Of a stretch of DNA of 64,000 bases, positions 1 to 64,000 are shown piece after piece (position 1 is the first letter of the stretch; each line of letters starts with the position of its first letter). The stretch comes from Geothrix fuzhouensis (GTDB lineage Bacteria > Acidobacteriota > Holophagae > Holophagales > Holophagaceae). The stretch is from positions 62,001 through 126,000 of the forward strand of contig NZ_JANHMQ010000003.1 in NCBI RefSeq assembly GCF_024609325.1, read 5' to 3'. Both the position numbers and the translations under genes were made by a program. Under the pieces are notes generated by a model, which did no database searches, was not told the origin of the DNA, and saw only the letters and a list, made by a program, of their open reading frames with translations.

Positions 1-39
1 CGGAACGTTCGCGGCGCAAGTGTCCCGGACCGGGCTCGC

Positions 40-1323
40 TCAGAATCCCGCCATCAGGCGGTCCAAGTAGCGTGACTTCACCTGCCTGGAGGCGAGGGCT
101 TGCTTGAGGGGCGGGAGCTTGAGCACGGCACCGAGGATGGCGGCGGTGGCCCGGTGCCCGTAGCCCGACTGACCGTCCACCAGCAGCTCCGCCAGCTGGC
201 CCCGCTCGATGGCCATCATCACCGTGCGATGAGCGGTGTTGGCAGGGGTGAGCACGCGCGCCCGGCGCGACTTCAACCGGAGCGCATTCTTCGTGCAGGC
301 CCGGACACACACGCCGCAGCCCAGGCAGCGCTCTTCGTCCAACTGCGCACGCTTCGCCGCCGCATGGTGGGGGTCATGGGCCGAGACGAGACTGAGGGCC
401 TCCACGGGACAGGCGTTGACGCACTTGCCGCACCCGTTGCAGCGGTCGAGGTCCAACTCCGGTAGGTAGTTGGTGGTGTGGACGGGCTTCATGAAGGAGA
501 ACCGCCGCGCGGCGATCATGGCCTCGCAGCAGCAGCCGCAGCAGTTGCAGATGAAGCTCACCTTCTCCCGGACGTTCTCCCCGAACTGCACGAGGCCCCG
601 CTCCCGCGCCAGCTGCAGGAGGTCGAGGCATTCCGCGGCCTCCACTCGCCGCGCCACGTGGTGCCGCGTCAGGGAATCCGCGCAGGTGCCGAAGGTCATG
701 CAGATGTCCATGGGCGCGTCGCAAGCTTTCCCCATATGGGCCATCTTGTGGCGGCAGTAGCAGGTGCCGATGCCGATGGCCTTGGCCGACCGCACCACCT
801 CGCTGGCCCGTTCATGGTCCAGGACCACCAGGCTGTCCTCCCGGGGCAACGCCGTCTCGTCCACGAACACGCGGCCCAGCTGCGTTTGGCCGTTGGCGAA
901 CAGGGCCCGGACGAAGTCCTCCTCCACGTTGAGGTACTGGTGAAACAGCTCGGCCAGGGCCTTCTGGTCCACGTCCCCCCGCACCCGCATCATGGAGAAC
1001 TCGAAGAAGCCCGCCATGGGTGGGGGCAGCACGTACCGCGTCTCCCCGTCGTGGACGAGGTCCAGCAGCATGGCCCGCTCGGCCAAGGCATCAAGCACGG
1101 CGCGGGCCTTGGCCTCCGGGAGCCTCCAGAGGGCGGCCGCGCGGCGGGCCGTGAAGGGGCGGATGGGCACCTGGGCCAGCAGGCCGGCCTCCTCCTCGCT
1201 CACCAGCAGGCGGAGGATCTGGAACAGGCGCTCCGAGGGCGGGGCACCCTGGGGGAAGCGGTTCAGACGGGCCACCAGGCGCTCGTAGGCGCCGTGTCCG
1301 GGGCGGAGGGTGGCATAGGCCAT
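40..1323 (-). CDS. Cysteine-rich double 4Fe-4S ferredoxin-domain protein with winged-helix-like N-terminus
   Basis: A 427-aa probable cytoplasmic electron-transfer or regulatory Fe-S protein. Two classical [4Fe-4S] motifs are visible near the C-terminus: C295-x2-C298-x2-C301-x3-C305-P and C333-x2-C336-x2-C339-x3-C343. Ahead of them lie further cysteine clusters, CYCRHKMAHMG at 188-198 with C201, C208 and C214, then ICNCCGCCCEAM at 258-269. The first ~110 residues are helical, contain no cysteine and look like a winged-helix/partner-binding region. No signal peptide or membrane segment is seen. The start is the ATG at 1323; nothing upstream resembles the family. It is transcribed divergently from a molybdopterin oxidoreductase, a possible redox partner (inference). 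The ferredoxin fold is certain; the reaction is unknown. Confidence 0.85.
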   Translation of the reverse strand: MAYATLRPGHGAYERLVARLNRFPQGAPPSERLFQILRLLVSEEEAGLLAQVPIRPFTARRAAALWRLPEAKARAVLDALAERAMLLDLVHDGETRYVLPPPMAGFFEFSMMRVRGDVDQKALAELFHQYLNVEEDFVRALFANGQTQLGRVFVDETALPREDSLVVLDHERASEVVRSAKAIGIGTCYCRHKMAHMGKACDAPMDICMTFGTCADSLTRHHVARRVEAAECLDLLQLARERGLVQFGENVREKVSFICNCCGCCCEAMIAARRFSFMKPVHTTNYLPELDLDRCNGCGKCVNACPVEALSLVSAHDPHHAAAKRAQLDEERCLGCGVCVRACTKNALRLKSRRARVLTPANTAHRTVMMAIERGQLAELLVDGQSGYGHRATAAILGAVLKLPPLKQALASRQVKSRYLDRLMAGF

Positions 1324-1488
1324 GGGGGCTTCCTGCCGCCAGGATAGTCCCGGGAGTCGGCCGGCCCAGAGAATAACATCCGAGGCGCCGCGGCGACCCG
1401 AGGGTGGAGGAGGCCCCCGGGACCTCCGGCCCCGGGACTGGGATTCTTCCCAAAAATGGTGACAATGGAGCCTTCCGACGGAGGGCCC

Positions 1489-3537
1489 ATGCCGACCAGC
1501 CTCCACCGCTCTGTCTGCCCCTACGACTGCCCCGACACCTGCGGCCTCCTGGTGACGGTGGAGGACGGCCGCGCCGTGGCCGTGGCGGGCGATCCCGAGC
1601 ACCCGCTCACCCGGGGTGCCCTCTGCCCCAAGATGAACCGCTACCAGGACACGGTGCACCATCCCGAGCGGCTGACGATGCCCCTGCGCCGCACTGGCGC
1701 CAAGGGCGAGGGCGTGTTCGCACCCATCTCCTGGGACGAGGCCATCGGGGAAATTGCCGAGCGCTGGCGGCGGATCATCGCCATCCACGGCGCCGAGGCC
1801 ATCCTGCCCTACTCCTACGCGGGCACCATGGGCCTGGTCCAGCGCAACGCCGGGCACGCCTTCTTCCATCGCCTGGGGGCCTCGAAGCTGGACCGCACCA
1901 TCTGCTCGCCCGCCAAGAACGAGGGCTGGGCCCTGGTGCTGGGCGGCACGCCCGCGCCGCATCCGGACGCCTGCGCCGCCAGCGACCTCATCCTGCTCTG
2001 GGGCATCAACGCCGCCGCCACCCAGGTCCACGGCCTCCACGCCGTGCGCGAGGCCAAGCGGAAGGGCGCGCAGGTCTGGCTCATCGACACCTACGCCCAC
2101 GCCACCGCGCCCCTCTGCGACCGCGTGGTGCTCGTGCGCCCGGGCACGGACGGCGCCCTGGCCCTGGGCATCCTCCACCTGCTGGACCGGATGACCCTCT
2201 GCGACGAGGCCTTCCTCGCGGCCCACGTCCAGGGCGCGGCGGAGCTGCGGGCGCGCATCCTGCCGGACTACCCGCCCGAGCGGGTGGAGGCGATCACCGG
2301 CGTGCCCGCGGCCACGGTCCGGGAGCTGGCGGAGGCCTATGGTCGCGCCCGCGACCCGTTCCTGCGCCCGGGGAACGGGATCTCGCGCTACGGCAACGGG
2401 GCCATGACCCTGCGCACCCTGGCCTGCCTGCCCGCCTTCGTGGGGGCCTACGCCAAGCCCGGCGGCGGCGCCTTCGCGTCCACCAGCACCGGGGGCGCCT
2501 TCCCCATGCGCCTCATCGAGCGGGAGGACCTGCTGCCCGGCCCCGTGCGCACCCTCAACATGAACCGCCTGGGCTGGGCCCTGAACGAGCTTCAGGATCC
2601 GCCGGTGGCCTCGCTCTACGTCTACCACTCGAACCCCGCCGTGGTGGCGCCGGACCAGAACGCCGTGCTGCGGGGGCTCGGCCGGGAGGACCTCTTCACG
2701 GTGGTGCACGAGCGGTTCATGACGGACACGGCCCGCTTCGCCGACCTGGTGCTGCCCGCCACCTCCTCCCTGGAGCACAGCGACCTCTACCGGGCCTTCG
2801 GCTCCTACTGCGTGCAGCGGGCGCGGCCCGTCGTGGCGCCCGTGGGGGAGAGCCGCTCGAACCTCGAGGTGTTCCAGGTCCTTGCCCGGGCCATGGGCTT
2901 CACGGAAGCGGTGTTCTCGCAGTCCGCGGACAACCTCATCGACGCGCTCCTGGCCGAGCCCCACCCGTGGCGGGCGGGCCTGGACCAAGGCCGCCTGGCG
3001 GCGGGCTTCGCCGTGGAGTTGGACCCGGGCCGCGGCGCGGGCCTCCGCTTCCACACGCCCAGCGGCAAGGTGGAGGTCCTCAACCCCCGCGACCCGGAGC
3101 CCCTGCCCCGCTTCCTGCCGCCCCACAGCGACGGGGACCCGCACTCGCTCCAGCTCGTCACGGCGCCCGCCGTGCAGGGGCTCAACTCCACCTTCCACGA
3201 GCGAGAGGACCTGCGCCGGCGCATGGGAGCCATGGCCCTCCAGCTGAACCCCGCGGAAGCCGCGGCCCGGGGCCTGACGGACGGCGACCCGGTGACGGCC
3301 TTCAACGGCCTGGGCGAGGTCGCCTTCACGCTGAAGGTGACGGACAAGGTGCCCGCCGGGGTCGCGGTGGCCGAGGGCGTGTGGTGGCGCCGCTACGCGC
3401 CGGGCGACCGCACCGTGAACGCGCTGACCTCCCAGCGGCTCACGGACCGGGGCGGCGGCAGCACGTTCTACGACAACCGGGTGGAGGTGCGGGCCGGGTG
3501 GCCGGACGCCACCCCCGCGCCCAGGGACCATTCTTGA
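1489..3537 (+). CDS. Molybdopterin-dependent oxidoreductase (DMSO reductase superfamily)
   Basis: A 682-aa Mo/W-bis-MGD enzyme. The N-terminus holds the [4Fe-4S] site C10-x3-C14-x3-C18 with C46 (VCPYDCPDTCG...ALCPKM). C139, in DRTICSPAKNEGW, sits where Nap/Fdh-type enzymes place the metal ligand, so Cys ligation is likely (inference). The molybdopterin-dinucleotide-binding domain occupies roughly the last 120 residues. No Tat signal is seen, so it is probably cytoplasmic. The ATG at 1489 is chosen because GGAGG lies 5-9 bases upstream; ATGs at 1456 and 1465 have no ribosome site. No small electron-transfer subunit is adjacent, but a ferredoxin-type protein diverges from the same 165-bp gap. 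A short CTTGACG/CGTCAAG hairpin overlaps the stop codon. The substrate cannot be read from sequence. Confidence 0.9.
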   Translation: MPTSLHRSVCPYDCPDTCGLLVTVEDGRAVAVAGDPEHPLTRGALCPKMNRYQDTVHHPERLTMPLRRTGAKGEGVFAPISWDEAIGEIAERWRRIIAIHGAEAILPYSYAGTMGLVQRNAGHAFFHRLGASKLDRTICSPAKNEGWALVLGGTPAPHPDACAASDLILLWGINAAATQVHGLHAVREAKRKGAQVWLIDTYAHATAPLCDRVVLVRPGTDGALALGILHLLDRMTLCDEAFLAAHVQGAAELRARILPDYPPERVEAITGVPAATVRELAEAYGRARDPFLRPGNGISRYGNGAMTLRTLACLPAFVGAYAKPGGGAFASTSTGGAFPMRLIEREDLLPGPVRTLNMNRLGWALNELQDPPVASLYVYHSNPAVVAPDQNAVLRGLGREDLFTVVHERFMTDTARFADLVLPATSSLEHSDLYRAFGSYCVQRARPVVAPVGESRSNLEVFQVLARAMGFTEAVFSQSADNLIDALLAEPHPWRAGLDQGRLAAGFAVELDPGRGAGLRFHTPSGKVEVLNPRDPEPLPRFLPPHSDGDPHSLQLVTAPAVQGLNSTFHEREDLRRRMGAMALQLNPAEAAARGLTDGDPVTAFNGLGEVAFTLKVTDKVPAGVAVAEGVWWRRYAPGDRTVNALTSQRLTDRGGGSTFYDNRVEVRAGWPDATPAPRDHS

Positions 3538-3779
3538 CGCATCGTCAAGATAATGACTTGCGCGCCCATCAAATGGCCCCCTTTTAGTGCTTCCCATCAC
3601 CTCTTGATACCTGCCCCTCGCCCGGCCCGGTTCCTGAGGCTAGAGTCATGTCGTCCTGTTTTCGGCCCTTGAACCACGCCGCGGCAGCCTCGGGACGGGC
3701 GCAGCGGCCACCACCTCCAAGACCCCATTCGACCGGAGCTCCGGCTTCGCCTTCACACCCCCTTCCTCCCGGAGGAACC

Positions 3780-5129
<1,350 letters not shown>

Positions 5130-5156
5130 CTGCTTTCTGCTTTCCACCAAGGCACG

Positions 5157-5186
5157 AAAAGGGGGGCCGCCAGCGGCCCCCCTTTT
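5157..5186 (+). terminator. Rho-independent terminator of gdhA
   Basis: An A-tract, GGGGGGCCG, a short CCAG loop, CGGCCCCCC and TTTT form a GC-rich stem of nine pairs extended by A-T pairs, with a T-run on the plus strand. It lies 27 bases after the gdhA stop. No terminator is needed for a convergent gene, so it serves gdhA alone. Confidence 0.92.
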
Positions 5187-5227
5187 TATGTCCAGGCCAG
5201 TAAACTGCGGGGGAGACGAGGCCCCTA

Positions 5228-5497
5228 AGAGCTCCTAATAAAATCCGACGATGCCGCGATGAAGCCAGGCGGGATGCACCGAAAGGAAGGACCCGCAGGG
5301 CGATGCGGGACATCGTTCAAGGGGCCTGACGCCGCGGGGCGCCCGCCTGGCTTCATCCCTCCGGGCGAGGGGTGGTGGGCTTCTCGATGCTTCGTCACGC
5401 TCGTCGCGCGTAGTGCCTGCTACGCTTCGACTCGCGTTCCTCGCCTCGCTCGCCCAGCACCCCTCGCGCGGCGGCGTGGGATTTTGTTAGGAGCCCT
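5228..5497. repeat. 270-bp nested inverted-repeat element (MITE-like or structured repeat)
   Basis: The ends are imperfect inverted repeats: 5228-5246 pairs with 5479-5497, 17 of 19 positions (core GCTCCTAA, then AAAATCC). Inside are two further arms. Arm 1 pairs 5258-5273 with 5342-5357 perfectly (GATGAAGCCAGGCGGG and its complement). Arm 2 pairs 5363-5380 with 5452-5469 at 16 of 18 positions. A GCGTAG/CTACGC hairpin lies at 5408-5425 within arm 2. The whole would fold as a three-way junction. No significant ORF is carried. CCCTA occurs just outside the left arm and at the right edge, which could be a target duplication but overlaps the repeat itself. It looks like a non-autonomous mobile repeat; no second full copy is seen in this window. 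Confidence 0.7.
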
Positions 5498-5499
5498 AG

Positions 5500-8400
5500 A
5501 TGATCAGTCGCGACTTCAATGAAATCTTCCACAAGTACGCGACGGACAAGGAGATCTTCCACGAGCTCATGCCCCTGCGCACCCGGGAGATCCTCCTGGT
5601 GGCCCCAGCCTTCGACGCCTTCACGCTGGAGCAGGACGGCCTGCTGACCGAGATCCTCTTCGACGGCTACTACCAGCTCAACATGAGCAACCCGCCGCGG
5701 GTGACCAATGTGTCCACCACGGAAGAGGCCCTGGAGCGCTGCAGCAGCCGGCACTTCGACATCATCATCGTCATGAGCCGCCTGGGCCAGGGTGGGCACG
5801 TGGAGCTGTCGCGGGCCCTGCGGCAGGCCGCGCCGCGGATCCCCATCTACCTGCTGCTCAACGACAACGTGGAAGTGGGCGTCATGGACCGGCGGCGGCA
5901 GGAACTGCTGCGCCACTTCGACCAGATCTTCGTGTGGAATGGGAATCCCGAGATCTTCATGGCCATGGTGAAGTTCATGGAGGACCGCGCCAACGTCCTC
6001 AACGACACCAAGGTGGGCCTCACCCGCGTGATCCTCCTGGTGGAGGACAGCATCCGCTACTACTCGCGGTACCTGCCCATCCTCTACAGCGAGATCCTCA
6101 AGCAGACCACGCGCCTGGCCAAGGAACAGAACATGGACCGCATGACGCGCACCCTGGCCATGCGCGTCCGCCCCAAGGTGATCCTGGCCACCTCGTACGA
6201 GGAGGCCATGGCCTTCTGCGACCAGTTCCAGGACTACCTGCTCTGCGTCATCTCGGACCGCAAGTTCCCCAAGGACGGCGCCCTGGACCGGGAGGCCGGC
6301 ATCAAGCTGATCCGGGCCCTGAAGGAGCGCATCCCCGACCTGCCGACCCTGCTCCAGTCCTCGGATCCCCTCAAGGAATCCTGGGCCACGGCCCTGGGGA
6401 GCGGCTTCCTCAACAAGAACTCGTACACGCTGGGGGCCGAACTATCCGCCTTCTTCTACGAGCGCCTGGGCTTCGGCGACTTCATCTTCCGCGACCCCCA
6501 GGGCGAAGAGATCGCGCGGGCCACCGATATGGAGGACCTGCGGGAGAAGCTGCGGACCGTGCCCGCCGAGTCCCTGGTCTACCACGCCATGCGCAACCAC
6601 TTCTCCTCCTGGATCATGGCGCGCGGCGAGGTCCAGGTCGCCAAGGTCCTGGCGCGCTTCCGCATCTCGGACTACCGCGATCCAGAAGAGATGCGCACCT
6701 TCCTCATCAATGTGGGCGACTACGTGCAACGCATGAAGACGCTGGGCAAGGTGATCCCCCTCACGGAATTCACGCCCCGGGACGAGCCCAACATCCTCCG
6801 CCTGGCCCCGGGCTCCATGGGGGGCAAGGCGCGCGGCGTGGCCTTCACCCACTCACTGCTCTCCCGCCTGGACCTGGAGCACCTGGTCCCCGGCGCCAAT
6901 ATCCGCATCCCGCGCTCGGCCATCATCGGCACCGAGGAGTTCTCCGGCTTCATCCACCGGAACGGGCTGAGACAGATGGTCCAGAGCGACGCCGACGACG
7001 ATGCCATCAAGCGGCGGTTCCTCATGGGCTCGCTGTCGCCGGAGCTGATGGCCAAGCTGCGGCTCTTCCTGACGAAGCACGCGAAGGTGCCCTTGGCGGT
7101 GCGCTCCTCGGGCCTGTTGGAGGACAGCCTTTCGCATCCCTTCGCGGGTCTCTACAGCACCTTCTTCCTGCCCAACAACGATCCTGATCCGGCCGTGCGC
7201 GAGGTCCAGCTCATGGAGGCCATCAAGCTGGTCTACGCCTCCGTGTATTCCAAGGCCTCCCGCGCCTACTTCCAGGCCATCGACTACAAGATCGAAGAGG
7301 AGCAGATGGCCATCCTCATCCAGGAAGTCTCCGGTCGCCGTTTCGGGAACCGCTTCTACCCGCACATCTCCGGCGTGGCGCAGTCCTTCAACTACTACCC
7401 CGTGGCCTATACGCTGCCGCAGGATGGCATCGCCAACATCGCCGTGGGGCTGGGCAAGTACGTGGTGGAGGGGGAAAAGGCCTACCGCTTCTCGCCCCCC
7501 TACCCCGAGATGGACATGCTCCCCCCCAAGGAGCAGCTGCGCACCACGCAAAAGCGCTTCTATGCCCTGGACATGAGCCGCACCTCGGTGGACCTCTACA
7601 GCGGCGAGGACGCCACGCTGCTCAACCTGGATATCCAGGATGCGGAAAAGGATGGCGCCCTGCAGCATTGCGCCTCCGTCTGGGACTGGAACGACGACCG
7701 CATCCAGGACGGCCTTGACCATGTGGGCCCGCGCATCGTGAACTTCCGCGACATCCTCAAGTACGACCAGTTCCCCCTGCCAAATATCCTCCAGCGCCTG
7801 CTGGAGCTGATCCGCGAGGCCATGGAGACGCCGGTGGAGCTGGAGTTCGCCGTGAACCTCGATCCCGACCCCGAGAACGGTAAGCCCACCTTCACCCTCC
7901 TCCAGATCAAGCACCAGCTCATGGAGGCCGGCGACGTCAACCTCTCGATCGAGGACCTGAACCCAGCCGAAGTCTTCCTCTTTTCCGAGCGGTGCGTGGG
8001 CAACGGGATTGTCGAAGGCCTGCGGGACATCGTCTGGGTGGATCCGGAAGGCTTCGACAAGTTCGAGACGCCCGCCCTGGCGGCCGAGCTCGAGAAGCTC
8101 AACGACCGCTTCCGCACCGAAGGGGGGAAGTATGCCCTGCTCGGGCCCGGCCGCTGGGGCAGCAACGACCGCCACCTGGGCATCCCCATCGTGTGGTCCA
8201 TGATCTCCTGCGCCCAGGTGATCGTGGAGTACGCCATGGAGAACTTCCAGGCGGATGCCTCGCTGGGCTCCCACTTCTTCCACAACGTGACGTCCCTGAA
8301 CATCGGCTACTTCACCGTGCCCTACCCACGCGGTTCCAGCATTCTCGACTGGGACTGGCTGCGCCGGCAGCCCGAGACCTGGCGTTCGGGCTGCCTGGTG

Positions 8401-8514
8401 CATACCCGCCTGGACGAACCCGTACACATCGTCATGGACGGGCGGCGAAGTGCCTCCGCCATCTTCAAGCGCGCGCCGGAGCCGGTGCCCGAAGAGCTCG
8501 AAGAATTCCAGTAA
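5500..8514 (+). CDS. PEP/pyruvate-binding (PPDK N-terminal) protein with two receiver-like domains
   Basis: A 1004-aa cytoplasmic protein. Residues ~28-165 and ~178-330 resemble receiver (CheY-like) folds; the second opens with VILLVEDS and carries ISDRKFPKDG at the phospho-acceptor region. From ~430 onward comes a nucleotide-binding region of the pyruvate phosphate dikinase/PEP synthase type: GSMGGKARGVAF (from 438) and AVRSSGLLEDSLSHPFAG (~533). A family-typical block GPGRWGSNDRHLGIP lies at ~881. The swivelling phosphohistidine domain and PEP-binding TIM barrel of true PEP synthase are not seen, so classical PEP synthesis is unlikely. The ATG at 5500 is set by AGGAG at 5489-5493, which lies inside the upstream repeat element. 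The role is unknown; a nucleotide-dependent signalling or phosphotransfer function is inferred. Confidence 0.85.
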   Translation: MISRDFNEIFHKYATDKEIFHELMPLRTREILLVAPAFDAFTLEQDGLLTEILFDGYYQLNMSNPPRVTNVSTTEEALERCSSRHFDIIIVMSRLGQGGHVELSRALRQAAPRIPIYLLLNDNVEVGVMDRRRQELLRHFDQIFVWNGNPEIFMAMVKFMEDRANVLNDTKVGLTRVILLVEDSIRYYSRYLPILYSEILKQTTRLAKEQNMDRMTRTLAMRVRPKVILATSYEEAMAFCDQFQDYLLCVISDRKFPKDGALDREAGIKLIRALKERIPDLPTLLQSSDPLKESWATALGSGFLNKNSYTLGAELSAFFYERLGFGDFIFRDPQGEEIARATDMEDLREKLRTVPAESLVYHAMRNHFSSWIMARGEVQVAKVLARFRISDYRDPEEMRTFLINVGDYVQRMKTLGKVIPLTEFTPRDEPNILRLAPGSMGGKARGVAFTHSLLSRLDLEHLVPGANIRIPRSAIIGTEEFSGFIHRNGLRQMVQSDADDDAIKRRFLMGSLSPELMAKLRLFLTKHAKVPLAVRSSGLLEDSLSHPFAGLYSTFFLPNNDPDPAVREVQLMEAIKLVYASVYSKASRAYFQAIDYKIEEEQMAILIQEVSGRRFGNRFYPHISGVAQSFNYYPVAYTLPQDGIANIAVGLGKYVVEGEKAYRFSPPYPEMDMLPPKEQLRTTQKRFYALDMSRTSVDLYSGEDATLLNLDIQDAEKDGALQHCASVWDWNDDRIQDGLDHVGPRIVNFRDILKYDQFPLPNILQRLLELIREAMETPVELEFAVNLDPDPENGKPTFTLLQIKHQLMEAGDVNLSIEDLNPAEVFLFSERCVGNGIVEGLRDIVWVDPEGFDKFETPALAAELEKLNDRFRTEGGKYALLGPGRWGSNDRHLGIPIVWSMISCAQVIVEYAMENFQADASLGSHFFHNVTSLNIGYFTVPYPRGSSILDWDWLRRQPETWRSGCLVHTRLDEPVHIVMDGRRSASAIFKRAPEPVPEELEEFQ

Positions 8515-8533
8515 CGGGTGCCGGTAAGTGCGC

Positions 8534-8871
8534 CTGCTTCGCTCGGGTGTATTCCATCTCCATCATCTTCACGAAGGCGCCGTCCTTGCCCTTCACACAC
8601 ATGATCGCGGTGCGGTGGTCGCCGTCGACTTGGGTGTGGACTTCTTTTAACGTGAGGGGTTTCTCCGCCTCGTCGTAGCCCTCGAAGAAGAGCGTCTGCT
8701 CACGGCAGTTCTTGGCGCAGGCCCCTTGGACACAGCCATTCAGGTGCCCGCCTGGTCCTGCATGGCCAGGTGACGGGCCGTGGGCTTGGGCAGCGGGTTG
8801 TCCTGGGCGGCCAGGGTCAGGACACAGCCGAGGGCGAGGTCAGGGCACGCATAGAACCTCCAGCGGCCCAT
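8534..8871 (-). pseudogene. Decayed DUF1579-family gene (frameshift plus internal deletion)
   Basis: Reading from an ATG at 8871 gives a start rich in hydrophobic residues, then LTLAAQDNPLPKPTARHLAM and QDQAGT followed by TGA at 8740-8742. Restoring one G at that TGA continues the frame as AGTWNGCVQG. The other frame then runs LKEVHTQVDGDHRTAIM, CVKGKDGAFVKMMEMEYTR down to ~8534. These are the two ends of a DUF1579 protein, which is normally about 170-190 residues; the middle ~100 residues are missing. The frame then runs without a stop into the end of the preceding plus-strand gene. The stretch has no competing intact ORF. It is a dead remnant of a secreted or cytoplasmic protein of unknown function. 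The family assignment rests on remembered motif patterns. Confidence 0.7.
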
Positions 8872-8896
8872 GCTACGGCCCTGAAGAACCAGCATC

Positions 8897-9547
8897 ATGG
8901 CGGTTCCGCTAAAGTGGGAAGAGGAGGGGCCCTTGATCCAGCATCCCGGCAACGTGTTCGTGGTCTCCGCGCCGTCGGGAGCGGGCAAGTCCACGCTAAC
9001 CCAGCGGCTGGTGCGGACCGTGCCGGACCTGATCTTCTCCATCTCCTTCACCACCCGGAGCCCCCGCCCAGGCGAGGTGGACGGCCGCGACTACTTCTTC
9101 ATCGACGACGCCCGGTTCGACGCGATGGTGCGCGGGGGCGGCTTCGTGGAGTGGGTGCAAATCTACGGCCATCGCTATGGCACCGGCCGGGACTGGCTGA
9201 GCGGTGTGCTGGCCACGGGTCAGGACGTGCTGCTCGACATCGAGACCACCGGCGCCCTCAACATGCGCCGGGCCATCCCCGATGCCCGCATGATCTTCAT
9301 CCTGCCGCCCTCGGCCGCTTCCCTGGAGCAGCGCCTGCGCAGCCGGGGCAAGGACTCGGACGAGCAGATCCGCATCCGCATGCAGCACGCCCGCCACGAG
9401 ATGGAGCTGTACCATGCGTACGACTACCTGGTGCTGAATGACGACCTCGAACTCGCCTACCGGCAATTCGAAAGCGTGATCTACGCCACCCGGGCCAGCC
9501 GGGAGCGCATGGCGCCCGAGGCCCGGAGAATCCTCGAGGGTTTCTAG
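8897..9547 (+). CDS. gmk: Guanylate kinase
   Basis: A 216-aa kinase phosphorylating GMP to GDP with ATP in nucleotide synthesis. It shows the P-loop SAPSGAGKST (~24-33), the GMP-binding region SFTTRSPRPGEVDGRDY, FVEWVQIYGHRYGT and the lid segment EQRLRSRGKDSDEQI. The length fits the family. The N-terminal ~17 residues precede the first strand, as is common. The gene usually pairs with rpoZ, which is not here. An S41 protease follows in the same direction after 65 bases, without a visible terminator between. Confidence 0.96.
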   Translation: MAVPLKWEEEGPLIQHPGNVFVVSAPSGAGKSTLTQRLVRTVPDLIFSISFTTRSPRPGEVDGRDYFFIDDARFDAMVRGGGFVEWVQIYGHRYGTGRDWLSGVLATGQDVLLDIETTGALNMRRAIPDARMIFILPPSAASLEQRLRSRGKDSDEQIRIRMQHARHEMELYHAYDYLVLNDDLELAYRQFESVIYATRASRERMAPEARRILEGF

Positions 9548-9612
9548 AAGAACCACCATTCGCCCCCGGAACGGTGCGGGCGTATCCTGGAGACATTCTC
9601 CCCGGGAGCCTC

Positions 9613-11193
9613 ATGGCCCGTTTCCTCAAGCGCAATTGGATGTGGATGGTGATGGCCGCCACGGTGGCCGTGGCAGGGCCCCTGCTGGCCCGATCCGGCG
9701 CGGAAGGCGCGCGCCAGCGGAGCCTGGAGACCCTGACCGAGGTCATGGATCTGGTGCAGAAGCAGAGCCCGGAGCCCCCCACCCCCCGCCAGATCACCCA
9801 CGCCACCATCCAGGGCATGCTCCACACCCTGGATCCCCACTCGAACTACATGGACGAGAGCGAGTTCCGCCTGCTTCGCGAGGAACAGAAGGGCTCCTTC
9901 TATGGCATCGGGGCCATCATCCAGCAGCACGACCAGGGCATCGCCATCATCAGCCCCATGAAGGGCGGGCCCGCCGAGCGCATGGGCATCCGCTCCGGCG
10001 ACATCATCAAGGAAATCGACGGCACGAGCACCGAAGGAATGACCTCCAACGCCGCCCTCCAGAAGCTCCGTGGCGAGAAGGGCGCCCTGGTGGAGCTCGC
10101 CATCCAGCGGTCCGGCATCGCGGGGTTGCTGCGTTTCTCCATTCCCAGGGCCGAAGTCCCCACCAACAGCGTCTATTACAGCTTCATGCTGGCCCCCACC
10201 ACGGGCCTCATCCTCATCAAGGATTTCGGCGAGACCACCTCCGACGAGTTCGAGAAGGCCGTGGCCGCCCTCAAGAAGCAGGGCATGAAGCAGCTCATCC
10301 TCGACCTCCGCGGCAACGGCGGCGGGGTGCTCGACGCGGCCATTGGCATCTGCCGCCAGCTCCTGGGCCCTGACCAGCTCATCGTCAGCCAGAAGGGCCG
10401 GGACGGCCGGGACGAGAACCAGACGCGCACCAGCAAGGGCGCCCAGCTTGACCCCTTCCCCCTGGTGGTCCTCATCAACCGCGGGTCCGCCAGCGCCAGC
10501 GAGATCGTCACCGGCGCCGTGCAGGACCACGACCGCGGCCTCGTGGTAGGCCAGACCAGCTGGGGCAAGGGCCTTGTCCAGAGCGTGCTGCCCATCAACC
10601 GCTCCCGGGGCCTGGCGCTGACCACGGCCCGCTATTACACCCCCTCGGGCCGCAGCATCCAGCGCGACTACACCCACGGCCTGGACGACTACTACAACCC
10701 CGACGAGGAAAAGGATCCCAAGACTGAGGGTCCGGCCTTCAAGACCGACCTGGGGCGCACGGTCTACGGCGGAGGCGGCATCAACCCGGACTATCGGCTT
10801 CCCCTGATCCGGCTCAACGAGTTCATGATCAACCTCCGTTTCCGCCAGTCCGCCTTCTTCCGCTACGCCGTGCAGGAGAAAGAGCACTTCGGCATCCGCC
10901 CCGGCGAGTCCGCCGATGACGTGGTGATGGCGCGGTTCCGCGCCTGGGCCCTGGAGCAGAAGCTCCCCATCAGCGACAAGGAGTGGGCCGACAACCTGGA
11001 GGCCATGCGCGAGCAGCTCTCCATCGAAATGCAGAACGTCGCGTTCGGTGTGGAAGCCGGTTTCAAGCTCCAGTGCGTGAAGGATCCGGTGATTCTCAAG
11101 GCCCTGGAGGTGATGCCCGAGGCCGAGGCTCTGCTCCGCAAAAAGCAGCTCCTTACCCGTGCCACCCCCACCCCTGTCGCCACCCTTCGCTGA
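9613..11193 (+). CDS. S41-family carboxyl-terminal processing protease with PDZ domain
   Basis: A 526-aa envelope protease. An N-terminal uncleaved or signal-type hydrophobic stretch (NWMWMVMAATVAVAGPLL) exports it to the periplasm. Then come an S41 N-terminal helical part (LDPHSNYMDESEF), a PDZ domain at ~90-175 (GIGAIIQQHDQGIAIISPMK), and the protease core. The catalytic region RGSASASE lies at 290-297, and the lysine is in TSWGKGLVQ. The C-terminus extends about 150 residues past the core. The ATG at 9613 is chosen because the signal sequence starts there. The role is likely trimming of periplasmic or outer-membrane proteins; the target is unknown. An acyl-CoA dehydrogenase follows 12 bases later. 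Confidence 0.93.
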   Translation: MARFLKRNWMWMVMAATVAVAGPLLARSGAEGARQRSLETLTEVMDLVQKQSPEPPTPRQITHATIQGMLHTLDPHSNYMDESEFRLLREEQKGSFYGIGAIIQQHDQGIAIISPMKGGPAERMGIRSGDIIKEIDGTSTEGMTSNAALQKLRGEKGALVELAIQRSGIAGLLRFSIPRAEVPTNSVYYSFMLAPTTGLILIKDFGETTSDEFEKAVAALKKQGMKQLILDLRGNGGGVLDAAIGICRQLLGPDQLIVSQKGRDGRDENQTRTSKGAQLDPFPLVVLINRGSASASEIVTGAVQDHDRGLVVGQTSWGKGLVQSVLPINRSRGLALTTARYYTPSGRSIQRDYTHGLDDYYNPDEEKDPKTEGPAFKTDLGRTVYGGGGINPDYRLPLIRLNEFMINLRFRQSAFFRYAVQEKEHFGIRPGESADDVVMARFRAWALEQKLPISDKEWADNLEAMREQLSIEMQNVAFGVEAGFKLQCVKDPVILKALEVMPEAEALLRKKQLLTRATPTPVATLR

Positions 11194-11205
11194 ACTGAGG
11201 TCTCC

Positions 11206-12363
11206 ATGGATGTCACGCTCCCCGAGCACGTCGAGGCCCTGCGCCAGGAAGTCCGCAAATTCGCGGAAAAGGAGATCCGGCCCCACGTCATGGCCTGGGA
11301 TGAGGCCAAGACCTTCCCCATGAATGTGGTCAAGCAGCTGGGTGAGATGGGCATGATGGGCGTCATCTTCCCCGAGGAGTACGGCGGCGCCGGCATGGGC
11401 TACCAGGAATACGCCGTGGTGGTGGAGGAACTGTCCCGGGTGGACGGCTCCGTGGGCATCACCGTGGCCGCCCACAACAGCCTGTGCAGCAACCACATCT
11501 ACACCATGGGTAGCGAGGCCCAGAAGCAGGCCTACCTGAAGCCGCTTGCCAGCGGCCAGGCCATCGGCGCCTGGGGGCTCACAGAACCGGGCTCGGGCAG
11601 CGATGCGGGTTCCCTGCGCACCTCCGCGAAGAAGGAGGGCTCCCACTACATCCTGAACGGCACCAAGACCTTCATCACGCACGGCACCGTGGGCGACATC
11701 TTCGTGGTGATGGCCCGCACCCGGCCCGCCGAGCCTGGCCGCAGCAGCGCCGACGGCATCAGTGCCTTCGTGCTGGAAAAAGGCATGAACGGCTTCCGGG
11801 CCGGCAAGCAGGAGAACAAGCTGGGCCTGCGGGCCAGCGACACCTCCGAGCTGATCATGGAGGACGTCAAGGTGCCCGAGGCCAACCTCCTGGGTGAGGA
11901 CGGCGTGGGCTTCAAGCAGGCCATGAAGACCCTGGACGGCGGCCGCATCAGCATCGGGGCTCTGGGCCTCGGCATGGCCCAGGGCGCCTTCGAGGAAGCC
12001 CTCCGCTACAGCAAGATCCGCCACACCTTCGGGCACCCCCTGGCCGATCACCAGGGCATCCAGTTCAAGCTGGCGGACATGGGCACGGAGATCGAGGCCG
12101 CCCGCCTGCTCATCTACCGGGCCGCGGGCCTGAAGGACCAGGGTCTGCCTTACGCCAAGGCCGCCAGCATGGCCAAGCTCTACAGCTCCGAAGTGGCCTG
12201 CCGCGTGGCGGACCAGGCCGTGCAGATCCTCGGCGGCTACGGCTACATCAAGGACTATCCGGTGGAGAAGTACTACCGGGACGTGAAGCTCTGCACCATC
12301 GGTGAAGGCACCAGCGAGATCCAGCGCACCGTGATCGCCCGGTACCTGCTGTCCGAATACTGA
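11206..12363 (+). CDS. Acyl-CoA dehydrogenase
   Basis: A 385-aa FAD flavoprotein that oxidises acyl-CoA to 2-enoyl-CoA in fatty- or amino-acid degradation. It shows the family signatures [17 protein letters not shown] (FAD/substrate loop), [16 protein letters not shown], and [14 protein letters not shown] containing the catalytic glutamate (GEGT). The length is standard. It starts at the ATG at 11206, with GAGG shortly upstream (TGAACTGAGGTCTCC). Substrate chain length is not readable; short-chain or branched use would fit the IcmF mutase at 46.8-50.3 kb (inference). It is followed in the same direction by an S9 peptidase. Confidence 0.96.
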
Positions 12364-12377
12364 TTCCTGGAGTACCC

Positions 12378-14381
12378 ATGCGCACCGCACTCCTCTTCAC
12401 GGTTTCCGTGGCCCTGCTCGCTTCGCGCCCCATGCAGGTGGATGACCTGTTCAAGGTCAAGCGCGTCACGGACCCCCAGTTGTCTGCCGTCGGTGCCCTG
12501 GCCTACCAGGTGAGCGCCGTCGACTTCCAGGCCAACAAGTCCACCACCCACATCTGGTACGAGCCCACCGGCGGCGCGCCGAAGGCCCTGGATCTGGGCA
12601 CAGGCAGCCAGAGCCGGCCCCGCTTCAGCCCCGATGGCAAGAAGCTGGCCTACCAGTTCGGCGGCCAGGTCTGGATCGTGGACCTGGGCACCAAGGAAAA
12701 GCATCAGCTCACCAGGCTGAGCGGCGGCGCCGAAGGCCAGGTGTGGAGCCCGGACGGCAAGTGGCTGGCCTTCCTCTCCACCACGGTGCCTTCAGGCAAC
12801 GACGCGGAGAACGCGGCCTACCTGAAGCAGCAGGAGGAGAACAAGGTCAAGGCCCGGGTCATCACCCACCTGATGTACCGCCACTGGAATGAGTGGAAGG
12901 ACGACCGGCAGGTGAGCCACCTCTTCGTGGTGCCCGCCGACGGCAGCGCCGCACCCCGGGATCTCACGGCGGGCCTCACGACGGACGTGCCCAACTTCGC
13001 GGATGTGGCGGCCGGCGACGGCTTCGCCTGGGCTCCCGACAGCAAGGCCTTGGCCTTCGAGACCCATCCCGAGCAGACCAAGGCCACCAGCACCAACGGC
13101 GAGGTCTACGAGGTGGCCCTCGCAGGTGGCCCCGCGAAGAAGCTCTCCGACAACCCGGCCATGGACACCACGCCCCGCTACTCGCCGGACGGCAAGTTCG
13201 TGGCCTGGCGCGCCCAGCGCCGCCCCGGCTTCGAGTCCGACAAGTTCGAGCTGTGGGTCATGGACCGCGCCACCGGCCAGATTGTGCGCACCACCCAGGC
13301 CTTTGACCAGAGCTTCGGCGACTTCCAGTGGCAGGGCCAGGACCTGGTGGGCGTCAGTGACCAGCAGGGCCACGCGGACCTCTTCCGCTGGGACGGCAAG
13401 GCCCTCCAGCGCCTCAGCACGGGCCTGCACGTTGAGGGATTCACGCTGGCCAAGGACCACGCCGTGCTGGTCTCCACCAGCCTCACCACGCCCCAGGATC
13501 TCTACACCCTGGATCTGAAGACCGGCAAGGTGGCCCGCGCCACGCACCACAACGAGGCCTTGGCCAAGGAGCTGGGTCTGAACCCCGGCGAGGATCTCTG
13601 GGTGGACACCCTGCCCGTGAACGGAAAGGCCACCAAGACCCACGCCTTCGTGGTGAAGCCCGTGGGCTTCGATCCCAAGAAGTCCTACCCCGTGGCTTTC
13701 GTCATCCACGGCGGGCCTCAGGGCGCCTGGGCCGACAGCTGGCACCCCCGGTGGAACGCGCAGGCCTGGGCCGGCCGCGGCTTCATCACCGTGCTGCCCA
13801 ATCCCCGCGGGTCGACGGGTTTCGGCCAGGCCTACTGCGACGCCATCAGCGGCGACTGGAACGGCGCCGTCATGACCGACCTCATGAATACCCTGGACGC
13901 CGTCCTCAAGCAGTTCCCCAACGCCGACCCCAAGCGGGTGGTGGCGGCTGGCGGCAGCTACGGGGGCTACGCCACCAACTGGCTGGCCGGGCACGAGGCG
14001 GATCGCTTCGCCGCCTTCGTGACCCATGCCGGCATCTACAACACGGAGAGCATGCAACTGGGCAGCGAGGAGCTGTGGTTCCCCCGCTGGGAGTTCAAGG
14101 GCTGGCCCTGGGAGAACCCGGAGACCAAGGCCCGCTGGCAGGCCCAGAGCCCCAGCAGCGGCGCCGCCAACTTCAAGAAGCCCATGCTCGTCGTCCACGG
14201 CGAACAGGATTACCGCGTGCCCGTGGGCGAAGCCTTCCAGCTCTTCAACACCCTCCAGCTCCGCGGTGTCCCCAGCGAGCTGCTCTACTTCCCCGACGAG
14301 TTCCACTTCGTCCTCAAGCCCCAGAACAGCAAGCTCTGGTACGACACCGTGCTGGGCTGGTGCGAGAAGTGGACGAAGTAA
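12378..14381 (+). CDS. S9-family prolyl oligopeptidase / acylaminoacyl-peptidase
   Basis: A 667-aa serine peptidase. A short hydrophobic leader (LLFTVSVALLASRPM) suggests export. Residues ~25-400 form a beta-propeller with WD40-like repeats (PRFSPDGKKLAY, VWSPDGKWLAF, PRYSPDGKFVAW). The C-terminal alpha/beta-hydrolase holds the nucleophile in AAGGSYGGYATNW, the aspartate in HGEQDYRVPVG and the histidine in DEFHFVLK. It degrades short oligopeptides in the periplasm or outside the cell. It follows the acyl-CoA dehydrogenase by 14 bases, an adjacency without an obvious functional link. Its transcript would end in the palindrome at 14397-14472. Confidence 0.95.
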   Translation: MRTALLFTVSVALLASRPMQVDDLFKVKRVTDPQLSAVGALAYQVSAVDFQANKSTTHIWYEPTGGAPKALDLGTGSQSRPRFSPDGKKLAYQFGGQVWIVDLGTKEKHQLTRLSGGAEGQVWSPDGKWLAFLSTTVPSGNDAENAAYLKQQEENKVKARVITHLMYRHWNEWKDDRQVSHLFVVPADGSAAPRDLTAGLTTDVPNFADVAAGDGFAWAPDSKALAFETHPEQTKATSTNGEVYEVALAGGPAKKLSDNPAMDTTPRYSPDGKFVAWRAQRRPGFESDKFELWVMDRATGQIVRTTQAFDQSFGDFQWQGQDLVGVSDQQGHADLFRWDGKALQRLSTGLHVEGFTLAKDHAVLVSTSLTTPQDLYTLDLKTGKVARATHHNEALAKELGLNPGEDLWVDTLPVNGKATKTHAFVVKPVGFDPKKSYPVAFVIHGGPQGAWADSWHPRWNAQAWAGRGFITVLPNPRGSTGFGQAYCDAISGDWNGAVMTDLMNTLDAVLKQFPNADPKRVVAAGGSYGGYATNWLAGHEADRFAAFVTHAGIYNTESMQLGSEELWFPRWEFKGWPWENPETKARWQAQSPSSGAANFKKPMLVVHGEQDYRVPVGEAFQLFNTLQLRGVPSELLYFPDEFHFVLKPQNSKLWYDTVLGWCEKWTK

Positions 14382-14396
14382 AATCAGGACTGATGT

Positions 14397-14472
14397 TTAA
14401 CCGCAGATGTCGCAGATTCACGCAGATGAAAAGCATTCTTTATCTGCGGCCATCTGCGACATCTGCGGTTAA
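14397..14472. repeat. Perfect 21-bp inverted repeat of the CGCAGATGTCGCAGAT type
   Basis: Positions 14397-14417 (TTAACCGCAGATGTCGCAGA plus one T) are exactly complementary to 14452-14472. The 34-bp spacer carries further partial CGCAGAT repeats. It lies between two convergent genes and contains the stop codon of folK. There is no T-tract, so it may act as a bidirectional barrier, a factor-binding site or a dispersed repeat. Similar AACCGCAGATGTCGCAGATG motifs are remembered from intergenic regions of several phyla; that comparison is from memory. Confidence 0.85.
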
Positions 14473-14948
14473 TGCTCTTTCTCTTTTGGAATGACCCCGC
14501 TGCAGGTTCCGGGGTCGGACAGGGCGCGCCAGGGCTCCAGCACGAAAGGCCGATTGAAGGCGCGGGGGTGGGGCAGTTCCAGGCTCAGTTCGGGGCTGAG
14601 CACACGCAGGTCTTCCGGTGCCTCCCAGGTCCAGCTTCCCGGCGGACCATCCGTGGTGATGAGATCCAAATCGAGCGTGCGGGGCGCGTTCCGGCCCGCG
14701 CTACGGTCGCGGCCGTTCGCCAGTTCCAGGCGCAGCAGGGCCTCCAGGAGGCGGCACGGATCCGCCTCCTCCGTCACCAGGATGGCCACCGTGTTGAGGT
14801 AGGCGGGCCCGCGGCCCGATTCGTCCGGTGTCTCCATCACCAGCGGCGAGGGCACCACCGCCCCCAGCGTCCGCAGCGCCGCCAGCCCCGCCGCCAGGTG
14901 CGCCCGGCGGTCACCGAGGTTCGAGCCGAGGGCGATGACGGCCTTCAT
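14469..14948 (-). CDS. folK: 2-amino-4-hydroxy-6-hydroxymethyldihydropteridine pyrophosphokinase
   Basis: A 159-aa HPPK that transfers pyrophosphate from ATP to the pterin in folate synthesis. It shows the opening IALGSNLGDRRAHLAAGL and the signature RNAPRTLDLDLI. The ATG at 14948 gives MKAVIALGSNLGD, the exact family start; a longer in-frame start at 14999 is not needed. Its stop codon lies within the 21-bp palindrome downstream. It lies four bases after queF on the same strand, so the two are probably co-transcribed. The other folate gene of the window, folC, is 43 kb away. Confidence 0.95.
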   Translation of the reverse strand: MKAVIALGSNLGDRRAHLAAGLAALRTLGAVVPSPLVMETPDESGRGPAYLNTVAILVTEEADPCRLLEALLRLELANGRDRSAGRNAPRTLDLDLITTDGPPGSWTWEAPEDLRVLSPELSLELPHPRAFNRPFVLEPWRALSDPGTCSGVIPKEKEH

Positions 14949-14952
14949 GAAG

Positions 14953-15375
14953 TCACTGCTTCTTCCCGTGCTCCGCCACGACCAGCGTCCGGATGCCACC
15001 GCGGATGAGGAAGTCGCCCTCGATGCGCATCCACTGGGGCTTCGTCGCTTTCACCAGGTCGTCGAGGATCTGGTTGGTGACGGCTTCGTGGAAGGCGCCC
15101 TGGTCGCGGAAGCTCCAGAGGTAGAGCTTGAGGGACTTGGACTCCACGCACAGCTGGTCGGGCTGGTAGAGGATGCGCAGCTTGGCGAAGTCCGGCTGGC
15201 CCGTGAGCGGGCAGAGGCAGGTGAATTCTTCGGTCTCGAAGGTGATGGTGAAGGGCCGTCCCGGCCGGGGGCTGGTGAAGGTGTCGAGCTTCCCTGTGGG
15301 GCGGGTCACCACGTAGGTCGGCAGCTGGTCGGGGAGCGTGGGCTTCGTGGGCTTGGTGTGTTTCTTGGTGGCCAT
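14953..15375 (-). CDS. queF: NADPH-dependent 7-cyano-7-deazaguanine reductase
   Basis: A 140-aa unimodular QueF that reduces the nitrile preQ0 to the amine preQ1 for queuosine in tRNA. Visible are the catalytic cysteine in [12 protein letters not shown], the QueF signature [18 protein letters not shown], and FHEAVTNQI. The N-terminus is a lysine/threonine-rich tail ([17 protein letters not shown]). It sits between the radical SAM gene and folK on the minus strand. The upstream pathway enzyme queC lies 3.4 kb away on the same strand, separated by two non-queuosine genes. queD and queE are not in the window. Confidence 0.95.
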
Positions 15376-15419
15376 GGGTCATCCGGAGGAATAAGGACGT
15401 GCGGCCCTCCAGATTACCC

Positions 15420-16925
15420 TCACCGGCCCAGGGGCATGGGCTTCAGGCCCACGGGCTGTCGGGGGTGGCACGTGTAGGTGCCGGCTCCGGCGTCTCCCTT
15501 GGAGCCGAAGTAGCGCTTGGCGGCGAGGGTCTGGGGCAGGTGGCGGAGCAGGTGCCACAGGCTCCATCGGTGCTCCCACAGGCGTCGCCCGAAGCGGTGG
15601 CGATAGCCCTCGCTGCTGTAGAAGCGTTTGATGTGCCCGTTGTAGAGCTCTTCCATCTGGGCCCTCGAGGCAAACCCTGCGGGTCGGAAGACCGGGTTGA
15701 CGCAGTTGAGCAGCCGCCAGTCCTCGATGAAATCGCCATCCGTGCCGGCGACACACTCGGCCCAGAGCGGCGCGCCGTGCAGGGGACTGAACTTGGTGAG
15801 GTTCATGTCATCCAGGTCCAGCGAGAGGATGAAATCGCTGGTGCGCTGGAAGGTCTCCGGCGTTTCCCCGGGCAGGCCGAAGATGAACAGCCCCTTGGCC
15901 CGCAGGCCGGCGGCGTGGACCTTCTCCACGGTGTCGCGCACCGATTCCAAGGTCACCCCCGCCTTGTGGCGCGCCATCATGCCCGGATCGGCGCTTTCCA
16001 CGCCGAGGCTCACCATGATGCAGCCGGCCCGTTTCAGCAGCTGCAGCAGCTCCACCGAGGTGTGGCCCGTGCGGATGATGCAGTTGAAGTCCATGCCCAG
16101 GGGTTCGTCGAGGAGGCGCTGGCACAGCTCGGTGATGCGGCCCTGGTGGGCCGTGAAGAGGTCGTCGTAGAAGTTGATGTGGCGGACACCGAAACGGTCC
16201 CGCAGGTGCTTCATGTGGGCGTGGATGTAGGCCGGGCTGTGGAAGCGGTACTGGTGCTCAAACACCGTGCGGTCGCAGAAGGAGCAGGTGTAGGGGCAAC
16301 CCCGCGAGGTGATCATCGTGGCCCCGTACCGCTTCACGTAGCTGAAGAGGGGCAGGTGATAGCCCCTGGGGAAGCCCGCCAGCTTCTCGTAGGCCGGGAA
16401 GGGCAGCTCGTCCAGATCGAGGATGCGGGGGCGTCGCGGGTTCGTGACGATGCGGTCCCTGTCGCGCCAGACCAGGTTCGGGATCTCGGCCGGGGGCTTC
16501 CCCTCCGCCAGGTCCAGCAGCGGCCCCTCGCCTTCCCCCAGGCAGAGGTAGTCGAGTTCGGGGAAGCTCTCCAGCAACGGCGCGCCCAGGCTTGATGCGT
16601 GGGCATTCCCCACCACGATGGGCAGATCGGGCCGCGCGGCCTTCAGCAGGGCCGCCAGGTCCACGGCATCCATGAACCCCGAAGTGGTGGCCGAGAAGCC
16701 CACCAGGTCCGGCCACGTGGCCAGGATCCGGACCACCTGGTCCTCCAGGCGGGTCGGGGCTTGAGGCCCGAGGCAGTCGTGCACCGCCGTGGGATGGCCG
16801 TGCTGCTCCAGCCAGGCCGCCAGCGACAGGATGCCCACGGGCGCGAGGCGGTTCGCCAGCACCGAGAAATCCGGCTGACCGGGGACAAAGTTGAATCCTG
16901 AGGGGTGGACGAGGGTGACGCGCAT
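15420..16925 (-). CDS. B12-binding-domain radical SAM protein (class B type)
   Basis: A 501-aa enzyme. The N-terminal ~130 residues form a cobalamin-binding-like Rossmann region (LAPVGILSLAAWLEQHGH, VGFSATTSGFMDAVDLAALL), though the classical DxHxxG is not intact. The radical SAM core begins at SRGC210PYTC214SFC217DR, the CxxxCxxC cluster site. It continues with INFYDDLFT, VSLGVESAD and FGLPGETPETF. About 100 residues follow the core. The ATG at 16925 begins MRVTLVHPSG, typical of the family. It diverges from a NodU-type carbamoyltransferase over a 103-bp gap and precedes queF by 44 bases. Methylation or another radical modification is likely; the substrate is unknown. Confidence 0.9.
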   Translation of the reverse strand: MRVTLVHPSGFNFVPGQPDFSVLANRLAPVGILSLAAWLEQHGHPTAVHDCLGPQAPTRLEDQVVRILATWPDLVGFSATTSGFMDAVDLAALLKAARPDLPIVVGNAHASSLGAPLLESFPELDYLCLGEGEGPLLDLAEGKPPAEIPNLVWRDRDRIVTNPRRPRILDLDELPFPAYEKLAGFPRGYHLPLFSYVKRYGATMITSRGCPYTCSFCDRTVFEHQYRFHSPAYIHAHMKHLRDRFGVRHINFYDDLFTAHQGRITELCQRLLDEPLGMDFNCIIRTGHTSVELLQLLKRAGCIMVSLGVESADPGMMARHKAGVTLESVRDTVEKVHAAGLRAKGLFIFGLPGETPETFQRTSDFILSLDLDDMNLTKFSPLHGAPLWAECVAGTDGDFIEDWRLLNCVNPVFRPAGFASRAQMEELYNGHIKRFYSSEGYRHRFGRRLWEHRWSLWHLLRHLPQTLAAKRYFGSKGDAGAGTYTCHPRQPVGLKPMPLGR

Positions 16926-17028
16926 GGACGGCCTTATTCTGAGCGCCTTTCCGTGTCCAGGATCACGGTTGGGTAGCCTCGTCAAACGATACCATTGGCG
17001 TGGCGACAGTCCTTTCTCCTTGGTATCC

Positions 17029-18780
17029 ATGCCTTTCCAACTCGGCCTCAGCGGCCTCCCAGGCTATGACCTCCACGCCTTCCGGCACATCCGGGAGAAC
17101 GCCCGGCGGCACCCGGACGTGCCTTTGCCAGTCGGCGACATCGGCCACGACGCGGCGGCGGTGCTGGTCCATGAGGGCCAGGCGGTCTTCGCGGTGGAGG
17201 AGGAGCGCCTGAGCCGCTTCAAGCACACCATGGGTCTGCCTGCGCGCGCGGCCCAGGCCTGCGCCGAGGCCGCCGGCATCTCTGTCGCGCAGCTCCCCAC
17301 AGCCCATTACCTCGATCTGAACGACGACCACCTTCGCCGGCATCTCCAGGCCACGGGCGGTGCCGATCCCCGGGTGGAACAGGCTATCCGGGCGGAGTAC
17401 CAGCGGACCCGCGAGGCCGCCGGCGCGTTCCGGGAAACCTTCCCGAACCTAGTGACCGTGGATCACCATCTGGGCCACGCGGCCAGCGCCTACTACCTTT
17501 CCGGCTTCGAACGGAGCCTGGTGCTCGTCATGGACGGCAACGGCGAATCCGCCTCCTTCAGCCTCTATCTGGGCGAGGGTCCCAACCTCCGACTTCTTCT
17601 GTCCTTGCCCACCACCAGCTCGCTGGGCCTGCTCTACGCCTTCGGCACGCATTTCCTTGGGTTCGAGCCCATCGAGGACGAGTACAAGGTCATGGGCCTC
17701 GCCGCCTACGGCGAAGGCGACGACACCTACCTGCCCTTCTTCGAGGGCCAGCTCCAATGGGAGGGGAACGCGCGCTTCACCATCCCGGCCCTGCTCAAGG
17801 AGCCGGCCAGCCGCACCGTGCGCTGGAGCCGGCAGCTGGGCCCGGCGCGTCAGCCGGAAGATCCCATCGAGGCTCGGCACATGGCCCTGGCGGCAGGCCT
17901 GCAGAAGGCCCTGGAGCGAGCCGTGCTCCGGCTCATCGAGCCCGTCGAGGCCGCCCACCACACGCGCCACCTCTGCCTCGCCGGCGGTGTGGCCCTGAAC
18001 TGCAGCCTGAACGGCGTGCTGGATCGCTGCGGGCTGTTCGACCGCATGTTCGTGCAGCCCGCCGCGGGCGACCCCGGCGCGGCCCTGGGCGCCGCCCTGG
18101 TGGCCGAGCGCCGACGCCGTGGTGCCGTGCCGCAGGGTCGGATGGCGACCCCCTACCTGGGGCCGGCCTTCACGGCGGACGAGATCGAGAGGGCCCTCCA
18201 AGCCCACGCCTCAGCCCTCGCCTGGGAGCGCCCGGAAGACCTTCTGGACCGCACCCTCGACCTGATCGGCACGGGGCAGGTGGTGGGCTGGTTCCAGGGC
18301 CGCATGGAATTCGGACCGCGGGCCCTGGGCAACCGCTCGATCCTCGCCGATCCCCGGCGCCCGGACATGAAGGACCGCGTCAACCGGGCCGTGAAGAAGC
18401 GCGAGGAGTTCCGCCCCTTCGCCCCCTCCGTCACCGCGGAAGGCGCGGATGCCTTCTTCCACCTGCGGAACCTGGATCAGTACGAGCACATGACCCTGGC
18501 CGTGAAGACCCGCCCCGGGCGTGCCCCGGAGATCCCCGCCGTGGTCCACGTGAACGGCACGTCCCGGGTGCAGGTGGTGCGGCGGGAGGCCAACCCCCGC
18601 TACTGGGACCTCCTCTCGCGCCAGGGTCGGCGCACCGGTGTGCCGATCCTGCTGAACACCTCGTTCAACGTGCGAGGCGAGCCCATCGTCTGCTCTCCGG
18701 AGGACGCCATCCGGTGCTTCCTGGGGACTGGGCTCGATGCCCTGGTTCTGGAAGACACGCTGGTGGTCAAGCGAGCCTAG
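17029..18780 (+). CDS. Carbamoyltransferase (NodU/CmcH/TobZ family)
   Basis: A 583-aa O-carbamoyltransferase. The N-terminal Kae1-like domain shows GDIGHDAAAVLV, VDHHLGHAASAYYLSGF, VMDGNGESASF, EDEYKVMGLAAYGE and LAGGVALNCSLNG. The C-terminal YrdC-like part contains RMEFGPRALGNRSILADPR, KKREEFRPFAPSV and NTSFNVRGEPIV. Both halves needed for carbamoyl-adenylate formation and transfer are present. The ATG at 17029 is the first that leads into the conserved core; 46 in-frame residues upstream overlap the promoter gap. Known members carbamoylate antibiotics or Nod factors, so a secreted glycoconjugate or small molecule is possible. The divergent radical SAM neighbour may act on the same product (inference). 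Confidence 0.93.
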   Translation: MPFQLGLSGLPGYDLHAFRHIRENARRHPDVPLPVGDIGHDAAAVLVHEGQAVFAVEEERLSRFKHTMGLPARAAQACAEAAGISVAQLPTAHYLDLNDDHLRRHLQATGGADPRVEQAIRAEYQRTREAAGAFRETFPNLVTVDHHLGHAASAYYLSGFERSLVLVMDGNGESASFSLYLGEGPNLRLLLSLPTTSSLGLLYAFGTHFLGFEPIEDEYKVMGLAAYGEGDDTYLPFFEGQLQWEGNARFTIPALLKEPASRTVRWSRQLGPARQPEDPIEARHMALAAGLQKALERAVLRLIEPVEAAHHTRHLCLAGGVALNCSLNGVLDRCGLFDRMFVQPAAGDPGAALGAALVAERRRRGAVPQGRMATPYLGPAFTADEIERALQAHASALAWERPEDLLDRTLDLIGTGQVVGWFQGRMEFGPRALGNRSILADPRRPDMKDRVNRAVKKREEFRPFAPSVTAEGADAFFHLRNLDQYEHMTLAVKTRPGRAPEIPAVVHVNGTSRVQVVRREANPRYWDLLSRQGRRTGVPILLNTSFNVRGEPIVCSPEDAIRCFLGTGLDALVLEDTLVVKRA

Positions 18781-18787
18781 CGGGCTC

Positions 18788-19486
18788 TCAGGGCCGCAGC
18801 CCCTCGGGGATGAACGCGTAGGGGATCGGATCGACGAGGCCCGCCTCCTGGAAGCCGCGGAGGCGCAGGTGGCAGGAGTCGCAGTGGCCGCAGGCTTCGG
18901 TTTCGCCCTGGTAGCAGGACCAGCTCAGGTGCAGGGGGGCGCCCAGGTCGCGGCCCTTCCGCACGATCTCGGCTTTGCGGAGGTGGATGAGGGGCGCGTG
19001 GAAGGCGAGGCGCGTCTCGGGCTTGGTGCCGAGGTTGGCGGTCTGCTCGAAGCTGCGCAGGAAGACCTCGCGGCAGTCGGGGTAGCCGCTGCTGTCCTCC
19101 TCCACGAAGCCGACGAAGATGGCGGTCGCGCCCAGCACCTCAGCCCAGCTCACGCAGGTGGCCAGCAGGTGCGCGTTGCGGAAGGGCACGTAGCTCACGG
19201 GTACGCCCGGGCGGTCCAGCTCACCCTCAGGCAGGGCGATGGAAGTGTCCGTGAGCGCCGAGCCGCCGATGGTCTTGAGGGTGTCGAAACCAATCACCAA
19301 GCGCCTGGAAGCGTGGACTTCGTAGAAGTCCGCGATATCGTGAAAGGCTTGCCTTTCGCGATCTTGAGTACGCTGGCCGTAGTCCGCATGCAACAGGGCC
19401 AGCTCGAAGCCTTGGGCCTTGGCGATGGCGGCGGTGACGCAGCTGTCCATGCCGCCGGAGAGGGAGACGACGGCGAGTTCAGACAT
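18788..19486 (-). CDS. queC: 7-cyano-7-deazaguanine synthase
   Basis: A 232-aa ATP-dependent enzyme converting carboxydeazaguanine to preQ0 in queuosine synthesis. It has the PP-loop SLSGGMDSCVTAA near the N-terminus, PFRNAHLLA, and the C-terminal zinc site SCYQGETEACGHCDSC. The ATG at 19486 (MSELAVVSLSGG) overlaps the end of the acyltransferase gene by eight bases, indicating translational coupling. An in-frame extension to 19588 encodes basic low-complexity sequence and is rejected. It ends seven bases from the convergent carbamoyltransferase. Confidence 0.95.
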   Translation of the reverse strand: MSELAVVSLSGGMDSCVTAAIAKAQGFELALLHADYGQRTQDRERQAFHDIADFYEVHASRRLVIGFDTLKTIGGSALTDTSIALPEGELDRPGVPVSYVPFRNAHLLATCVSWAEVLGATAIFVGFVEEDSSGYPDCREVFLRSFEQTANLGTKPETRLAFHAPLIHLRKAEIVRKGRDLGAPLHLSWSCYQGETEACGHCDSCHLRLRGFQEAGLVDPIPYAFIPEGLRP

Positions 19487-20198
19487 GCTTGATCCCCTCC
19501 GCCCACGCTTCCAGTTCGTCCATCTCGCGCTGAAGCCTAGCGGCTTCAGCGCCATCCTCCGCCTTCGGTGGAACCTGGTACGGCTCACCGTAGCGAATGA
19601 TGCAGGTGGCGAAGGGATAGGGGATCACCATGCGGTCCCAGGTCTTCAGTTCAAAGCTGTGGTCGTAGGCGAGGCTCACGGGAACGATCCAGGCGCCGGT
19701 CTTGCGGGCCAGGGCCACGGTGCCGGGCTTGAGCGCCATGAGGGGGCCGCGGGGGCCGTCGGGCGTGATGCCGAAGTCCCAACCGTGCTTCACGGCCTGG
19801 ATCATGCGCACCAGGGCCCTGGCACCATCCTCACTGGCGGTGCCGCGCACGGCGTGGATGCCGAACCAGCGCCAGGTGGCGGCGCTGCGTTCGCCGTCCT
19901 TGCTGTCGCTGGAAAGGATGGCCACGCCGCGGGTCTCCCCTTCGGCGTTCCGGCGACGGAACGGATAGGCCAGGGGCATCATGAAGAGGCGGCGGTGCCA
20001 GAAGGCGAGGATGAAGCGCTGGTCACTTTCCACCAGGCTCTCCACGGCCTCGAAGCCTTCGCGGCGGACCCGCAAGGTGTAGGACCAGAGCTTGGTGAGG
20101 CCCGCCACCAGGAAAGGCACCACCCGGAAGTTCAGCCAGACGGACACAGGCGAGCCGAGCGGTCGCCCCCGCTCGGCGATGGCGATGCGAGCGCCCAT
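19479..20198 (-). CDS. Lysophospholipid acyltransferase family protein (DUF374)
   Basis: A 239-aa membrane-associated acyltransferase. An N-terminal hydrophobic stretch (FRVVPFLVAGLTKLWSYTLRV without the last residues) precedes the HxxxxD-like region FILAFWHRRLFMMP. The substrate-binding block is ITPDGPRGPLMALKPG, followed by GAWIVPVSLAYD. DUF374 proteins are often found with lipid A or Kdo genes, so a role in lipid A or phospholipid acylation is expected. The start ATG at 20198 overlaps the Hsp33 stop (ATGA-type junction), and its own end overlaps queC. It sits in a tight hslO-DUF374-queC operon. Confidence 0.88.
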   Translation of the reverse strand: MGARIAIAERGRPLGSPVSVWLNFRVVPFLVAGLTKLWSYTLRVRREGFEAVESLVESDQRFILAFWHRRLFMMPLAYPFRRRNAEGETRGVAILSSDSKDGERSAATWRWFGIHAVRGTASEDGARALVRMIQAVKHGWDFGITPDGPRGPLMALKPGTVALARKTGAWIVPVSLAYDHSFELKTWDRMVIPYPFATCIIRYGEPYQVPPKAEDGAEAARLQREMDELEAWAEGIKHV

Positions 20199-21034
20199 CA
20201 GGCGCCGCCCGGCAGCAGGTCGTCGCGCGTGATGGGGTACATTGTTCCGCAGTAGTCGCAGCGGACCTCCACCGGACCGGGCTCGTGGAACAGATCCTCC
20301 TTCTGAGCTTCCGGAAACCGGCGCAGGGTTTCCAGCAGTGCTTCGCGCGTGCAGCGGCAGCGGTAGAAGATCTCCGTGGCCACCAGGTCATCGGCACCCT
20401 GACCCTGGGACACCCAGGTGGCCAGGAAGTCCGGTGTGCGTTCCCAGAAAGGCACCACCTCCAGGCCTTCGATGGCCTGGACAAGCCGAGCCAGGCGTTC
20501 CGGAGGGCAGTCCGGCAGGGGTTCCACCAGCAGGCCCCCGGCCTCGCCAGTGCCTGAATCGCACCACAGGGTGAGGCTGGCCTGGATCTGCTCCGACTGC
20601 TGGAGGTAATGCTCCACTTGGACCTGGATGCCACCTTCCACCAGGGGGAGATGACCCACATAGGGCTGGCCCGAGGCATTGGAACGCATCACCTGGAAGA
20701 CCCCCGGGCCCAGGATCCAAGCCTCAGCCTGCTCGGGTCCCGGGTCCAGGACGCCCCGGATGGTGCCATCCGGCCAGCTGTCGGTCACCACGGCCTTGGC
20801 CCGGCCCGAGCCCTTCACCAGCAGCTGCAGGCGCTCGGCAAAGAGCGTGCGGCCTTGGAGCAGGGCCGTGGACGTGAGCAGCTCTGTGAGGCAGGCGCAG
20901 GCGGCCGGATCCAGATGCGGATGGGCCCGCCGCACGCCGTCCCACAGGGGGCTGGCGTCCACCGAGGACAGCCGGATGTGGCGGTCCTTGGTGAGGGACT
21001 TGACCACCCGGGCCTGGGGCACAGTCTCCGTCAT
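20198..21034 (-). CDS. hslO: 33 kDa redox-regulated chaperonin Hsp33
   Basis: A 278-aa cytoplasmic holdase activated by oxidation. The C-terminal zinc site has the paired motifs CRC (YRCRCTREALLETL) and CDYC (VRCDYCGTMYPI), the four conserved cysteines. The N-terminal domain shows LLKGSGR-like LLVKGSGRAKAV and MRSNASGQPYVG. The length fits the family. The start at 21034 lies four bases downstream of the M2 peptidase stop, so it may share that gene's transcript. The next gene overlaps it by one base. Confidence 0.95.
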   Translation of the reverse strand: MTETVPQARVVKSLTKDRHIRLSSVDASPLWDGVRRAHPHLDPAACACLTELLTSTALLQGRTLFAERLQLLVKGSGRAKAVVTDSWPDGTIRGVLDPGPEQAEAWILGPGVFQVMRSNASGQPYVGHLPLVEGGIQVQVEHYLQQSEQIQASLTLWCDSGTGEAGGLLVEPLPDCPPERLARLVQAIEGLEVVPFWERTPDFLATWVSQGQGADDLVATEIFYRCRCTREALLETLRRFPEAQKEDLFHEPGPVEVRCDYCGTMYPITRDDLLPGGA

Positions 21035-21038
21035 CGAT

Positions 21039-22814
21039 TCAATCCCAGCCGATCTGGCGGCCCTTGTTCTGCTCCTGCAGCCAGGCCATCAGAGGCTTGA
21101 AGTAGTCCATCATGGCGCGGGTGGAGAGGTCCTCGCCCGTGGCCTCCTTCAGCACCTTCCGCCAGTCCTCGGTGGCGCCCTTCTCGAGGATCTTCTTCAG
21201 GAAGGCACCCACCTCCTTGTTACCGGCGTAGTTGCAGCTGCGGGGATCCTGGTGGAGGATCTTCCGCGCGATGTGGTCGTGCATCTGGAACTTGAAGACC
21301 GTGGCCCAGCCGTAGCTGTAGTAGTAGGCAGGGTTGTCGTTGATGTGGGTCTTGGTGGCGGCGTCGCAGAACTGCTCGCCGCGCGGGCTGGGCGGCTCCA
21401 CACCCTGCTCGTCGCGCACGAGCTTCCACCAGCGGGCGTTCATCTGGTCGGCGGGCATGTTCTTGCCGTAGAACTCCGCCTCCCACTCGGGCATGGTGCC
21501 GCAGGACCAGTACATGAAGGGGATGGCCACCTCCAGCGCGTCGTTGAGCAGCACCTGCATCTGGTCGACCTTGTAGTCCGCCGGCAGCACGCCCGCGGTC
21601 TTCAGGTACGGGATCTGCCGGGTGGCCATGGCGATGAGCTCGCCCACGCCCTCGTGGAAGCTGGGGTTGGCGCCGTCCCGCAGGAGGGGCGGCACGTCGG
21701 GCCGGGTGTAGCTCAGGAAGTAGTAGCCGTGGCCCAGCTCGTGGTGCACCGTCTCGAACCACTCGGCGTTGGGCTCCACGCTCATCAGGGAGCGGATGTC
21801 GTGGTCCAGGTCCAGATGCCAGCAGGAGGCGTGGGCGTTCTTCTTGCGGGGATCGCCGGCCTTCACGGGGTAGAGGTCGGACTTGGCCCAGAAGCTGGCG
21901 GGCAGCGGCTCGAAACCCAGGCCCACGTAGAACGCCTCGGCGGTCTTCACGATGCGCTCGGGCTGCCAGCCCTTGAAGTAGGGATCGAGGTCCACGGCGC
22001 TGACGAACCCGGTCCAGTTCTGGCTCCAGCGGTTGTTGATCCAGTGGGCGGGGATGGCCTTGGGCACGGGCTGGCCGTACTTCTTCGCCATCTCGTACTT
22101 CACCCAGGTGTGGAGCTGCAAGTAGAGGGGCTTCAGCTCGGCCAGGAACTTCCGGTTGAAGGCCATCATCTCGTCGGTGGTGAGGCCGTAGCGGGCCACC
22201 TGGAGGGCGAAGTAGTCGGGGTAGCCCAGCTCCTGGGCCACGCCGTTGCGGAGGTCGCGCAGACGCACCAGACCGTCCTTCAGGGGGATGCCAATCTCCT
22301 TGCTGGCCTCCCACCACATGCGGCGCTCGGCCAGGTCGCGGCTGGAGGCGAGCTTGTTGTCGATGTCGTTGGCGCTGACGGGCCGGCCGCCCACCTTGAA
22401 CTGGTAGCCGTTCATGAGCGAGACCTGCTTCGTCTCCGCCTCGATGCGCTCGGCGACGAGCTTGGGCTTGGTCATGGGCCCCTCGGCGCCGTAGGGCATG
22501 AGCAGCACCCGCTCCAGCTGGCGCACGGTCTTCTCATCGAGCTCCGTCCGGTGCGTGAGCAGCTCCTTGGCCTCGGTGATCACCATGGGGTTGCCGTTGA
22601 AGGCGGCGAAGGCCTTGCCCGCCCACTCGGCGGCGGCGTCATGCTCCGGCTTCACATCCGTGGAGGCAGCCCAGGTGGCCTCCTGGTTCACGTAGTAGAG
22701 GGACTGGTAGCCGGCGTTCACCAGCTTGAGGAAGCGGTCGGCCCGGTCTTGAAGGGGGGAGATGGCCTGGGCCATGAGGGGGATACCAAGCATAAGGGCG
22801 GGGAGGAAGCGCAT
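21039..22814 (-). CDS. M2-family zinc metallopeptidase (angiotensin-converting-enzyme-like)
   Basis: A 591-aa dipeptidyl carboxypeptidase. A signal peptide (MRFLPALMLGIPLMAQA) sends it to the periplasm. The zinc site is H358-E359-L-G-H362 with the third ligand E388 in FHEGVGELI. Other ACE landmarks are NQEATWAASTDVKPEHDA, KNAHASCWHLD and a late YYYSYGWATVFKFQMHDHIA. The length matches single-domain bacterial homologues. It is monocistronic or co-transcribed with hslO, four bases after it. It probably trims dipeptides from exported oligopeptides, complementing the S9 peptidase at 12.4 kb. Confidence 0.95.
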   Translation of the reverse strand: MRFLPALMLGIPLMAQAISPLQDRADRFLKLVNAGYQSLYYVNQEATWAASTDVKPEHDAAAEWAGKAFAAFNGNPMVITEAKELLTHRTELDEKTVRQLERVLLMPYGAEGPMTKPKLVAERIEAETKQVSLMNGYQFKVGGRPVSANDIDNKLASSRDLAERRMWWEASKEIGIPLKDGLVRLRDLRNGVAQELGYPDYFALQVARYGLTTDEMMAFNRKFLAELKPLYLQLHTWVKYEMAKKYGQPVPKAIPAHWINNRWSQNWTGFVSAVDLDPYFKGWQPERIVKTAEAFYVGLGFEPLPASFWAKSDLYPVKAGDPRKKNAHASCWHLDLDHDIRSLMSVEPNAEWFETVHHELGHGYYFLSYTRPDVPPLLRDGANPSFHEGVGELIAMATRQIPYLKTAGVLPADYKVDQMQVLLNDALEVAIPFMYWSCGTMPEWEAEFYGKNMPADQMNARWWKLVRDEQGVEPPSPRGEQFCDAATKTHINDNPAYYYSYGWATVFKFQMHDHIARKILHQDPRSCNYAGNKEVGAFLKKILEKGATEDWRKVLKEATGEDLSTRAMMDYFKPLMAWLQEQNKGRQIGWD

Positions 22815-22862
22815 GGGGGGGCTCCAGGGAACCCCCTATTGTGCCTTCGTGGCGGGCGGCCG

Positions 22863-24014
22863 TCAGCAGGGGAGGAGGATGCTGAAGTTCGACCCAAAGC
22901 CCACCTGGCTCTGGGCGCGGATTTGCCCCCGGTGCGCGGCCACCAGGCGCTGGACGATGGCCAGCCCCAGTCCCACGCCCTGGCTGGCATCGCTGCGCTC
23001 GGTCTGCCGGAAGGGGTCGAAGATGAAGGGGAGGTCTCCCGCCGGAATGCCGCGCCCCGTGTCGATCACGGAGAGTCGGAGGAACCGCAGGCCCGCCTCC
23101 ACGCCAGAGCCGAATTCGATCCCGGCCTCCACCCGCACGGCCCCGCCCCGGGAGGTGAACTTGAAGGCGTTGTCCACCAGGTTCACCAGAGCCCGGTCCA
23201 GTTTCAGCTGGTCGCCTCGCAACACGGGCAGACTCTCGGGGATCGCCACCTGGAATTCCACGCCAGCCGAGGCCGCGCGCAGGTGGTACTGACCCAGCAG
23301 GGCCGCCAGCCAAGGTGCCGGGTGGATCTCACTGAACTCCATGGGAATCTGCCCGGTGTCGCTGCGGTAGATCTCCAGCATCTCGTCGAGCAGGTTCTTG
23401 ATCCGCGTGCAGGAGTCTTCGGCCTTGCCCAGCGTGTCGTCGCGAACCACGCCCCCGCCCCGAAGTTTTTCGAGGACGAGCCCGAGGACGGTGAGCGGCG
23501 AGCGGAGATCGTGCACCAGCATGGTGGTGAAGTTGGTCTTGAGGGTGTTCACCTCCTTCAGCTTGAGATTGGCATCCAGCAGGTTCTGGTTCTGGATCTC
23601 CAACTCCCGCTGGAGCCGGCCCAGGTTCACCTGATGCTCCACCCGCACCAGCACCTCCTCGGCACTGAAGGGCTTGGTCACGTAGTCGCGGCCGCCCACT
23701 CGGAAGGCCTTCACCTTGTCCAGCGGATCGTCCAGGGCACTGATGAAGATGATGGGGATGCGGGCCAGCACCGGCTCCTTCTTGAAGGCCTCGCAGGTCT
23801 CGTAGCCGTCCATGCCCGGCATGTTCACATCGAGCATGACCAGTTCGGGCGGGTGGCGGCGGGCCGCTTCCAGGGCCATGGCGCCGGACGGCACAGCTCT
23901 CACCCGGTACTCCCGCTCCCGCAGCACCGCCCCCAGCAGGTCGAGGTTGGCCGCATTGTCGTCCACGATGAGGATGTCGCCCTGGGGCACCAGCATGTCG
24001 ATCTCCGAATTCAT
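22863..24014 (-). CDS. Response regulator-histidine kinase hybrid (REC-HisKA-HATPase)
   Basis: A 383-aa soluble signalling protein. Residues ~12-130 are a receiver with phospho-acceptor D62 (LVMLDVNMPGMDGY) and the conserved lysine in VTKPFSAEE. A coiled coil at ~132-155 leads to the HisKA motif MLVHDLRSPLTVL (H168). The HATPase domain has NLVDNAFKFTS, DTGRGIPAGDLPFIFDPF and GVGLGLAIV. No membrane segment is seen. Its ATG overlaps the stop of the upstream hybrid kinase (ATGA), so the pair is co-expressed and probably exchanges phosphate. Confidence 0.93.
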   Translation of the reverse strand: MNSEIDMLVPQGDILIVDDNAANLDLLGAVLREREYRVRAVPSGAMALEAARRHPPELVMLDVNMPGMDGYETCEAFKKEPVLARIPIIFISALDDPLDKVKAFRVGGRDYVTKPFSAEEVLVRVEHQVNLGRLQRELEIQNQNLLDANLKLKEVNTLKTNFTTMLVHDLRSPLTVLGLVLEKLRGGGVVRDDTLGKAEDSCTRIKNLLDEMLEIYRSDTGQIPMEFSEIHPAPWLAALLGQYHLRAASAGVEFQVAIPESLPVLRGDQLKLDRALVNLVDNAFKFTSRGGAVRVEAGIEFGSGVEAGLRFLRLSVIDTGRGIPAGDLPFIFDPFRQTERSDASQGVGLGLAIVQRLVAAHRGQIRAQSQVGFGSNFSILLPC

Positions 24015-26608
24015 CCGTTCAAAGCATCAAGCAGTTCCTGGAGTTTGTAGTTCCGAAGCAGGTGCCGGAGCCCCTCGGCGATGGGGTGGGCCTCCAACTG
24101 GTTGACCAAGGCCAGGGCCGCCTCGGTATCGCCGATCAGAACTGCATTCTTTAGATCGGCCTGCCAGTCCTCGGGCTGAAGCTTCAGACTGGCCAGGTCG
24201 CCGGAAGCTGGGGGCGCGCCTTCGGGTTCCCGGGTCAGGAAGCGCAGTCCCAGCAGGCGGCCCGCCACTTCGAAGAGCTGGGATTCACGAAACGGCTTGC
24301 CGAGGAAGTCGTCGAACCCTGACTTGCGAAGGGTCTCGCGGTCCAGGTCGATGACGCTCGCGGAAATCGCCACCACGGAGGTGTGGGACAGGTTCTGCTC
24401 CAGTTCCCTTCCCCGCAGGATCTGGAGCGCCTCGAAGCCACTCATGCGGGGCATGCGCAGGTCCATCCAGATCAGGTCCGGGCGCTGGCGTTCCCAGAGT
24501 TCCAGGGCCTCGACGCCATCAGCGGCGGTAATGGCTTGGAATCCTACAGAGACCAGCAGCTGGGCGAGGAGGTCCCGGTTCTCGGGCCGATCATCGACCA
24601 CGAGCATCTTCGTGGGGCGCTGCCCTGGTTCAAGGCTGATGACCTGGCCGCCACCCTCCAGTTCCAGCGGGGCCTCCCCCTCGGTCATGGGCAGGCTGAA
24701 GCTGAACCGACTGCCCTCACCAAGGCGGCTTTCGAGATGCAATTCCCCACCCAGGAGGTGCACCAGGGAACGGCTGATGTGGAGCCCCAGACCCGTGCCT
24801 TCCGCGGCGAGCGGCTGGCTGGCGGCCTGGAAGAAGGCCTGGAAGAGTTGGCGCTGGTCCTCCTCGGAGATCCCGGGACCTGTGTCGGCCACGGCGAAGG
24901 TGGCCCGTCCCGAGGCGTACCCGGCCCGGAGGACCACCGACCCGCGCTGGGTGAACTTCACCGCGTTGCCCAGCAGGTTCACCAGGATCTGCCGGAGTTT
25001 GGCGGCGTCGCCCTCAAGGTAGGCCGGGAGGGCGTGGTCTACCTCTAATCGCAGCTCCAGGCCTTTGGCCCCGGCCCGGATCCGCTGCATGTCCAGCACG
25101 CCCTCCAGCAGGGCCACCGTACCTAAGGAGGCTGTGCGCACCTCGAGACTGCCCGATTCGATCTTGCTTAGTGACAGCACGTCGTTGATGAGGGTCAGCA
25201 GGTGCTCGCCGGCCCCCAGGATCCGCCCCAGCTGGTCGTGGTCTTCCGCGCTGCGTCCTGGACGGCGCGCCATGAGCTGGGTATAGCCGAGGATGGCGTT
25301 CAGCGGCGTCCGCAGCTCATGGCTCATGTTGGAGAGGAACGCGCTCTTCGCCCGATTGGCCAGCTGGGCCCGCGCCTCGCTGGCCCGCAGGTCGGCCTCC
25401 AGGGCCTTCCGTTCCGACAGGTCTGACGCGACGCTCAGGTAGCCGACCTGTTCTCCCGCTGCCCCCACCACACGGGAAAGGGCCACCAGCATGGGGATGC
25501 GCCGCCCATCCCGGGCCACGAAGGTCCATTCCCGCTGATCTGGACCGGCACCCGTTAACAACCGGATGACCTCAATGTCTGAAACCAGCGGCCGCCCGTC
25601 GTGCGGAGTCAATGCCTGGGTGCGAGCCGCCACCTCCTGGGGATCAAGCCAGATCGCCGAACTTTGCCCGATCACCTCCTCGGCGCGGTAGCCCAGGAGA
25701 TCTTCGGCATAGGGGTTGAAGCGGCGCACCACCCCCTCGTTGTCCCGGACGACGATGGCCACCCGCGCGTTTTCCAGCACCGCCCGCTCGCTGGCCTCCC
25801 GTTCGGCCAGGGCATGGATGGTATCCCGCAGCCGCGCGATCATGCGGTTCAGCTCACGCCCCATGTCCGCGAGTTCGTCCCGCCCTTTGGTCTCCACTCG
25901 GGCCATCAGGTCGCCCCCGGCGGCGCGGCGCACCTGATCCACCACCCCCCGGATGCTTCCGGAGAGATCCCGGGTGATCAGGTAGCCCAGGGCCAGGGCC
26001 GTGGCCAGGCCCGCCAGGATCATGGCGTAGGACCAGGCCCGGGTCCGCTGGGCCCGGGCCGCCATCTCCTCCATGGTCTGCTGGGCGGCATCCTCCTGCG
26101 CCTGCACCAGACCCGCCAGAAGGTTCGTGAGCGGCAGGATCTCCGGCAGCAGGTCGTCGTCCACGAACCGTCCGAGCTCCGGCAGCCGCCCTTCGGCCAG
26201 GAGCTGCTCCAAGCGGTCGAGATCCTTCGCCACATAGCCCGTGAGGCCGTCCATGCGGGCGAGCACCTCGGCATCCGTCTGGGCCGGGGCCGAGGCCTTG
26301 AACGCCGCCCACTGGCGGCCCGCCTCCTGCCGGGCGGCGCGCACCCTCGCGAGCCCCTCGGCAGGTTCCAGGGTGCCGCCTCGCACCTGCCGGGCGGCGA
26401 AGAGGATGCGGATGCCGTAGGCGTCCGATACGATCTTCAATTGGCGCACGGGCACTAGGCGGTTTTCGAAGATCCGGAGGGCCTGAGCTTCTTCCTGATG
26501 GAGGATGCCGAGCAGGATCAGGGCCAACCCCGCCAGGATCGCCGCCACGGCGCTGTAGCCCAGCCAGAGCTTGGCGGCGATGCGGAACCGGCTGAGGAAC
26601 GCGGGCAT
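24011..26608 (-). CDS. Membrane hybrid sensor histidine kinase (4HB-HAMP-PAS-HisKA-HATPase-REC)
   Basis: An 865-aa sensor. TM1 at ~14-36, a periplasmic four-helix-bundle sensor at ~40-190, TM2 at ~193-212, HAMP at ~213-265, and PAS at ~272-400 (ILENARVAIVVRDN-like, FNPYAEDLLGYRAEEVIGQ). HisKA follows with H430 (FLSNMSHELRTPLNAILGY), then HATPase (NLLGNAVKF, DTGPGISEEDQ, GTGLGLHIS) and a C-terminal receiver (LVVDDRPENRDLL, LIWMDLRMPRMSGFEA). About 80 residues follow. The ATG at 26608 is chosen by the start of TM1; further upstream the frame is low-complexity. It overlaps the next kinase gene and diverges from modABC. The ligand is unknown. Confidence 0.92.
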   Translation of the reverse strand: MPAFLSRFRIAAKLWLGYSAVAAILAGLALILLGILHQEEAQALRIFENRLVPVRQLKIVSDAYGIRILFAARQVRGGTLEPAEGLARVRAARQEAGRQWAAFKASAPAQTDAEVLARMDGLTGYVAKDLDRLEQLLAEGRLPELGRFVDDDLLPEILPLTNLLAGLVQAQEDAAQQTMEEMAARAQRTRAWSYAMILAGLATALALGYLITRDLSGSIRGVVDQVRRAAGGDLMARVETKGRDELADMGRELNRMIARLRDTIHALAEREASERAVLENARVAIVVRDNEGVVRRFNPYAEDLLGYRAEEVIGQSSAIWLDPQEVAARTQALTPHDGRPLVSDIEVIRLLTGAGPDQREWTFVARDGRRIPMLVALSRVVGAAGEQVGYLSVASDLSERKALEADLRASEARAQLANRAKSAFLSNMSHELRTPLNAILGYTQLMARRPGRSAEDHDQLGRILGAGEHLLTLINDVLSLSKIESGSLEVRTASLGTVALLEGVLDMQRIRAGAKGLELRLEVDHALPAYLEGDAAKLRQILVNLLGNAVKFTQRGSVVLRAGYASGRATFAVADTGPGISEEDQRQLFQAFFQAASQPLAAEGTGLGLHISRSLVHLLGGELHLESRLGEGSRFSFSLPMTEGEAPLELEGGGQVISLEPGQRPTKMLVVDDRPENRDLLAQLLVSVGFQAITAADGVEALELWERQRPDLIWMDLRMPRMSGFEALQILRGRELEQNLSHTSVVAISASVIDLDRETLRKSGFDDFLGKPFRESQLFEVAGRLLGLRFLTREPEGAPPASGDLASLKLQPEDWQADLKNAVLIGDTEAALALVNQLEAHPIAEGLRHLLRNYKLQELLDALNG

Positions 26609-26795
26609 GCGACATCCCTTCGGGGCCAGGCAACTGGAGCCATGCAGGCGGGAAACCTGGTCGGTCCAGTCAGTGGAGTGGCGGCATTCCCGTGGAATGA
26701 TGACGGGCCTACCCACCTGCCGCAATCTTTCACGACTGAACGGCATAGAATCGGATAGGCGCGCTGCCGCCCGATGCACCCCGCCCGGAGCCGCC

Positions 26796-27593
26796 ATGCC
26801 CGATCTCCGACACCACCTTCGAGCCACGCTGACCTTCCTCGGGATCTTCGTACTCGGGGTTACGGGTCGCTCGGCCCCTCCCTCGGCCACCCTGAGCATT
26901 GCGGCCGCCGCGGACCTGCAGTTCGCCCTGACCGAGGTGAAGGCCGCCTTCGCAAAGACCCAACCCGGCCTGGAGGTGGCCATCACCTACGGGTCCTCGG
27001 GCAACTTCTACACCCAGCTCACCAACAAAGCCCCCTTCGACCTCTTCCTTTCCGCCGACCTCGTCTATCCGGAGAAGCTGGTGGCGGCCGGGCTGGCGGA
27101 TGGGGCCACGGAGTTCCGCTACAGTCGGGGCCGCCTGGTGCTCTGGGTGCCGAAGCATTCCTCCATCCCCCTGGAGCAGCTGGGCATGCAGGCCCTCCTC
27201 CATCCCGCCGCCCGCAAGGTGGCCATCGCCAATCCCCGCCATGCCCCCTATGGGAAGGCCGCCGAGGCGGCGCTGAAGAGCCTCGGCCTGCTGGAAGCTG
27301 TGACGCCCCGCCTCGTGTTCGGTGAGAACATCGGCCAGACCGCCCAGTTCGTGCAGACCGGCGCCGCCGATATCGGCATCCTCGCCCTCTCCCTGGCCAA
27401 AGCCCCGGTCATGGTCGCCTCGGGCCGGATGTGGGAGGTCTCACAGGACGCCTACCCGCCCTTGGATCAAGGCGGCGTGATTCTGAACCATGCCCGCAAC
27501 CGGCCCGCCGCGCTGGCCTTCCGGGACTTCCTGCGGTCACCGGAAGGGTTGGCGATCCTCCGCCGGTACGGCTTCACCACGGGAGGCCGCTGA
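26796..27593 (+). CDS. modA: Molybdate ABC transporter periplasmic binding protein
   Basis: A 265-aa solute-binding protein. The signal region is LTFLGIFVLGVTGRSAPPS. The mature protein shows SIAAAADLQFALTEV, TYGSSGNFYTQL, APFDLFLSAD and FGENIGQTAQFVQTGAADIG, typical ModA signatures for oxyanion binding. The ATG at 26796 has GGAG about six bases upstream; longer in-frame starts lie in the divergent regulatory gap. It is the first gene of modABC, with the stop overlapping modB's start. Supplies Mo for enzymes such as the oxidoreductase at 1489-3537. No ModE site or Mo-cofactor riboswitch was recognised in the 187-bp upstream gap. Confidence 0.94.
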   Translation: MPDLRHHLRATLTFLGIFVLGVTGRSAPPSATLSIAAAADLQFALTEVKAAFAKTQPGLEVAITYGSSGNFYTQLTNKAPFDLFLSADLVYPEKLVAAGLADGATEFRYSRGRLVLWVPKHSSIPLEQLGMQALLHPAARKVAIANPRHAPYGKAAEAALKSLGLLEAVTPRLVFGENIGQTAQFVQTGAADIGILALSLAKAPVMVASGRMWEVSQDAYPPLDQGGVILNHARNRPAALAFRDFLRSPEGLAILRRYGFTTGGR

Positions 27594-28279
27594 TGGCCAC
27601 GTTGATGGACTGGGAAGCCATCCGCCTGAGCCTTTGGCTCGCCTCCCTCACCACCGCGCTCCTGCTGATCCTCGGCCTGCCTCTGGCCTACTGGCTGGCC
27701 TTCTCCCGCCGGCGGTGGAAGTTCCTCGTGGAGGCCGTGGTGGCCATGCCCCTGGTGCTGCCGCCCACGGTGCTGGGCTTCTACCTGCTCATGGCCATGG
27801 GACCGCGCAGCCCCCTGGGCCGCGCTTGGGAAGGCCTCTTCGGCAGCACGCTGCCCTTCTCCTTCGAGGGCCTGCTCATCGCCTCGGTGCTCTACAGCCT
27901 GCCCTTCATGATCCAGCCCCTGGCGGCGGCCTTCGCCTCGGTGGACCGGGGCCTCATCGAAGCCTCCTGGTGCCTGGGCGTATCGCGACCCCGCACGTTC
28001 CTCCGCGTGATCGCGCCCCTCTCCTGGGCAGGCATCCTCACGGGGCTGGTGCTCAGCTTCGCGCACACCCTGGGCGAATTTGGCGTGGTGCTCATGGTGG
28101 GCGGCAACCTGCCGGGCCGCACCCGCACCGTGAGCATCGCCATCTACGACCAGGTGCAGGCCATGGACTACGCCCCGGCGGCCCGCACGGCTGCCCTGCT
28201 GCTGGGCGTGTCATTCCTCGTCCTGGCCTTCACCTACGCGCTGCGGCGCCGACAGAGGAAGCCGTGGACGCTCATCTGA
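27593..28279 (+). CDS. modB: Molybdate ABC transporter permease
   Basis: A 228-aa inner-membrane permease with about five to six hydrophobic helices. The EAA-type cytoplasmic loop reads EASWCLGVSRPRTFLRVIAPL. FAHTLGEFGVVLMVGGNLPG is a strong ModB signature. The ATG at 27593 overlaps the modA stop (TGATG) and is therefore translationally coupled. The 3' end overlaps the GTG start of modC by 16 bases. Confidence 0.95.
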   Translation: MATLMDWEAIRLSLWLASLTTALLLILGLPLAYWLAFSRRRWKFLVEAVVAMPLVLPPTVLGFYLLMAMGPRSPLGRAWEGLFGSTLPFSFEGLLIASVLYSLPFMIQPLAAAFASVDRGLIEASWCLGVSRPRTFLRVIAPLSWAGILTGLVLSFAHTLGEFGVVLMVGGNLPGRTRTVSIAIYDQVQAMDYAPAARTAALLLGVSFLVLAFTYALRRRQRKPWTLI

Positions 28280-29376
28280 TCCCCGGCCCCTACCTGCAGG
28301 CTGTGGCCGAGCGTTGTTTCCCCGGTGGCACCACCATCGAGGCCCATTTCGAGATTCCGCGGCCAGGCTTTTCCGTCACCGTGCTCTTCGGCCCCTCGGG
28401 TTCCGGCAAGACCACGACCCTGCGACTGCTGGCCGGGCTGGAACGGGTGGATCGCGGCAGCATCCGGGTCGGAGGAGCCGTCTGGTCGAACGCCGAGCGT
28501 CACATCCACCTGCCCCCTCAGGCCCGGGACCTCGGCTTCCTGCCTCAGGCCTACCACCTGTTCCCGCACCTCAGCGTGGCGGCGAACCTGAGCTACGGTC
28601 TGACGTCGCAAGGCCCACAGGCGCGCCAGGCCCGCGTGGATGAGCTACTGGCCCTGCTGGATCTGACGGGCCTCGGTGAACGGCATCCCGGCCAGCTTTC
28701 GGGCGGCCAGCAGCAGCGCGTGGCCCTGGGCCGGGCCCTGGCGCGGAAGCCCAGACTGCTGCTGCTGGACGAGCCGCTGTCCGCCCTGGATCGGCCCTCG
28801 CAGCTGCGCCTGCGCAAAGAGCTGCGAGACCTACTCCGGTCCTTGGACATCCCCACGATCCTGGTCACGCACGACCGTGCCGAAGCCCTCCAGTTGGGCG
28901 ACCGCCTGGTGGTGATGGACCAAGGCCGCGTCTGCCAGAGCGGCGATATTCAGCAGGTCTTCGACCGGCCCACCGACCCGGCTGTGGCGACGATCCTGGG
29001 CGTGGAGACCGTGGTGCTGGGCCGCGTGGAAGCCGTCACCGAGGGTATGGCCACCCTGGCCGTGGGAACCGCCCGCATCTTCGCCGCGGATCCCGGCAGC
29101 CTTGGCCAGCATGCCTTCGTCTGCATCCGGGGCGAGGATGTGGCCGTGGAGCGCGGCTGCGGACCCGGACCGGGGTCCACCGTGCGCAACCGCCTTCCGG
29201 CGAGGATCACCGCCCTGCACCCCGAGGGCTCTCTCGTGCGCATCGCCCTCGACGCCGGCTTCCCGCTGGAGAGCCTCGTCACCCGCCAGGCCTGCGCGGA
29301 TCTGCACCTGACCGAAGGCGATCGGGTCTGCGCCATCCTCAAGGCCGCCGCCGTCCACCTGATTCCACACGATTGA
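28264..29376 (+). CDS. modC: Molybdate ABC transporter ATP-binding protein
   Basis: A 370-aa ATPase. Walker A is FGPSGSGKTTT, the Q-loop LGFLPQAYHLFPHLS, the ABC signature LSGGQQQRVALGRAL, and Walker B LLLLDEPLSALD, followed by the switch histidine in VTHDRAEA. The C-terminal ~100 residues form a TOBE/molybdate-binding-like domain. No ATG is suitable; GTG at 28264 is chosen because AGAGGAA lies just upstream and the protein begins just before the family's first strand. It overlaps modB by 16 bases. A strong bidirectional terminator ends the operon. Confidence 0.93.
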   Translation: MDAHLIPGPYLQAVAERCFPGGTTIEAHFEIPRPGFSVTVLFGPSGSGKTTTLRLLAGLERVDRGSIRVGGAVWSNAERHIHLPPQARDLGFLPQAYHLFPHLSVAANLSYGLTSQGPQARQARVDELLALLDLTGLGERHPGQLSGGQQQRVALGRALARKPRLLLLDEPLSALDRPSQLRLRKELRDLLRSLDIPTILVTHDRAEALQLGDRLVVMDQGRVCQSGDIQQVFDRPTDPAVATILGVETVVLGRVEAVTEGMATLAVGTARIFAADPGSLGQHAFVCIRGEDVAVERGCGPGPGSTVRNRLPARITALHPEGSLVRIALDAGFPLESLVTRQACADLHLTEGDRVCAILKAAAVHLIPHD

Positions 29377-29405
29377 TTTCGGCTCCGCCGCAGGCGGAGG
29401 CCAAT

Positions 29406-29437
29406 GAAAATCGCGGGCCGGATGGCCCGCGATTTTC
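29406..29437. terminator. Bidirectional intrinsic terminator between modC and gcvPB
   Basis: GAAAATCGCGGGCC and GGCCCGCGATTTTC form a perfect 14-bp stem with a GGAT loop, with A- and T-runs on either side so that it works in both directions. It separates two convergent genes. A smaller CTCCGCC/GGCGGAG hairpin lies just before it. Confidence 0.93.
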
Positions 29438-29450
29438 GCATGAGAAAGGA

Positions 29451-30980
29451 TTACGCCTTCGTCCACCTCAGCACGGGCTTCCGGGCGGCGGTGGTCTCGT
29501 CCATACGGCGCAAGGGGGCGAGGGTGGGGGCCTGGTGCAGGGCCTCGGGGTCCGTCTCCACTTCCTTCGCGATGGCCAGCATGGTGTCGCAGAAGGCGTC
29601 CAGCTCGCCCTTGTCCTCGCTTTCCGTGGGCTCGATCATGAGTGCGCCAGGCACGATCAGAGGGAAGTAGATCGTGGGCGGATGGTAGCCGTGGTCGATG
29701 AGGCGCTTGGCGATGTCCAGGGTGTGGACGTCGTGCTTCGCCTGGAGCGTGTCGCTGAACACCACCTCGTGGAGGCTTGGGGAATCGATGTGCAGGGCAT
29801 AGGCGCCCTTGAGCCGGGCACGGACGTAGTTGGCATTCACGATGGCGCGCAGGGTGGCCTCGCGCAGGCCGTCGGAGCCGTGGCTCAGGCAGTAGGTCAG
29901 CGCCCGCACCAGGATTCCGAAGTTGCCGTAGAAGGTGTGCACCTTGCCGATGCTCTGGGGCCGGTTCCACTCCATGCGATAGGTGTGCCGGGGCACTTCG
30001 CCTTCGCCCACCTTCACCGTATCGCGCACGACGACGGGCACGGGCAGGAAGGGCAGGAGCTTCTCGACACAGCAGACGGGGCCGGCGCCAGGGCCGCCTC
30101 CGCCGTGGGGCGTGGAGAAGGTCTTGTGCAGGTTCAGGTGCATGACGTCCACGCCGAAGTCGCCGGGCCGCGCCACGCCCACGAGGGCGTTCATGTTGGC
30201 GCCGTCCATGTAGACCAGGGCGCCCACGCTGTGCAGCAGGTCGCTGATCTCCTTGAAGCGGTACTCGAAGACGCCCACGGTGTTGGGGTTGGTGATCATG
30301 GCGCCGGCGATCTCGGTGCCCAGTTCGCTTACCAGGGTCTTCAGCCCCTTGCGGACCTTGCCGTTCACGGGGTCGGTCACGTCGTCGAAGCTGATGGTGC
30401 CGTCGGGTCGCGAGGGCAGCTCCACCACCTCGTAACCCGCCATGGCGGCGGTGGCGGGGTTGGTGCCATGGCCGCTGTCGGGGATGAGGATCACGCGGCG
30501 CTTGGCGCCCTGGGCCACGTGGTAGGCCCGGATGAGCATGACGCCCGTGAGCTCGCCGGCTGCCCCGGCGCTGGGCTGGAGGGTGACGCCGGGCAGACCC
30601 GTGATCTCCTTCAGCCACGCCTGGAGGGTGTAAAGGAGTTCGAGATTGCCCTGCACCAAGGCGTCCGGTGCCATGGGGTGGCTGTCCGTGAAGCCGGGCA
30701 GCCCGGCGACCTTCTCATTGAGCCGGGGGTTGTGCTTCATGGTGCAGGAACCCAGCGGGTAGATGCCGTCGTCTACGCCGTAGTTCCACTTGGAAAGCCG
30801 GGTGAAGTGGCGGATGACCTCCACCTCGCTCAGCTCGGGCAGGGCCTCGAAGCCGGTGCGCTTGAGATGGGCGGGGCGGGTGTCTCGGGCGGCGGGCACG
30901 TCGAGCTTGGGCAGATCCATGCCCCGCTTGCCGGGGACGGAGCGGTCGAAGGCGAGGGATTCGCGCTGACGAAGGAACAT
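29451..30980 (-). CDS. gcvPB: Glycine dehydrogenase (decarboxylating) subunit 2
   Basis: A 509-aa PLP subunit of the glycine cleavage system P-protein. It shows LGSCTMKHNPRLNEKVA, PSAGAAGELTG, PDSGHGTNPATAAMAG and the PLP-lysine region LNLHKTFSTPHGGGGPG. It decarboxylates glycine and passes the aminomethyl group to lipoyl-H-protein, together with the gcvPA product. The ATG at 30980 follows the gcvPA stop by 11 bases. gcvT and gcvH are not in the window, so the system is split. The gene ends before the bidirectional terminator. Confidence 0.96.
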   Translation of the reverse strand: MFLRQRESLAFDRSVPGKRGMDLPKLDVPAARDTRPAHLKRTGFEALPELSEVEVIRHFTRLSKWNYGVDDGIYPLGSCTMKHNPRLNEKVAGLPGFTDSHPMAPDALVQGNLELLYTLQAWLKEITGLPGVTLQPSAGAAGELTGVMLIRAYHVAQGAKRRVILIPDSGHGTNPATAAMAGYEVVELPSRPDGTISFDDVTDPVNGKVRKGLKTLVSELGTEIAGAMITNPNTVGVFEYRFKEISDLLHSVGALVYMDGANMNALVGVARPGDFGVDVMHLNLHKTFSTPHGGGGPGAGPVCCVEKLLPFLPVPVVVRDTVKVGEGEVPRHTYRMEWNRPQSIGKVHTFYGNFGILVRALTYCLSHGSDGLREATLRAIVNANYVRARLKGAYALHIDSPSLHEVVFSDTLQAKHDVHTLDIAKRLIDHGYHPPTIYFPLIVPGALMIEPTESEDKGELDAFCDTMLAIAKEVETDPEALHQAPTLAPLRRMDETTAARKPVLRWTKA

Positions 30981-30991
30981 GTCGACTCTCC

Positions 30992-32344
30992 CTAAACCGT
31001 GGCGGGGACGCGGGCCAGGATCTCGACGAGGCTCTCGATCATCCGGCGGGTGTGGAGTTCCGTGGCGCACCAGAGGAGGCAGCCCTGGTATTCGGGATAG
31101 AAGCGGCCCAGGTCCAGGCCCGGCAATAGGCTCTCCGCGAGGCAGGCCTCCTGGAGCGCGGCCATGTCGCCCTTGTAGCGCAGCACGAACTCGTTGAAGA
31201 AGGGTGGGTCGAAGACCGGCTCCATGTCCGGCAACTCCAGCAGGCGCTGGCGCAGATACTGGGCCTTGGCCACGTTCTGCTCCGCCAGGCCCTTCAGCCC
31301 TTCGGGGCCCGCCAGCTGCAGGTAGATGTTGGCCCGCAGGGCCACGAGGCCCTGGTTCGAGCAGATGTTGCTGGTGGCCTTGTCGCGGCGAATGTGCTGC
31401 TCGCGGGCGGTGAGCGTCAGCACGTAGCCCGTCTTGCCATCCAGGTCTTTCGTCTGGCCCACCACGCGGCCGGGGATCTCGCGCTTGTGGGCGTCCTTGA
31501 CCGCCAGGAAGCCCAGGAAGGGGCCGCCGAAGGTGGGCTTGTTGCCGAAGGACATGGCCTCGCCGCAGGCCATGTCGGCGCCGGCCTTGCCGGGCGCCTC
31601 CAGCCACCCGAAGGCCAGGGCCTCCTGGGTGACGCTCACCAGCAGCGCGCCGGCCGCGTGGACGGGACCCGCCAGGGCCGTGAGGTCCTCCACAGCGCCC
31701 AGGAAGTTGGGGTAGCCCACCATCACCGCGGCCACGTCACCGTTCAGCTTGGCCTGGAGATCGGCCAGGTCCGTGACGCCATCCTTCAGATCCACTTCCA
31801 CGAGGTTCAGGCCGTCGTGCGGGGCGAAGTTGGTCTTCAGCACCTCGCGGTAGAGGGGGTGGAGACCCCGGCTCACCAGCACCGTGTGGCGCTTCTTCTG
31901 GACGCGCACGGCCATGAGGGCCGTCTCCACGCAGGCGGTGCCACCGTCATAGAGGCTGGCGTTGGTCACGTCCAGGCCCGTCAGGTCGCAGATGAGCGTC
32001 TGGTATTCGAAGATGTGCTGGAGCGTGCCTTGGCTGATCTCGGGCTGGTAGGGCGTGTAAGCCGTGAACCACTCCTGGCGGCTCACCATGGCATCGATGG
32101 CCGAGGGAACGAAATGGTCGTAGGCGCCGGCCCCGAGGAACTGGGCGCAGAACCGCGTGTTCTTGTTGGCCAGGTCCAGCATCTGCCAGGTCACTTCCTG
32201 TTCGGAGCCCTGCTCGGGCAGGTCGAGGCCTCGCTTCAGGCGCAACGACTCCGGGATGCCCGTAAGCAGGTCTTCGGCGCGGGTGACGCCGATCGTGTCC
32301 AGAAGGGCCCGATCTTCGGCAGGAGAGGAAGGCAGGTAGCGCAT
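30992..32344 (-). CDS. gcvPA: Glycine dehydrogenase (decarboxylating) subunit 1
   Basis: A 450-aa partner of gcvPB. The N-terminus MRYLPSSPAEDRALLDTIG is the typical start, followed by FLGAGAYDHFVPSAIDAM, YTPYQPEISQGTLQHIFEYQ and TRAREQHIRR-like TAREQHIRRDKATSNICSNQ. The two-subunit form of P-protein is usual for anaerobes, Firmicutes and Acidobacteria. It heads a two-gene operon. The 185-bp upstream region carries an 11-bp direct repeat (CACAGACCACC twice) but no glycine-riboswitch signature. Confidence 0.96.
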   Translation of the reverse strand: MRYLPSSPAEDRALLDTIGVTRAEDLLTGIPESLRLKRGLDLPEQGSEQEVTWQMLDLANKNTRFCAQFLGAGAYDHFVPSAIDAMVSRQEWFTAYTPYQPEISQGTLQHIFEYQTLICDLTGLDVTNASLYDGGTACVETALMAVRVQKKRHTVLVSRGLHPLYREVLKTNFAPHDGLNLVEVDLKDGVTDLADLQAKLNGDVAAVMVGYPNFLGAVEDLTALAGPVHAAGALLVSVTQEALAFGWLEAPGKAGADMACGEAMSFGNKPTFGGPFLGFLAVKDAHKREIPGRVVGQTKDLDGKTGYVLTLTAREQHIRRDKATSNICSNQGLVALRANIYLQLAGPEGLKGLAEQNVAKAQYLRQRLLELPDMEPVFDPPFFNEFVLRYKGDMAALQEACLAESLLPGLDLGRFYPEYQGCLLWCATELHTRRMIESLVEILARVPATV

Positions 32345-32426
32345 GGCGGCCTCGGCAAGGAAGCGGATAAATTCGCAGCTCTTCAGCGTATCAGGCCGGG
32401 GTGTCAGAGCCTCCTGTGCAGGTGAT

Positions 32427-32452
32427 CACAGACCACCTCCGCACAGACCACC
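32427..32452. repeat. Tandem CACAGACCACC repeat upstream of gcvPA
   Basis: CACAGACCACC occurs at 32427-32437 and again at 32442-32452, a 15-bp period. A GTGATCAC palindrome overlaps the left copy. The repeats lie 83-108 bases upstream of the gcvPA start codon and could be an operator. No regulator can be named. Confidence 0.45.
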
Positions 32453-32490
32453 GCCCTCTCTGCCCCGCCAAGGAGGTATTCAAGCGAGGC

Positions 32491-32522
32491 CCGGGGGTGT
32501 GCGCGAAGCGCGGAACCCCCGG
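32491..32522 (-). terminator. Hairpin after the patatin-like gene
   Basis: CCGGGGGT and ACCCCCGG pair around an inner GCGC-GAA-GCGC hairpin. It begins eight bases after the stop codon of the minus-strand gene ending at 32530. No T-run follows on the minus strand, so termination would be weak or Rho-assisted. Confidence 0.5.
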
Positions 32523-32529
32523 ACAGCAT

Positions 32530-35292
32530 CTACCGACGCTTCCAGAGGTCGAAGGGCTGGGTTCCGATGACGACGTCAAAGCTGCCAGTGGCCGGGCTGG
32601 TTCCCTGGGGGGACCTCATCTTGAGAAACCCGTAGGACAACTCCACATAGAAATTGGAAAAGGTGGTGCGCACCAGGAGGCCCGTGCCCTGGGCCCGGTA
32701 GCCGGTCTCTGGATGGAAGAGCAGATCCCTCTGATGGGACATCCAGGCGAGATCGAAGCGGGGTACCAACTCGAGGGTGAGACCCAGGCCCGCGTAGAAC
32801 CGGAGGGGCATCCCGAAGCGCACGACGCCGAAATCGGGCACCAGGTAGCCAGAGGCCCTGGAGCCAATGACGAAGGAGGAGCCCCCGAGGACCCACCACC
32901 GGTCTGGGGGCAAGCGGCGACCCTGACCCCACTCCAGATCGAGGTCGGCCCCGAGGACCTCGCTGAAGGAATGCAGACCGCGGGCGCGGAAGTAGGCCTC
33001 CTGGAAGCCGCCGCCAGGAAGGGCGCCGGCCTTCACCTCGCCCGCGCCACCCCGGGCCCGCAAGAGCAGACCCTCCCGGGGCAGCGTATGGCGGTCGAGG
33101 TTGTCCCACTCGGCGGACAGGAAGATGGCGTCCTGGGTCTGGGTCATCCGCAGACCGGCCTCCCGGAAGGCCACGTTCCGGTGGCCCAGGTCGAGACTCA
33201 CCTTGCCCGTGCCCAGGTTGCTGAACCGGAAGTAGGTCCGCAGCACCAGGTCCGAGGCACTGATGCGGGCCTCCGGCCCGCTGATCGGCAGCTGGGGGGT
33301 GGGCCAGTTGATGGGCAATTCCAAGCGCTGCTGCCAGTAGTTCCCGCTGAGTTCCACGCCGGCGCCCGGTGAAAAGCTGAAGGGGGCCCGCAGGGCCAGA
33401 CCTGCCTGCTGCTGCAACCGGTTGCGAGCCGCGCTCAGTTCTATTTCAGAGCCATGGAAGCCCAGGTTCAGGGCGTGGTAGGTCAAGCCCAGCTGGCCAC
33501 CGAGCGTGCTCTCGTAGCCCAGGGACAGGTCCAACCGATCCTGCTGCTGAGGCACGGGGATGAGGGTGAGGATGGTCCCGCCCAAGCCGTCCGGGCGGAT
33601 GAGGTAATGCAACTCCCGAAGGTGGAGGCGATGTTCCGCCAGGGCGATGCGTTGCTGGAGATTCACGGGCCGGAAGGGACGCCCCTCCAGGTCGCCCAGG
33701 ATCCGCCGAAGGTGGGCCTCGTCCACCGCCGGGCCAGGCACGGGCCACACCTCGACCTGGGTGAGCAGGGGTTCCCGCAGGACCACCTTGAGGCGCCCGG
33801 ATTCGATGTCGAAGGCGGACCCCCGGGCATCGACGAGGGGGTTGCCCGTCATGAGCAGGCGATAGACCAGCTGGGACATCAGGCTGCCGAAGACCTGCGG
33901 ATTGAAGGGCACGCCGAGCTTGATCTGGTCGGCCAGAGCCTGCTGGGCCAAGGGGAGCCAGGCTTCCGGAGCCTCCACGGCCAGCTCGGTCACCGCTGGA
34001 TAGGGCTTCATGTGGATGGTCAGGGTCCGATTCGCCTCCACGGTGGCCCAGGCTTCCTGGGCGAGGCCGTGGACGAGGATCTGCTGGAGCAGGATCTGGA
34101 CGTCCAGCAGGTGGAATCCTCCTTGCACGCGCTGGAGGGTCGTGGCCAGCGTCCCCTCCAGGGATTCATCAATGGGCGTGGGGCTTTCGAAGACCAACCG
34201 GTCCGCCGCAAGGACCTCCTGCCCACCCGATTTCCCCCGCAGGAACGCCCCGAGGTCATCCAGGCGCGCGTCGAAGGCTTCGCGGCCATCAAGCACCAGC
34301 CTGGGCGCCAGGCTTCCGTACTCCAGGAAGGGGGCCTCGCGGATGTCGGGCCGGATGAGGAAGTCCGCCGCGGCGCGGCTCTCCCACTGGCGGCGTTCCA
34401 CCACCAGGTCCAAGCTGCGGGAGGCCACGGAGAAAATGCTCGTGGCCGGGCGGCGCTCCAAGGGGCTGCTGATGTCCACGGCGATGATCACGTCGGGATG
34501 GAACGCCTCCTTCGCCGTGGAGACGGGCAGGTTCTCCACCAGGGCGCCGTCCACGTACTGCTGCCCTTCGATCACCACGGGTCGGAAGCCGCCGGGAACG
34601 GCCATGGAGGCGCGCACGGCCTCCACCAGGTCGCCCTTCCCGAACACCCGTCCCTGCCCGGTTTCCAGGTTCGTGGCCAGGACCCGGAGGGGACGCTGCA
34701 GCAGGTCGAAATCGCCCCCTGAGAAATAGGCGCCCCGGGCCAGGAGACTCTGCAGCGTGCGCTGCACCTCCAGGCCGCTCCGCAGGCCCTGGGCGAAGGT
34801 GGTCTGCCCGTTCTTCCGCTCGATGGACATGAAGGTGGACTCGCGGTCCTCCTGCTCGCCCAGGGTCTCGCCAGGGTTGCGGAGCAGGGGTTCCAGGAAG
34901 GCCCGGGTGAGGTCCAGGCGGCGGAAGAGGTCCTCGATCTCGCGGCCCGAGAACCCGCTGGCATAGAGGGCTCCCACCAGGGCCCCGGCACTGGTGCCGG
35001 TGATGCTGTCCAGGGGGAAGCCCACCTCCTCGAAGCGCTGCAGTACGCCAATGTGAGCCAGGCCCCGGGCACCGCCCCCGCTGAGGGCCAGACCGACCCG
35101 CGGCATGCCCGGAATCACCACCCTCGGCGCGAAGCGGAACACCATGTCTGGCGGCTGGACCTTGACCTCGATACGCCGCGGACCCGCAGATGAGTCCGGC
35201 GGCGTCACCAAGGGAACGACCTGACCCGCCAGCAGGACCGGCAGCCCCAACATCAGCAGGCTTCGGGCCGTGGCGAGCGGACTGGGGCTCAT
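32530..35292 (-). CDS. Patatin-like phospholipase fused to POTRA and BamA-type beta-barrel
   Basis: A 920-aa PlpD-like type Vd autotransporter or surface lipase. An N-terminal signal region (ARSLLMLGLPVLLAGQV) is followed by the patatin domain at ~60-350, with oxyanion loop SGGGARGLAH, nucleophile S101 in GTSAGAL and the dyad aspartate at ~247 in VDGALVENLP. A POTRA-like segment follows at ~480-600 and an Omp85-type barrel at ~610-920, ending in an aromatic-poor KRR. The barrel strands show alternating hydrophobic patterns (DLSLGYESTLGGQLGLTYH). Its ATG overlaps the rph stop (ATGA), an odd pairing with an RNA-processing gene. Confidence 0.92.
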   Translation of the reverse strand: MSPSPLATARSLLMLGLPVLLAGQVVPLVTPPDSSAGPRRIEVKVQPPDMVFRFAPRVVIPGMPRVGLALSGGGARGLAHIGVLQRFEEVGFPLDSITGTSAGALVGALYASGFSGREIEDLFRRLDLTRAFLEPLLRNPGETLGEQEDRESTFMSIERKNGQTTFAQGLRSGLEVQRTLQSLLARGAYFSGGDFDLLQRPLRVLATNLETGQGRVFGKGDLVEAVRASMAVPGGFRPVVIEGQQYVDGALVENLPVSTAKEAFHPDVIIAVDISSPLERRPATSIFSVASRSLDLVVERRQWESRAAADFLIRPDIREAPFLEYGSLAPRLVLDGREAFDARLDDLGAFLRGKSGGQEVLAADRLVFESPTPIDESLEGTLATTLQRVQGGFHLLDVQILLQQILVHGLAQEAWATVEANRTLTIHMKPYPAVTELAVEAPEAWLPLAQQALADQIKLGVPFNPQVFGSLMSQLVYRLLMTGNPLVDARGSAFDIESGRLKVVLREPLLTQVEVWPVPGPAVDEAHLRRILGDLEGRPFRPVNLQQRIALAEHRLHLRELHYLIRPDGLGGTILTLIPVPQQQDRLDLSLGYESTLGGQLGLTYHALNLGFHGSEIELSAARNRLQQQAGLALRAPFSFSPGAGVELSGNYWQQRLELPINWPTPQLPISGPEARISASDLVLRTYFRFSNLGTGKVSLDLGHRNVAFREAGLRMTQTQDAIFLSAEWDNLDRHTLPREGLLLRARGGAGEVKAGALPGGGFQEAYFRARGLHSFSEVLGADLDLEWGQGRRLPPDRWWVLGGSSFVIGSRASGYLVPDFGVVRFGMPLRFYAGLGLTLELVPRFDLAWMSHQRDLLFHPETGYRAQGTGLLVRTTFSNFYVELSYGFLKMRSPQGTSPATGSFDVVIGTQPFDLWKRR

Positions 35293-36017
35293 GCGAGGGC
35301 CGCCCGCTGTGCCTCCATGAGGGCGGCGCAGCCGGTCAGGCCCAGATCCACCAGGCCATCCGCCTCGCCCCGGCTGAAGGGCCTGCCTTCGCCCGTACCC
35401 TGCAGCTCCACCAGCATCAAGTCGCCACCGGCCCCCTCGCCCAGGGCGGGCCGGGCCGCCACCAGATTGCAGTCCACGGCGGCCCGGTGGTCCTCCTCGT
35501 ATTCCAGGTCCAACACCAAGCCGCGGCGGCCTTCGCCGGACTCCACGATGCCCGCGCTCACCGCGGCCACCTGGCGGACCAGGGCCGCCTCCAGGCTCCT
35601 CGACTTCAGCGCGAGCGCCACGGCCACCCAAGCCCCGGTGATGGCGGCGCAACGGGTGCCCCCATCGGCGTTCAGCACATCGCAGTCCACCGTGAGGGTG
35701 CGCTCACCCAGGCCAGCCAGGTCGATGGCCTGGCGGAGGCTGCGGCCGATGAGCCGCTGGATCTCCACCGTGCGACCCTGCTGCTTGCCCCGGGAGGCTT
35801 CCCGGTCTGACCGCGTATTCGTGGCCGCAGGCAGCATGCCGTACTCGGCGGTGAGCCAGCCAGTGGTCCGACCTTTCATCCACGCGGGCACCTTGTCCTC
35901 CAGCGTGGCCGAGCACAGCACGTGGGTCCGGCCCAGCTTCACCAGGCAGGATCCGGCGGCATGGAGTTGGATGCCGGTTTCAAATTCCAGGCGTCGGAAC
36001 TCGTCGCTACGGCGCAT
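35289..36017 (-). CDS. rph: Ribonuclease PH
   Basis: A 242-aa phosphorolytic 3'-5' exoribonuclease that trims tRNA 3' ends. It has LVKLGRTHVLCSATLED, the phosphate-binding region TNTRSDREASRGKQQGRTVEIQ trimmed to SDREASRGKQQGRTVEI, LIGRSLRQAIDL and DCDVLNADGGTRCAAITGA. The ATG at 36017 is preferred over 36032: GGAAGGG lies about ten bases upstream and it overlaps the rpiB stop by one base. It is coupled to rpiB upstream and to the patatin gene downstream. Confidence 0.96.
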   Translation of the reverse strand: MRRSDEFRRLEFETGIQLHAAGSCLVKLGRTHVLCSATLEDKVPAWMKGRTTGWLTAEYGMLPAATNTRSDREASRGKQQGRTVEIQRLIGRSLRQAIDLAGLGERTLTVDCDVLNADGGTRCAAITGAWVAVALALKSRSLEAALVRQVAAVSAGIVESGEGRRGLVLDLEYEEDHRAAVDCNLVAARPALGEGAGGDLMLVELQGTGEGRPFSRGEADGLVDLGLTGCAALMEAQRAALA

Positions 36018-36451
36018 CAGCAACCCTTCCATTCAATCTTGTCGACGCGCCTTTGGTGACGCCCACCTTCAAAAGGTGTTTCCAGGAACAATTTCAGGTA
36101 ATATTCCGCCTTGAGCGGATCCGTCAGCCGCTGGCCGAAAGCGATGGCGTTTGCGTCATTGTGCTGCCGTGCCAGTGCCGCGTGCTCAGGGGAGGTTACC
36201 AGCGCGCAGCGGATGCCAGCATGGCGGTTGGCCGCGATGCTGATGCCGATGCCGGATCCGCAGACCAGCACCAGACGCTCCCACCGGTCCAGGCCCTCCG
36301 CCGCCCGATGTGCGAAATCTGGATAGTCCACCGAGGCCGCCCCGTCCGTGCCGAAGTCCACCACCTCATGTCCCTGACCCAGCGCCCAGGCCTTGAGCCG
36401 TTCTTTCAGGTCGAACCCCGCATGATCGCTTGCAAACCCGAGTCTCATCAC
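36017..36451 (-). CDS. rpiB: Ribose-5-phosphate isomerase B
   Basis: A 144-aa isomerase interconverting ribulose-5-P and ribose-5-P. It shows LGFASDHAGFDLKERL, the catalytic cysteine in VLVCGSGIGISIAANR, and RCALVTSPEHAALARQHNDAN trimmed here to HAALARQHNDANAIAFG. The start is one of two adjacent ATGs at 36451/36448. It heads rpiB-rph-patatin on the minus strand and diverges from the SNF2 gene across 119 bp in which no promoter was recognised by eye. Confidence 0.96.
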   Translation of the reverse strand: MMRLGFASDHAGFDLKERLKAWALGQGHEVVDFGTDGAASVDYPDFAHRAAEGLDRWERLVLVCGSGIGISIAANRHAGIRCALVTSPEHAALARQHNDANAIAFGQRLTDPLKAEYYLKLFLETPFEGGRHQRRVDKIEWKGC

Positions 36452-36570
36452 CCAGCCCCCTGGCTCTCAGCCTACATCGGCCGGCGCAGGCGCCGCTCGA
36501 TGTCTATGACCCGCCTCCATCCGTCAGCGCAGGTGCTGGCAGATGTCCCTTGCCAGCCTAGCGCCACTCC

Positions 36571-39500
36571 ATGCTGAACCCCTTCCTCCAGTACCGACCC
36601 CAGGATCGGGGCTTCCTGCTCTGCATGCCCGAAGCGGTGGAACCCGCCGAGTGGGCCCGGGCCCTCCGCACCCTGCCGGGCGAGCTGCAAGGACGGGAAC
36701 GCCTGACCCCCGCCAAGGCTCAGATCTTCCTGCCGGACGCCTCCCTGGTGGAGATGCACGCCTTGCCCCTTCGCTGGCAGCGAGCCTACCCCTGGTTGTC
36801 CACCCTGGCCCTGCGGCCCGGCAACGCCGGCCCCACCCTCCGCTACTGGGCCACCGCCTTGCGCCTGCTCCAGTCGCTCGTGGTCCGCGGCGCCCTGCTG
36901 CCCCAGCTGGATACCAATGGCAACCCCTGGAAGGCCCGCTGGGGCGTGAGCCTCACCAGCCCCTCCGACCGCACGGCCCTGCGCCAGCTGGCGGAAGCCA
37001 TGCCGCCCGCGGCCCTCGCCTTCCCCGAAAACGACACCTGGGCCTTCACCAAGACCGTGGCGCTGGGCGAGCTGGACGCCTTCGACATCGAGGATGATCT
37101 GGCCATGCCGCCCTCCGTGGACGCCGTGCTGGCCGCTTTCCTGGAAGATGGCGCCGACTTCGTCATGCGGTTCGTGGCCGGGGGCCTGCGGGCGGGGGAC
37201 GATCCCCGCCTGGGCCTCGTCCACCGGCTGCGGGGCCACAAGCGCGACCGCCTGCCCTGGGACGAACGCCTCATGGTGGCCCTGTCCCACCAGCTGCCCG
37301 AGTTCCCCACCATCGGCATCACCGAGCGCACCCTGGGCGAGCAACTGGCCCAGTGGAGCGAGGGAGCCCATCCCCAGTGGGTGAGGCCCAGTCTGCGCCT
37401 CGAGGCGCCGCTCGTACCGACCCACAGCCAGGAGGTCCAGGAGGCCGACCGGCTGGCGGAGGAAGGCTGGATCCTCAAGGTGGGCCTGGAGACCGAGGCG
37501 GGGGTGGATATCAGCGTGGCCAAGCTTTGGGAGCCCAGCACGGAACCCGAGGTCCTCCAGGCCCGTCAGGTGCTCTTGCGGGGCCTGGCCCGCGCCATGC
37601 CCTTCTTCCCCGCGCTTGAACGGACCCTCTCGGGGCAGCGTCCTGAGGATCTGCTGCTCCGCCCCACCGAGGCCTGGGGCTTCCTGACCCGGGGCGCGGC
37701 CCAGTTGAAAGAGGCCGGCTTCCTCGTCCACATTCCCGAAGCCCTGGCGGACTTCGGCGGGGCCAAGCGCCTGCGTGCCAAGGTGCGCCTGGGCGCCCGC
37801 AGCGTGGAGGCGGCCGACATCCAGGTCCAGGCGGGTCTGGAGGGCAACGTCAGCGCCGACTGGTCCCTCATGCTGGGGGATGACGCCCTCAGCGTGGAAG
37901 ACTTCGCCCAGATGGCGAGCCTGAAGCATCCCCTCGTGGCCTGGAAGGGCAAGTGGGTGGCCCTGGATCCGGAGACCCTCAAGCAGATCTCCACGGTCCT
38001 GCAGGCCAGCCGCGGCGCCGGTTTTGAAAGCATGACCAAGGGGGAGGCCCTGGCCGCCGCCCTCACCGGCACGGCGCGCATTCCCGGCGTGAGTGAGGCC
38101 ATCGAAGTCGAGGTGGCCGGGGACTTCGGCGCCGCGCTCGAGGATCTGAAGATCCTCCCCGACAAGCCCATCACCCAGCCCGCCAGCTTCCACGGCCAGC
38201 TGCGCCCCTACCAGCTGCGGGGCCTGGCGTGGCTGGAGGGCCTGGCCCGCCTGGGCCTGGGCGGCATCCTGGCCGATGACATGGGTCTCGGCAAGACCAT
38301 CCAGGTGCTGGCCTTGCTGCTGCATCGCCAGGAACAGAACCCCAAGCATGGCCCCGCCACGCTGCTGGTCTGCCCCACCTCCCTGCTGGGCAACTGGGAG
38401 CGCGAGCTGGCCAAGTTCGCGCCCAGCCTGCCGGTCTTCGTGCACCACGGCAACAACCGGGACCGTCTGCCCGCCACCTTCAAACCGCACACGCTGGTAC
38501 TCACCACCTACGGCGTGGTCCGCCGAGAAGAGGACACCTTCTCGACCCACGCCTGGGGCATGGTGGTGGTGGACGAGGCCCAGGCCATCAAGAACGCCGG
38601 CTCCGCCCAGGCCAAGGCCGTGCGGAAGCTGCGGGGGAGCTTCCGCCTGGCCCTCACGGGCACCCCCATCGAGAACCGCCTCACCGAGCTGTGGGCCATC
38701 ATGAGCGCCGGCCTGCCCGGCTACCTCGGCAGCGAGTCCCAGTTCAAGGAACACTTCGCCACACCCATCGAGAAGTACCGCGATCCCGACGTCGCCGGCG
38801 AGCTGCGCCAGCGCATCGGGCCCTTCATCCTGCGCCGCCTGAAGAGTGATAAATCCATCATCCAGGATCTGCCCGAGAAGCAGGAGATGAAGGTCTTCAC
38901 CACGCTGAGCCGAGAACAGGCGGAGCTCTACCAGTACCGCGTGGCCAAGATGGACGAGGAGCTGGACACCGCCACGGGCATCGAGCGTCGGGGCCGCATC
39001 CTGGCCCTGCTCACGCACCTCAAGCAGATCTGCAACCACCCGAGCCAGTTCCTGAAGGCCCAGGGGCCTTACCGCGGCCGCAGCGGCAAGCTGGATCGCC
39101 TCACCGAAATGCTCGAGGAAGTGGTCGAGGCGGGTGAGCGCGCCCTGGTCTTCACCCAGTTCAAGGAGATGGGCGACCGGCTCCAGATCCATCTCCAGGA
39201 TGCGCTGGGCTTTGAGCCGCCCTTCCTGCACGGCGGCACCACACGGGAAGGCCGCGACGAACTGGTGCGCAGCTTCCAGGAGGATCCGGACTCGTCGCCG
39301 GTGTTGCTGCTGAGTTTGAAGGCGGGCGGCGTGGGTCTCAACCTCACGGCCGCCACCCATGTCTTCCACTTCGACCGCTGGTGGAATCCGGCCGTGGAAG
39401 ACCAGGCCACGGACCGCACCTACCGCATCGGCCAGACGAAGAACGTGCAGGTCCACAAGCTCGTCACCATCGGCACCTTGGAGGAGAAGATCGACGCCCT

Positions 39501-39696
39501 GCTGGAATCCAAGCGTGACCTCGCGGACCGCGTGGTGGGCAGCGGCGAAGGGTGGCTCACCGAACTCGATGACGATGCGCTCCGGCGCCTGGTGGCGCTG
39601 GATCCGGATGCTGAGCTGATGGATCCCGATGAAGGCAACGGAGAGGAACCCACGCCGAAACCCATCCGCCGGAAGGCCAAGGAGGTGGCGCCATGA
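36571..39696 (+). CDS. SNF2-family DEAD/DEAH-box helicase with SNF2-associated N-terminal domain
   Basis: A 1041-aa helicase-like ATPase. The first ~480 residues form the bacterial SNF2-associated region. The ATPase core starts near 540: Walker A DDMGLGKTIQ (~570), the Walker B box DEAQ (~667, not DEAH), LTGTPIENRLTELW, FILRRLKSDK, LVFTQFKEMGDRL, LSLKAGGVGLNLTAA and the last motif DRTYRIGQTKNVQVHKL. Such proteins translocate on duplex DNA; the bacterial role is unclear (transcription or repair). No convincing ribosome site precedes the ATG at 36571. It overlaps the SWIM-domain gene, an association common in bacteria. Confidence 0.93.
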   Translation: MLNPFLQYRPQDRGFLLCMPEAVEPAEWARALRTLPGELQGRERLTPAKAQIFLPDASLVEMHALPLRWQRAYPWLSTLALRPGNAGPTLRYWATALRLLQSLVVRGALLPQLDTNGNPWKARWGVSLTSPSDRTALRQLAEAMPPAALAFPENDTWAFTKTVALGELDAFDIEDDLAMPPSVDAVLAAFLEDGADFVMRFVAGGLRAGDDPRLGLVHRLRGHKRDRLPWDERLMVALSHQLPEFPTIGITERTLGEQLAQWSEGAHPQWVRPSLRLEAPLVPTHSQEVQEADRLAEEGWILKVGLETEAGVDISVAKLWEPSTEPEVLQARQVLLRGLARAMPFFPALERTLSGQRPEDLLLRPTEAWGFLTRGAAQLKEAGFLVHIPEALADFGGAKRLRAKVRLGARSVEAADIQVQAGLEGNVSADWSLMLGDDALSVEDFAQMASLKHPLVAWKGKWVALDPETLKQISTVLQASRGAGFESMTKGEALAAALTGTARIPGVSEAIEVEVAGDFGAALEDLKILPDKPITQPASFHGQLRPYQLRGLAWLEGLARLGLGGILADDMGLGKTIQVLALLLHRQEQNPKHGPATLLVCPTSLLGNWERELAKFAPSLPVFVHHGNNRDRLPATFKPHTLVLTTYGVVRREEDTFSTHAWGMVVVDEAQAIKNAGSAQAKAVRKLRGSFRLALTGTPIENRLTELWAIMSAGLPGYLGSESQFKEHFATPIEKYRDPDVAGELRQRIGPFILRRLKSDKSIIQDLPEKQEMKVFTTLSREQAELYQYRVAKMDEELDTATGIERRGRILALLTHLKQICNHPSQFLKAQGPYRGRSGKLDRLTEMLEEVVEAGERALVFTQFKEMGDRLQIHLQDALGFEPPFLHGGTTREGRDELVRSFQEDPDSSPVLLLSLKAGGVGLNLTAATHVFHFDRWWNPAVEDQATDRTYRIGQTKNVQVHKLVTIGTLEEKIDALLESKRDLADRVVGSGEGWLTELDDDALRRLVALDPDAELMDPDEGNGEEPTPKPIRRKAKEVAP

Positions 39697-40667
39697 TGAG
39701 CCACACCGACCGCTTCGGCGCCACCTGGTGGGGCCGCCTCTGGATCAACGGCCTTGAAAAACTGGGCGACGACTACGAGAACCGCCTGCCCCGGGGCAAG
39801 AAGTACGCGGAGGATGGCCACGTCTCCCACTTCGGCGTGGTGCCTGGCGAGATCCAGGCCCGCGTCCACGGCCGCAAGACCTACAACGTGACTCTGGGCC
39901 TGCCGGCCCTCACGGCCGCCCAGTGGGAGAAGGCCCTGACCCGCATTGCCCAGGAGAGCCGCTTCGTGGCCTCGCTGCTGGCCGGCGAGATGCCTCAGGG
40001 CCTGGACGAGACCTTCCGTGAAGCCGGTGCCAGCCTCTATCCGCGCGTGCCCAAGGAGCTGCAGACCCACTGCGACTGTCCCGATTGGGCCAACCCCTGC
40101 AAGCACGTGGCCGCGGTCTGCTACGTCATGGCCGAGGCTCTGGACCGCGATCCCTGGCTGCTCTTCGATCTGCGGGGCAAGAGCCGCGACGAGGTGATGC
40201 AGGCCCTGCAGTCCGCCCTCGAAGCCGCCGCGGTTGCGGCCCCCAAGAAGCGCGGACGGCCCCCCAAGAAACAGCAAACGGTTGCGGACCTTCTCAAGCG
40301 TGAGCAACCCCAGCCTGAGCCCTGGCGCCACCTGCCGGAGGAGGCCTACGATGCGCTGCCCATGCCCCTCCCCGAGATCGCCATCCCCCGCGTGATCCCG
40401 CCGGATCCGTCCGTGTTCACCCAGCTGGGGCCCCTGCCCCACGCCCGCATCGAGACCAGCCTCTGCCTGGCGGCGCTCATGCACCGGACCGCCCAGTGGG
40501 TGCTGCAGCAGATCGAAGAAGGGCCGCGCCGCCTGGATGACGGTGAATCCGAAACCGAGTTCGAGCAGCCCGCCTCTCCCTTTGATACCCCGCTCCCACC
40601 CCCCGCCCGGCCCGGTCGCAACTGGCGCCACAAGAAGCGGCGCTGGGGAAAAAAGGGCGGACAATAA
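39693..40667 (+). CDS. SWIM zinc-finger protein
   Basis: A 324-aa protein with a SWIM zinc site C127-x-C129-x6-C136-x-H138 (CDCPDWANPCKH). The N-terminus FGATWWGRLWINGLEKL is the hallmark of SNF2-linked SWIM proteins. A Lys/Pro-rich basic linker (KKRGRPPKKQ, AT-hook-like) lies near 187-196, and a strongly basic tail ends the protein. The ATG at 39693 overlaps the SNF2 stop and has GGAGG seven bases upstream; a second ATG at 39696 is possible. Presumably a DNA- or helicase-binding partner of the upstream gene. Confidence 0.92.
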   Translation: MMSHTDRFGATWWGRLWINGLEKLGDDYENRLPRGKKYAEDGHVSHFGVVPGEIQARVHGRKTYNVTLGLPALTAAQWEKALTRIAQESRFVASLLAGEMPQGLDETFREAGASLYPRVPKELQTHCDCPDWANPCKHVAAVCYVMAEALDRDPWLLFDLRGKSRDEVMQALQSALEAAAVAAPKKRGRPPKKQQTVADLLKREQPQPEPWRHLPEEAYDALPMPLPEIAIPRVIPPDPSVFTQLGPLPHARIETSLCLAALMHRTAQWVLQQIEEGPRRLDDGESETEFEQPASPFDTPLPPPARPGRNWRHKKRRWGKKGGQ

Positions 40668-40687
40668 CTCGTTCGAGGAGTTTCCTT

Positions 40688-41062
40688 ATGCGCACCATCA
40701 CCACCCCGAATGCCCCCGCCGCCATCGGCCCCTACAGCCAGGCCCAGATCTCTGGTGGCCACCTCTTCACGGCGGGCCAGATCCCCCTGGTCCCCGAGAC
40801 CATGGAGATGGTCACGGGTCCCATCGAGGGACAGACCGAACAGGTCATGAAGAACCTCCATGCGGTTCTCCTGGCCGCCAATACCGGTTGGGACCGCGTG
40901 GTGAAGACCACGGTCTTCCTGACGGACATGGCCGACTTCGCGGCCTTCAACGCCGTCTACGAAAAGGCCCTCGGCGACGCCAAACCCGCCCGCAGCACGG
41001 TGCAGGTGGCGGCACTGCCCCGCGGCGCGAAAGTCGAGATCGAGCTCATCGCCGAAGTTTGA
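40688..41062 (+). CDS. ridA: RidA family reactive-intermediate deaminase
   Basis: A 124-aa enamine/imine deaminase that protects PLP enzymes from 2-aminoacrylate. It shows IGPYSQAQISGGHLFTAGQI, the conserved arginine in KPARSTVQVAALPRGAKVEI, and IELIAEV at the end. The length is standard. GAGG lies seven to ten bases before the ATG. It follows the SWIM gene by 20 bases. A 54-bp near-copy of its 3' end lies 137 bp downstream. Confidence 0.96.
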   Translation: MRTITTPNAPAAIGPYSQAQISGGHLFTAGQIPLVPETMEMVTGPIEGQTEQVMKNLHAVLLAANTGWDRVVKTTVFLTDMADFAAFNAVYEKALGDAKPARSTVQVAALPRGAKVEIELIAEV

Positions 41063-41195
41063 TGTCCAGACCAGTTGCCACCTGAGCCGCTGAGCGCTCG
41101 GCTTCGCCTCGACGCACGCTGCTCTGGCCGCCCGCGATCGCACAGGGCCTCGCCCTGTGCTCCCACTCGCCTCCGGCTCGAGGAGCGGGGCCCCC

Positions 41196-41249
41196 GGTGG
41201 CGGCCCTGCCCCGCGGCGAGAAAGTCGAAATCGAGCTCATCGCCGAAGT
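41196..41249 (+). pseudogene. 3'-end remnant of a second ridA copy
   Basis: Bases 41196-41249 match 41005-41058 at 51 of 54 positions. Translated, they give VAALPRGEKVEIELIAEV, the RidA C-terminus with one Ala-to-Glu change and two silent changes. No start or upstream half of the gene is present. The 132 bp between the copies is GC-rich, non-coding and contains a CACAGGGC/GCCCTGTG hairpin (about 41141-41159). After the match the frame runs on past the normal stop point. Confidence 0.8.
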
Positions 41250-41268
41250 CTTGGCTGATCCGGTTTCC

Positions 41269-41309
41269 ACCACGGGAAAGGCGCGGGGATCCCGCGCCTT
41301 TCCCGTGGT
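41269..41309. terminator. Bidirectional terminator between ridA region and pstS-like gene
   Basis: ACCACGGGAAAGGCGCGGG is followed by a three-base GAT loop and its perfect complement, a 19-bp stem. It lies between convergent genes, ten bases after the stop of the minus-strand binding-protein gene. Short AAA/TTT runs are inside the stem rather than after it. Confidence 0.85.
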
Positions 41310-41319
41310 TCACTCGACT

Positions 41320-42300
41320 TCAGTTGCTGCGCAAGCGCTTCCGGTACAGCTGGGCGATGTCGGCGGGCAGCGGGTAGAGGGAGGCCTGGGCGACGGCCGC
41401 CTGGCCCTGGCGGGAGAGAAGGTACTGCAGGAACTCCGTGATCGCCGGAGACAGGGGCTTGCCGGGGGCACGGTTCACGTAGAAGTAGTAGGTCCGGGCC
41501 AGAGGGTACTTGCCCGAGACCACGTTCTCCTGGGTTGGAGGCACCGGATCCTTGGCCTGCAGCGGCGTCACCGCCAGGGTCTTGTTGCGGGCCAGCCAGT
41601 TGGACAGGGTGGCGATGCCGATGCCGTTGGCATCCGTCATCACGGCTTCGGCGATGCTCGGCCAATCCACCTCGTCATGGACGGTGGTCTTGTACGTGCC
41701 CTTCAGGAGCACCAGATCGCGGATCCCGGACCGCGCGGCGGTACCCTCCGCGCGCATGTAGGGATGGATGGGGCGCTTGGTGTAATCTCCCCGGACGCCC
41801 AGGTCCCCCCAGGTGTCCACGGGCGCATTCTTCTTGTAGCCGGCGTTGTAGGTGGTGGAGAAGGCCGCATCCAGCTGATCCATCCCGATGTCCTTGATGG
41901 GGTTGCCGGCGTTCACGAAGACGATGAAGGCGTCGTAGCAGACCACCAGCTTGGTGGGGGTGTAGCCGAACTTCTTCTCGAAAGCCTGGTGCTCCTCCAA
42001 GGTGAGCTCCCGGGCCATGTGGATCATGGGGGCCGTGTTGTCGAGCAGGGCCTTCACGGCGGTGGTGGACAGACCTTGGGTGACCTTGAACTGGGCCTGG
42101 GGCTGGAAGGTCTTGAACCCGGCCTTCCACTCCTCCCAGACATCCGTCAGGGAGTCGGCGCCGACGCTTTCGATCACCGCATTGACATTCTGAGTCGGCG
42201 CGTAGGAGGGCAGATTGGGATCCAGCTTGGGTGTGTGCTGGGCAACCCCTTGGCTGAGCAGCAGGGTGCTGGCCGAAAGGGCAAGGAAGAGCGAACGCAT
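41320..42300 (-). CDS. PstS-like phosphate-binding periplasmic protein
   Basis: A 326-aa solute-binding protein with a signal peptide (MRSLFLALSASTLLLSQGVAQ). It shows the PstS-family pattern DVWEEWKAGFKTFQPQAQF, ELTLEEHQAFEKKFGYTP, YDAFIVFVNAGNPI, YMRAEGTAARSGIRDLVL and YYFYVNRAPGKPLSPAITEF. The ATG at 42300 has AGGAG five bases upstream; a further ATG at 42318 lacks one. No pstCAB genes are adjacent, so it is an orphan binding protein, a common arrangement in environmental bacteria. Its leader carries a strong hairpin and an AT-rich stretch. Confidence 0.88.
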   Translation of the reverse strand: MRSLFLALSASTLLLSQGVAQHTPKLDPNLPSYAPTQNVNAVIESVGADSLTDVWEEWKAGFKTFQPQAQFKVTQGLSTTAVKALLDNTAPMIHMARELTLEEHQAFEKKFGYTPTKLVVCYDAFIVFVNAGNPIKDIGMDQLDAAFSTTYNAGYKKNAPVDTWGDLGVRGDYTKRPIHPYMRAEGTAARSGIRDLVLLKGTYKTTVHDEVDWPSIAEAVMTDANGIGIATLSNWLARNKTLAVTPLQAKDPVPPTQENVVSGKYPLARTYYFYVNRAPGKPLSPAITEFLQYLLSRQGQAAVAQASLYPLPADIAQLYRKRLRSN

Positions 42301-42321
42301 GGAGACTCCTGGAGACAAGGA

Positions 42322-42358
42322 GGACGAGCCCCCGGCAAGGTTGGCCGGGTACTCGTCC
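42322..42358 (-). promoter_or_regulatory. Stem-loop in the 5' leader of the pstS-like gene
   Basis: GGACGAG (42322-42328) pairs with CTCGTCC (42352-42358), and CCCGGC (42331-42336) pairs with GCCGGG (42344-42349), with a small internal loop and a seven-base apex. It lies 22-58 bases upstream of the start codon, so it would be in the transcript. No known riboswitch is recognised. Confidence 0.6.
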
Positions 42359-42380
42359 CAAAGCAGAACTCCTCCAAGTC

Positions 42381-42424
42381 TAGTATCTCTTGATCAAATT
42401 ACTATAAATTTTACCAATCAATTC
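42381..42424 (-). promoter_or_regulatory. AT-rich promoter region of the pstS-like gene
   Basis: About 44 bases with under 30 percent G+C stand out in otherwise GC-rich DNA, 81-124 bases before the start codon. It contains a TTGATCAA palindrome and an AAATT/AATTT inverted repeat around TATAG. Exact -35 and -10 boxes cannot be fixed by eye, and no PhoB box was seen. Confidence 0.55.
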
Positions 42425-42452
42425 GGCCGTCGTCGAACCCGACTGGGCTCGC

Positions 42453-43184
42453 TCAGCTGAGCCCCAGTCGGGCCTTCAGGGCCGGGGCGGCGCCTCGGCT
42501 GACCTCCAGCTCCGTCCCCCCGGCGAGGCGCACGAGCAGACGGCCCGAATCCCCTGCCCGTACCCCGAGCACGGCCTCTGGCCGGAGTAGCAGGTGGCGA
42601 TGACCGCGAACCACCCGGGGGCCCAGGGCCAGTTCCGCCTCTGCCAGGGTCTTCCAGGTCGTGCGCAGCCGGTCGCCGGCAAAGGCCCACACGGCGCCAT
42701 CCTCGAACAGGAAGTGCGTGGTCTTGGCGAGATCCACCAACACCAGGCCCTCGCCGGCCTTCACGGGGAACCGGAAAGGGCCTGTCAGGCGCGTGGCCGG
42801 GTCGTGACTGACCCCATTCCCCATAAGGGTGCGCAGGCGGAGGAGGGTGGCCGCCAGCCGCTCGGCCGTCACGGGTTTAAGCAGGTAGTCCGTGGCGGCC
42901 TGCTCAAAAGCCCGCACGGCATGCTCCGCATAGGCTGTCACGAAGACCACCGGAATCGGTCTCGGCAGGTCCGCGTTCACATCCAGCCCGGTGAGACCGG
43001 GCATCTGGATGTCCAGGAACAGCGCATCCACGCCTTCGCCGTGGGCCAGCCATGCCAGCACGGAGGGCCCGTCCTCCAATTCCGCCACCACCTCGCAGCC
43101 CGCCTCCCGGAGCAGCCGCGACAGCCGGCGCAGGTTGAACGGTTCGTCCTCGGCCACCAGCACGCGCAGTGGGTGCCCACTCAT
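42453..43184 (-). CDS. LytTR-family response regulator
   Basis: A 243-aa regulator. The receiver at ~5-120 carries acidic residues AEDE (11-14), phospho-acceptor D58 (LFLDIQMPGLTG) and the lysine in YLLKPVTAE. Residues ~140-243 form a LytTR DNA-binding domain (FLFEDGAVWAFAGDRLRTTW, VVRGHRHLLLRPEAVLGV). Its ATG at 43184 overlaps the kinase stop (ATGA), so the pair is coupled. Candidate LytTR binding sites lie upstream of the operon's first gene at 44922-44963. Confidence 0.94.
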   Translation of the reverse strand: MSGHPLRVLVAEDEPFNLRRLSRLLREAGCEVVAELEDGPSVLAWLAHGEGVDALFLDIQMPGLTGLDVNADLPRPIPVVFVTAYAEHAVRAFEQAATDYLLKPVTAERLAATLLRLRTLMGNGVSHDPATRLTGPFRFPVKAGEGLVLVDLAKTTHFLFEDGAVWAFAGDRLRTTWKTLAEAELALGPRVVRGHRHLLLRPEAVLGVRAGDSGRLLVRLAGGTELEVSRGAAPALKARLGLS

Positions 43185-44311
43185 GCCTTCACCTCCAGGC
43201 TCAGCTCGGCCACAGTCCATTCGCCTTCCCGCTGGAGCCGCAGAGCGTCCGCCGGGGCCCCCAGCAGGCGCAGCCGTTCCCGAAGGTTCCGCAGGCCCAA
43301 CCCCGGCCCTTCCTCCGCCGCGGGTGCCGGTCCCGTGTTGGCGACCCGCACCCAGAGGTGGTCGTCCCGGCGGGCCACCTTCACGTCCAGGGCCCCGCCG
43401 CCCAGGGCCATGGACACGCCGTGTTTCAGCGCATTCTCCACCAGGGGCTGGATCATGAGGGGCGGGACCTCCAGGGCATCCAGGGCCTCGGGCCAGTCCC
43501 AGGTTTCGCGCAGGCGGTGCCCCAGGCGGAGGCGTTCCAGAGCCAGGTGCCGCTCCACCAGGCGGCGCTCATCTCCCAGCGGAGCCCGGAGGCGCGAGCC
43601 GTGGCCCAGCAGGGTCCGCAGCAGTTCCGACAGGTTCACCAAGGCGGCCTCTGCCGCCGCCGGATCCTCGCGTACCAGTTCTGTCAGGCCGCTGATGGCG
43701 TTGAAGAGTACATGGGGGTTCATCTGGCCTTGGAGGGTGCGCGCCTGCGCCTCATCCGCCGCCCGTCGCGCCGCGGCCACCTGGAACTCGGCCCGCTCCC
43801 GGTCCGCCAGAACCCAGCCCAGCAGCAGCCCGAAGCAGAGGTGGGCCACGCCGAGGACCCAGAACCGGGGATGGACGGGCATGAGCCTTGGCTCCTCCCG
43901 GTGGGGCCCCATGCCACGCCGCGGCCCGCCCCGCTCCATCATGCCCATGCCCGCGCCGGGGCCAGCTCCGGGGCCCGGACCGCGGCCAAAGGGCTGCAGG
44001 CCACCGGCCGAACCCAGGAGCAGGAGGACGCCGAGGGTCAGGGCTGTCATCCAGGGAAGGGCCTGGACCGCCCCCCGCAACGACCCCGCCATGGGGCGGT
44101 CATCGCCAGTCCACTGCCAAGGCAGCGGCGCAAGGAGGAGGAAGAGGGCCACCCACAGCGACGGCGCGAGCAGTTCCAGAAGGCTGGGCTCCGGAAGCCC
44201 CATCAAGGCCCGGGTGCCATTCCACACCAACCCGAACAGCAGCGCGGCGCCCCAAGTCCGGGGGCGCCGCGTCCGCTGCCAGGTGGCCTGGAGGACCGCT
44301 GAAGCGCGCAT
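43181..44311 (-). CDS. LytS/YehU-type sensor histidine kinase with Gly/Pro/Met-rich periplasmic loop
   Basis: A 376-aa kinase. Four predicted membrane helices lie at ~20-38, 48-64, 86-104 and 149-169. Between the last two is a 44-residue periplasmic loop rich in Gly, Pro, Met, Arg and His (GPGAGMGMMERGGPRRGMG at ~117-135, HREEPRLMPVHP after it). The kinase core has the His_kinase motif MNPHVLFNAISGL (H200) and the ATPase part PLMIQPLVENALKHG and GLGLRNLRERL. It has no separate PAS or HAMP domain. It starts 22 bases after the Spy-like gene stop and overlaps the LytTR regulator. The loop resembles the tail of the Spy-like protein. Confidence 0.93.
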   Translation of the reverse strand: MRASAVLQATWQRTRRPRTWGAALLFGLVWNGTRALMGLPEPSLLELLAPSLWVALFLLLAPLPWQWTGDDRPMAGSLRGAVQALPWMTALTLGVLLLLGSAGGLQPFGRGPGPGAGPGAGMGMMERGGPRRGMGPHREEPRLMPVHPRFWVLGVAHLCFGLLLGWVLADRERAEFQVAAARRAADEAQARTLQGQMNPHVLFNAISGLTELVREDPAAAEAALVNLSELLRTLLGHGSRLRAPLGDERRLVERHLALERLRLGHRLRETWDWPEALDALEVPPLMIQPLVENALKHGVSMALGGGALDVKVARRDDHLWVRVANTGPAPAAEEGPGLGLRNLRERLRLLGAPADALRLQREGEWTVAELSLEVKA

Positions 44312-44333
44312 GAGGCTCCAGAATAGCCCGGGA

Positions 44334-44834
44334 CTACTTGGTCATCGGGCAATCGGGGTTCAGGCCGGGGCCACGGCCATGTCCCCTACGGGGCCCCATC
44401 ATGCCGGCGCCGGGGCCGAAACCTGAACCCATGCCCCGCTTTTCGAACTGGGCCTTCTGCTCGACGGTGAGGAGGGGCAGGATCTCCTGCCGAACGGCCC
44501 GGTGCTCGAGCATCAGGTCGAACTGGGCGGCCGAGGCCTTCTCGTGGAGGGCCTGCAGGGTCTTGGCATCCGTGGCCGAGTTGGCCATGGCTTCGCGCAG
44601 GGCCTTGTGGGCTGCCGACGCAGTCTCGCCCTTGGCCTTGAGGGCGCCCTGGTGGCGTTCATGGATGGCCTTCACCTGGGCTTGCTGAGCCTCGGTGAGG
44701 TTCAGGGCCATGAGGCCGCGGCCCGCGCGGGAACCGGGGCCGAATCCGGGGCCGGGGCCCTGGGCCGAAAGGGAAGCGCCAAAGGCCAGCAGGGCCCCGG
44801 CGAGGACGGCAAAACGAAGAGGATGGGTGTTCAT
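44334..44834 (-). CDS. Spy/CpxP-like periplasmic protein (LTxxQ family)
   Basis: A 166-aa exported protein with a signal peptide (MNTHPLRFAVLAGALLAFGA, cleavage near residue 25). The mature part is helical with two LTxxQ-type motifs, LTEAQQAQVKAI (46-57) and LTVEQKAQF (122-130). Both ends are Gly/Pro-rich: GPGPGFGPGSRAGRG after the signal, and GMGSGFGPGAGMMGPRRGHG at 134-153. Spy and CpxP are ATP-independent chaperones or stress sensors; this is the likely class. AGGAG lies seven bases before the ATG at 44834. It heads an operon with a sensor kinase and regulator, and two 21-bp repeats lie upstream. Confidence 0.88.
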   Translation of the reverse strand: MNTHPLRFAVLAGALLAFGASLSAQGPGPGFGPGSRAGRGLMALNLTEAQQAQVKAIHERHQGALKAKGETASAAHKALREAMANSATDAKTLQALHEKASAAQFDLMLEHRAVRQEILPLLTVEQKAQFEKRGMGSGFGPGAGMMGPRRGHGRGPGLNPDCPMTK

Positions 44835-44921
44835 GGGAGCTCCTGGTGGCGGGGGCGGATCATCCGTCCACACCAGGAGATGCCCTCGGGCGGCCTTTGG
44901 TGGAGGCTTCCCTTCAGACTG

Positions 44922-44963
44922 CAGACCCAGGGGGTCGAATGGCAGATCCAGGGGGTCGAACGG
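44922..44963 (-). promoter_or_regulatory. Two 21-bp tandem repeats, candidate LytTR regulator binding sites
   Basis: The blocks 44922-44942 and 44943-44963 agree at 19 of 21 positions and share CCAGGGGGTCGAA. On the minus strand each begins with a TCCGTTCGA/GCCATTCGA-like box. LytTR regulators (AgrA, LytR types) bind paired direct repeats with about a 21-bp period, loosely [TA][AC][CA]GTTN[AG][TC]; the first box fits eight of nine positions, the second less well. They lie 88-129 bases upstream of the Spy-like gene, just after the stop codon of the preceding gene. Confidence 0.6.
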
Positions 44964-44968
44964 AGCGG

Positions 44969-45442
44969 CTACTCCTCCTCCGTCTCCCCGATGTCCTCCT
45001 CGATGGCCGCCCAGCGGCGGTGGGCCTGGAAGGCGGGATCTTCGAGGCGGGTGAGGAAGTCCGTCATGCGGGGGCCCCAGGCCGATCCCGCCACGCAGCC
45101 CTCCGGCGCATGGGGCAGCAGTTCCGCCGGGGCCTCCTCCAGACAAAGTTGGGTGAGAATCAGGCTCTGCCGGTAGCTCTCCCCCACGGGGGTGAGATTG
45201 GCGGCCAGGGTCTCCAGGATCTCCACCACCGGCGCATCTTCAGGCAGGCCCTCCGCCTCCGCCTCGAGCAGCGCCACTGTTTTGAGGCGCGCTGCGAGGA
45301 GTTTGAGATGCAGGCGTTCCAGGTCCCGCCGGACGGCCCCCTTGGCCAGCGCGTGGGCCGCGTCCTCCAAATGGGGATGCAGCTTGCGGAACAACAGCGA
45401 GAGGGCGGTTTCCGCCGCGGACATGGGAACAGCTTCAGTCAT
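44969..45442 (-). CDS. Hypothetical helical protein
   Basis: A 157-aa protein not recognised. It is acidic and helical with leucine-rich spacing (ALSLLFRKLHPHLEDAAHAL, LERLHLKLLAARLKTVALLE) and no signal peptide, membrane segment or metal motif. The C-terminus ends in an acidic run (IEEDIGETEEE). GGGAG lies just before the ATG at 45442; a second possible start is at 45424. It precedes the Spy-like operon on the same strand but the 21-bp repeats in between suggest a separate promoter. Codon use matches neighbouring genes, so it is likely real. Confidence 0.7.
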   Translation of the reverse strand: MTEAVPMSAAETALSLLFRKLHPHLEDAAHALAKGAVRRDLERLHLKLLAARLKTVALLEAEAEGLPEDAPVVEILETLAANLTPVGESYRQSLILTQLCLEEAPAELLPHAPEGCVAGSAWGPRMTDFLTRLEDPAFQAHRRWAAIEEDIGETEEE

Positions 45443-45527
45443 GCTCCCAGCCTACTACTGCCTGGCCTTGGCGCCTCCCATTGGACGGACGGGCGCCCCT
45501 GGGTCAGCATGGAAGCCAGGAGTTCCC

Positions 45528-45902
45528 GTGGCCCCATCGGACCTGCTCGATCTGACGACCCTCCAGAATCTGGTGGAATTGGATGACGGCAGCTTTGGGC
45601 TGGTGCTCGAGATGATGGGCATCTTCCGGGAGGACACTCAGCGGCGCATCGAGGATATCCTCGCGGCCGCCACGCGCCAGGATGCCGAGGAATTCTCCCG
45701 GGCTTCGCACGCCCTCAAGGGTGGCGCCGGGGCCCTGGGTGCCAAGGCCCTGCGCGCCCTGGCCGCGGAGCTGGAGGCCCTGGGTCGCGGTGGCTCCGTG
45801 GAGGCTGGCGCGGACTTGCGGGACCGCCTCGAATCGCTCTTCCAGGCCAGCCTCGCGGCCCTGGAGGCCTTCGTGCGGGAAGGCGAGACCCAGCGGAGCT
45901 GA
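45528..45902 (+). CDS. Stand-alone Hpt (histidine phosphotransfer) protein
   Basis: A 124-aa four-helix phosphorelay protein. The phospho-acceptor motif is SRASHALKGGAGALGA (H61). No other domain is attached. No ATG is suitable; GTG at 45528 is chosen because AGGAG lies five bases upstream and the frame upstream is non-coding in style. It stands alone between a hypothetical gene and a convergent transglycosylase. The hybrid kinase at 24011-26608 ends in a receiver and no Hpt, so this could be its partner, though nothing in the sequence proves it. Confidence 0.85.
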   Translation: MAPSDLLDLTTLQNLVELDDGSFGLVLEMMGIFREDTQRRIEDILAAATRQDAEEFSRASHALKGGAGALGAKALRALAAELEALGRGGSVEAGADLRDRLESLFQASLAALEAFVREGETQRS

Positions 45903-45909
45903 TCCCCGA

Positions 45910-46770
45910 TCAGGGCCCGCCGAAGGGCCTCACACCAACCGTGCCCTTGGGGGGCGGCTGATCACTGATCTGGACCCGGCCGGTGGCGTCGGTCCACTGA
46001 TAGATGCGCGTGGAAGCCCGCTGCTCCCTGGTGGGCTCGGCCACCGTCTTCTCCTCGTCGACCTTGAAGCCGCCACGCCCCTTCTTCAGCAGGGCCATGC
46101 TGCCAGCCAGTTTCGGATCGGGCTGCACGGCCTTGCGGTGGTAGAGGTCCAGCACCTTCGGCACGTAGGCCCGCGTCTCGCGGAAGGGTGGAATCCCCTG
46201 GTAGCGGTTGACCGCGCCTTCCCCGGCGTTGTAGGCGGCCACCACCTTGTTCAAGTCGCCCTCGTAGTAGCCGTGGAGCCACTTCAGGTACTTCACGCCG
46301 CCGCTGATGTTCTGCCGCGGGTCGAAGGGATCCAGCACACCGAAGCGTTCCGCCGTGGAGGGCATGAGCTGCATGAGCCCCAGGGCTCCAGCCTTGGACC
46401 GGGCCCGGTAATTGAAGGCGCTTTCCGCCTGAATGATGGCCCGGGCCAGGTGGGTATCCACCCCCTCGGCCTGGGCGATCTCGTCCACCAGCGCGATGAG
46501 CTCAGGGCTCTTCAAGGCCCGGGCCATCTCCGCGGGGGTGACCGCGAGACGCACCTTGCCGACGCCCACGTGCTTGAGGATCAGCCCCTGCCCCTTCATG
46601 TAGCTGGGAGGCAGGTTGTTGATCACCAGGCGGCCCTGCCGGTCGTAGTAGGTGTAGAGGTAGGTGACCCCTGGTTTCCCCGGACCCCTGGAAGCCTTCG
46701 GCGCCCTGGCGGCCAACATCACGGTGGGTGCCAGGAAGACGAGGAAAAGGATCAGGGCGCGGCGAGCCAT
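45910..46770 (-). CDS. Lytic transglycosylase (SLT) flanked by DUF4124-like modules
   Basis: A 286-aa periplasmic murein hydrolase. The signal peptide is MARRALILFLVFLAPTVMLA. The catalytic glutamate E116 is in AIIQAESAFNYRARS, followed by GALGLMQLMPSTAERFG and VVAAYNAGEGAVNRY, standard SLT/MltC-type motifs. A DUF4124-like motif appears at each end (YTYYDRQGRLVINNLPP near 39-55, IYQWTDATGRVQISDQPP near 262-279), an uncommon double arrangement. It ends seven bases from the convergent Hpt gene. It cleaves peptidoglycan glycan strands. Confidence 0.93.
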   Translation of the reverse strand: MARRALILFLVFLAPTVMLAARAPKASRGPGKPGVTYLYTYYDRQGRLVINNLPPSYMKGQGLILKHVGVGKVRLAVTPAEMARALKSPELIALVDEIAQAEGVDTHLARAIIQAESAFNYRARSKAGALGLMQLMPSTAERFGVLDPFDPRQNISGGVKYLKWLHGYYEGDLNKVVAAYNAGEGAVNRYQGIPPFRETRAYVPKVLDLYHRKAVQPDPKLAGSMALLKKGRGGFKVDEEKTVAEPTREQRASTRIYQWTDATGRVQISDQPPPKGTVGVRPFGGP

Positions 46771-46837
46771 CGGGTCTCATGATACGCGCACGGAAATTTC
46801 CACGCTTCGCCTGGCCTGGGAGGACAAGCCTCTCGGG

Positions 46838-49800
46838 TTACATGTTTCTCCGGTACTGTCCGCCCACTTCGTAGAGCGCCTGGCTGATCTGACCGAGGCT
46901 GCAGACCTTGCCGGCATCCAGAAGGGCGCCGAAGAGGTTGCCACCCGAGCGGGCGATGTCCTTGAGCCGGGCCAAGGCCGCCGGGGCCTTGTCGGCGTTG
47001 CGGGCATGGAAGGCTTCGAGGTTCCGGATTTGCTGCTGCTTCTCCGCCTCGGTGCTGCGGATCAGCTCGGGCGTGCCGGGTTCGGCAGCCTGGGGGTTCA
47101 AGAAAGTGTTCACGCCCACGATGGGCAGCTCCCCGCTGTGCTTGAGGTGCTCGTAGTGCATGGACTCTTCCTGGATCTTGCCGCGCTGGTACATGGTCTC
47201 CATGGCGCCCAGCACGCCGCCGCGGTCGGTCAGGCGCCGGAACTCCGTCAGCACAGCCTCCTCCACCAGTTCCGTCATCTGCTCAATGAGGAAGGCGCCC
47301 TGGAGCGGGTTCTCGTTCTTTGCCTGGCCCAGCTCGCGGTTGATGATGAGCTGGATGGCGATGGCCCGGCGCACGCTCTCCTCGGTGGGCGTGGTGATGG
47401 CCTCATCGTAGGCGTTGGTGTGCAGGCTGTTGCAGTTGTCGTAGATGGCGTACAGCGCTTGCAGCGTGGTGCGGATGTCGTTGAAGTCGATCTCCTGCGC
47501 GTGCAGGGAGCGGCCCGAGGTCTGGATGTGGTACTTCAGCTTCTGGCTGCGGTCGTTGGCTCCGTACTTCTCCTTCATGGCCACGGACCAGATGCGGCGG
47601 GCCACGCGGCCGATGACGCTGTACTCGGGATCCAGGCCATTGCTGAAGAAGAAGGAGAGGTTCGGCGCGAAGTCGTCGATGTGCATGCCACGGGATAGGT
47701 AGTACTCGACGAAGGTGAACCCGTTGGCGAGCGTGAAGGCGAGCTGGGTGATGGGGTTCGCCCCCGCCTCGGCGATGTGATAGCCGCTGATGCTCACCGA
47801 GTAGAAATTGCGGACCTTCTCCTCGATGAAGGTCTGCTGGATGTCACCCATGACCTTGAGGCTGAACTCCGTGCTGAAGATGCAGGTGTTCTGGGCCTGA
47901 TCCTCCTTCAGGATGTCGGCCTGCACCGTGCCTCGCACGGTCTGGAGCGCCTCGGTCCGCAGCTTGGCATAGACATCCGGCGGCAGCACCTCATCGGCGG
48001 TGGCACCCAGCAGCGCCAGACCCAGGCCGTCGTTGCCATCGGGCAGCGTTTCTCCATAACTCGGACGGGTCAGCCCCTTGGCCGCGTACGTCGCGTTGAT
48101 CTTGGCCTGGGCAGCCTCCAATTGGCCGTGTTCCTTCAGCCAGAGTTCCGCCCGCTGATCGATGGCCGCGTTGAGAAAGAAAGCCAGCATGGTTGGCGCG
48201 GGACCGTTGATGGTCATGCTCACGCTGGTGGACGGGCAAAGCAAGTCGAAGCCCGAGTAGAGCTTCTTGGCGTCGTCCACGGTGCAGACGGAGACGCCGC
48301 TGTTGCCGATCTTCCCGTAAATGTCCGGGCGGACATGGGGATCCTCTCCGTACAGCGTCACACTGTCGAAGGCGGTGCTGAGCCGCACGGCGGGTTGGCC
48401 CTTGCTCACGTAGTGGAAGCGCTTGTTGGTGCGCTCCGGGGTGCCTTCGCCTGCGAACATGCGGGTGGGATCCTCGCCGACGCGCTTGTATTCGAAGACT
48501 CCGGCTGTGAAGGGGAAGCGGCCCGGCAGGTTTTCCAGCAGTTGCCAGCGGAGCAGCTCGCCCCAGCCTGCGTAGGGTGGCAGGGCCACCTTGGGGACCA
48601 TGGAACCACTGAGGGACTGGGTGTAGTTGGCCGTGCGGATCTCCCTGCCTCGCACCACGTAGATGTTCTCGGGTTCCGTGTAGCTGCGCTTCAGCTCGGT
48701 CCAGTCGTGGATGAGCCGGCGGCTTTCGGCGTGCAATTCGCCCAGGTGCTCCTGGTAGCGCTGCCGGAGCAGGAGGATGGCGGCGCCCTGATCACCCTCA
48801 GCCGCCTCGGCGAGGTGGGCCGAGTCGTAGAAGGCCCCGGCCGAAGGCACCTTGTCGCCCAGGGTCAGGAGGCTCGTCCAGAGGGCGTGGGCCAGCTCGG
48901 CGGTCTCGGCCTGGCGGCGGGCCCAGGCTTTGTAGCCCTGCACGGTGTCGGCGATCTCGGCCAGGTAGCGCACCCGCTCGGGCGGGATGATGGCGGACCG
49001 GCGGGGGGTTCCGGCCTCGGCCTCCAGCTTCGGTGTCCAGTCCAGACCGGTCTTGGCGGCCAGGGCCTTCACCAGGTTCACGAACAGCCAGTTGGTGGCG
49101 GGATCATTGAACTGGCTGGCGCAGGTGGCGTAGACCGGCATGTCATCCGCGGCCTCATTGAAGCGCTTGTGGGCACGCTGGTACTGCTTGCGCACGTCCC
49201 GCAGGGCATCCTCCGCCCCGCGTTTGTCGGCCTTGTTGAGCACGACCATGTCCGCGAAATCCAGCATGTCGATCTTCTCGAGCTGGCTGGCGGCGCCGTA
49301 TTCGGGCGTCATCACGTACATCGCCAAGTCGACCAGATCCGCGATCTCGCTGTCGCTCTGGCCGATGCCCGCGGTCTCCACGATCACCAGGTCGTAGCCT
49401 TCGGCCTTGGCGGCGGCGATGCTGGCCACCAGGGCCTCGCTCGTGGCGCGGTGGGCCGCGCCGCGGGTGGCGAGGCTGCGCATGAAGACGCGATCGCGCA
49501 GCTCGGGGTGGTAGAGCGAGTTCATGCGGATGCGGTCGCCCAGCAGGGCGCCGCCGGTCTTGCGCTTGGTGGGGTCCACGCTGAGCACGGCCACGCGCTT
49601 GTCCGCGAAGTCCACCAGGAAGCGCCGCAGCAGCTCGTCGATGAGGGACGACTTCCCTGCGCCGCCCGTGCCGGTGATGCCGAGAACGGGCACGGTGACA
49701 GGCTCCGGGGTGGTGGTGGGTTGTCCCGTCAGATCACCAAGCTCGATCTTCGTGATGCGACGGGCCAGGCGGTGGAACTCGGGGGTGGTGCGGGGATCCA

Positions 49801-50263
49801 CGTCGCAACGACGGACCATGTCGTCAATCATGCCCTGGAGGCCCATGTGGCGGCCGTCCTCGGGGCTGTAGATGCGAGCCACGCCATAGGCTTCCAACTC
49901 GCGGATTTCTTCGGGCGAAATGACACCGCCACCGCCACCGAAGATCTGGATGTGCCCCGCGCCGCGTTCCTTGAGCAGGTCGACCATGTACTTGAAGAAC
50001 TCGACGTGGCCGCCCTGATAGCTGGAGAGGGCGATGCCCTGGGCATCCTCCTGGATGGCGGTCTCCACGATGTCCTGCACCGAGCGGTTGTGGCCCAGGT
50101 GGATCACCTCGCAGCCGGTGGCCTGGATGATGCGGCGCATGATGTTGATGGCGGCGTCGTGGCCATCGAACAGGCTGGCGGCGGTGACGATGCGGACCTT
50201 GTGCTTCGGCACATAGCCCTCGGCCGCAGGGGCGGTTGGGTCGGGCGTGATGAGTGTGGCCAT
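46838..50263 (-). CDS. icmF: Fused isobutyryl-CoA mutase (IcmF)
   Basis: A 1141-aa coenzyme-B12 enzyme. Order: B12-binding domain at ~20-150 with D33-G-H35-DAAIN; a MeaB-like G-protein chaperone domain from ~190 with P-loop [12 protein letters not shown] (196-207), [16 protein letters not shown] and NKADKRG; a linker; then the mutase TIM barrel with [24 protein letters not shown] and [18 protein letters not shown]. This order (B12, GTPase, mutase in one chain) is diagnostic of IcmF rather than methylmalonyl-CoA mutase. It interconverts isobutyryl- and butyryl-CoA, linking valine or branched acyl-CoA to beta-oxidation. The ATG at 50263 gives MATLITPDP; the ORF extends further upstream without need. 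Confidence 0.95.
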
Positions 50264-50336
50264 GGATCCCCCGGTCGGGCGAACCCTCAGTCTACCGGGG
50301 CCCCCGCTTCTTCCGAAATCACGGTTCACGCCAAGG

Positions 50337-51854
50337 TCAATTGTTCTCCAGCAGGCCGACGGGGAAGCGATCCTCCATCAGACCCTGCCGCTCCTTCAGG
50401 TGCTGCATGAGCGCCTTCCACTTGGGCAGGCCTCGCAGCGGCTCCAGCATGGGGCTGCGTTCGTACCAGGCGGTGCAGCCGAAGCCACGGGCAAAGGCCC
50501 GTCCTGCCATGTCCATGGCGCTGGCCCGATCGCCGATGAGGGCGTACGCCTCTGCCAGCCGGAGGGTGAATTCGCCATCGGGCTCGCGCATGCCGATGCG
50601 TTCCTGGTCGTACTCCCGCAATTTCTTCCAAGCTTCGTCCTTCCGGCCCTCCAGGATCAGGTCGTAGATCTGGCTCAGGCGGAGGATGTTCGGGTAGCCG
50701 TTGGCCATGGTCGCCGCGGCCTGGAACTCCCGCCGGGCGAGGGGCTGGTCTCCCCGTACCAGAGCCAGGTAGCCACGGTAGAAGGGCAGCACCCCGGACG
50801 TGCTACGCAGATGCCCAGGCTGTTCCTGGAGGCTGGCCTCGAAGCGCTGGATCTCGCCGGTATACAGGCAGGTGATATCCACCGCCTGAGGCTGGAGGCT
50901 GGCAAAGGCCAGTTCGTCCCGCAGGTCCATGGCCCGCCGCGCCAGGGGGAGCAGACCCGCACCCCGAGCCGCGTAAGCAATGCCTGTGAGCAGGGTCGGG
51001 TTGTGGGGCTGCCACCGCCGGGCCTCGATCAGGAGGTCCAGGGAATCGGCCTGATTGCCACCATCGGTCTTGAGCAGCGACAGGAGGAAGACACCCCTGG
51101 GGTGATGCGCCGCCAGGCCCAGCCCCCGCTGGATCATGGCCTCGGTATCCGCCTGTTCCTGCCGGAAGGCCGCCGGGCTGTTCAGCATGTGCCGGTAGCG
51201 CAGGTTGCCCAGGAGGATCCAGGAACTGGCGCAGGAGGGCTCCTGCGAGGTGCATCGTTCCGCCAGCGCCGTGGCCTCTTCCAGGTGCTCATTCCGAAGG
51301 CGCAAGGCGCTCGCCGCGATCAGATCCCAGAAACAGGCAGGTTGGCGGGGAACCAAGGGCGAGGCGTCGGGCATGCGGAGGTGCTTGGGGAACCCTTTCA
51401 CAAAAGCCTCGAAGGCCTCCGCGGGCTTCAGCGCCTGCCCCTGGCACCGGATCCAGGCGGGAGGGGTTCCGTGGGTCAGGCGATCGCCCCAGACATAGCG
51501 GTAGGAGAGGACCAGCGCATCCCCTTGCCGGGAGGGTTCCAGCTGCAGCATCAGGCTCTGGTGGCGGGCACGGACCGCTTCCAGATTCTCCGGCACCTCG
51601 GTGACGCTGGTGACGGCCGCCTGACCGAAGAGCTCCAGATGGTCCTGCACCAGGGCCCCGATGGCCCGACAGGTGGCGGGGTCGAGCCCCATGGCCCCTT
51701 CCCTGGGCTGAGTGATCAGCAGCACGTGCAGCGGGCTGCGCAATCCCCGGACGGCCAGGAACCAGGCTAGGCCACCGCCGACTCCGAGAATGAGGAGAAA
51801 CAACAGGCCCAGGAGCAGAGCCGGGCGGCGGGGGCGAGCGGTGGATTCGCGCAT
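50337..51854 (-). CDS. Membrane-anchored tetratricopeptide-like protein
   Basis: A 505-aa protein of unknown role. An N-terminal membrane helix ([20 protein letters not shown]) follows a basic start, so the bulk is periplasmic or extracytoplasmic. Residues ~40-150 are mixed alpha/beta, resembling domains of adenylate-cyclase-like regulators but without a DNA-binding part. From ~180 on, helical repeats of TPR style appear ([53 protein letters not shown]). It lies 73 bases before icmF in the same direction. It diverges from the HtrA-like gene. Confidence 0.75.
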
Positions 51855-51983
51855 GGGTTCGTTTCAGATTACGGGCTTTCCATGGAGGGCCAAAGGGCGA
51901 AGGTTGCCGCCTGGCCGCTGGACCCCGGCACCTCCGCCGGCCCGGAACGCCCCGGGAAGCCGCATAATCGTCAAGGAGCCGCC

Positions 51984-53186
51984 ATGATCCCCAGCCCCCG
52001 ATGCTTCTCCCTGGGTCTCGCCATCCTCATGGCCCTGCCCCTTCTGGCCCAGGCACCAACCCAGACCCCACCGCCCCCCACTCATGCCCCCAGCGAGGAA
52101 GGCACCATCCAGCGGTTCCGGGCCCATGCGGCCCCCCGCGCCGTCGCGCAGCGCCCCCCCCTCAGCACCGAAGAGCGGAACACCATCCGGCGGTTCAAGG
52201 AGGCCAAACCCAGCGTGGTCTACGTCTCCGCGATCTTTCCCGTGCAGGACCTGCGGACCCTCGACATCACCAAGATCCCCACCGGCACCGGCACCGGCTT
52301 CGTGTGGGACGAGTGGGGTCATGTGGTCACCAACCACCACGTCATCACCGTGGAGGAACAGGGCAAGAGGATCGGCGACGTGAACGAAGTGGAAGTCACC
52401 CTCGCAGACGGCAAGACCTACAAGGGCCGGGTCATCGGCACCAGCTTCGCCTATGACATCTCCGTGTTGCAGGTCTTCGCGCCCCTCAACGCCATGCGCC
52501 CCATCCCCATCGGGCGCAGCTCCGACCTCCAGGTGGGCCAGGCGGTGACCGCCATCGGCAACCCCTTCGGTCTGGACCACACCCTCACGAAGGGCGTCAT
52601 CTCCGCCCTGGGGCGGGAGATCGCCACGGGCTACAACACCCATATCCTGAACGTCATCCAAACGGACGCCGCGGTGAATCCGGGCAATTCCGGCGGCCCC
52701 CTGCTGGACAGCGGCGGGCGTCTGGTGGGCATGAATACCGCCATCGCCGCCGCCACAGGCGCCTCCGTGGGCATCGGCTTCGCCATCCCTGTGGATACCT
52801 TGAACCGCGTGGTGCCCCTGCTCATCGCCCGGGGCCGCCTGGAACCACCCAGCATGGGTTTTGTGACCATGGGCAGCTACGAAGCCCAGCAAGTCTTCGG
52901 CATCACCCGGGGCCTCGTCATACGGGAGGTGGATGCGGATTCTCCTGCCGGCCGGGCCGGGCTCAAACCCCTCGAGGTGGATGCCGAGGGCCGCGTCAAG
53001 GCCATGGGGGATATCCTTCTGGCCTACCAGGGGAGACAGATCGAGAGCGAAGGCCAGTTCATGGCGATGCTGGAGCTCGAGGCTCCGGCCGATGAGGTGG
53101 TCTTCGATGTCCTCCGCGAGGGCAGGGTCATCAAGGTGACATTGAACCTCAAGGCCGCGAAGAAAGCCGTGCCCACCAGCATCTGA
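51984..53186 (+). CDS. HtrA/DegP-type trypsin-like serine protease with PDZ domain
   Basis: A 400-aa exported protease. The signal peptide is LGLAILMALPLLAQA. A proline-rich linker leads to the protease at ~70-285, with catalytic H119 (VVTNHHVIT), D158 (FAYDISVLQV) and S236 (NPGNSGGPL). A PDZ domain follows at ~300-390 (GLVIREVDADSPAGRAGLK). AAGGAG lies six bases before the ATG at 51984. It is a periplasmic quality-control protease or chaperone. It ends seven bases from a convergent gene. Confidence 0.95.
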   Translation: MIPSPRCFSLGLAILMALPLLAQAPTQTPPPPTHAPSEEGTIQRFRAHAAPRAVAQRPPLSTEERNTIRRFKEAKPSVVYVSAIFPVQDLRTLDITKIPTGTGTGFVWDEWGHVVTNHHVITVEEQGKRIGDVNEVEVTLADGKTYKGRVIGTSFAYDISVLQVFAPLNAMRPIPIGRSSDLQVGQAVTAIGNPFGLDHTLTKGVISALGREIATGYNTHILNVIQTDAAVNPGNSGGPLLDSGGRLVGMNTAIAAATGASVGIGFAIPVDTLNRVVPLLIARGRLEPPSMGFVTMGSYEAQQVFGITRGLVIREVDADSPAGRAGLKPLEVDAEGRVKAMGDILLAYQGRQIESEGQFMAMLELEAPADEVVFDVLREGRVIKVTLNLKAAKKAVPTSI

Positions 53187-53192
53187 AATCAG

Positions 53193-54230
53193 CTAGTGGT
53201 GGTGGTGTTCCTCTGCGGGCGGCGGGGGCGGCACGGCGCCCTTCGGGGGCCGTGCCCTGGGATCCAGATAACGCAGCGGCACCTTGAGGGGCTCCCCCAG
53301 GTTCGAGCAATGGACCAGCAGGAGGGCTTCCGCCGCGGTCCCCGTGCGCCGGATCCGCAGGACCTGCCGGGCGGATTCCGCCTCGGGCGCGTCCAGCACC
53401 TGGAACCCGCGTCCCTGGACCTCCGTCTTCAGGATGCGGAAGGGCTTTCCGTCCCGGGCACGGAGCTCCAGGGCCAGCAGGGTGTTCTTCGGCTCCGTGA
53501 ACACTACCCGGGAAGGCTCGGGGATGACCGGGAACGCAATCCGCCAATCCAGGTACAGGGTGAAGAGGGGCTGCTTCGGTGCGTTGGTGGCCACCTTCAG
53601 CACCTCTAGCCCTGCGGTGACCCCCGGCTCCAGGTGCCTGGGCCGCAAGGTCACGCGCAGGTCCGACCCGCCCTCCCGGGGAACCAGCTCCATCTCGAGG
53701 TACGAGGGCGCCGCCGAGGCCAGCGCGAGCTTCAGGGGTTCGCCGCCTTCCCGCCGGAAGTGGAAGTCCAACTCCGGACTCTCGTGGGGCGCGACCTCGC
53801 CAAGGCTCTTGCGCTCGGCATCCACCGTCACCTCGGGCCGCACCAGCATGTCGTAGCGGAGGATGTAGTTGGGCTGGCCGGGATCATCGGTGCCCAGGCG
53901 CACGGCACCCTTGACGGGACCCACCAGCCCCGTGGGATCCACCTTCACCCTCACCAGGCGGACCTCACCGGGCTGCAGGGGCGCGGCCAGCTGCGCCGGG
54001 TCCAGGCTGAGTCCCAGCGACAGGTCGAGCACCCGCAGGTGGAAGGGCCGGTCGTGGATGCTCTTAATGCCGTAGGCCGCCTCCCGGATCTCACGCGGGC
54101 CCACGCTGCCCAGGTGGACGGGGAACGGCGTGGTGAGTTCGATGCGGGCCGGCGGCACCGGGTCCGGCTTGGCCGGAGCCGGGGCTGGTGGGGCCTGCAT
54201 CAGGAGAAGGAGGGCGGGAACGAGCAGCAT
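53193..54230 (-). CDS. Exported DUF1573-like protein with a histidine tail
   Basis: A 345-aa secreted or periplasmic protein with a short signal peptide (MLLVPALLLLMQAPPAPAPA). The body is beta-rich with repeating Ig/ASPM-SPD2-Hydin style strands (IELTTPFPVHLGSVGPREI, LQPGEVRLVRVKVDP, VRLGTDDPGQPNYILRYDML), which resembles DUF1573. The C-terminus is a proline run then EEHHHH, a natural His4 tail that could bind metal. It is convergent with the HtrA gene and divergent from the PKD protein. Function unknown. Confidence 0.75.
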   Translation of the reverse strand: MLLVPALLLLMQAPPAPAPAKPDPVPPARIELTTPFPVHLGSVGPREIREAAYGIKSIHDRPFHLRVLDLSLGLSLDPAQLAAPLQPGEVRLVRVKVDPTGLVGPVKGAVRLGTDDPGQPNYILRYDMLVRPEVTVDAERKSLGEVAPHESPELDFHFRREGGEPLKLALASAAPSYLEMELVPREGGSDLRVTLRPRHLEPGVTAGLEVLKVATNAPKQPLFTLYLDWRIAFPVIPEPSRVVFTEPKNTLLALELRARDGKPFRILKTEVQGRGFQVLDAPEAESARQVLRIRRTGTAAEALLLVHCSNLGEPLKVPLRYLDPRARPPKGAVPPPPPAEEHHHH

Positions 54231-54313
54231 GTCGGATCCTGGAGGAGTCCTTCCAGTGTGCCGCGAGGGGGGCGCGCCACTGGGATGTTAATTGTTGTTA
54301 AGTGCAGCAAATT

Positions 54314-54373
54314 CACCTCGCGGTCACGCCCGGTCTGGGTGGAATGGGGAGAACCCTACTTTCCTGCGAGGTG
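54314..54373 (+). promoter_or_regulatory. Possible ribosome-site-sequestering leader of the PKD protein gene
   Basis: CACCTCGC (54314-54321) is perfectly complementary to GCGAGGTG (54366-54373), which contains the ribosome binding site four bases before the ATG at 54377. The 44 bases between include a hairpin (CAC-CC/GG-GTG around 54325-54341) and a GGG/CCC pair. The transcript could switch between open and closed forms. No known riboswitch signature fits. Confidence 0.5.
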
Positions 54374-54376
54374 ATC

Positions 54377-56224
54377 ATGCGCCTGTTCCGCGTTCTCCTG
54401 AGCCTGTCTCTGGCCCTGGCTCTGGGGGCCCAGACCCCGAAGAAGATCCTGTTCGACCACACCCGCCACGAGGAGGCCGGCACGTCGGCCGAGTGGGTCA
54501 TCTGCTCGGCCAGCGAGCCCAATCCCAGCCCAGCCGCCCCTGCCTCCGAGGCCGACTGGAACGGTGGCATCAGCGCCTGGGCCTTCGATCTCTACAAGGC
54601 CGGCTACACCGTCCAGACCCTTCCCCCCACCGGTCGCGTCAGCTACCGGGACACCACCAACGCCCAGGATCTCGCCAACTACGCCGTCTACGTCATCCCC
54701 GAGCCCTATCTCAAGTTCACGGCCGCGGAAAAGCAGGCCATCCTCACCTTCGTCCAGAATGGCGGCGGCCTGTTCATGGTGTGCAACCACCCCGGCGCCA
54801 TCCGCTACAGCGGCACCGGGGGCACGGATGCCTACACGGTGTTCAATGACCTGGTGGCTGTGAACGGCGGCAACCCCTTCGGCTTCACCTTCGTCCCGGG
54901 CCATGGCCCCGGCGATGCGCTGGCCAACACCACCAGCACCGCCTTCAGCACCAGCACCTCGCCGGCAGCCCAGGCCATCATCCACGGCGCCTATGGCGGC
55001 CTGGGCCTGATGGACTTCCATTCCTACTCGTACCTGAACTTCAACACGGCCCAGAACCCCAACGTGCAGGAGATCCTCCATACCCAGATCAGCGGCGACA
55101 CGGGCTCCTTCATCGTGACCTGCACTGTGGGGGCCGGCCGGGTGGTGGCCATCAGCGACAGCTCCCCTTCCGATGACGGCACGACCACGACCGCTGGGAA
55201 ATCCCTCCACGCCAGCTACGGCATCAATAGCAACCGGGCCTTCTACCTGAATGCCACCACCTACCTGGCGGGCACCACCTCCGCCCCGGTCCCCTCGGTG
55301 AGCATCGTCTCCCCGTCCTCCAACCCGACGATCCTCGCCGGCGGATCCGTCAGCTTCCAGGGCAGCGCCAGCATCTCCGACGGCAGCGCCCTCACCTACA
55401 ACTGGTCCTTCGGCGACGGGTCCTCCGCCGCGGTGCTGGGCCCCGTCAACCACACCTACACCACGGCCGGCACCTATACGGCCACCTTCACCGCCACCAG
55501 CAATCAGGGCAAGTCCGCCTCGGCCACCCGCACCATCACCGTGAATGCAGCCTCCTATACCCTCACGGCCAGCGCCGGGACCGGCGGCACCATCAGCCCC
55601 GCGGGCACAGTCACCATAGCCAAAGGCGGCAGCCAGACCTTCACCATCACCCCCGCCACCGGCTACGTCATCAGCAGCCTCACCGTGGATGGCGTGAACC
55701 AGGGCGCCCTCGGCTCGTACACCTTCAGCAATGTCACGGCCAGCCACACCATCACCGCCGCCTTCGCCGCCAGCGCCGGCAGCAGCCTGAAGGAGACCTT
55801 CGACACCGGCACCAAGACCGCGTATGCCACGGGCACCGTCGCTCTCCCCACGGGCACATGGACCTTGAACGACGCCCTCCTCGGCAACACCTCCTCCGAT
55901 CCCAAAGTGGGCACCCAGAGCGTCCGCACCCGCAACAGCGGCAAGGTGACGATGATGTTCAACTTCGCCACCGGCGCCAAGACCGTTTCGGTGAAGCACG
56001 CGAAATACGGGACCGATGGCAATTCCACCTGGGGCCTGTGGTACTCCACCAACAGCGGCTCTACCTGGACTCAGGCCGGAAGCACCGTGACCACCTCGTC
56101 CACCACCCTGGCCACGGCCTCCTTCACCGTGAACGTGGCGGGCGCCATCCGCTTCGAGCTCCGCAAGACGGACGGCAGCGCCAACCGCGTAAACTTCGAC
56201 GATTTCCAGATCGCTGGCTACTGA
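54377..56224 (+). CDS. Large secreted protein with GATase-like, PKD and repeat domains
   Basis: A 615-aa exported protein. Signal peptide [19 protein letters not shown]. Residues ~20-310 form a Rossmann-type ThuA/GATase-like domain ([44 protein letters not shown]). A PKD domain follows (~325-405: [23 protein letters not shown]). Then an InlB_B/bacterial repeat domain ([34 protein letters not shown]). The last ~150 residues are a beta-sandwich ending FDDFQIAGY. It is probably outer-membrane-associated or extracellular; the substrate is unknown. Start by the signal peptide and GAGGTG ribosome site. A strong terminator follows. Confidence 0.88.
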
Positions 56225-56240
56225 GCGTCCTCGCTCCACC

Positions 56241-56268
56241 AACCCCGGGCCCCAGGCCCGGGGTTTTT
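56241..56268 (+). terminator. Rho-independent terminator after the PKD protein gene
   Basis: CCCCGGGCC and GGCCCGGGG form a nine-pair stem with a CCA loop, followed by TTTTT on the plus strand. It lies 19 bases after the stop codon and just before yjbQ. Confidence 0.93.
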
Positions 56269-56283
56269 CGTTATGCTTCGCCC

Positions 56284-56718
56284 ATGAAGAGCCACCGGAA
56301 GGTCCTCACGCTCCACCTCCCCGGCCGGACCGGCTTCGTGAACATCACGGCCGAGGTGGCCGGCGCCGTCCGCGACAGCGGCATCCGGGAGGGGCTCTGC
56401 CTGGTCAACTCCATGCACATCACCTCCAGCGTCTTCATCAATGACGAGGAGTCCGGCCTTAAGCAGGACTACCTCCGCTGGCTGGAGAAGCTGGCCCCCT
56501 TCAACGCCGGGAGCGATCCGGCCGCCGGCGGCTACCTCCACAACCGGACCGGCGAGGATAACGGCGACGCCCATCACAAACGGCAGATCATGGGCCGTGA
56601 GGTGGTGGTGGCCATCACCGGGGGACAGTTGGACTTCGGCACCTGGGAGCAAATCTTCTATGGCGAGTTCGATGGCCGCCGGGACAAGCGCGTCCTTATT
56701 AAGATCATCGGGGAATGA
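56284..56718 (+). CDS. yjbQ: Secondary thiamine-phosphate synthase / YjbQ family protein
   Basis: A 144-aa UPF0047 protein. It shows [20 protein letters not shown], the conserved histidine and asparagine in [13 protein letters not shown], and [20 protein letters not shown]. The family has weak thiamine-phosphate synthase activity in E. coli, though its true role is unsettled. The start at 56284 lies 16 bases after the upstream terminator, so its promoter must overlap the terminator or the preceding gene. A flavin reductase gene follows after one base. Confidence 0.93.
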
Positions 56719-56719
56719 C

Positions 56720-57337
56720 ATGATCACTCGCGACCTCGCTTCCCTGCCCAAGCGCGATGTCTACCGCATCCTGTCCAGCCTGGTGATCCCGCGCCCCATC
56801 GCCTGGATCACGACGGTGGATACGGCCGGGCGGGTGAACCTGGCCCCCTTCAGCAGCTTCATGGGCATCTTCGGGCCGCCCATGGTGGCCTTCACGGCGG
56901 GCCGCCGCCGAGACGGATCCCTCAAGGACACCCACGGCAACCTGAAGGCGAACGGCCAGGCCGTGGTCCACCTGGCGGATCTGCCGCTTCTGGCGCCCCT
57001 CCACGCCAGTGGGGCGGAGGTGGAACCGGACATCAGTGAGGTGGAGCGCCTGGGCCTGGCCACGGAGCCCTCTCAGCGCGTGGCGCCGCCCCGCCTGAAG
57101 GATGCGCCGGTGGCCCTGGAGTGCCGGCTGAACCGGGAGCTGGAGCTGGGTCCCGCCAGCACCCTCCTCCTGCTGGATGTGGTGGTGGCCCATGCCGCAG
57201 AACGCATCTGGAACGCCGACCAGGACTGCGCCGATGCCAGCCAATGGACGCCCATCGTCCGGCTGGCCTCAGTGGTGGGGCCCAACTACGGCGCCCTGGG
57301 CGAGACCTTCCGTTTGGGGCCGTCCGAGCTGCCCTGA
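56720..57337 (+). CDS. Flavin reductase-like FMN-binding protein
   Basis: A 205-aa flavin reductase family protein. It shows VIPRPIAWITTVDTAGRVNL and APFSSFMGIFGPPMVAFT, the FMN-binding signatures, then DTHGNLKANGQAVVHLA. It likely binds FMN and reduces it with NAD(P)H or serves a monooxygenase; the partner is not evident. The ATG at 56720 is one base after the yjbQ stop, so the two form an operon. It is convergent with the cation-efflux gene. Confidence 0.92.
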   Translation: MITRDLASLPKRDVYRILSSLVIPRPIAWITTVDTAGRVNLAPFSSFMGIFGPPMVAFTAGRRRDGSLKDTHGNLKANGQAVVHLADLPLLAPLHASGAEVEPDISEVERLGLATEPSQRVAPPRLKDAPVALECRLNRELELGPASTLLLLDVVVAHAAERIWNADQDCADASQWTPIVRLASVVGPNYGALGETFRLGPSELP

Positions 57338-57349
57338 TCGGCTCCAGGC

Positions 57350-58252
57350 TCAATCTTCGTCCGGCTCCACGAACAGGTGCTGGATCTGGGGGAAGCGCTG
57401 GTGGAGATTCCGCTCCAGGGCGTTGATGACCGCCACCATGGCCATCCCACTGGGCTGGTCCCGGAATTTCACTTTCAGCGCCACCATCAGCCGGTCGCTG
57501 CCGACGATCACGGCCACCAGGTTCAGCACCTGGTCCACCGCCGGGTCCTCATCCACCGCGGCGCGGATGGCGGCCCGCAGGACCAGGGGCGGGGCCTCGT
57601 TCAACAACAGACTCGTCACCTCCGTGCCCACGAAGGCCGCCACGCCGATGAGCAGGAGGCCGATGGCCACGCTGCCGATGCCATCCCACACGGGATTTCC
57701 GGTGAGCAGGGTAAGCAGCACGGCGGCGAGGGCAAACACCAGACCCAGCAGGGCCGCGATGTCCTCGGCCACCACCACCACCAGCTCCGTGCTGCTGGAC
57801 TGGCGCAAGTACCGCAGCAGCGACCGGCCGCGGCGTTCGGGCCCCGCGGCGCGGAGGGCGCCCCGCAGGGACCAGCCCTCCAGGGCCGTGGCGAAGAGGA
57901 GCAGGGCCACGGCCCAACCCAGGTGATGCGGCTGCTCGGGATGGTGGATCTTGTGGAGGCCCTCCACCAGCGAATAGAGGCCGCCCACGCTGAAGAGCAG
58001 CAGGGCCACGAGGAAACTCGCCACGAAGGCGGCCTGGCCGTGGCCTAGCGGGTGCTTGGGTCCCGCGGGCTTCGATCCCTGGCGCATGCCCAGGAAGAGC
58101 AGCACCTGGTTCGCGCAGTCCGCCGTGGAATGGATCGCCTCCGTCAGGAGGCTGGAGCTTCCCGTCAGGAGAAACACGCCGAACTTGGAGATGGCGATGC
58201 CGCCATTGGCGGCGAGCGCGAGGGCAACGGCGCGGGAGGATCCGGTGGACAT
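57350..58252 (-). CDS. Cation diffusion facilitator (CDF) transporter
   Basis: A 300-aa inner-membrane metal exporter with about six hydrophobic helices. The CDF metal site appears as H41-xxx-D45 (EAIHSTADCANQ) and a second acidic site in VVAEDIAALLGL. A histidine-rich stretch (HKIHHPEQPHH) lies between TM3 and TM4, and a C-terminal cytoplasmic domain is present at ~210-300. It probably exports divalent metal such as Zn, Co or Fe. It is convergent with the flavin reductase and precedes folC by 49 bases on the opposite side. Confidence 0.92.
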   Translation of the reverse strand: MSTGSSRAVALALAANGGIAISKFGVFLLTGSSSLLTEAIHSTADCANQVLLFLGMRQGSKPAGPKHPLGHGQAAFVASFLVALLLFSVGGLYSLVEGLHKIHHPEQPHHLGWAVALLLFATALEGWSLRGALRAAGPERRGRSLLRYLRQSSSTELVVVVAEDIAALLGLVFALAAVLLTLLTGNPVWDGIGSVAIGLLLIGVAAFVGTEVTSLLLNEAPPLVLRAAIRAAVDEDPAVDQVLNLVAVIVGSDRLMVALKVKFRDQPSGMAMVAVINALERNLHQRFPQIQHLFVEPDED

Positions 58253-58301
58253 GGCTCCAGGTTAGCGGCTTCCCTCCGCAGACCGGGCATGACCAGGTTG
58301 C

Positions 58302-59531
58302 TCAGGACACCTGGATGTCCAACTCCCTCAGCAGGTCACCCAGCAGGTAGAGGGAACCGGTCACGAGCCGTGGGGCTTCGGCGGGAGCCTTCAAGTGGGC
58401 CGCCGCCTCGCGCACGGTGAGCAGCGGGGCCTCGTTGCCCCAGGCTTCCCTAAGATCCGGCGCCTTCGCATAGCGGGGCGCATCCCCCTGGATGAAGGTG
58501 ACGGACAGGGGGCGCATGCGTTTCAGTTCCCGGGCCACACCAGCCAGATCTTTGTCGCCCATGGCGCCGAAGTACAGATGCGGCCGCACCCCGCAGGCCA
58601 GAGCATGATCGGCCAGGGCGCGGGCGCCGTCGGGGTTGTGGGCGCCATCCATCCAGATGCCCTGGAGGCCCGGCGGGGCCCAGAGCCTGCCGGGCCAGCG
58701 GGTGGCCGCCACGCCATCCCAGAGGCGATCCTCCGGGATGGGGAACCCCAGCTCCCGCAGCTGGCGGATCGTTTCGAACGCCGTGGCCAGGTTGTCCAGC
58801 TGATGCAACCCCGCCAGACCCACCCGATGCCCATTCACACGGGAATGGTCCCAGCGGATGTCCGCGGGACCCAGGCGCGACGCCGGGCAGAGCACCGGCT
58901 CATTCGAGAGCAGCAGGCGAATCCATTCGGGATCGAGGGTGGGTCCCAGAATGAGGGGGCGGCCGTCTCGGGCTGTGCAGAGCTTCTCCCGCGCGATGGC
59001 CTCCCGGGTGTCCCCCAGGTACTGCTGGTGGTCCAGACCCACGCTGGTCAGCACCGTGAGGATGGGATCGGTGGCGTTGGTGGCGTCCCAGCGCCCTCCC
59101 AGGCCCACTTCCACCAGGGCCACTTCCACGCCGGTCATGCGGAAGGCTGATAGGGCGGCCGTGATCATCAGCTCGAAGTAGGTGGCGTTCACACCGGTCC
59201 GGGCTTCAGCGTCGAAAGCTTCTCCCAGTAGGAGTTCCAGGGCCCCCTCGCCGATGAACCCACCGTCCACCCAAACCCGCTCGGTGGGGTCCACCAGGTG
59301 GGGCGAGGTCGTCCATCCGACGACGAAACCCGCCGCCTTCAGCATGTGGGCGAGGAAAGCCCCAGTGCTGCCCTTGCCATTGGTGCCCGCGATGAGGATG
59401 ACGGGAAAGCCCGCATCGGGGCGTCCCAGGCCTTCGAGCAGCGCGTGGATGTTCTCCAGGCCGCACTTGATCCCGAGGTGGCCGCGCGCCTGCAGGCGTG
59501 GAATGAAGACGGGTTCGATGTCGGGGCGCAT
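58302..59531 (-). CDS. folC: Bifunctional folylpolyglutamate synthase / dihydrofolate synthase
   Basis: A 409-aa Mur-ligase-family enzyme adding glutamate to dihydropteroate or folate. It shows GIKCGLENIHALLEGLG, the P-loop VILIAGTNGKGSTGAFLAHM, TSPHL, EVGLGGRWDATN and MDGAHNPDGARAL. The start at 59531 overlaps the accD stop by one base (TGATG); an upstream start at 59567 would need a 37-base overlap and is less likely. accD-folC linkage is conserved in many bacteria. It closes a minus-strand housekeeping run. Confidence 0.95.
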   Translation of the reverse strand: MRPDIEPVFIPRLQARGHLGIKCGLENIHALLEGLGRPDAGFPVILIAGTNGKGSTGAFLAHMLKAAGFVVGWTTSPHLVDPTERVWVDGGFIGEGALELLLGEAFDAEARTGVNATYFELMITAALSAFRMTGVEVALVEVGLGGRWDATNATDPILTVLTSVGLDHQQYLGDTREAIAREKLCTARDGRPLILGPTLDPEWIRLLLSNEPVLCPASRLGPADIRWDHSRVNGHRVGLAGLHQLDNLATAFETIRQLRELGFPIPEDRLWDGVAATRWPGRLWAPPGLQGIWMDGAHNPDGARALADHALACGVRPHLYFGAMGDKDLAGVARELKRMRPLSVTFIQGDAPRYAKAPDLREAWGNEAPLLTVREAAAHLKAPAEAPRLVTGSLYLLGDLLRELDIQVS

Positions 59532-60385
59532 CAGTCCCTGGGCGAGGGCATCATCCAGACCAGGCAAGCGGTGATGAAGTCCTTGAGGTGATCACGGGTG
59601 ACAACCTTATCGACCATGCCGTGGGTCTGGAGGAACTCCGAGCGCTGGAAGCCCTCGGGCAGGCTCTGCTTGATGGTCTGCTCGATGACGCGGGGACCGG
59701 CGAAGCCGATGAGGGCCTTGGGCTCGGCGATGTTCAGGTCGCCCAGCATGGCGTAGCTGGCGCTCACGCCGCCCGTGGTGGGATCCGTCAAGAGGCTCAG
59801 GTACGGCAGTCCGGCCTTGTCCAGCTTGGCCAGGGCGGCGCTGACCTTGGCCATCTGCATGAGCGAGAGGGTGCCCTCCTGCATGCGGGCCCCGCCGCTG
59901 CAGCTCACAATGATGAAGGCGCACTGCTTCTCCAGCGCGCGCTCGGCGCCCAGGCGCAGCTTCTCGCCCACCACGCTGCCCATGCTGGCGGCCAGGAAGT
60001 CGAAGTTCATGATGGCCGTCACCACCGGCTGGCCGGACAAGGTGCCTTCCACCACGACCACCGCATCCTCAGTCTGGCCCGCCTGCTCCAGCTTCTTCAG
60101 CTGGTCCTTGTAGCTCTTGGTGGAGACGAAGCCAAGGGGGTCCCCGCTCCGCAGGTCACTGAAGAGGGTCGTCCAGCCCTCGTCCATCAGGTTCTCGAGC
60201 CGCTCATCCACACCGATGCGGAAGTGGTAGCCGCACTTGGGACAGACGTTGTGCGTGTTGACCAGTTCCTTGCGGTAGATCAGTTCCTTGCAGGCCTCGC
60301 ACTTGATCCAGAGCCCCTCAGGCACCCGGACGGTCTTTTCTTCGACAGCAGTCTTCTGTTGACGCTTCTTCACGAACCAGGACAT
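59531..60385 (-). CDS. accD: Acetyl-CoA carboxylase carboxyltransferase subunit beta
   Basis: A 284-aa subunit that with AccA transfers carboxyl from biotin to acetyl-CoA, starting fatty-acid synthesis. The zinc site is C29-x2-C32...C48-x2-C51 (CEACKELIYRKELVNTHNVC). Then come SCSGGARMQEGTLSLMQMAK, LTDPTTGGVSASYAMLGD and IGFAGPRVIEQTIKQ, the substrate-binding core. The length is standard. It lies eight bases after parB on the minus strand and is coupled to folC. Confidence 0.97.
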   Translation of the reverse strand: MSWFVKKRQQKTAVEEKTVRVPEGLWIKCEACKELIYRKELVNTHNVCPKCGYHFRIGVDERLENLMDEGWTTLFSDLRSGDPLGFVSTKSYKDQLKKLEQAGQTEDAVVVVEGTLSGQPVVTAIMNFDFLAASMGSVVGEKLRLGAERALEKQCAFIIVSCSGGARMQEGTLSLMQMAKVSAALAKLDKAGLPYLSLLTDPTTGGVSASYAMLGDLNIAEPKALIGFAGPRVIEQTIKQSLPEGFQRSEFLQTHGMVDKVVTRDHLKDFITACLVWMMPSPRD

Positions 60386-60393
60386 GACGACTC

Positions 60394-61263
60394 CTACCGG
60401 CCCTTGGCCGGACCGTGCTTGAGGGCCTCGAAGAGCCGGTCCAGCTCCGCTTCGCTGCCATAGTGCATCACCAGGGCACCCGCCTTGCCCTTGGCCTTGA
60501 TCTCGATGCGGGTACCCCAGGACTGGGTCAATTCTTCCGCGGCCGCCTTGATGAACAACTCCTGGGGATGCTTCTTCCGCCCCCCCTTGGCCTTGGCCTG
60601 CTTCTGGAGTTGCTGGATCCGGGCTTCCAGGGCGCGCACGCTGAGCTGCTGCGCCACCACTTCGTGGGCGAGCTGCTCCTGCAACCGGGGATCGGGAACC
60701 CCCAGCAGGACTTTGGCGTGCCCGGTGCTGAGGCGACCATGGGCGACGTCGGCTTTCAGCTCGGCGGAAAGGCGCAACAGCCGCAAGGTGTTGGCCACCT
60801 GGGGGCGAGACTTGCCCACCCGATCCGCCACCTGTTCCTGCGTGAGGCGCAGATGCTCGCCCAGCTGCCAGTAGGCCGTGGCCTCCTCGATGGGATTGAG
60901 CTCCTGCCGCTGGATGTTCTCCACCAGGGCGAACTCCAACAGGCGATCGTCCGGCACTTCTTTGATGACCACCGGGACCATCGCGATCCCGGCGAGCCGT
61001 GCGGCCCGCCAGCGGCGCTCGCCGGCGATGATCTCGAACTGCTGACCCACCTTGCGCACGACGATGGGCTGGACCATGCCGTGCTGCTTCAGGCTCTCGG
61101 CGAGTTCGGCCAAGGCCGTCTCGTCGAAGTGCGTGCGGGGCTGCGCCCGGTTCGGGACAAGGCTGCCCAGCGGCAGCTCCCGCTGGTTGGCATCCTCAGG
61201 CGCCATCTGGCTCATGAGCGAAGTGAGTCCCCGGCCCAGGGCCGGACGCTTCAGCTGGGTCAT
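60394..61263 (-). CDS. parB: Chromosome-partitioning protein ParB
   Basis: A 289-aa DNA-binding CTPase that loads at parS. It shows the N-terminal ParA-contact motif RPALGRGLTSLM, box I LPLGSLVPNRAQPRTHFDE, the GERRWRAARLAG box, ENIQRQELNPIEEATAY and the helix-turn-helix LTQEQVADRVGKSRPQVAN. The start at 61263 overlaps the parA stop by one base. An in-frame extension to 61302 is rejected on family length. Probable role: chromosome segregation with ParA. Confidence 0.96.
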   Translation of the reverse strand: MTQLKRPALGRGLTSLMSQMAPEDANQRELPLGSLVPNRAQPRTHFDETALAELAESLKQHGMVQPIVVRKVGQQFEIIAGERRWRAARLAGIAMVPVVIKEVPDDRLLEFALVENIQRQELNPIEEATAYWQLGEHLRLTQEQVADRVGKSRPQVANTLRLLRLSAELKADVAHGRLSTGHAKVLLGVPDPRLQEQLAHEVVAQQLSVRALEARIQQLQKQAKAKGGRKKHPQELFIKAAAEELTQSWGTRIEIKAKGKAGALVMHYGSEAELDRLFEALKHGPAKGR

Positions 61264-62042
61264 CAGGCTTCCCTCCTCGCGGGGATCTCCAGACCCAGCC
61301 ATTCCTTCGCGAGGCTGAGGTAGGCCTGGGCGCCCTTGGAGCGTAGGTCATAGAAGGCGACGGGTTTGCCGTGACTGGGTGCCTCGGCGAGCCGGATGTT
61401 GCGGGGGATCATGGTCTGAAAGACTTTGCCCGGAAAGGCGTGGCGCACCTCGTTCGCCACCGCAGCACCGAGGTTGGTTCGCTCTTCCGCCATGGTCAGC
61501 AGGATGCCGCCCAGCTGGAGGCGCGGGTTCGGGCCGGCCTGGATGCGGCGCAGGGTCTCGGTCAACTCCGCCAGGCCATCCAGGGCGAAGAACTCGCAGG
61601 GCATGGGAACGATCACCTCGTCCGCGGCAGTGAGGGCGTTCAACGTGATCATGCCGAGGCTGGGGGGCGGGTCGATGAGGATGTAATCGAAGCGGTCCAT
61701 GAGTGGCGCCAGGCCCTGCTTCAGCACCTGGAGCTGGGGCAGTTCGAAGAGCTCGAACTCCAGCTGGGCGAGATCCTTGCCTGCGGGGATCACCTGCATC
61801 ATGGGGACTTCGGTGCTCAACACCAGGGCTTCGGCGGGGGCGCCCTTCATCAGCGCGTAGGCTCCGGCCCGGTGGTCCGGCTTGGGGAAGCCCAGGCCCG
61901 TGGTGCTGTGGCCCTGGGGATCGAAGTCCACCAGCAGCACCATTTTCTCCATCATCGCGAGGGACGCGGCGAGATTGATGGCCGTGGTGGTCTTGCCCAC
62001 CCCACCCTTCTGGTTCGCCAGAGCCACCACCCGGGCGCGCAT
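61263..62042 (-). CDS. parA: Chromosome-partitioning ATPase ParA (Soj)
   Basis: A 259-aa deviant-Walker ATPase. The motif [20 protein letters not shown] holds the signature lysines, followed by [16 protein letters not shown] and [18 protein letters not shown]. It segregates the chromosome with ParB. The ATG at 62042 begins right before the first strand; the in-frame start at 62138 adds 32 unrelated residues and is rejected. GAGGG lies about eight bases before the ATG. The upstream region holds an inverted GTGGAAC/GTTCCAC pair near a TAGACT box. Confidence 0.96.
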
Positions 62043-62102
62043 CAGGCGGCCCTCATCATTGCGCAGGCGCTCGTCAAACCACGCATCTCGGCATCCCCTT
62101 GG

Positions 62103-62138
62103 GTGTGGAACACGCCAGTCTAGCAGGTCAGGTTCCAC
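62103..62138 (-). promoter_or_regulatory. Candidate parA promoter with inverted GTGGAAC/GTTCCAC half-sites
   Basis: GTGGAAC at 62105-62111 and GTTCCAC at 62132-62138 form an inverted pair spaced by 20 bases. GTTCCAC matches half of the GTTCCACGTGGAAC-type parS site. On the minus strand a TTTGCC box, 16 bases and TAGACT resemble a sigma-70 promoter that overlaps the pair, about 75 bases upstream of parA. It may be an autoregulatory operator. A full parS is not present. Confidence 0.45.
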
Positions 62139-62156
62139 GGCAAAGTGCCCGTGTGA

Positions 62157-62951
62157 TCAGGGCCGCAGCGAAGGGTCCGGCTGCACGTGACCCAGCCTCC
62201 GCACCGAGCCGGAAAGCCACAAGTCGCGCCAACCGCCACCGCCTTCTGGGGTGAGGGTCACGGAAACGTCCTCGCCCCCCGCGGTATGCAGACGCCAGCG
62301 AGTGGGTCCCTCCATGTGGGCCAACCAGGCGGCGGCGACGGCGCAACCGGTCCCGCAGCAGAGAGTCTCCCCTTCGACGCCACGCTCCCAGGAACGGATG
62401 CTCGCCTCGCCCGGTGCGATCACTTCGACCACACTCACGTTCGTGCCGCCAGGGAGCGCGGCGTGGTGGCGGAGCGGCGGCGCGAAGACCGGAAGATCGA
62501 TCGAGGTCACCGACGGCACGCGCAACACCAGCTGCGGATTCCCGATCCACCCGAACCCTGCCGGATGCGCGGTCGGCATGGGCACGGGACGAAGTCCGAA
62601 GCCCTCGCCCTCCGGCATGCGGATGCCGACGCCACCTTTCGCATCGCGTCGGAGGAGGACGGCTTCGCCGCTGGAGATCACCTCGACCAAGTCGCCTTCC
62701 GGGGCCCCGGGGACAGCTAGGGCAGCCCTACTACCGTTGGAACAAAAGGACTTGGCACCATCTGTATCCCAGTGCTCCAGGATCCATGGACCCATTCCAG
62801 GCCTTTGCATCAAAAAAAGGCCATCTAAACCAAACCCTCGCCCCCTGGGACAGAGGATCCTGGCCCAATCCGAGCCTGGACAATCTTTAGCCTCCTCCCC
62901 CCAGAGGTAGCCGAACACGTTGCCAGCGGCAGAGGCGAGGAAGAGATCCAA
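62157..62951 (-). CDS. dapF: Diaminopimelate epimerase (divergent)
   Basis: A 264-aa epimerase converting LL- to meso-diaminopimelate for lysine and murein. The two catalytic cysteines appear as C70 (WDTDGAKSFCSNGSRAAL) and C199 (WERGVEGETLCCGTGCA). Deviations from the usual motifs are CSNG for CGNG, GNPQ for GNPH (139-140), and NVF for NDF. No ATG is in a good place; TTG at 62951, giving DLFLASAAGNVFG, is preferred since it lies one base after the ftsB stop and matches family length. An ATG-free start to 63002 would overlap ftsB by about 50 bases. Activity is likely but should be tested. Confidence 0.85.
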   Translation of the reverse strand: MDLFLASAAGNVFGYLWGEEAKDCPGSDWARILCPRGRGFGLDGLFLMQRPGMGPWILEHWDTDGAKSFCSNGSRAALAVPGAPEGDLVEVISSGEAVLLRRDAKGGVGIRMPEGEGFGLRPVPMPTAHPAGFGWIGNPQLVLRVPSVTSIDLPVFAPPLRHHAALPGGTNVSVVEVIAPGEASIRSWERGVEGETLCCGTGCAVAAAWLAHMEGPTRWRLHTAGGEDVSVTLTPEGGGGWRDLWLSGSVRRLGHVQPDPSLRP

Positions 62952-62952
62952 C

Positions 62953-63255
62953 CTATTTCTCGCGATTCCCGAAGGTGTACACGGTCTCGCCGGGACGCGC
63001 ATAGCCTTGGCGCCGCGCCAGGGCCTCCATCAGCTCCGGGTCCTTGGCGGCGAGGCGCTGGACCTCCTCCAGCAGTTCGCGGTTCCGCCGGTTCAGCTCG
63101 ACCAGGCGGGCGCGGGTCGCGACCAGCTCCCCTTCGCGCTTCCGCAGTTCAGGCAGCCCCCCTTGAGAGAAGAGCAGGGCCATGAGGGACAGGAACCCGG
63201 AGGCTCCAAGCACGCCCCACACGGTGGAGGACTTCAGGAGCCAGTTGGCATTCAT
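62953..63255 (-). CDS. ftsB: Septum-formation initiator FtsB-like protein
   Basis: A 100-aa bitopic membrane protein. A transmembrane helix at ~11-31 (TVWGVLGASGFLSLMALLFS) is followed by a coiled coil at ~34-75 (LPELRKREGELVATRARLVE) and the short ARRQGYARPGETVYTFG tail. It belongs to the divisome FtsQLB complex, which activates septal murein synthesis. The eno-ftsB order is conserved in many bacteria. Its start lies 12 bases after the enolase stop. Confidence 0.9.
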   Translation of the reverse strand: MNANWLLKSSTVWGVLGASGFLSLMALLFSQGGLPELRKREGELVATRARLVELNRRNRELLEEVQRLAAKDPELMEALARRQGYARPGETVYTFGNREK

Positions 63256-63267
63256 GCCGGGGTCCTC

Positions 63268-64000
<733 letters not shown>

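Follow-up and report, generated by a model that had tools for sequence, protein, structure and literature searches.

A conserved operon in Geothrix joins a Spy-like protein to a LytS-type kinase and a LytTR regulator and suggests feedback-controlled envelope sensing

Relation to described systems

In E. coli and Salmonella, the Spy-family periplasmic protein ZraP adjoins the kinase and regulator ZraSR. ZraP represses zraPSR when zinc-bound (PMC10848872), and the ZraR regulon is nearly limited to zraP–zraSR (PMC7657598). In the Cpx system, CpxP has two kinds of binding target, misfolded proteins and the sensor domain of CpxA, and it represses CpxA (PMC12802237). We analysed an operon of Geothrix fuzhouensis, contained in a 64-kb window (the whole stretch of DNA that was analysed), in which a Spy-like gene is followed by genes for a PF06580 (LytS-type) kinase and a LytTR regulator. 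A ZraPSR/CpxP-like feedback module assembled from LytS/LytTR parts is the most likely reading of the locus. The initial annotation knew of no described system with this arrangement. Periplasmic Gly/Met/His stretches shared by a Spy-family protein and its kinase are, however, already a feature of ZraP and ZraS: the E. coli ZraP tail reads GAGMGMGYGGCGGGGHMGMGHW and the periplasmic part of ZraS contains GMGMRMHH and RHGMHNMPRC, although ZraS is HisKA-type, not LytS-type. The new element here lies upstream of spy, where three direct repeats of 21 bp fit LytTR operator boxes. A literature search of incomplete coverage found no paper on a Geothrix Spy protein or a Spy–LytTR pair.

The likeness to ZraP–ZraSR extends to gene content, to the low-complexity stretches in both partners and to regulatory scope, the Geothrix operon having no detectable second site in its genome. 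This likeness is one of composition and layout, since alignment to ZraP and ZraS (p = 0.2–0.4) found no similarity of letters beyond composition. The parts differ: ZraS has a larger periplasmic part, whereas the Geothrix kinase has four transmembrane (TM) helices and no folded sensor domain; ZraR is an NtrC-type sigma54 activator, whereas the Geothrix regulator is of the LytTR type; and zraP is divergent, whereas the Geothrix genes form a single co-directional operon. With CpxP–CpxAR the locus shares a Spy/CpxP-fold adaptor (Foldseek 3itf, 3qzc) and an autoregulated envelope stress logic, but not the HAMP/HisKA kinase, OmpR-type regulator or large regulon; we know of no shared low-complexity motif in CpxP–CpxAR. 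We rejected membership of ZraPSR or Cpx on the parts (PF06580 kinase, four helices, LytTR regulator). The Spy-like protein also resembles metal sensors of the CnrX/NccX type in helical fold class (2y3b, 3epv, 4clv) and in its PF13801 match, but its core lacks an invariant metal ligand; CnrX works with an anti-sigma/ECF pair. YpdAB, BtsSR and AlgZR likewise combine a PF06580 kinase with a LytTR regulator, and the predicted Geothrix operator boxes have a matching architecture; to our knowledge, none of the three has a periplasmic chaperone partner.

A conserved three-gene operon

The operon lies on the minus strand, with 22 bp between the Spy-like gene and the kinase gene and a kinase stop codon that overlaps the regulator start (ATGA). 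Its protein-coding features are:

44334..44834, minus strand: Spy/CpxP-like periplasmic protein gene, 166 aa (PF13801, PF07813; PDB sequence match; fold match; model), comprising a signal peptide (residues ~1–25), a helical core (43–134) and a disordered tail (135–166)
44337..44432, minus strand: disordered C-terminal tail of the Spy-like protein, Gly/Pro/Met/Arg/His-rich, ending NPDCPMTK (sequence, ortholog alignment, model)
43181..44311, minus strand: PF06580 (LytS-type) histidine kinase, 376 aa, four TM helices (Pfam, alignment, model)
44105..44122, minus strand: PWQWTG, the signature motif of the Holophagaceae kinase family, between TM2 and TM3
43871..44005, minus strand: TM3–TM4 loop of the kinase, predicted periplasmic, residues 103–147, Gly/Pro/Met/Arg-rich, disordered (sequence, model)
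43712–43714, minus strand: kinase phospho-acceptor His200 (alignment)
42453..43184, minus strand: LytTR response regulator (REC and LytTR), its start overlapping the kinase stop (Pfam Response_reg and LytTR; NCBIfam)

The nearest named relative among the search matches is Geothrix campi (87% best-segment identity for the kinase). The Spy–kinase–regulator order, with gaps of 9–59 bp, is kept in Geothrix and other Holophagaceae genera, bearing out the Spy–kinase gene pair of the initial annotation, whereas the genes flanking the operon differ between relatives. In the window the operon has a substrate-binding-protein-like gene on its downstream side (41320–42318, minus strand), but in two relatives (L046, L052) this gene is directly upstream of spy; the operon's position therefore shifts between neighbours.

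We assign the Spy-like protein to the Spy/CpxP (LTXXQ) family on its Spy fold and on two curated profiles whose cut-offs it passes: PF13801 Metal_resist (5.6e-12; 46.4 bits, cut-off 29.2) and PF07813 LTXXQ (5.9e-10; 40.2 bits, cut-off 24.3). A PDB sequence search matched E. coli Spy. Foldseek matched the model to Spy, CpxP, CnrX and ZraP, with Spy and CpxP on top; the top matches had probability 1.00, yet the best E-value was 0.009 and the others were weaker. An equivalog of either E. coli protein is ruled out by the NCBIfam scores (Spy, 41 bits, cut-off 174; CpxP, 25 bits, cut-off 238). In the structure model the core is helical and the last 32 residues (...GMGSGFGPGAGMMGPRRGHGRGPGLNPDCPMTK) are disordered. 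No His, Met or Cys is found among the invariant or nearly invariant columns of the core in 34 homologs, H57, H97 and H111 being variable, and we rejected a CnrX-type core metal site (His/Glu/Met ligands), as no ligand is conserved across this set.

The kinase and its family

The kinase scores 55.6 bits against the PF06580 His_kinase profile (6.6e-15; cut-off 25.2). H200 and N293 are invariant in 37 homologs, the N-box reads NALKHG, and the catalytic part is canonical by alignment and model. LytS proper was rejected: there is no 5TM-5TMR_LYT Pfam match and the model has four TM helices. AlphaFold2 places helices at residues 17–36, 44–66, 77–102 and 148–195, with residues 104–143 of the intervening loop (GRGPGPGAGPGAGMGMMERGGPRRGMGPH) disordered (pLDDT ~41). 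Because the kinase domain is cytoplasmic and there are four TM helices, the loop is predicted to be periplasmic. The Spy-like protein is secreted. The earlier placement of both segments in the periplasm is supported.

We defined the kinase family by a profile of the kinase N-terminus, which includes the PWQWTG motif, and searched 396 genomes of the phylum. The profile matched 69 of 77 Holophagaceae genomes, covering 10 of 11 genera, and none in other families. Kinases of this kind (four TM helices, PF06580, PWQWTG) form a Holophagaceae-specific expansion with up to nine matches in one genome (G339); L149–L228 are examples. A Spy-like gene lies directly upstream of 44 of the 128 non-redundant family members, most of which fall in one clade of the tree, with L100 and L205 apart. 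Near 26 profile-found Spy-like loci of other Acidobacteriota families, a motif search of these short loci found no LytS-type kinase motif.

Other secreted proteins occupy the upstream position in some relatives. In L066 the Spy core is absent and a secreted peptide (APAPSGKGKGQGHGQQLHKRDGSG...GQGRGQGRGQG...AACPK), resembling the tail without the chaperone, stands in its place, with 9 bp separating the end of its open reading frame (ORF) from the kinase start (3001). L073 encodes a secreted EF-hand-like protein with three DxNxDG-type motifs, whose ORF stops 7 bp short of the start (3001) of a related kinase with an Asp/Glu/Arg/Pro-rich loop. L192, sister of L073, is without an EF-hand-like partner. 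Related kinases with short GRGG loops (L033, L034, L156, L157) follow a barrel-like protein of ~300 aa with a Gly/Ser/Thr-rich stretch.

The tail and the loop share a style tied to partnership

The initial annotation proposed that the Spy-like tail and the kinase loop are alike in sequence and composition. Within the window this is real. Their local alignment scored 69 against 37.9 for composition-preserving shuffles of the tail (p = 0.0008), and of 74 likely ORFs in the 64 kb these two alone carry a GPMRH-rich stretch, defined as 30 residues with 70% Gly/Pro/Met/Arg/His and at least three Met. Likeness of order is weak across orthologs, however: similarity beyond composition (p < 0.05) was detected in 15 of 44 loop–tail pairs and was absent from the other 29. 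The window loop aligned better with the tails of six other species than with its own, and by alignment the own tail took a median rank of 21 among 44 tails, which is chance (p = 0.46). In composition, own pairs were closer than swapped pairs (p = 0.0003 in Geothrix, p = 0.0005 in the deep group), a comparison that includes kinship.

The style of the loop follows Spy partnership across the family. At least two Met residues were present in the loop of 36 of the 44 Spy-partnered kinases, compared with 2 of the 32 unpartnered family kinases whose loop could be measured. Inside the Spy clade, two nested lineages that have no Spy gene (L033/L034/L066/L067/L156/L157/L197 and L169/L172) also have no Met-rich loop; L100 and L205, whose Spy-like partners are without a Met-rich tail, have loops to match. 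The Gly/Pro tail is missing from ten Geothrix Spy paralogs with no adjoining kinase, this genome's included (Gly+Pro 12% versus 43%). The tie between loop style and partnership is thus borne out, and it rests on few independent events because the Spy-partnered kinases are mostly one clade.

A covariation check, suggested with the original proposal, gave a divided answer. Met fraction, one of ten features tested, covaries modestly between loop and tail: r is 0.50 (p ~0.005) by independent contrasts, and 0.52 (p = 0.011) when only the Geothrix clade is taken. The control, Met of the folded Spy core, is correlated with loop Met just as strongly (r = 0.52), and His covariation appears in the raw data only and is gone after phylogenetic correction. 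In two lineages (L065, L193) the tail contains Met but the loop does not, a separation of the kind that the initial annotation had named as counting against its motif. We rejected strict loop–tail co-evolution on the own-tail ranking and the order-shuffle tests, the Met covariation being equalled by its control, and the same results do not support a specific shared motif. We conclude that tail and loop share a disordered style tied to partnership, and no specific motif.

Predicted operator boxes upstream of spy

Two features precede the Spy-like gene:

44904..44966, minus strand: three direct repeats, GCTCCGTTCGACCCCCTGGAT / CTGCCATTCGACCCCCTGGGT / CTGCAGTCTGAAGGGAAGCCT, with a 21-bp period; predicted LytTR-regulator boxes
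44840..44879, minus strand: conserved leader (ortholog comparison, single-sequence folding)

The regulator belongs to the LytTR class by its PF04397 domain (25.8 bits, cut-off 22.6) and, as predicted from the DNA, by repeat operators of 21-bp period; its best NCBIfam match is BtsR (1.7e-31, below the cut-off). LytTR regulators bind repeats of 9–11 nt with spacers of 11–13 nt (PMC4847170). The window repeats begin 132 bp before the spy ATG, nearly all Geothrix operons place the first box ~131–135 bp ahead of it, and the ortholog repeats are of the CTGYCATTCGA-CCCC type with conserved position and period. Best 10-mer identity at lag 21, the only lag that stands out upstream of spy, was 7.9 in Geothrix representatives against 5.6 ± 0.24 in shuffled sequence, and 7.5 against 5.6 ± 0.35 in deeper lineages. 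The window box CCGTTCGAC resembles the AlgR core CCGTTCGTC (PMC4064291).

A genome search for the two-box pattern with at most one mismatch returned 22 matches against 27 for the reversed control, and we rejected a wider regulon as the pattern did no better than this control; one of the three exact matches is the spy promoter. Because the boxes lie upstream of spy and the genome has no detectable second site, the operon probably regulates mainly itself, although degenerate sites may escape such a search.

A feedback reading and its rivals

We consider it slightly more probable than the contrary that the three genes form a self-contained module for envelope sensing that regulates itself, with CpxP/ZraP-like feedback on LytS/LytTR parts. 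The four-helix kinase would use its disordered Gly/Pro/Met/Arg loop to sense the periplasm and would phosphorylate the regulator, which would bind the three boxes and raise expression of its own operon, or could instead repress it. The secreted Spy-like protein would be both product and feedback adaptor: by analogy with CpxP and ZraP, it may hold the kinase down through the loop until unfolded client proteins or metal draw it off. Tail and loop would then be alike because they act in one place, at the binding surface of the chaperone, at a common soft metal or at both, and not through precise copying. The chance-level ranking of the own tail and the control that matches the Met covariation both count against the feedback module. 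Such a module would suggest that CpxP/ZraP logic, in which a chaperone gates envelope sensing, arose on LytS/LytTR parts as well, a class with few known signals, and that in a kinase a short disordered loop can stand in for a folded sensor domain. Cultured Geothrix species carry the operon, and its small size and apparent self-regulation make it directly testable.

Its serious rival, doubtful in our estimate, is a metal model in which Met, His and the tail Cys let tail and loop bind a soft metal (Cu, Zn or Ag). The kinase would then gauge this metal directly, with the Spy-like protein as a metal sponge or a metal-boosted chaperone, as proposed for ZraP. The Gly/Met/His stretches of ZraP and ZraS and the zinc response of ZraPSR (PMC10848872, PMC7657598) favour this reading, as do the Metal_resist match of the Spy partner, a clade (L041, L049) with abundant His in loop and tail alike, and tails that end in PDCP in many species of the ortholog alignment. 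Yet several orthologs have Gly or Ala at the position of the tail Cys, His does not covary once phylogeny is corrected for, the loops of L065 and L193 have no Met, and the Spy core has no invariant His, Met or Cys; none of the genes beside the operon was recognised as one for metal transport.

Less likely again is an incidental likeness, in which flexible low-complexity linkers, easily made in GC-rich genomes, were co-inherited in one clade and have no joint function. The failure of most pairs to align beyond composition, the chance rank of the own tail, the equally strong core control and the single main clade are all compatible with this, and some Acidobacteriota Spy-like proteins (L253, L264, L279) have G/P/M/R tails with no LytS kinase nearby. 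The rarity of such stretches in the window, the unlinked Geothrix paralogs with no such tail and the nested Spy-less kinases with no Met-rich loop argue against it. We regard as the least likely reading that the loop is a built-in decoy of the tail, both fitting the Spy cradle so that the kinase reads chaperone occupancy, and that family kinases may repeatedly acquire loops mimicking an upstream secreted partner (Spy, the tail-only Gly/Gln/His peptide of L066, the Gly-rich barrel-like proteins or the EF-hand-like protein of L073).

A candidate RNA element in the spy leader

In the conserved leader, CTCCTGGTG (44871–44879) is complementary over 9 nt to the Shine–Dalgarno (SD) region CACCAGGAG (44840–44848), and this pairing encloses an inner inverted repeat, GGACGGATGATCCGCCC. 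A search of the region for Rfam elements found none, its one match being due to chance. RNAalifold on the leader alignment gave weak support, keeping only five pairs with little covariation. When sequences are folded singly, the SD is paired in many ortholog leaders (mean z −1.9), and we note this SD-pairing leader as a lead, a candidate RNA element.
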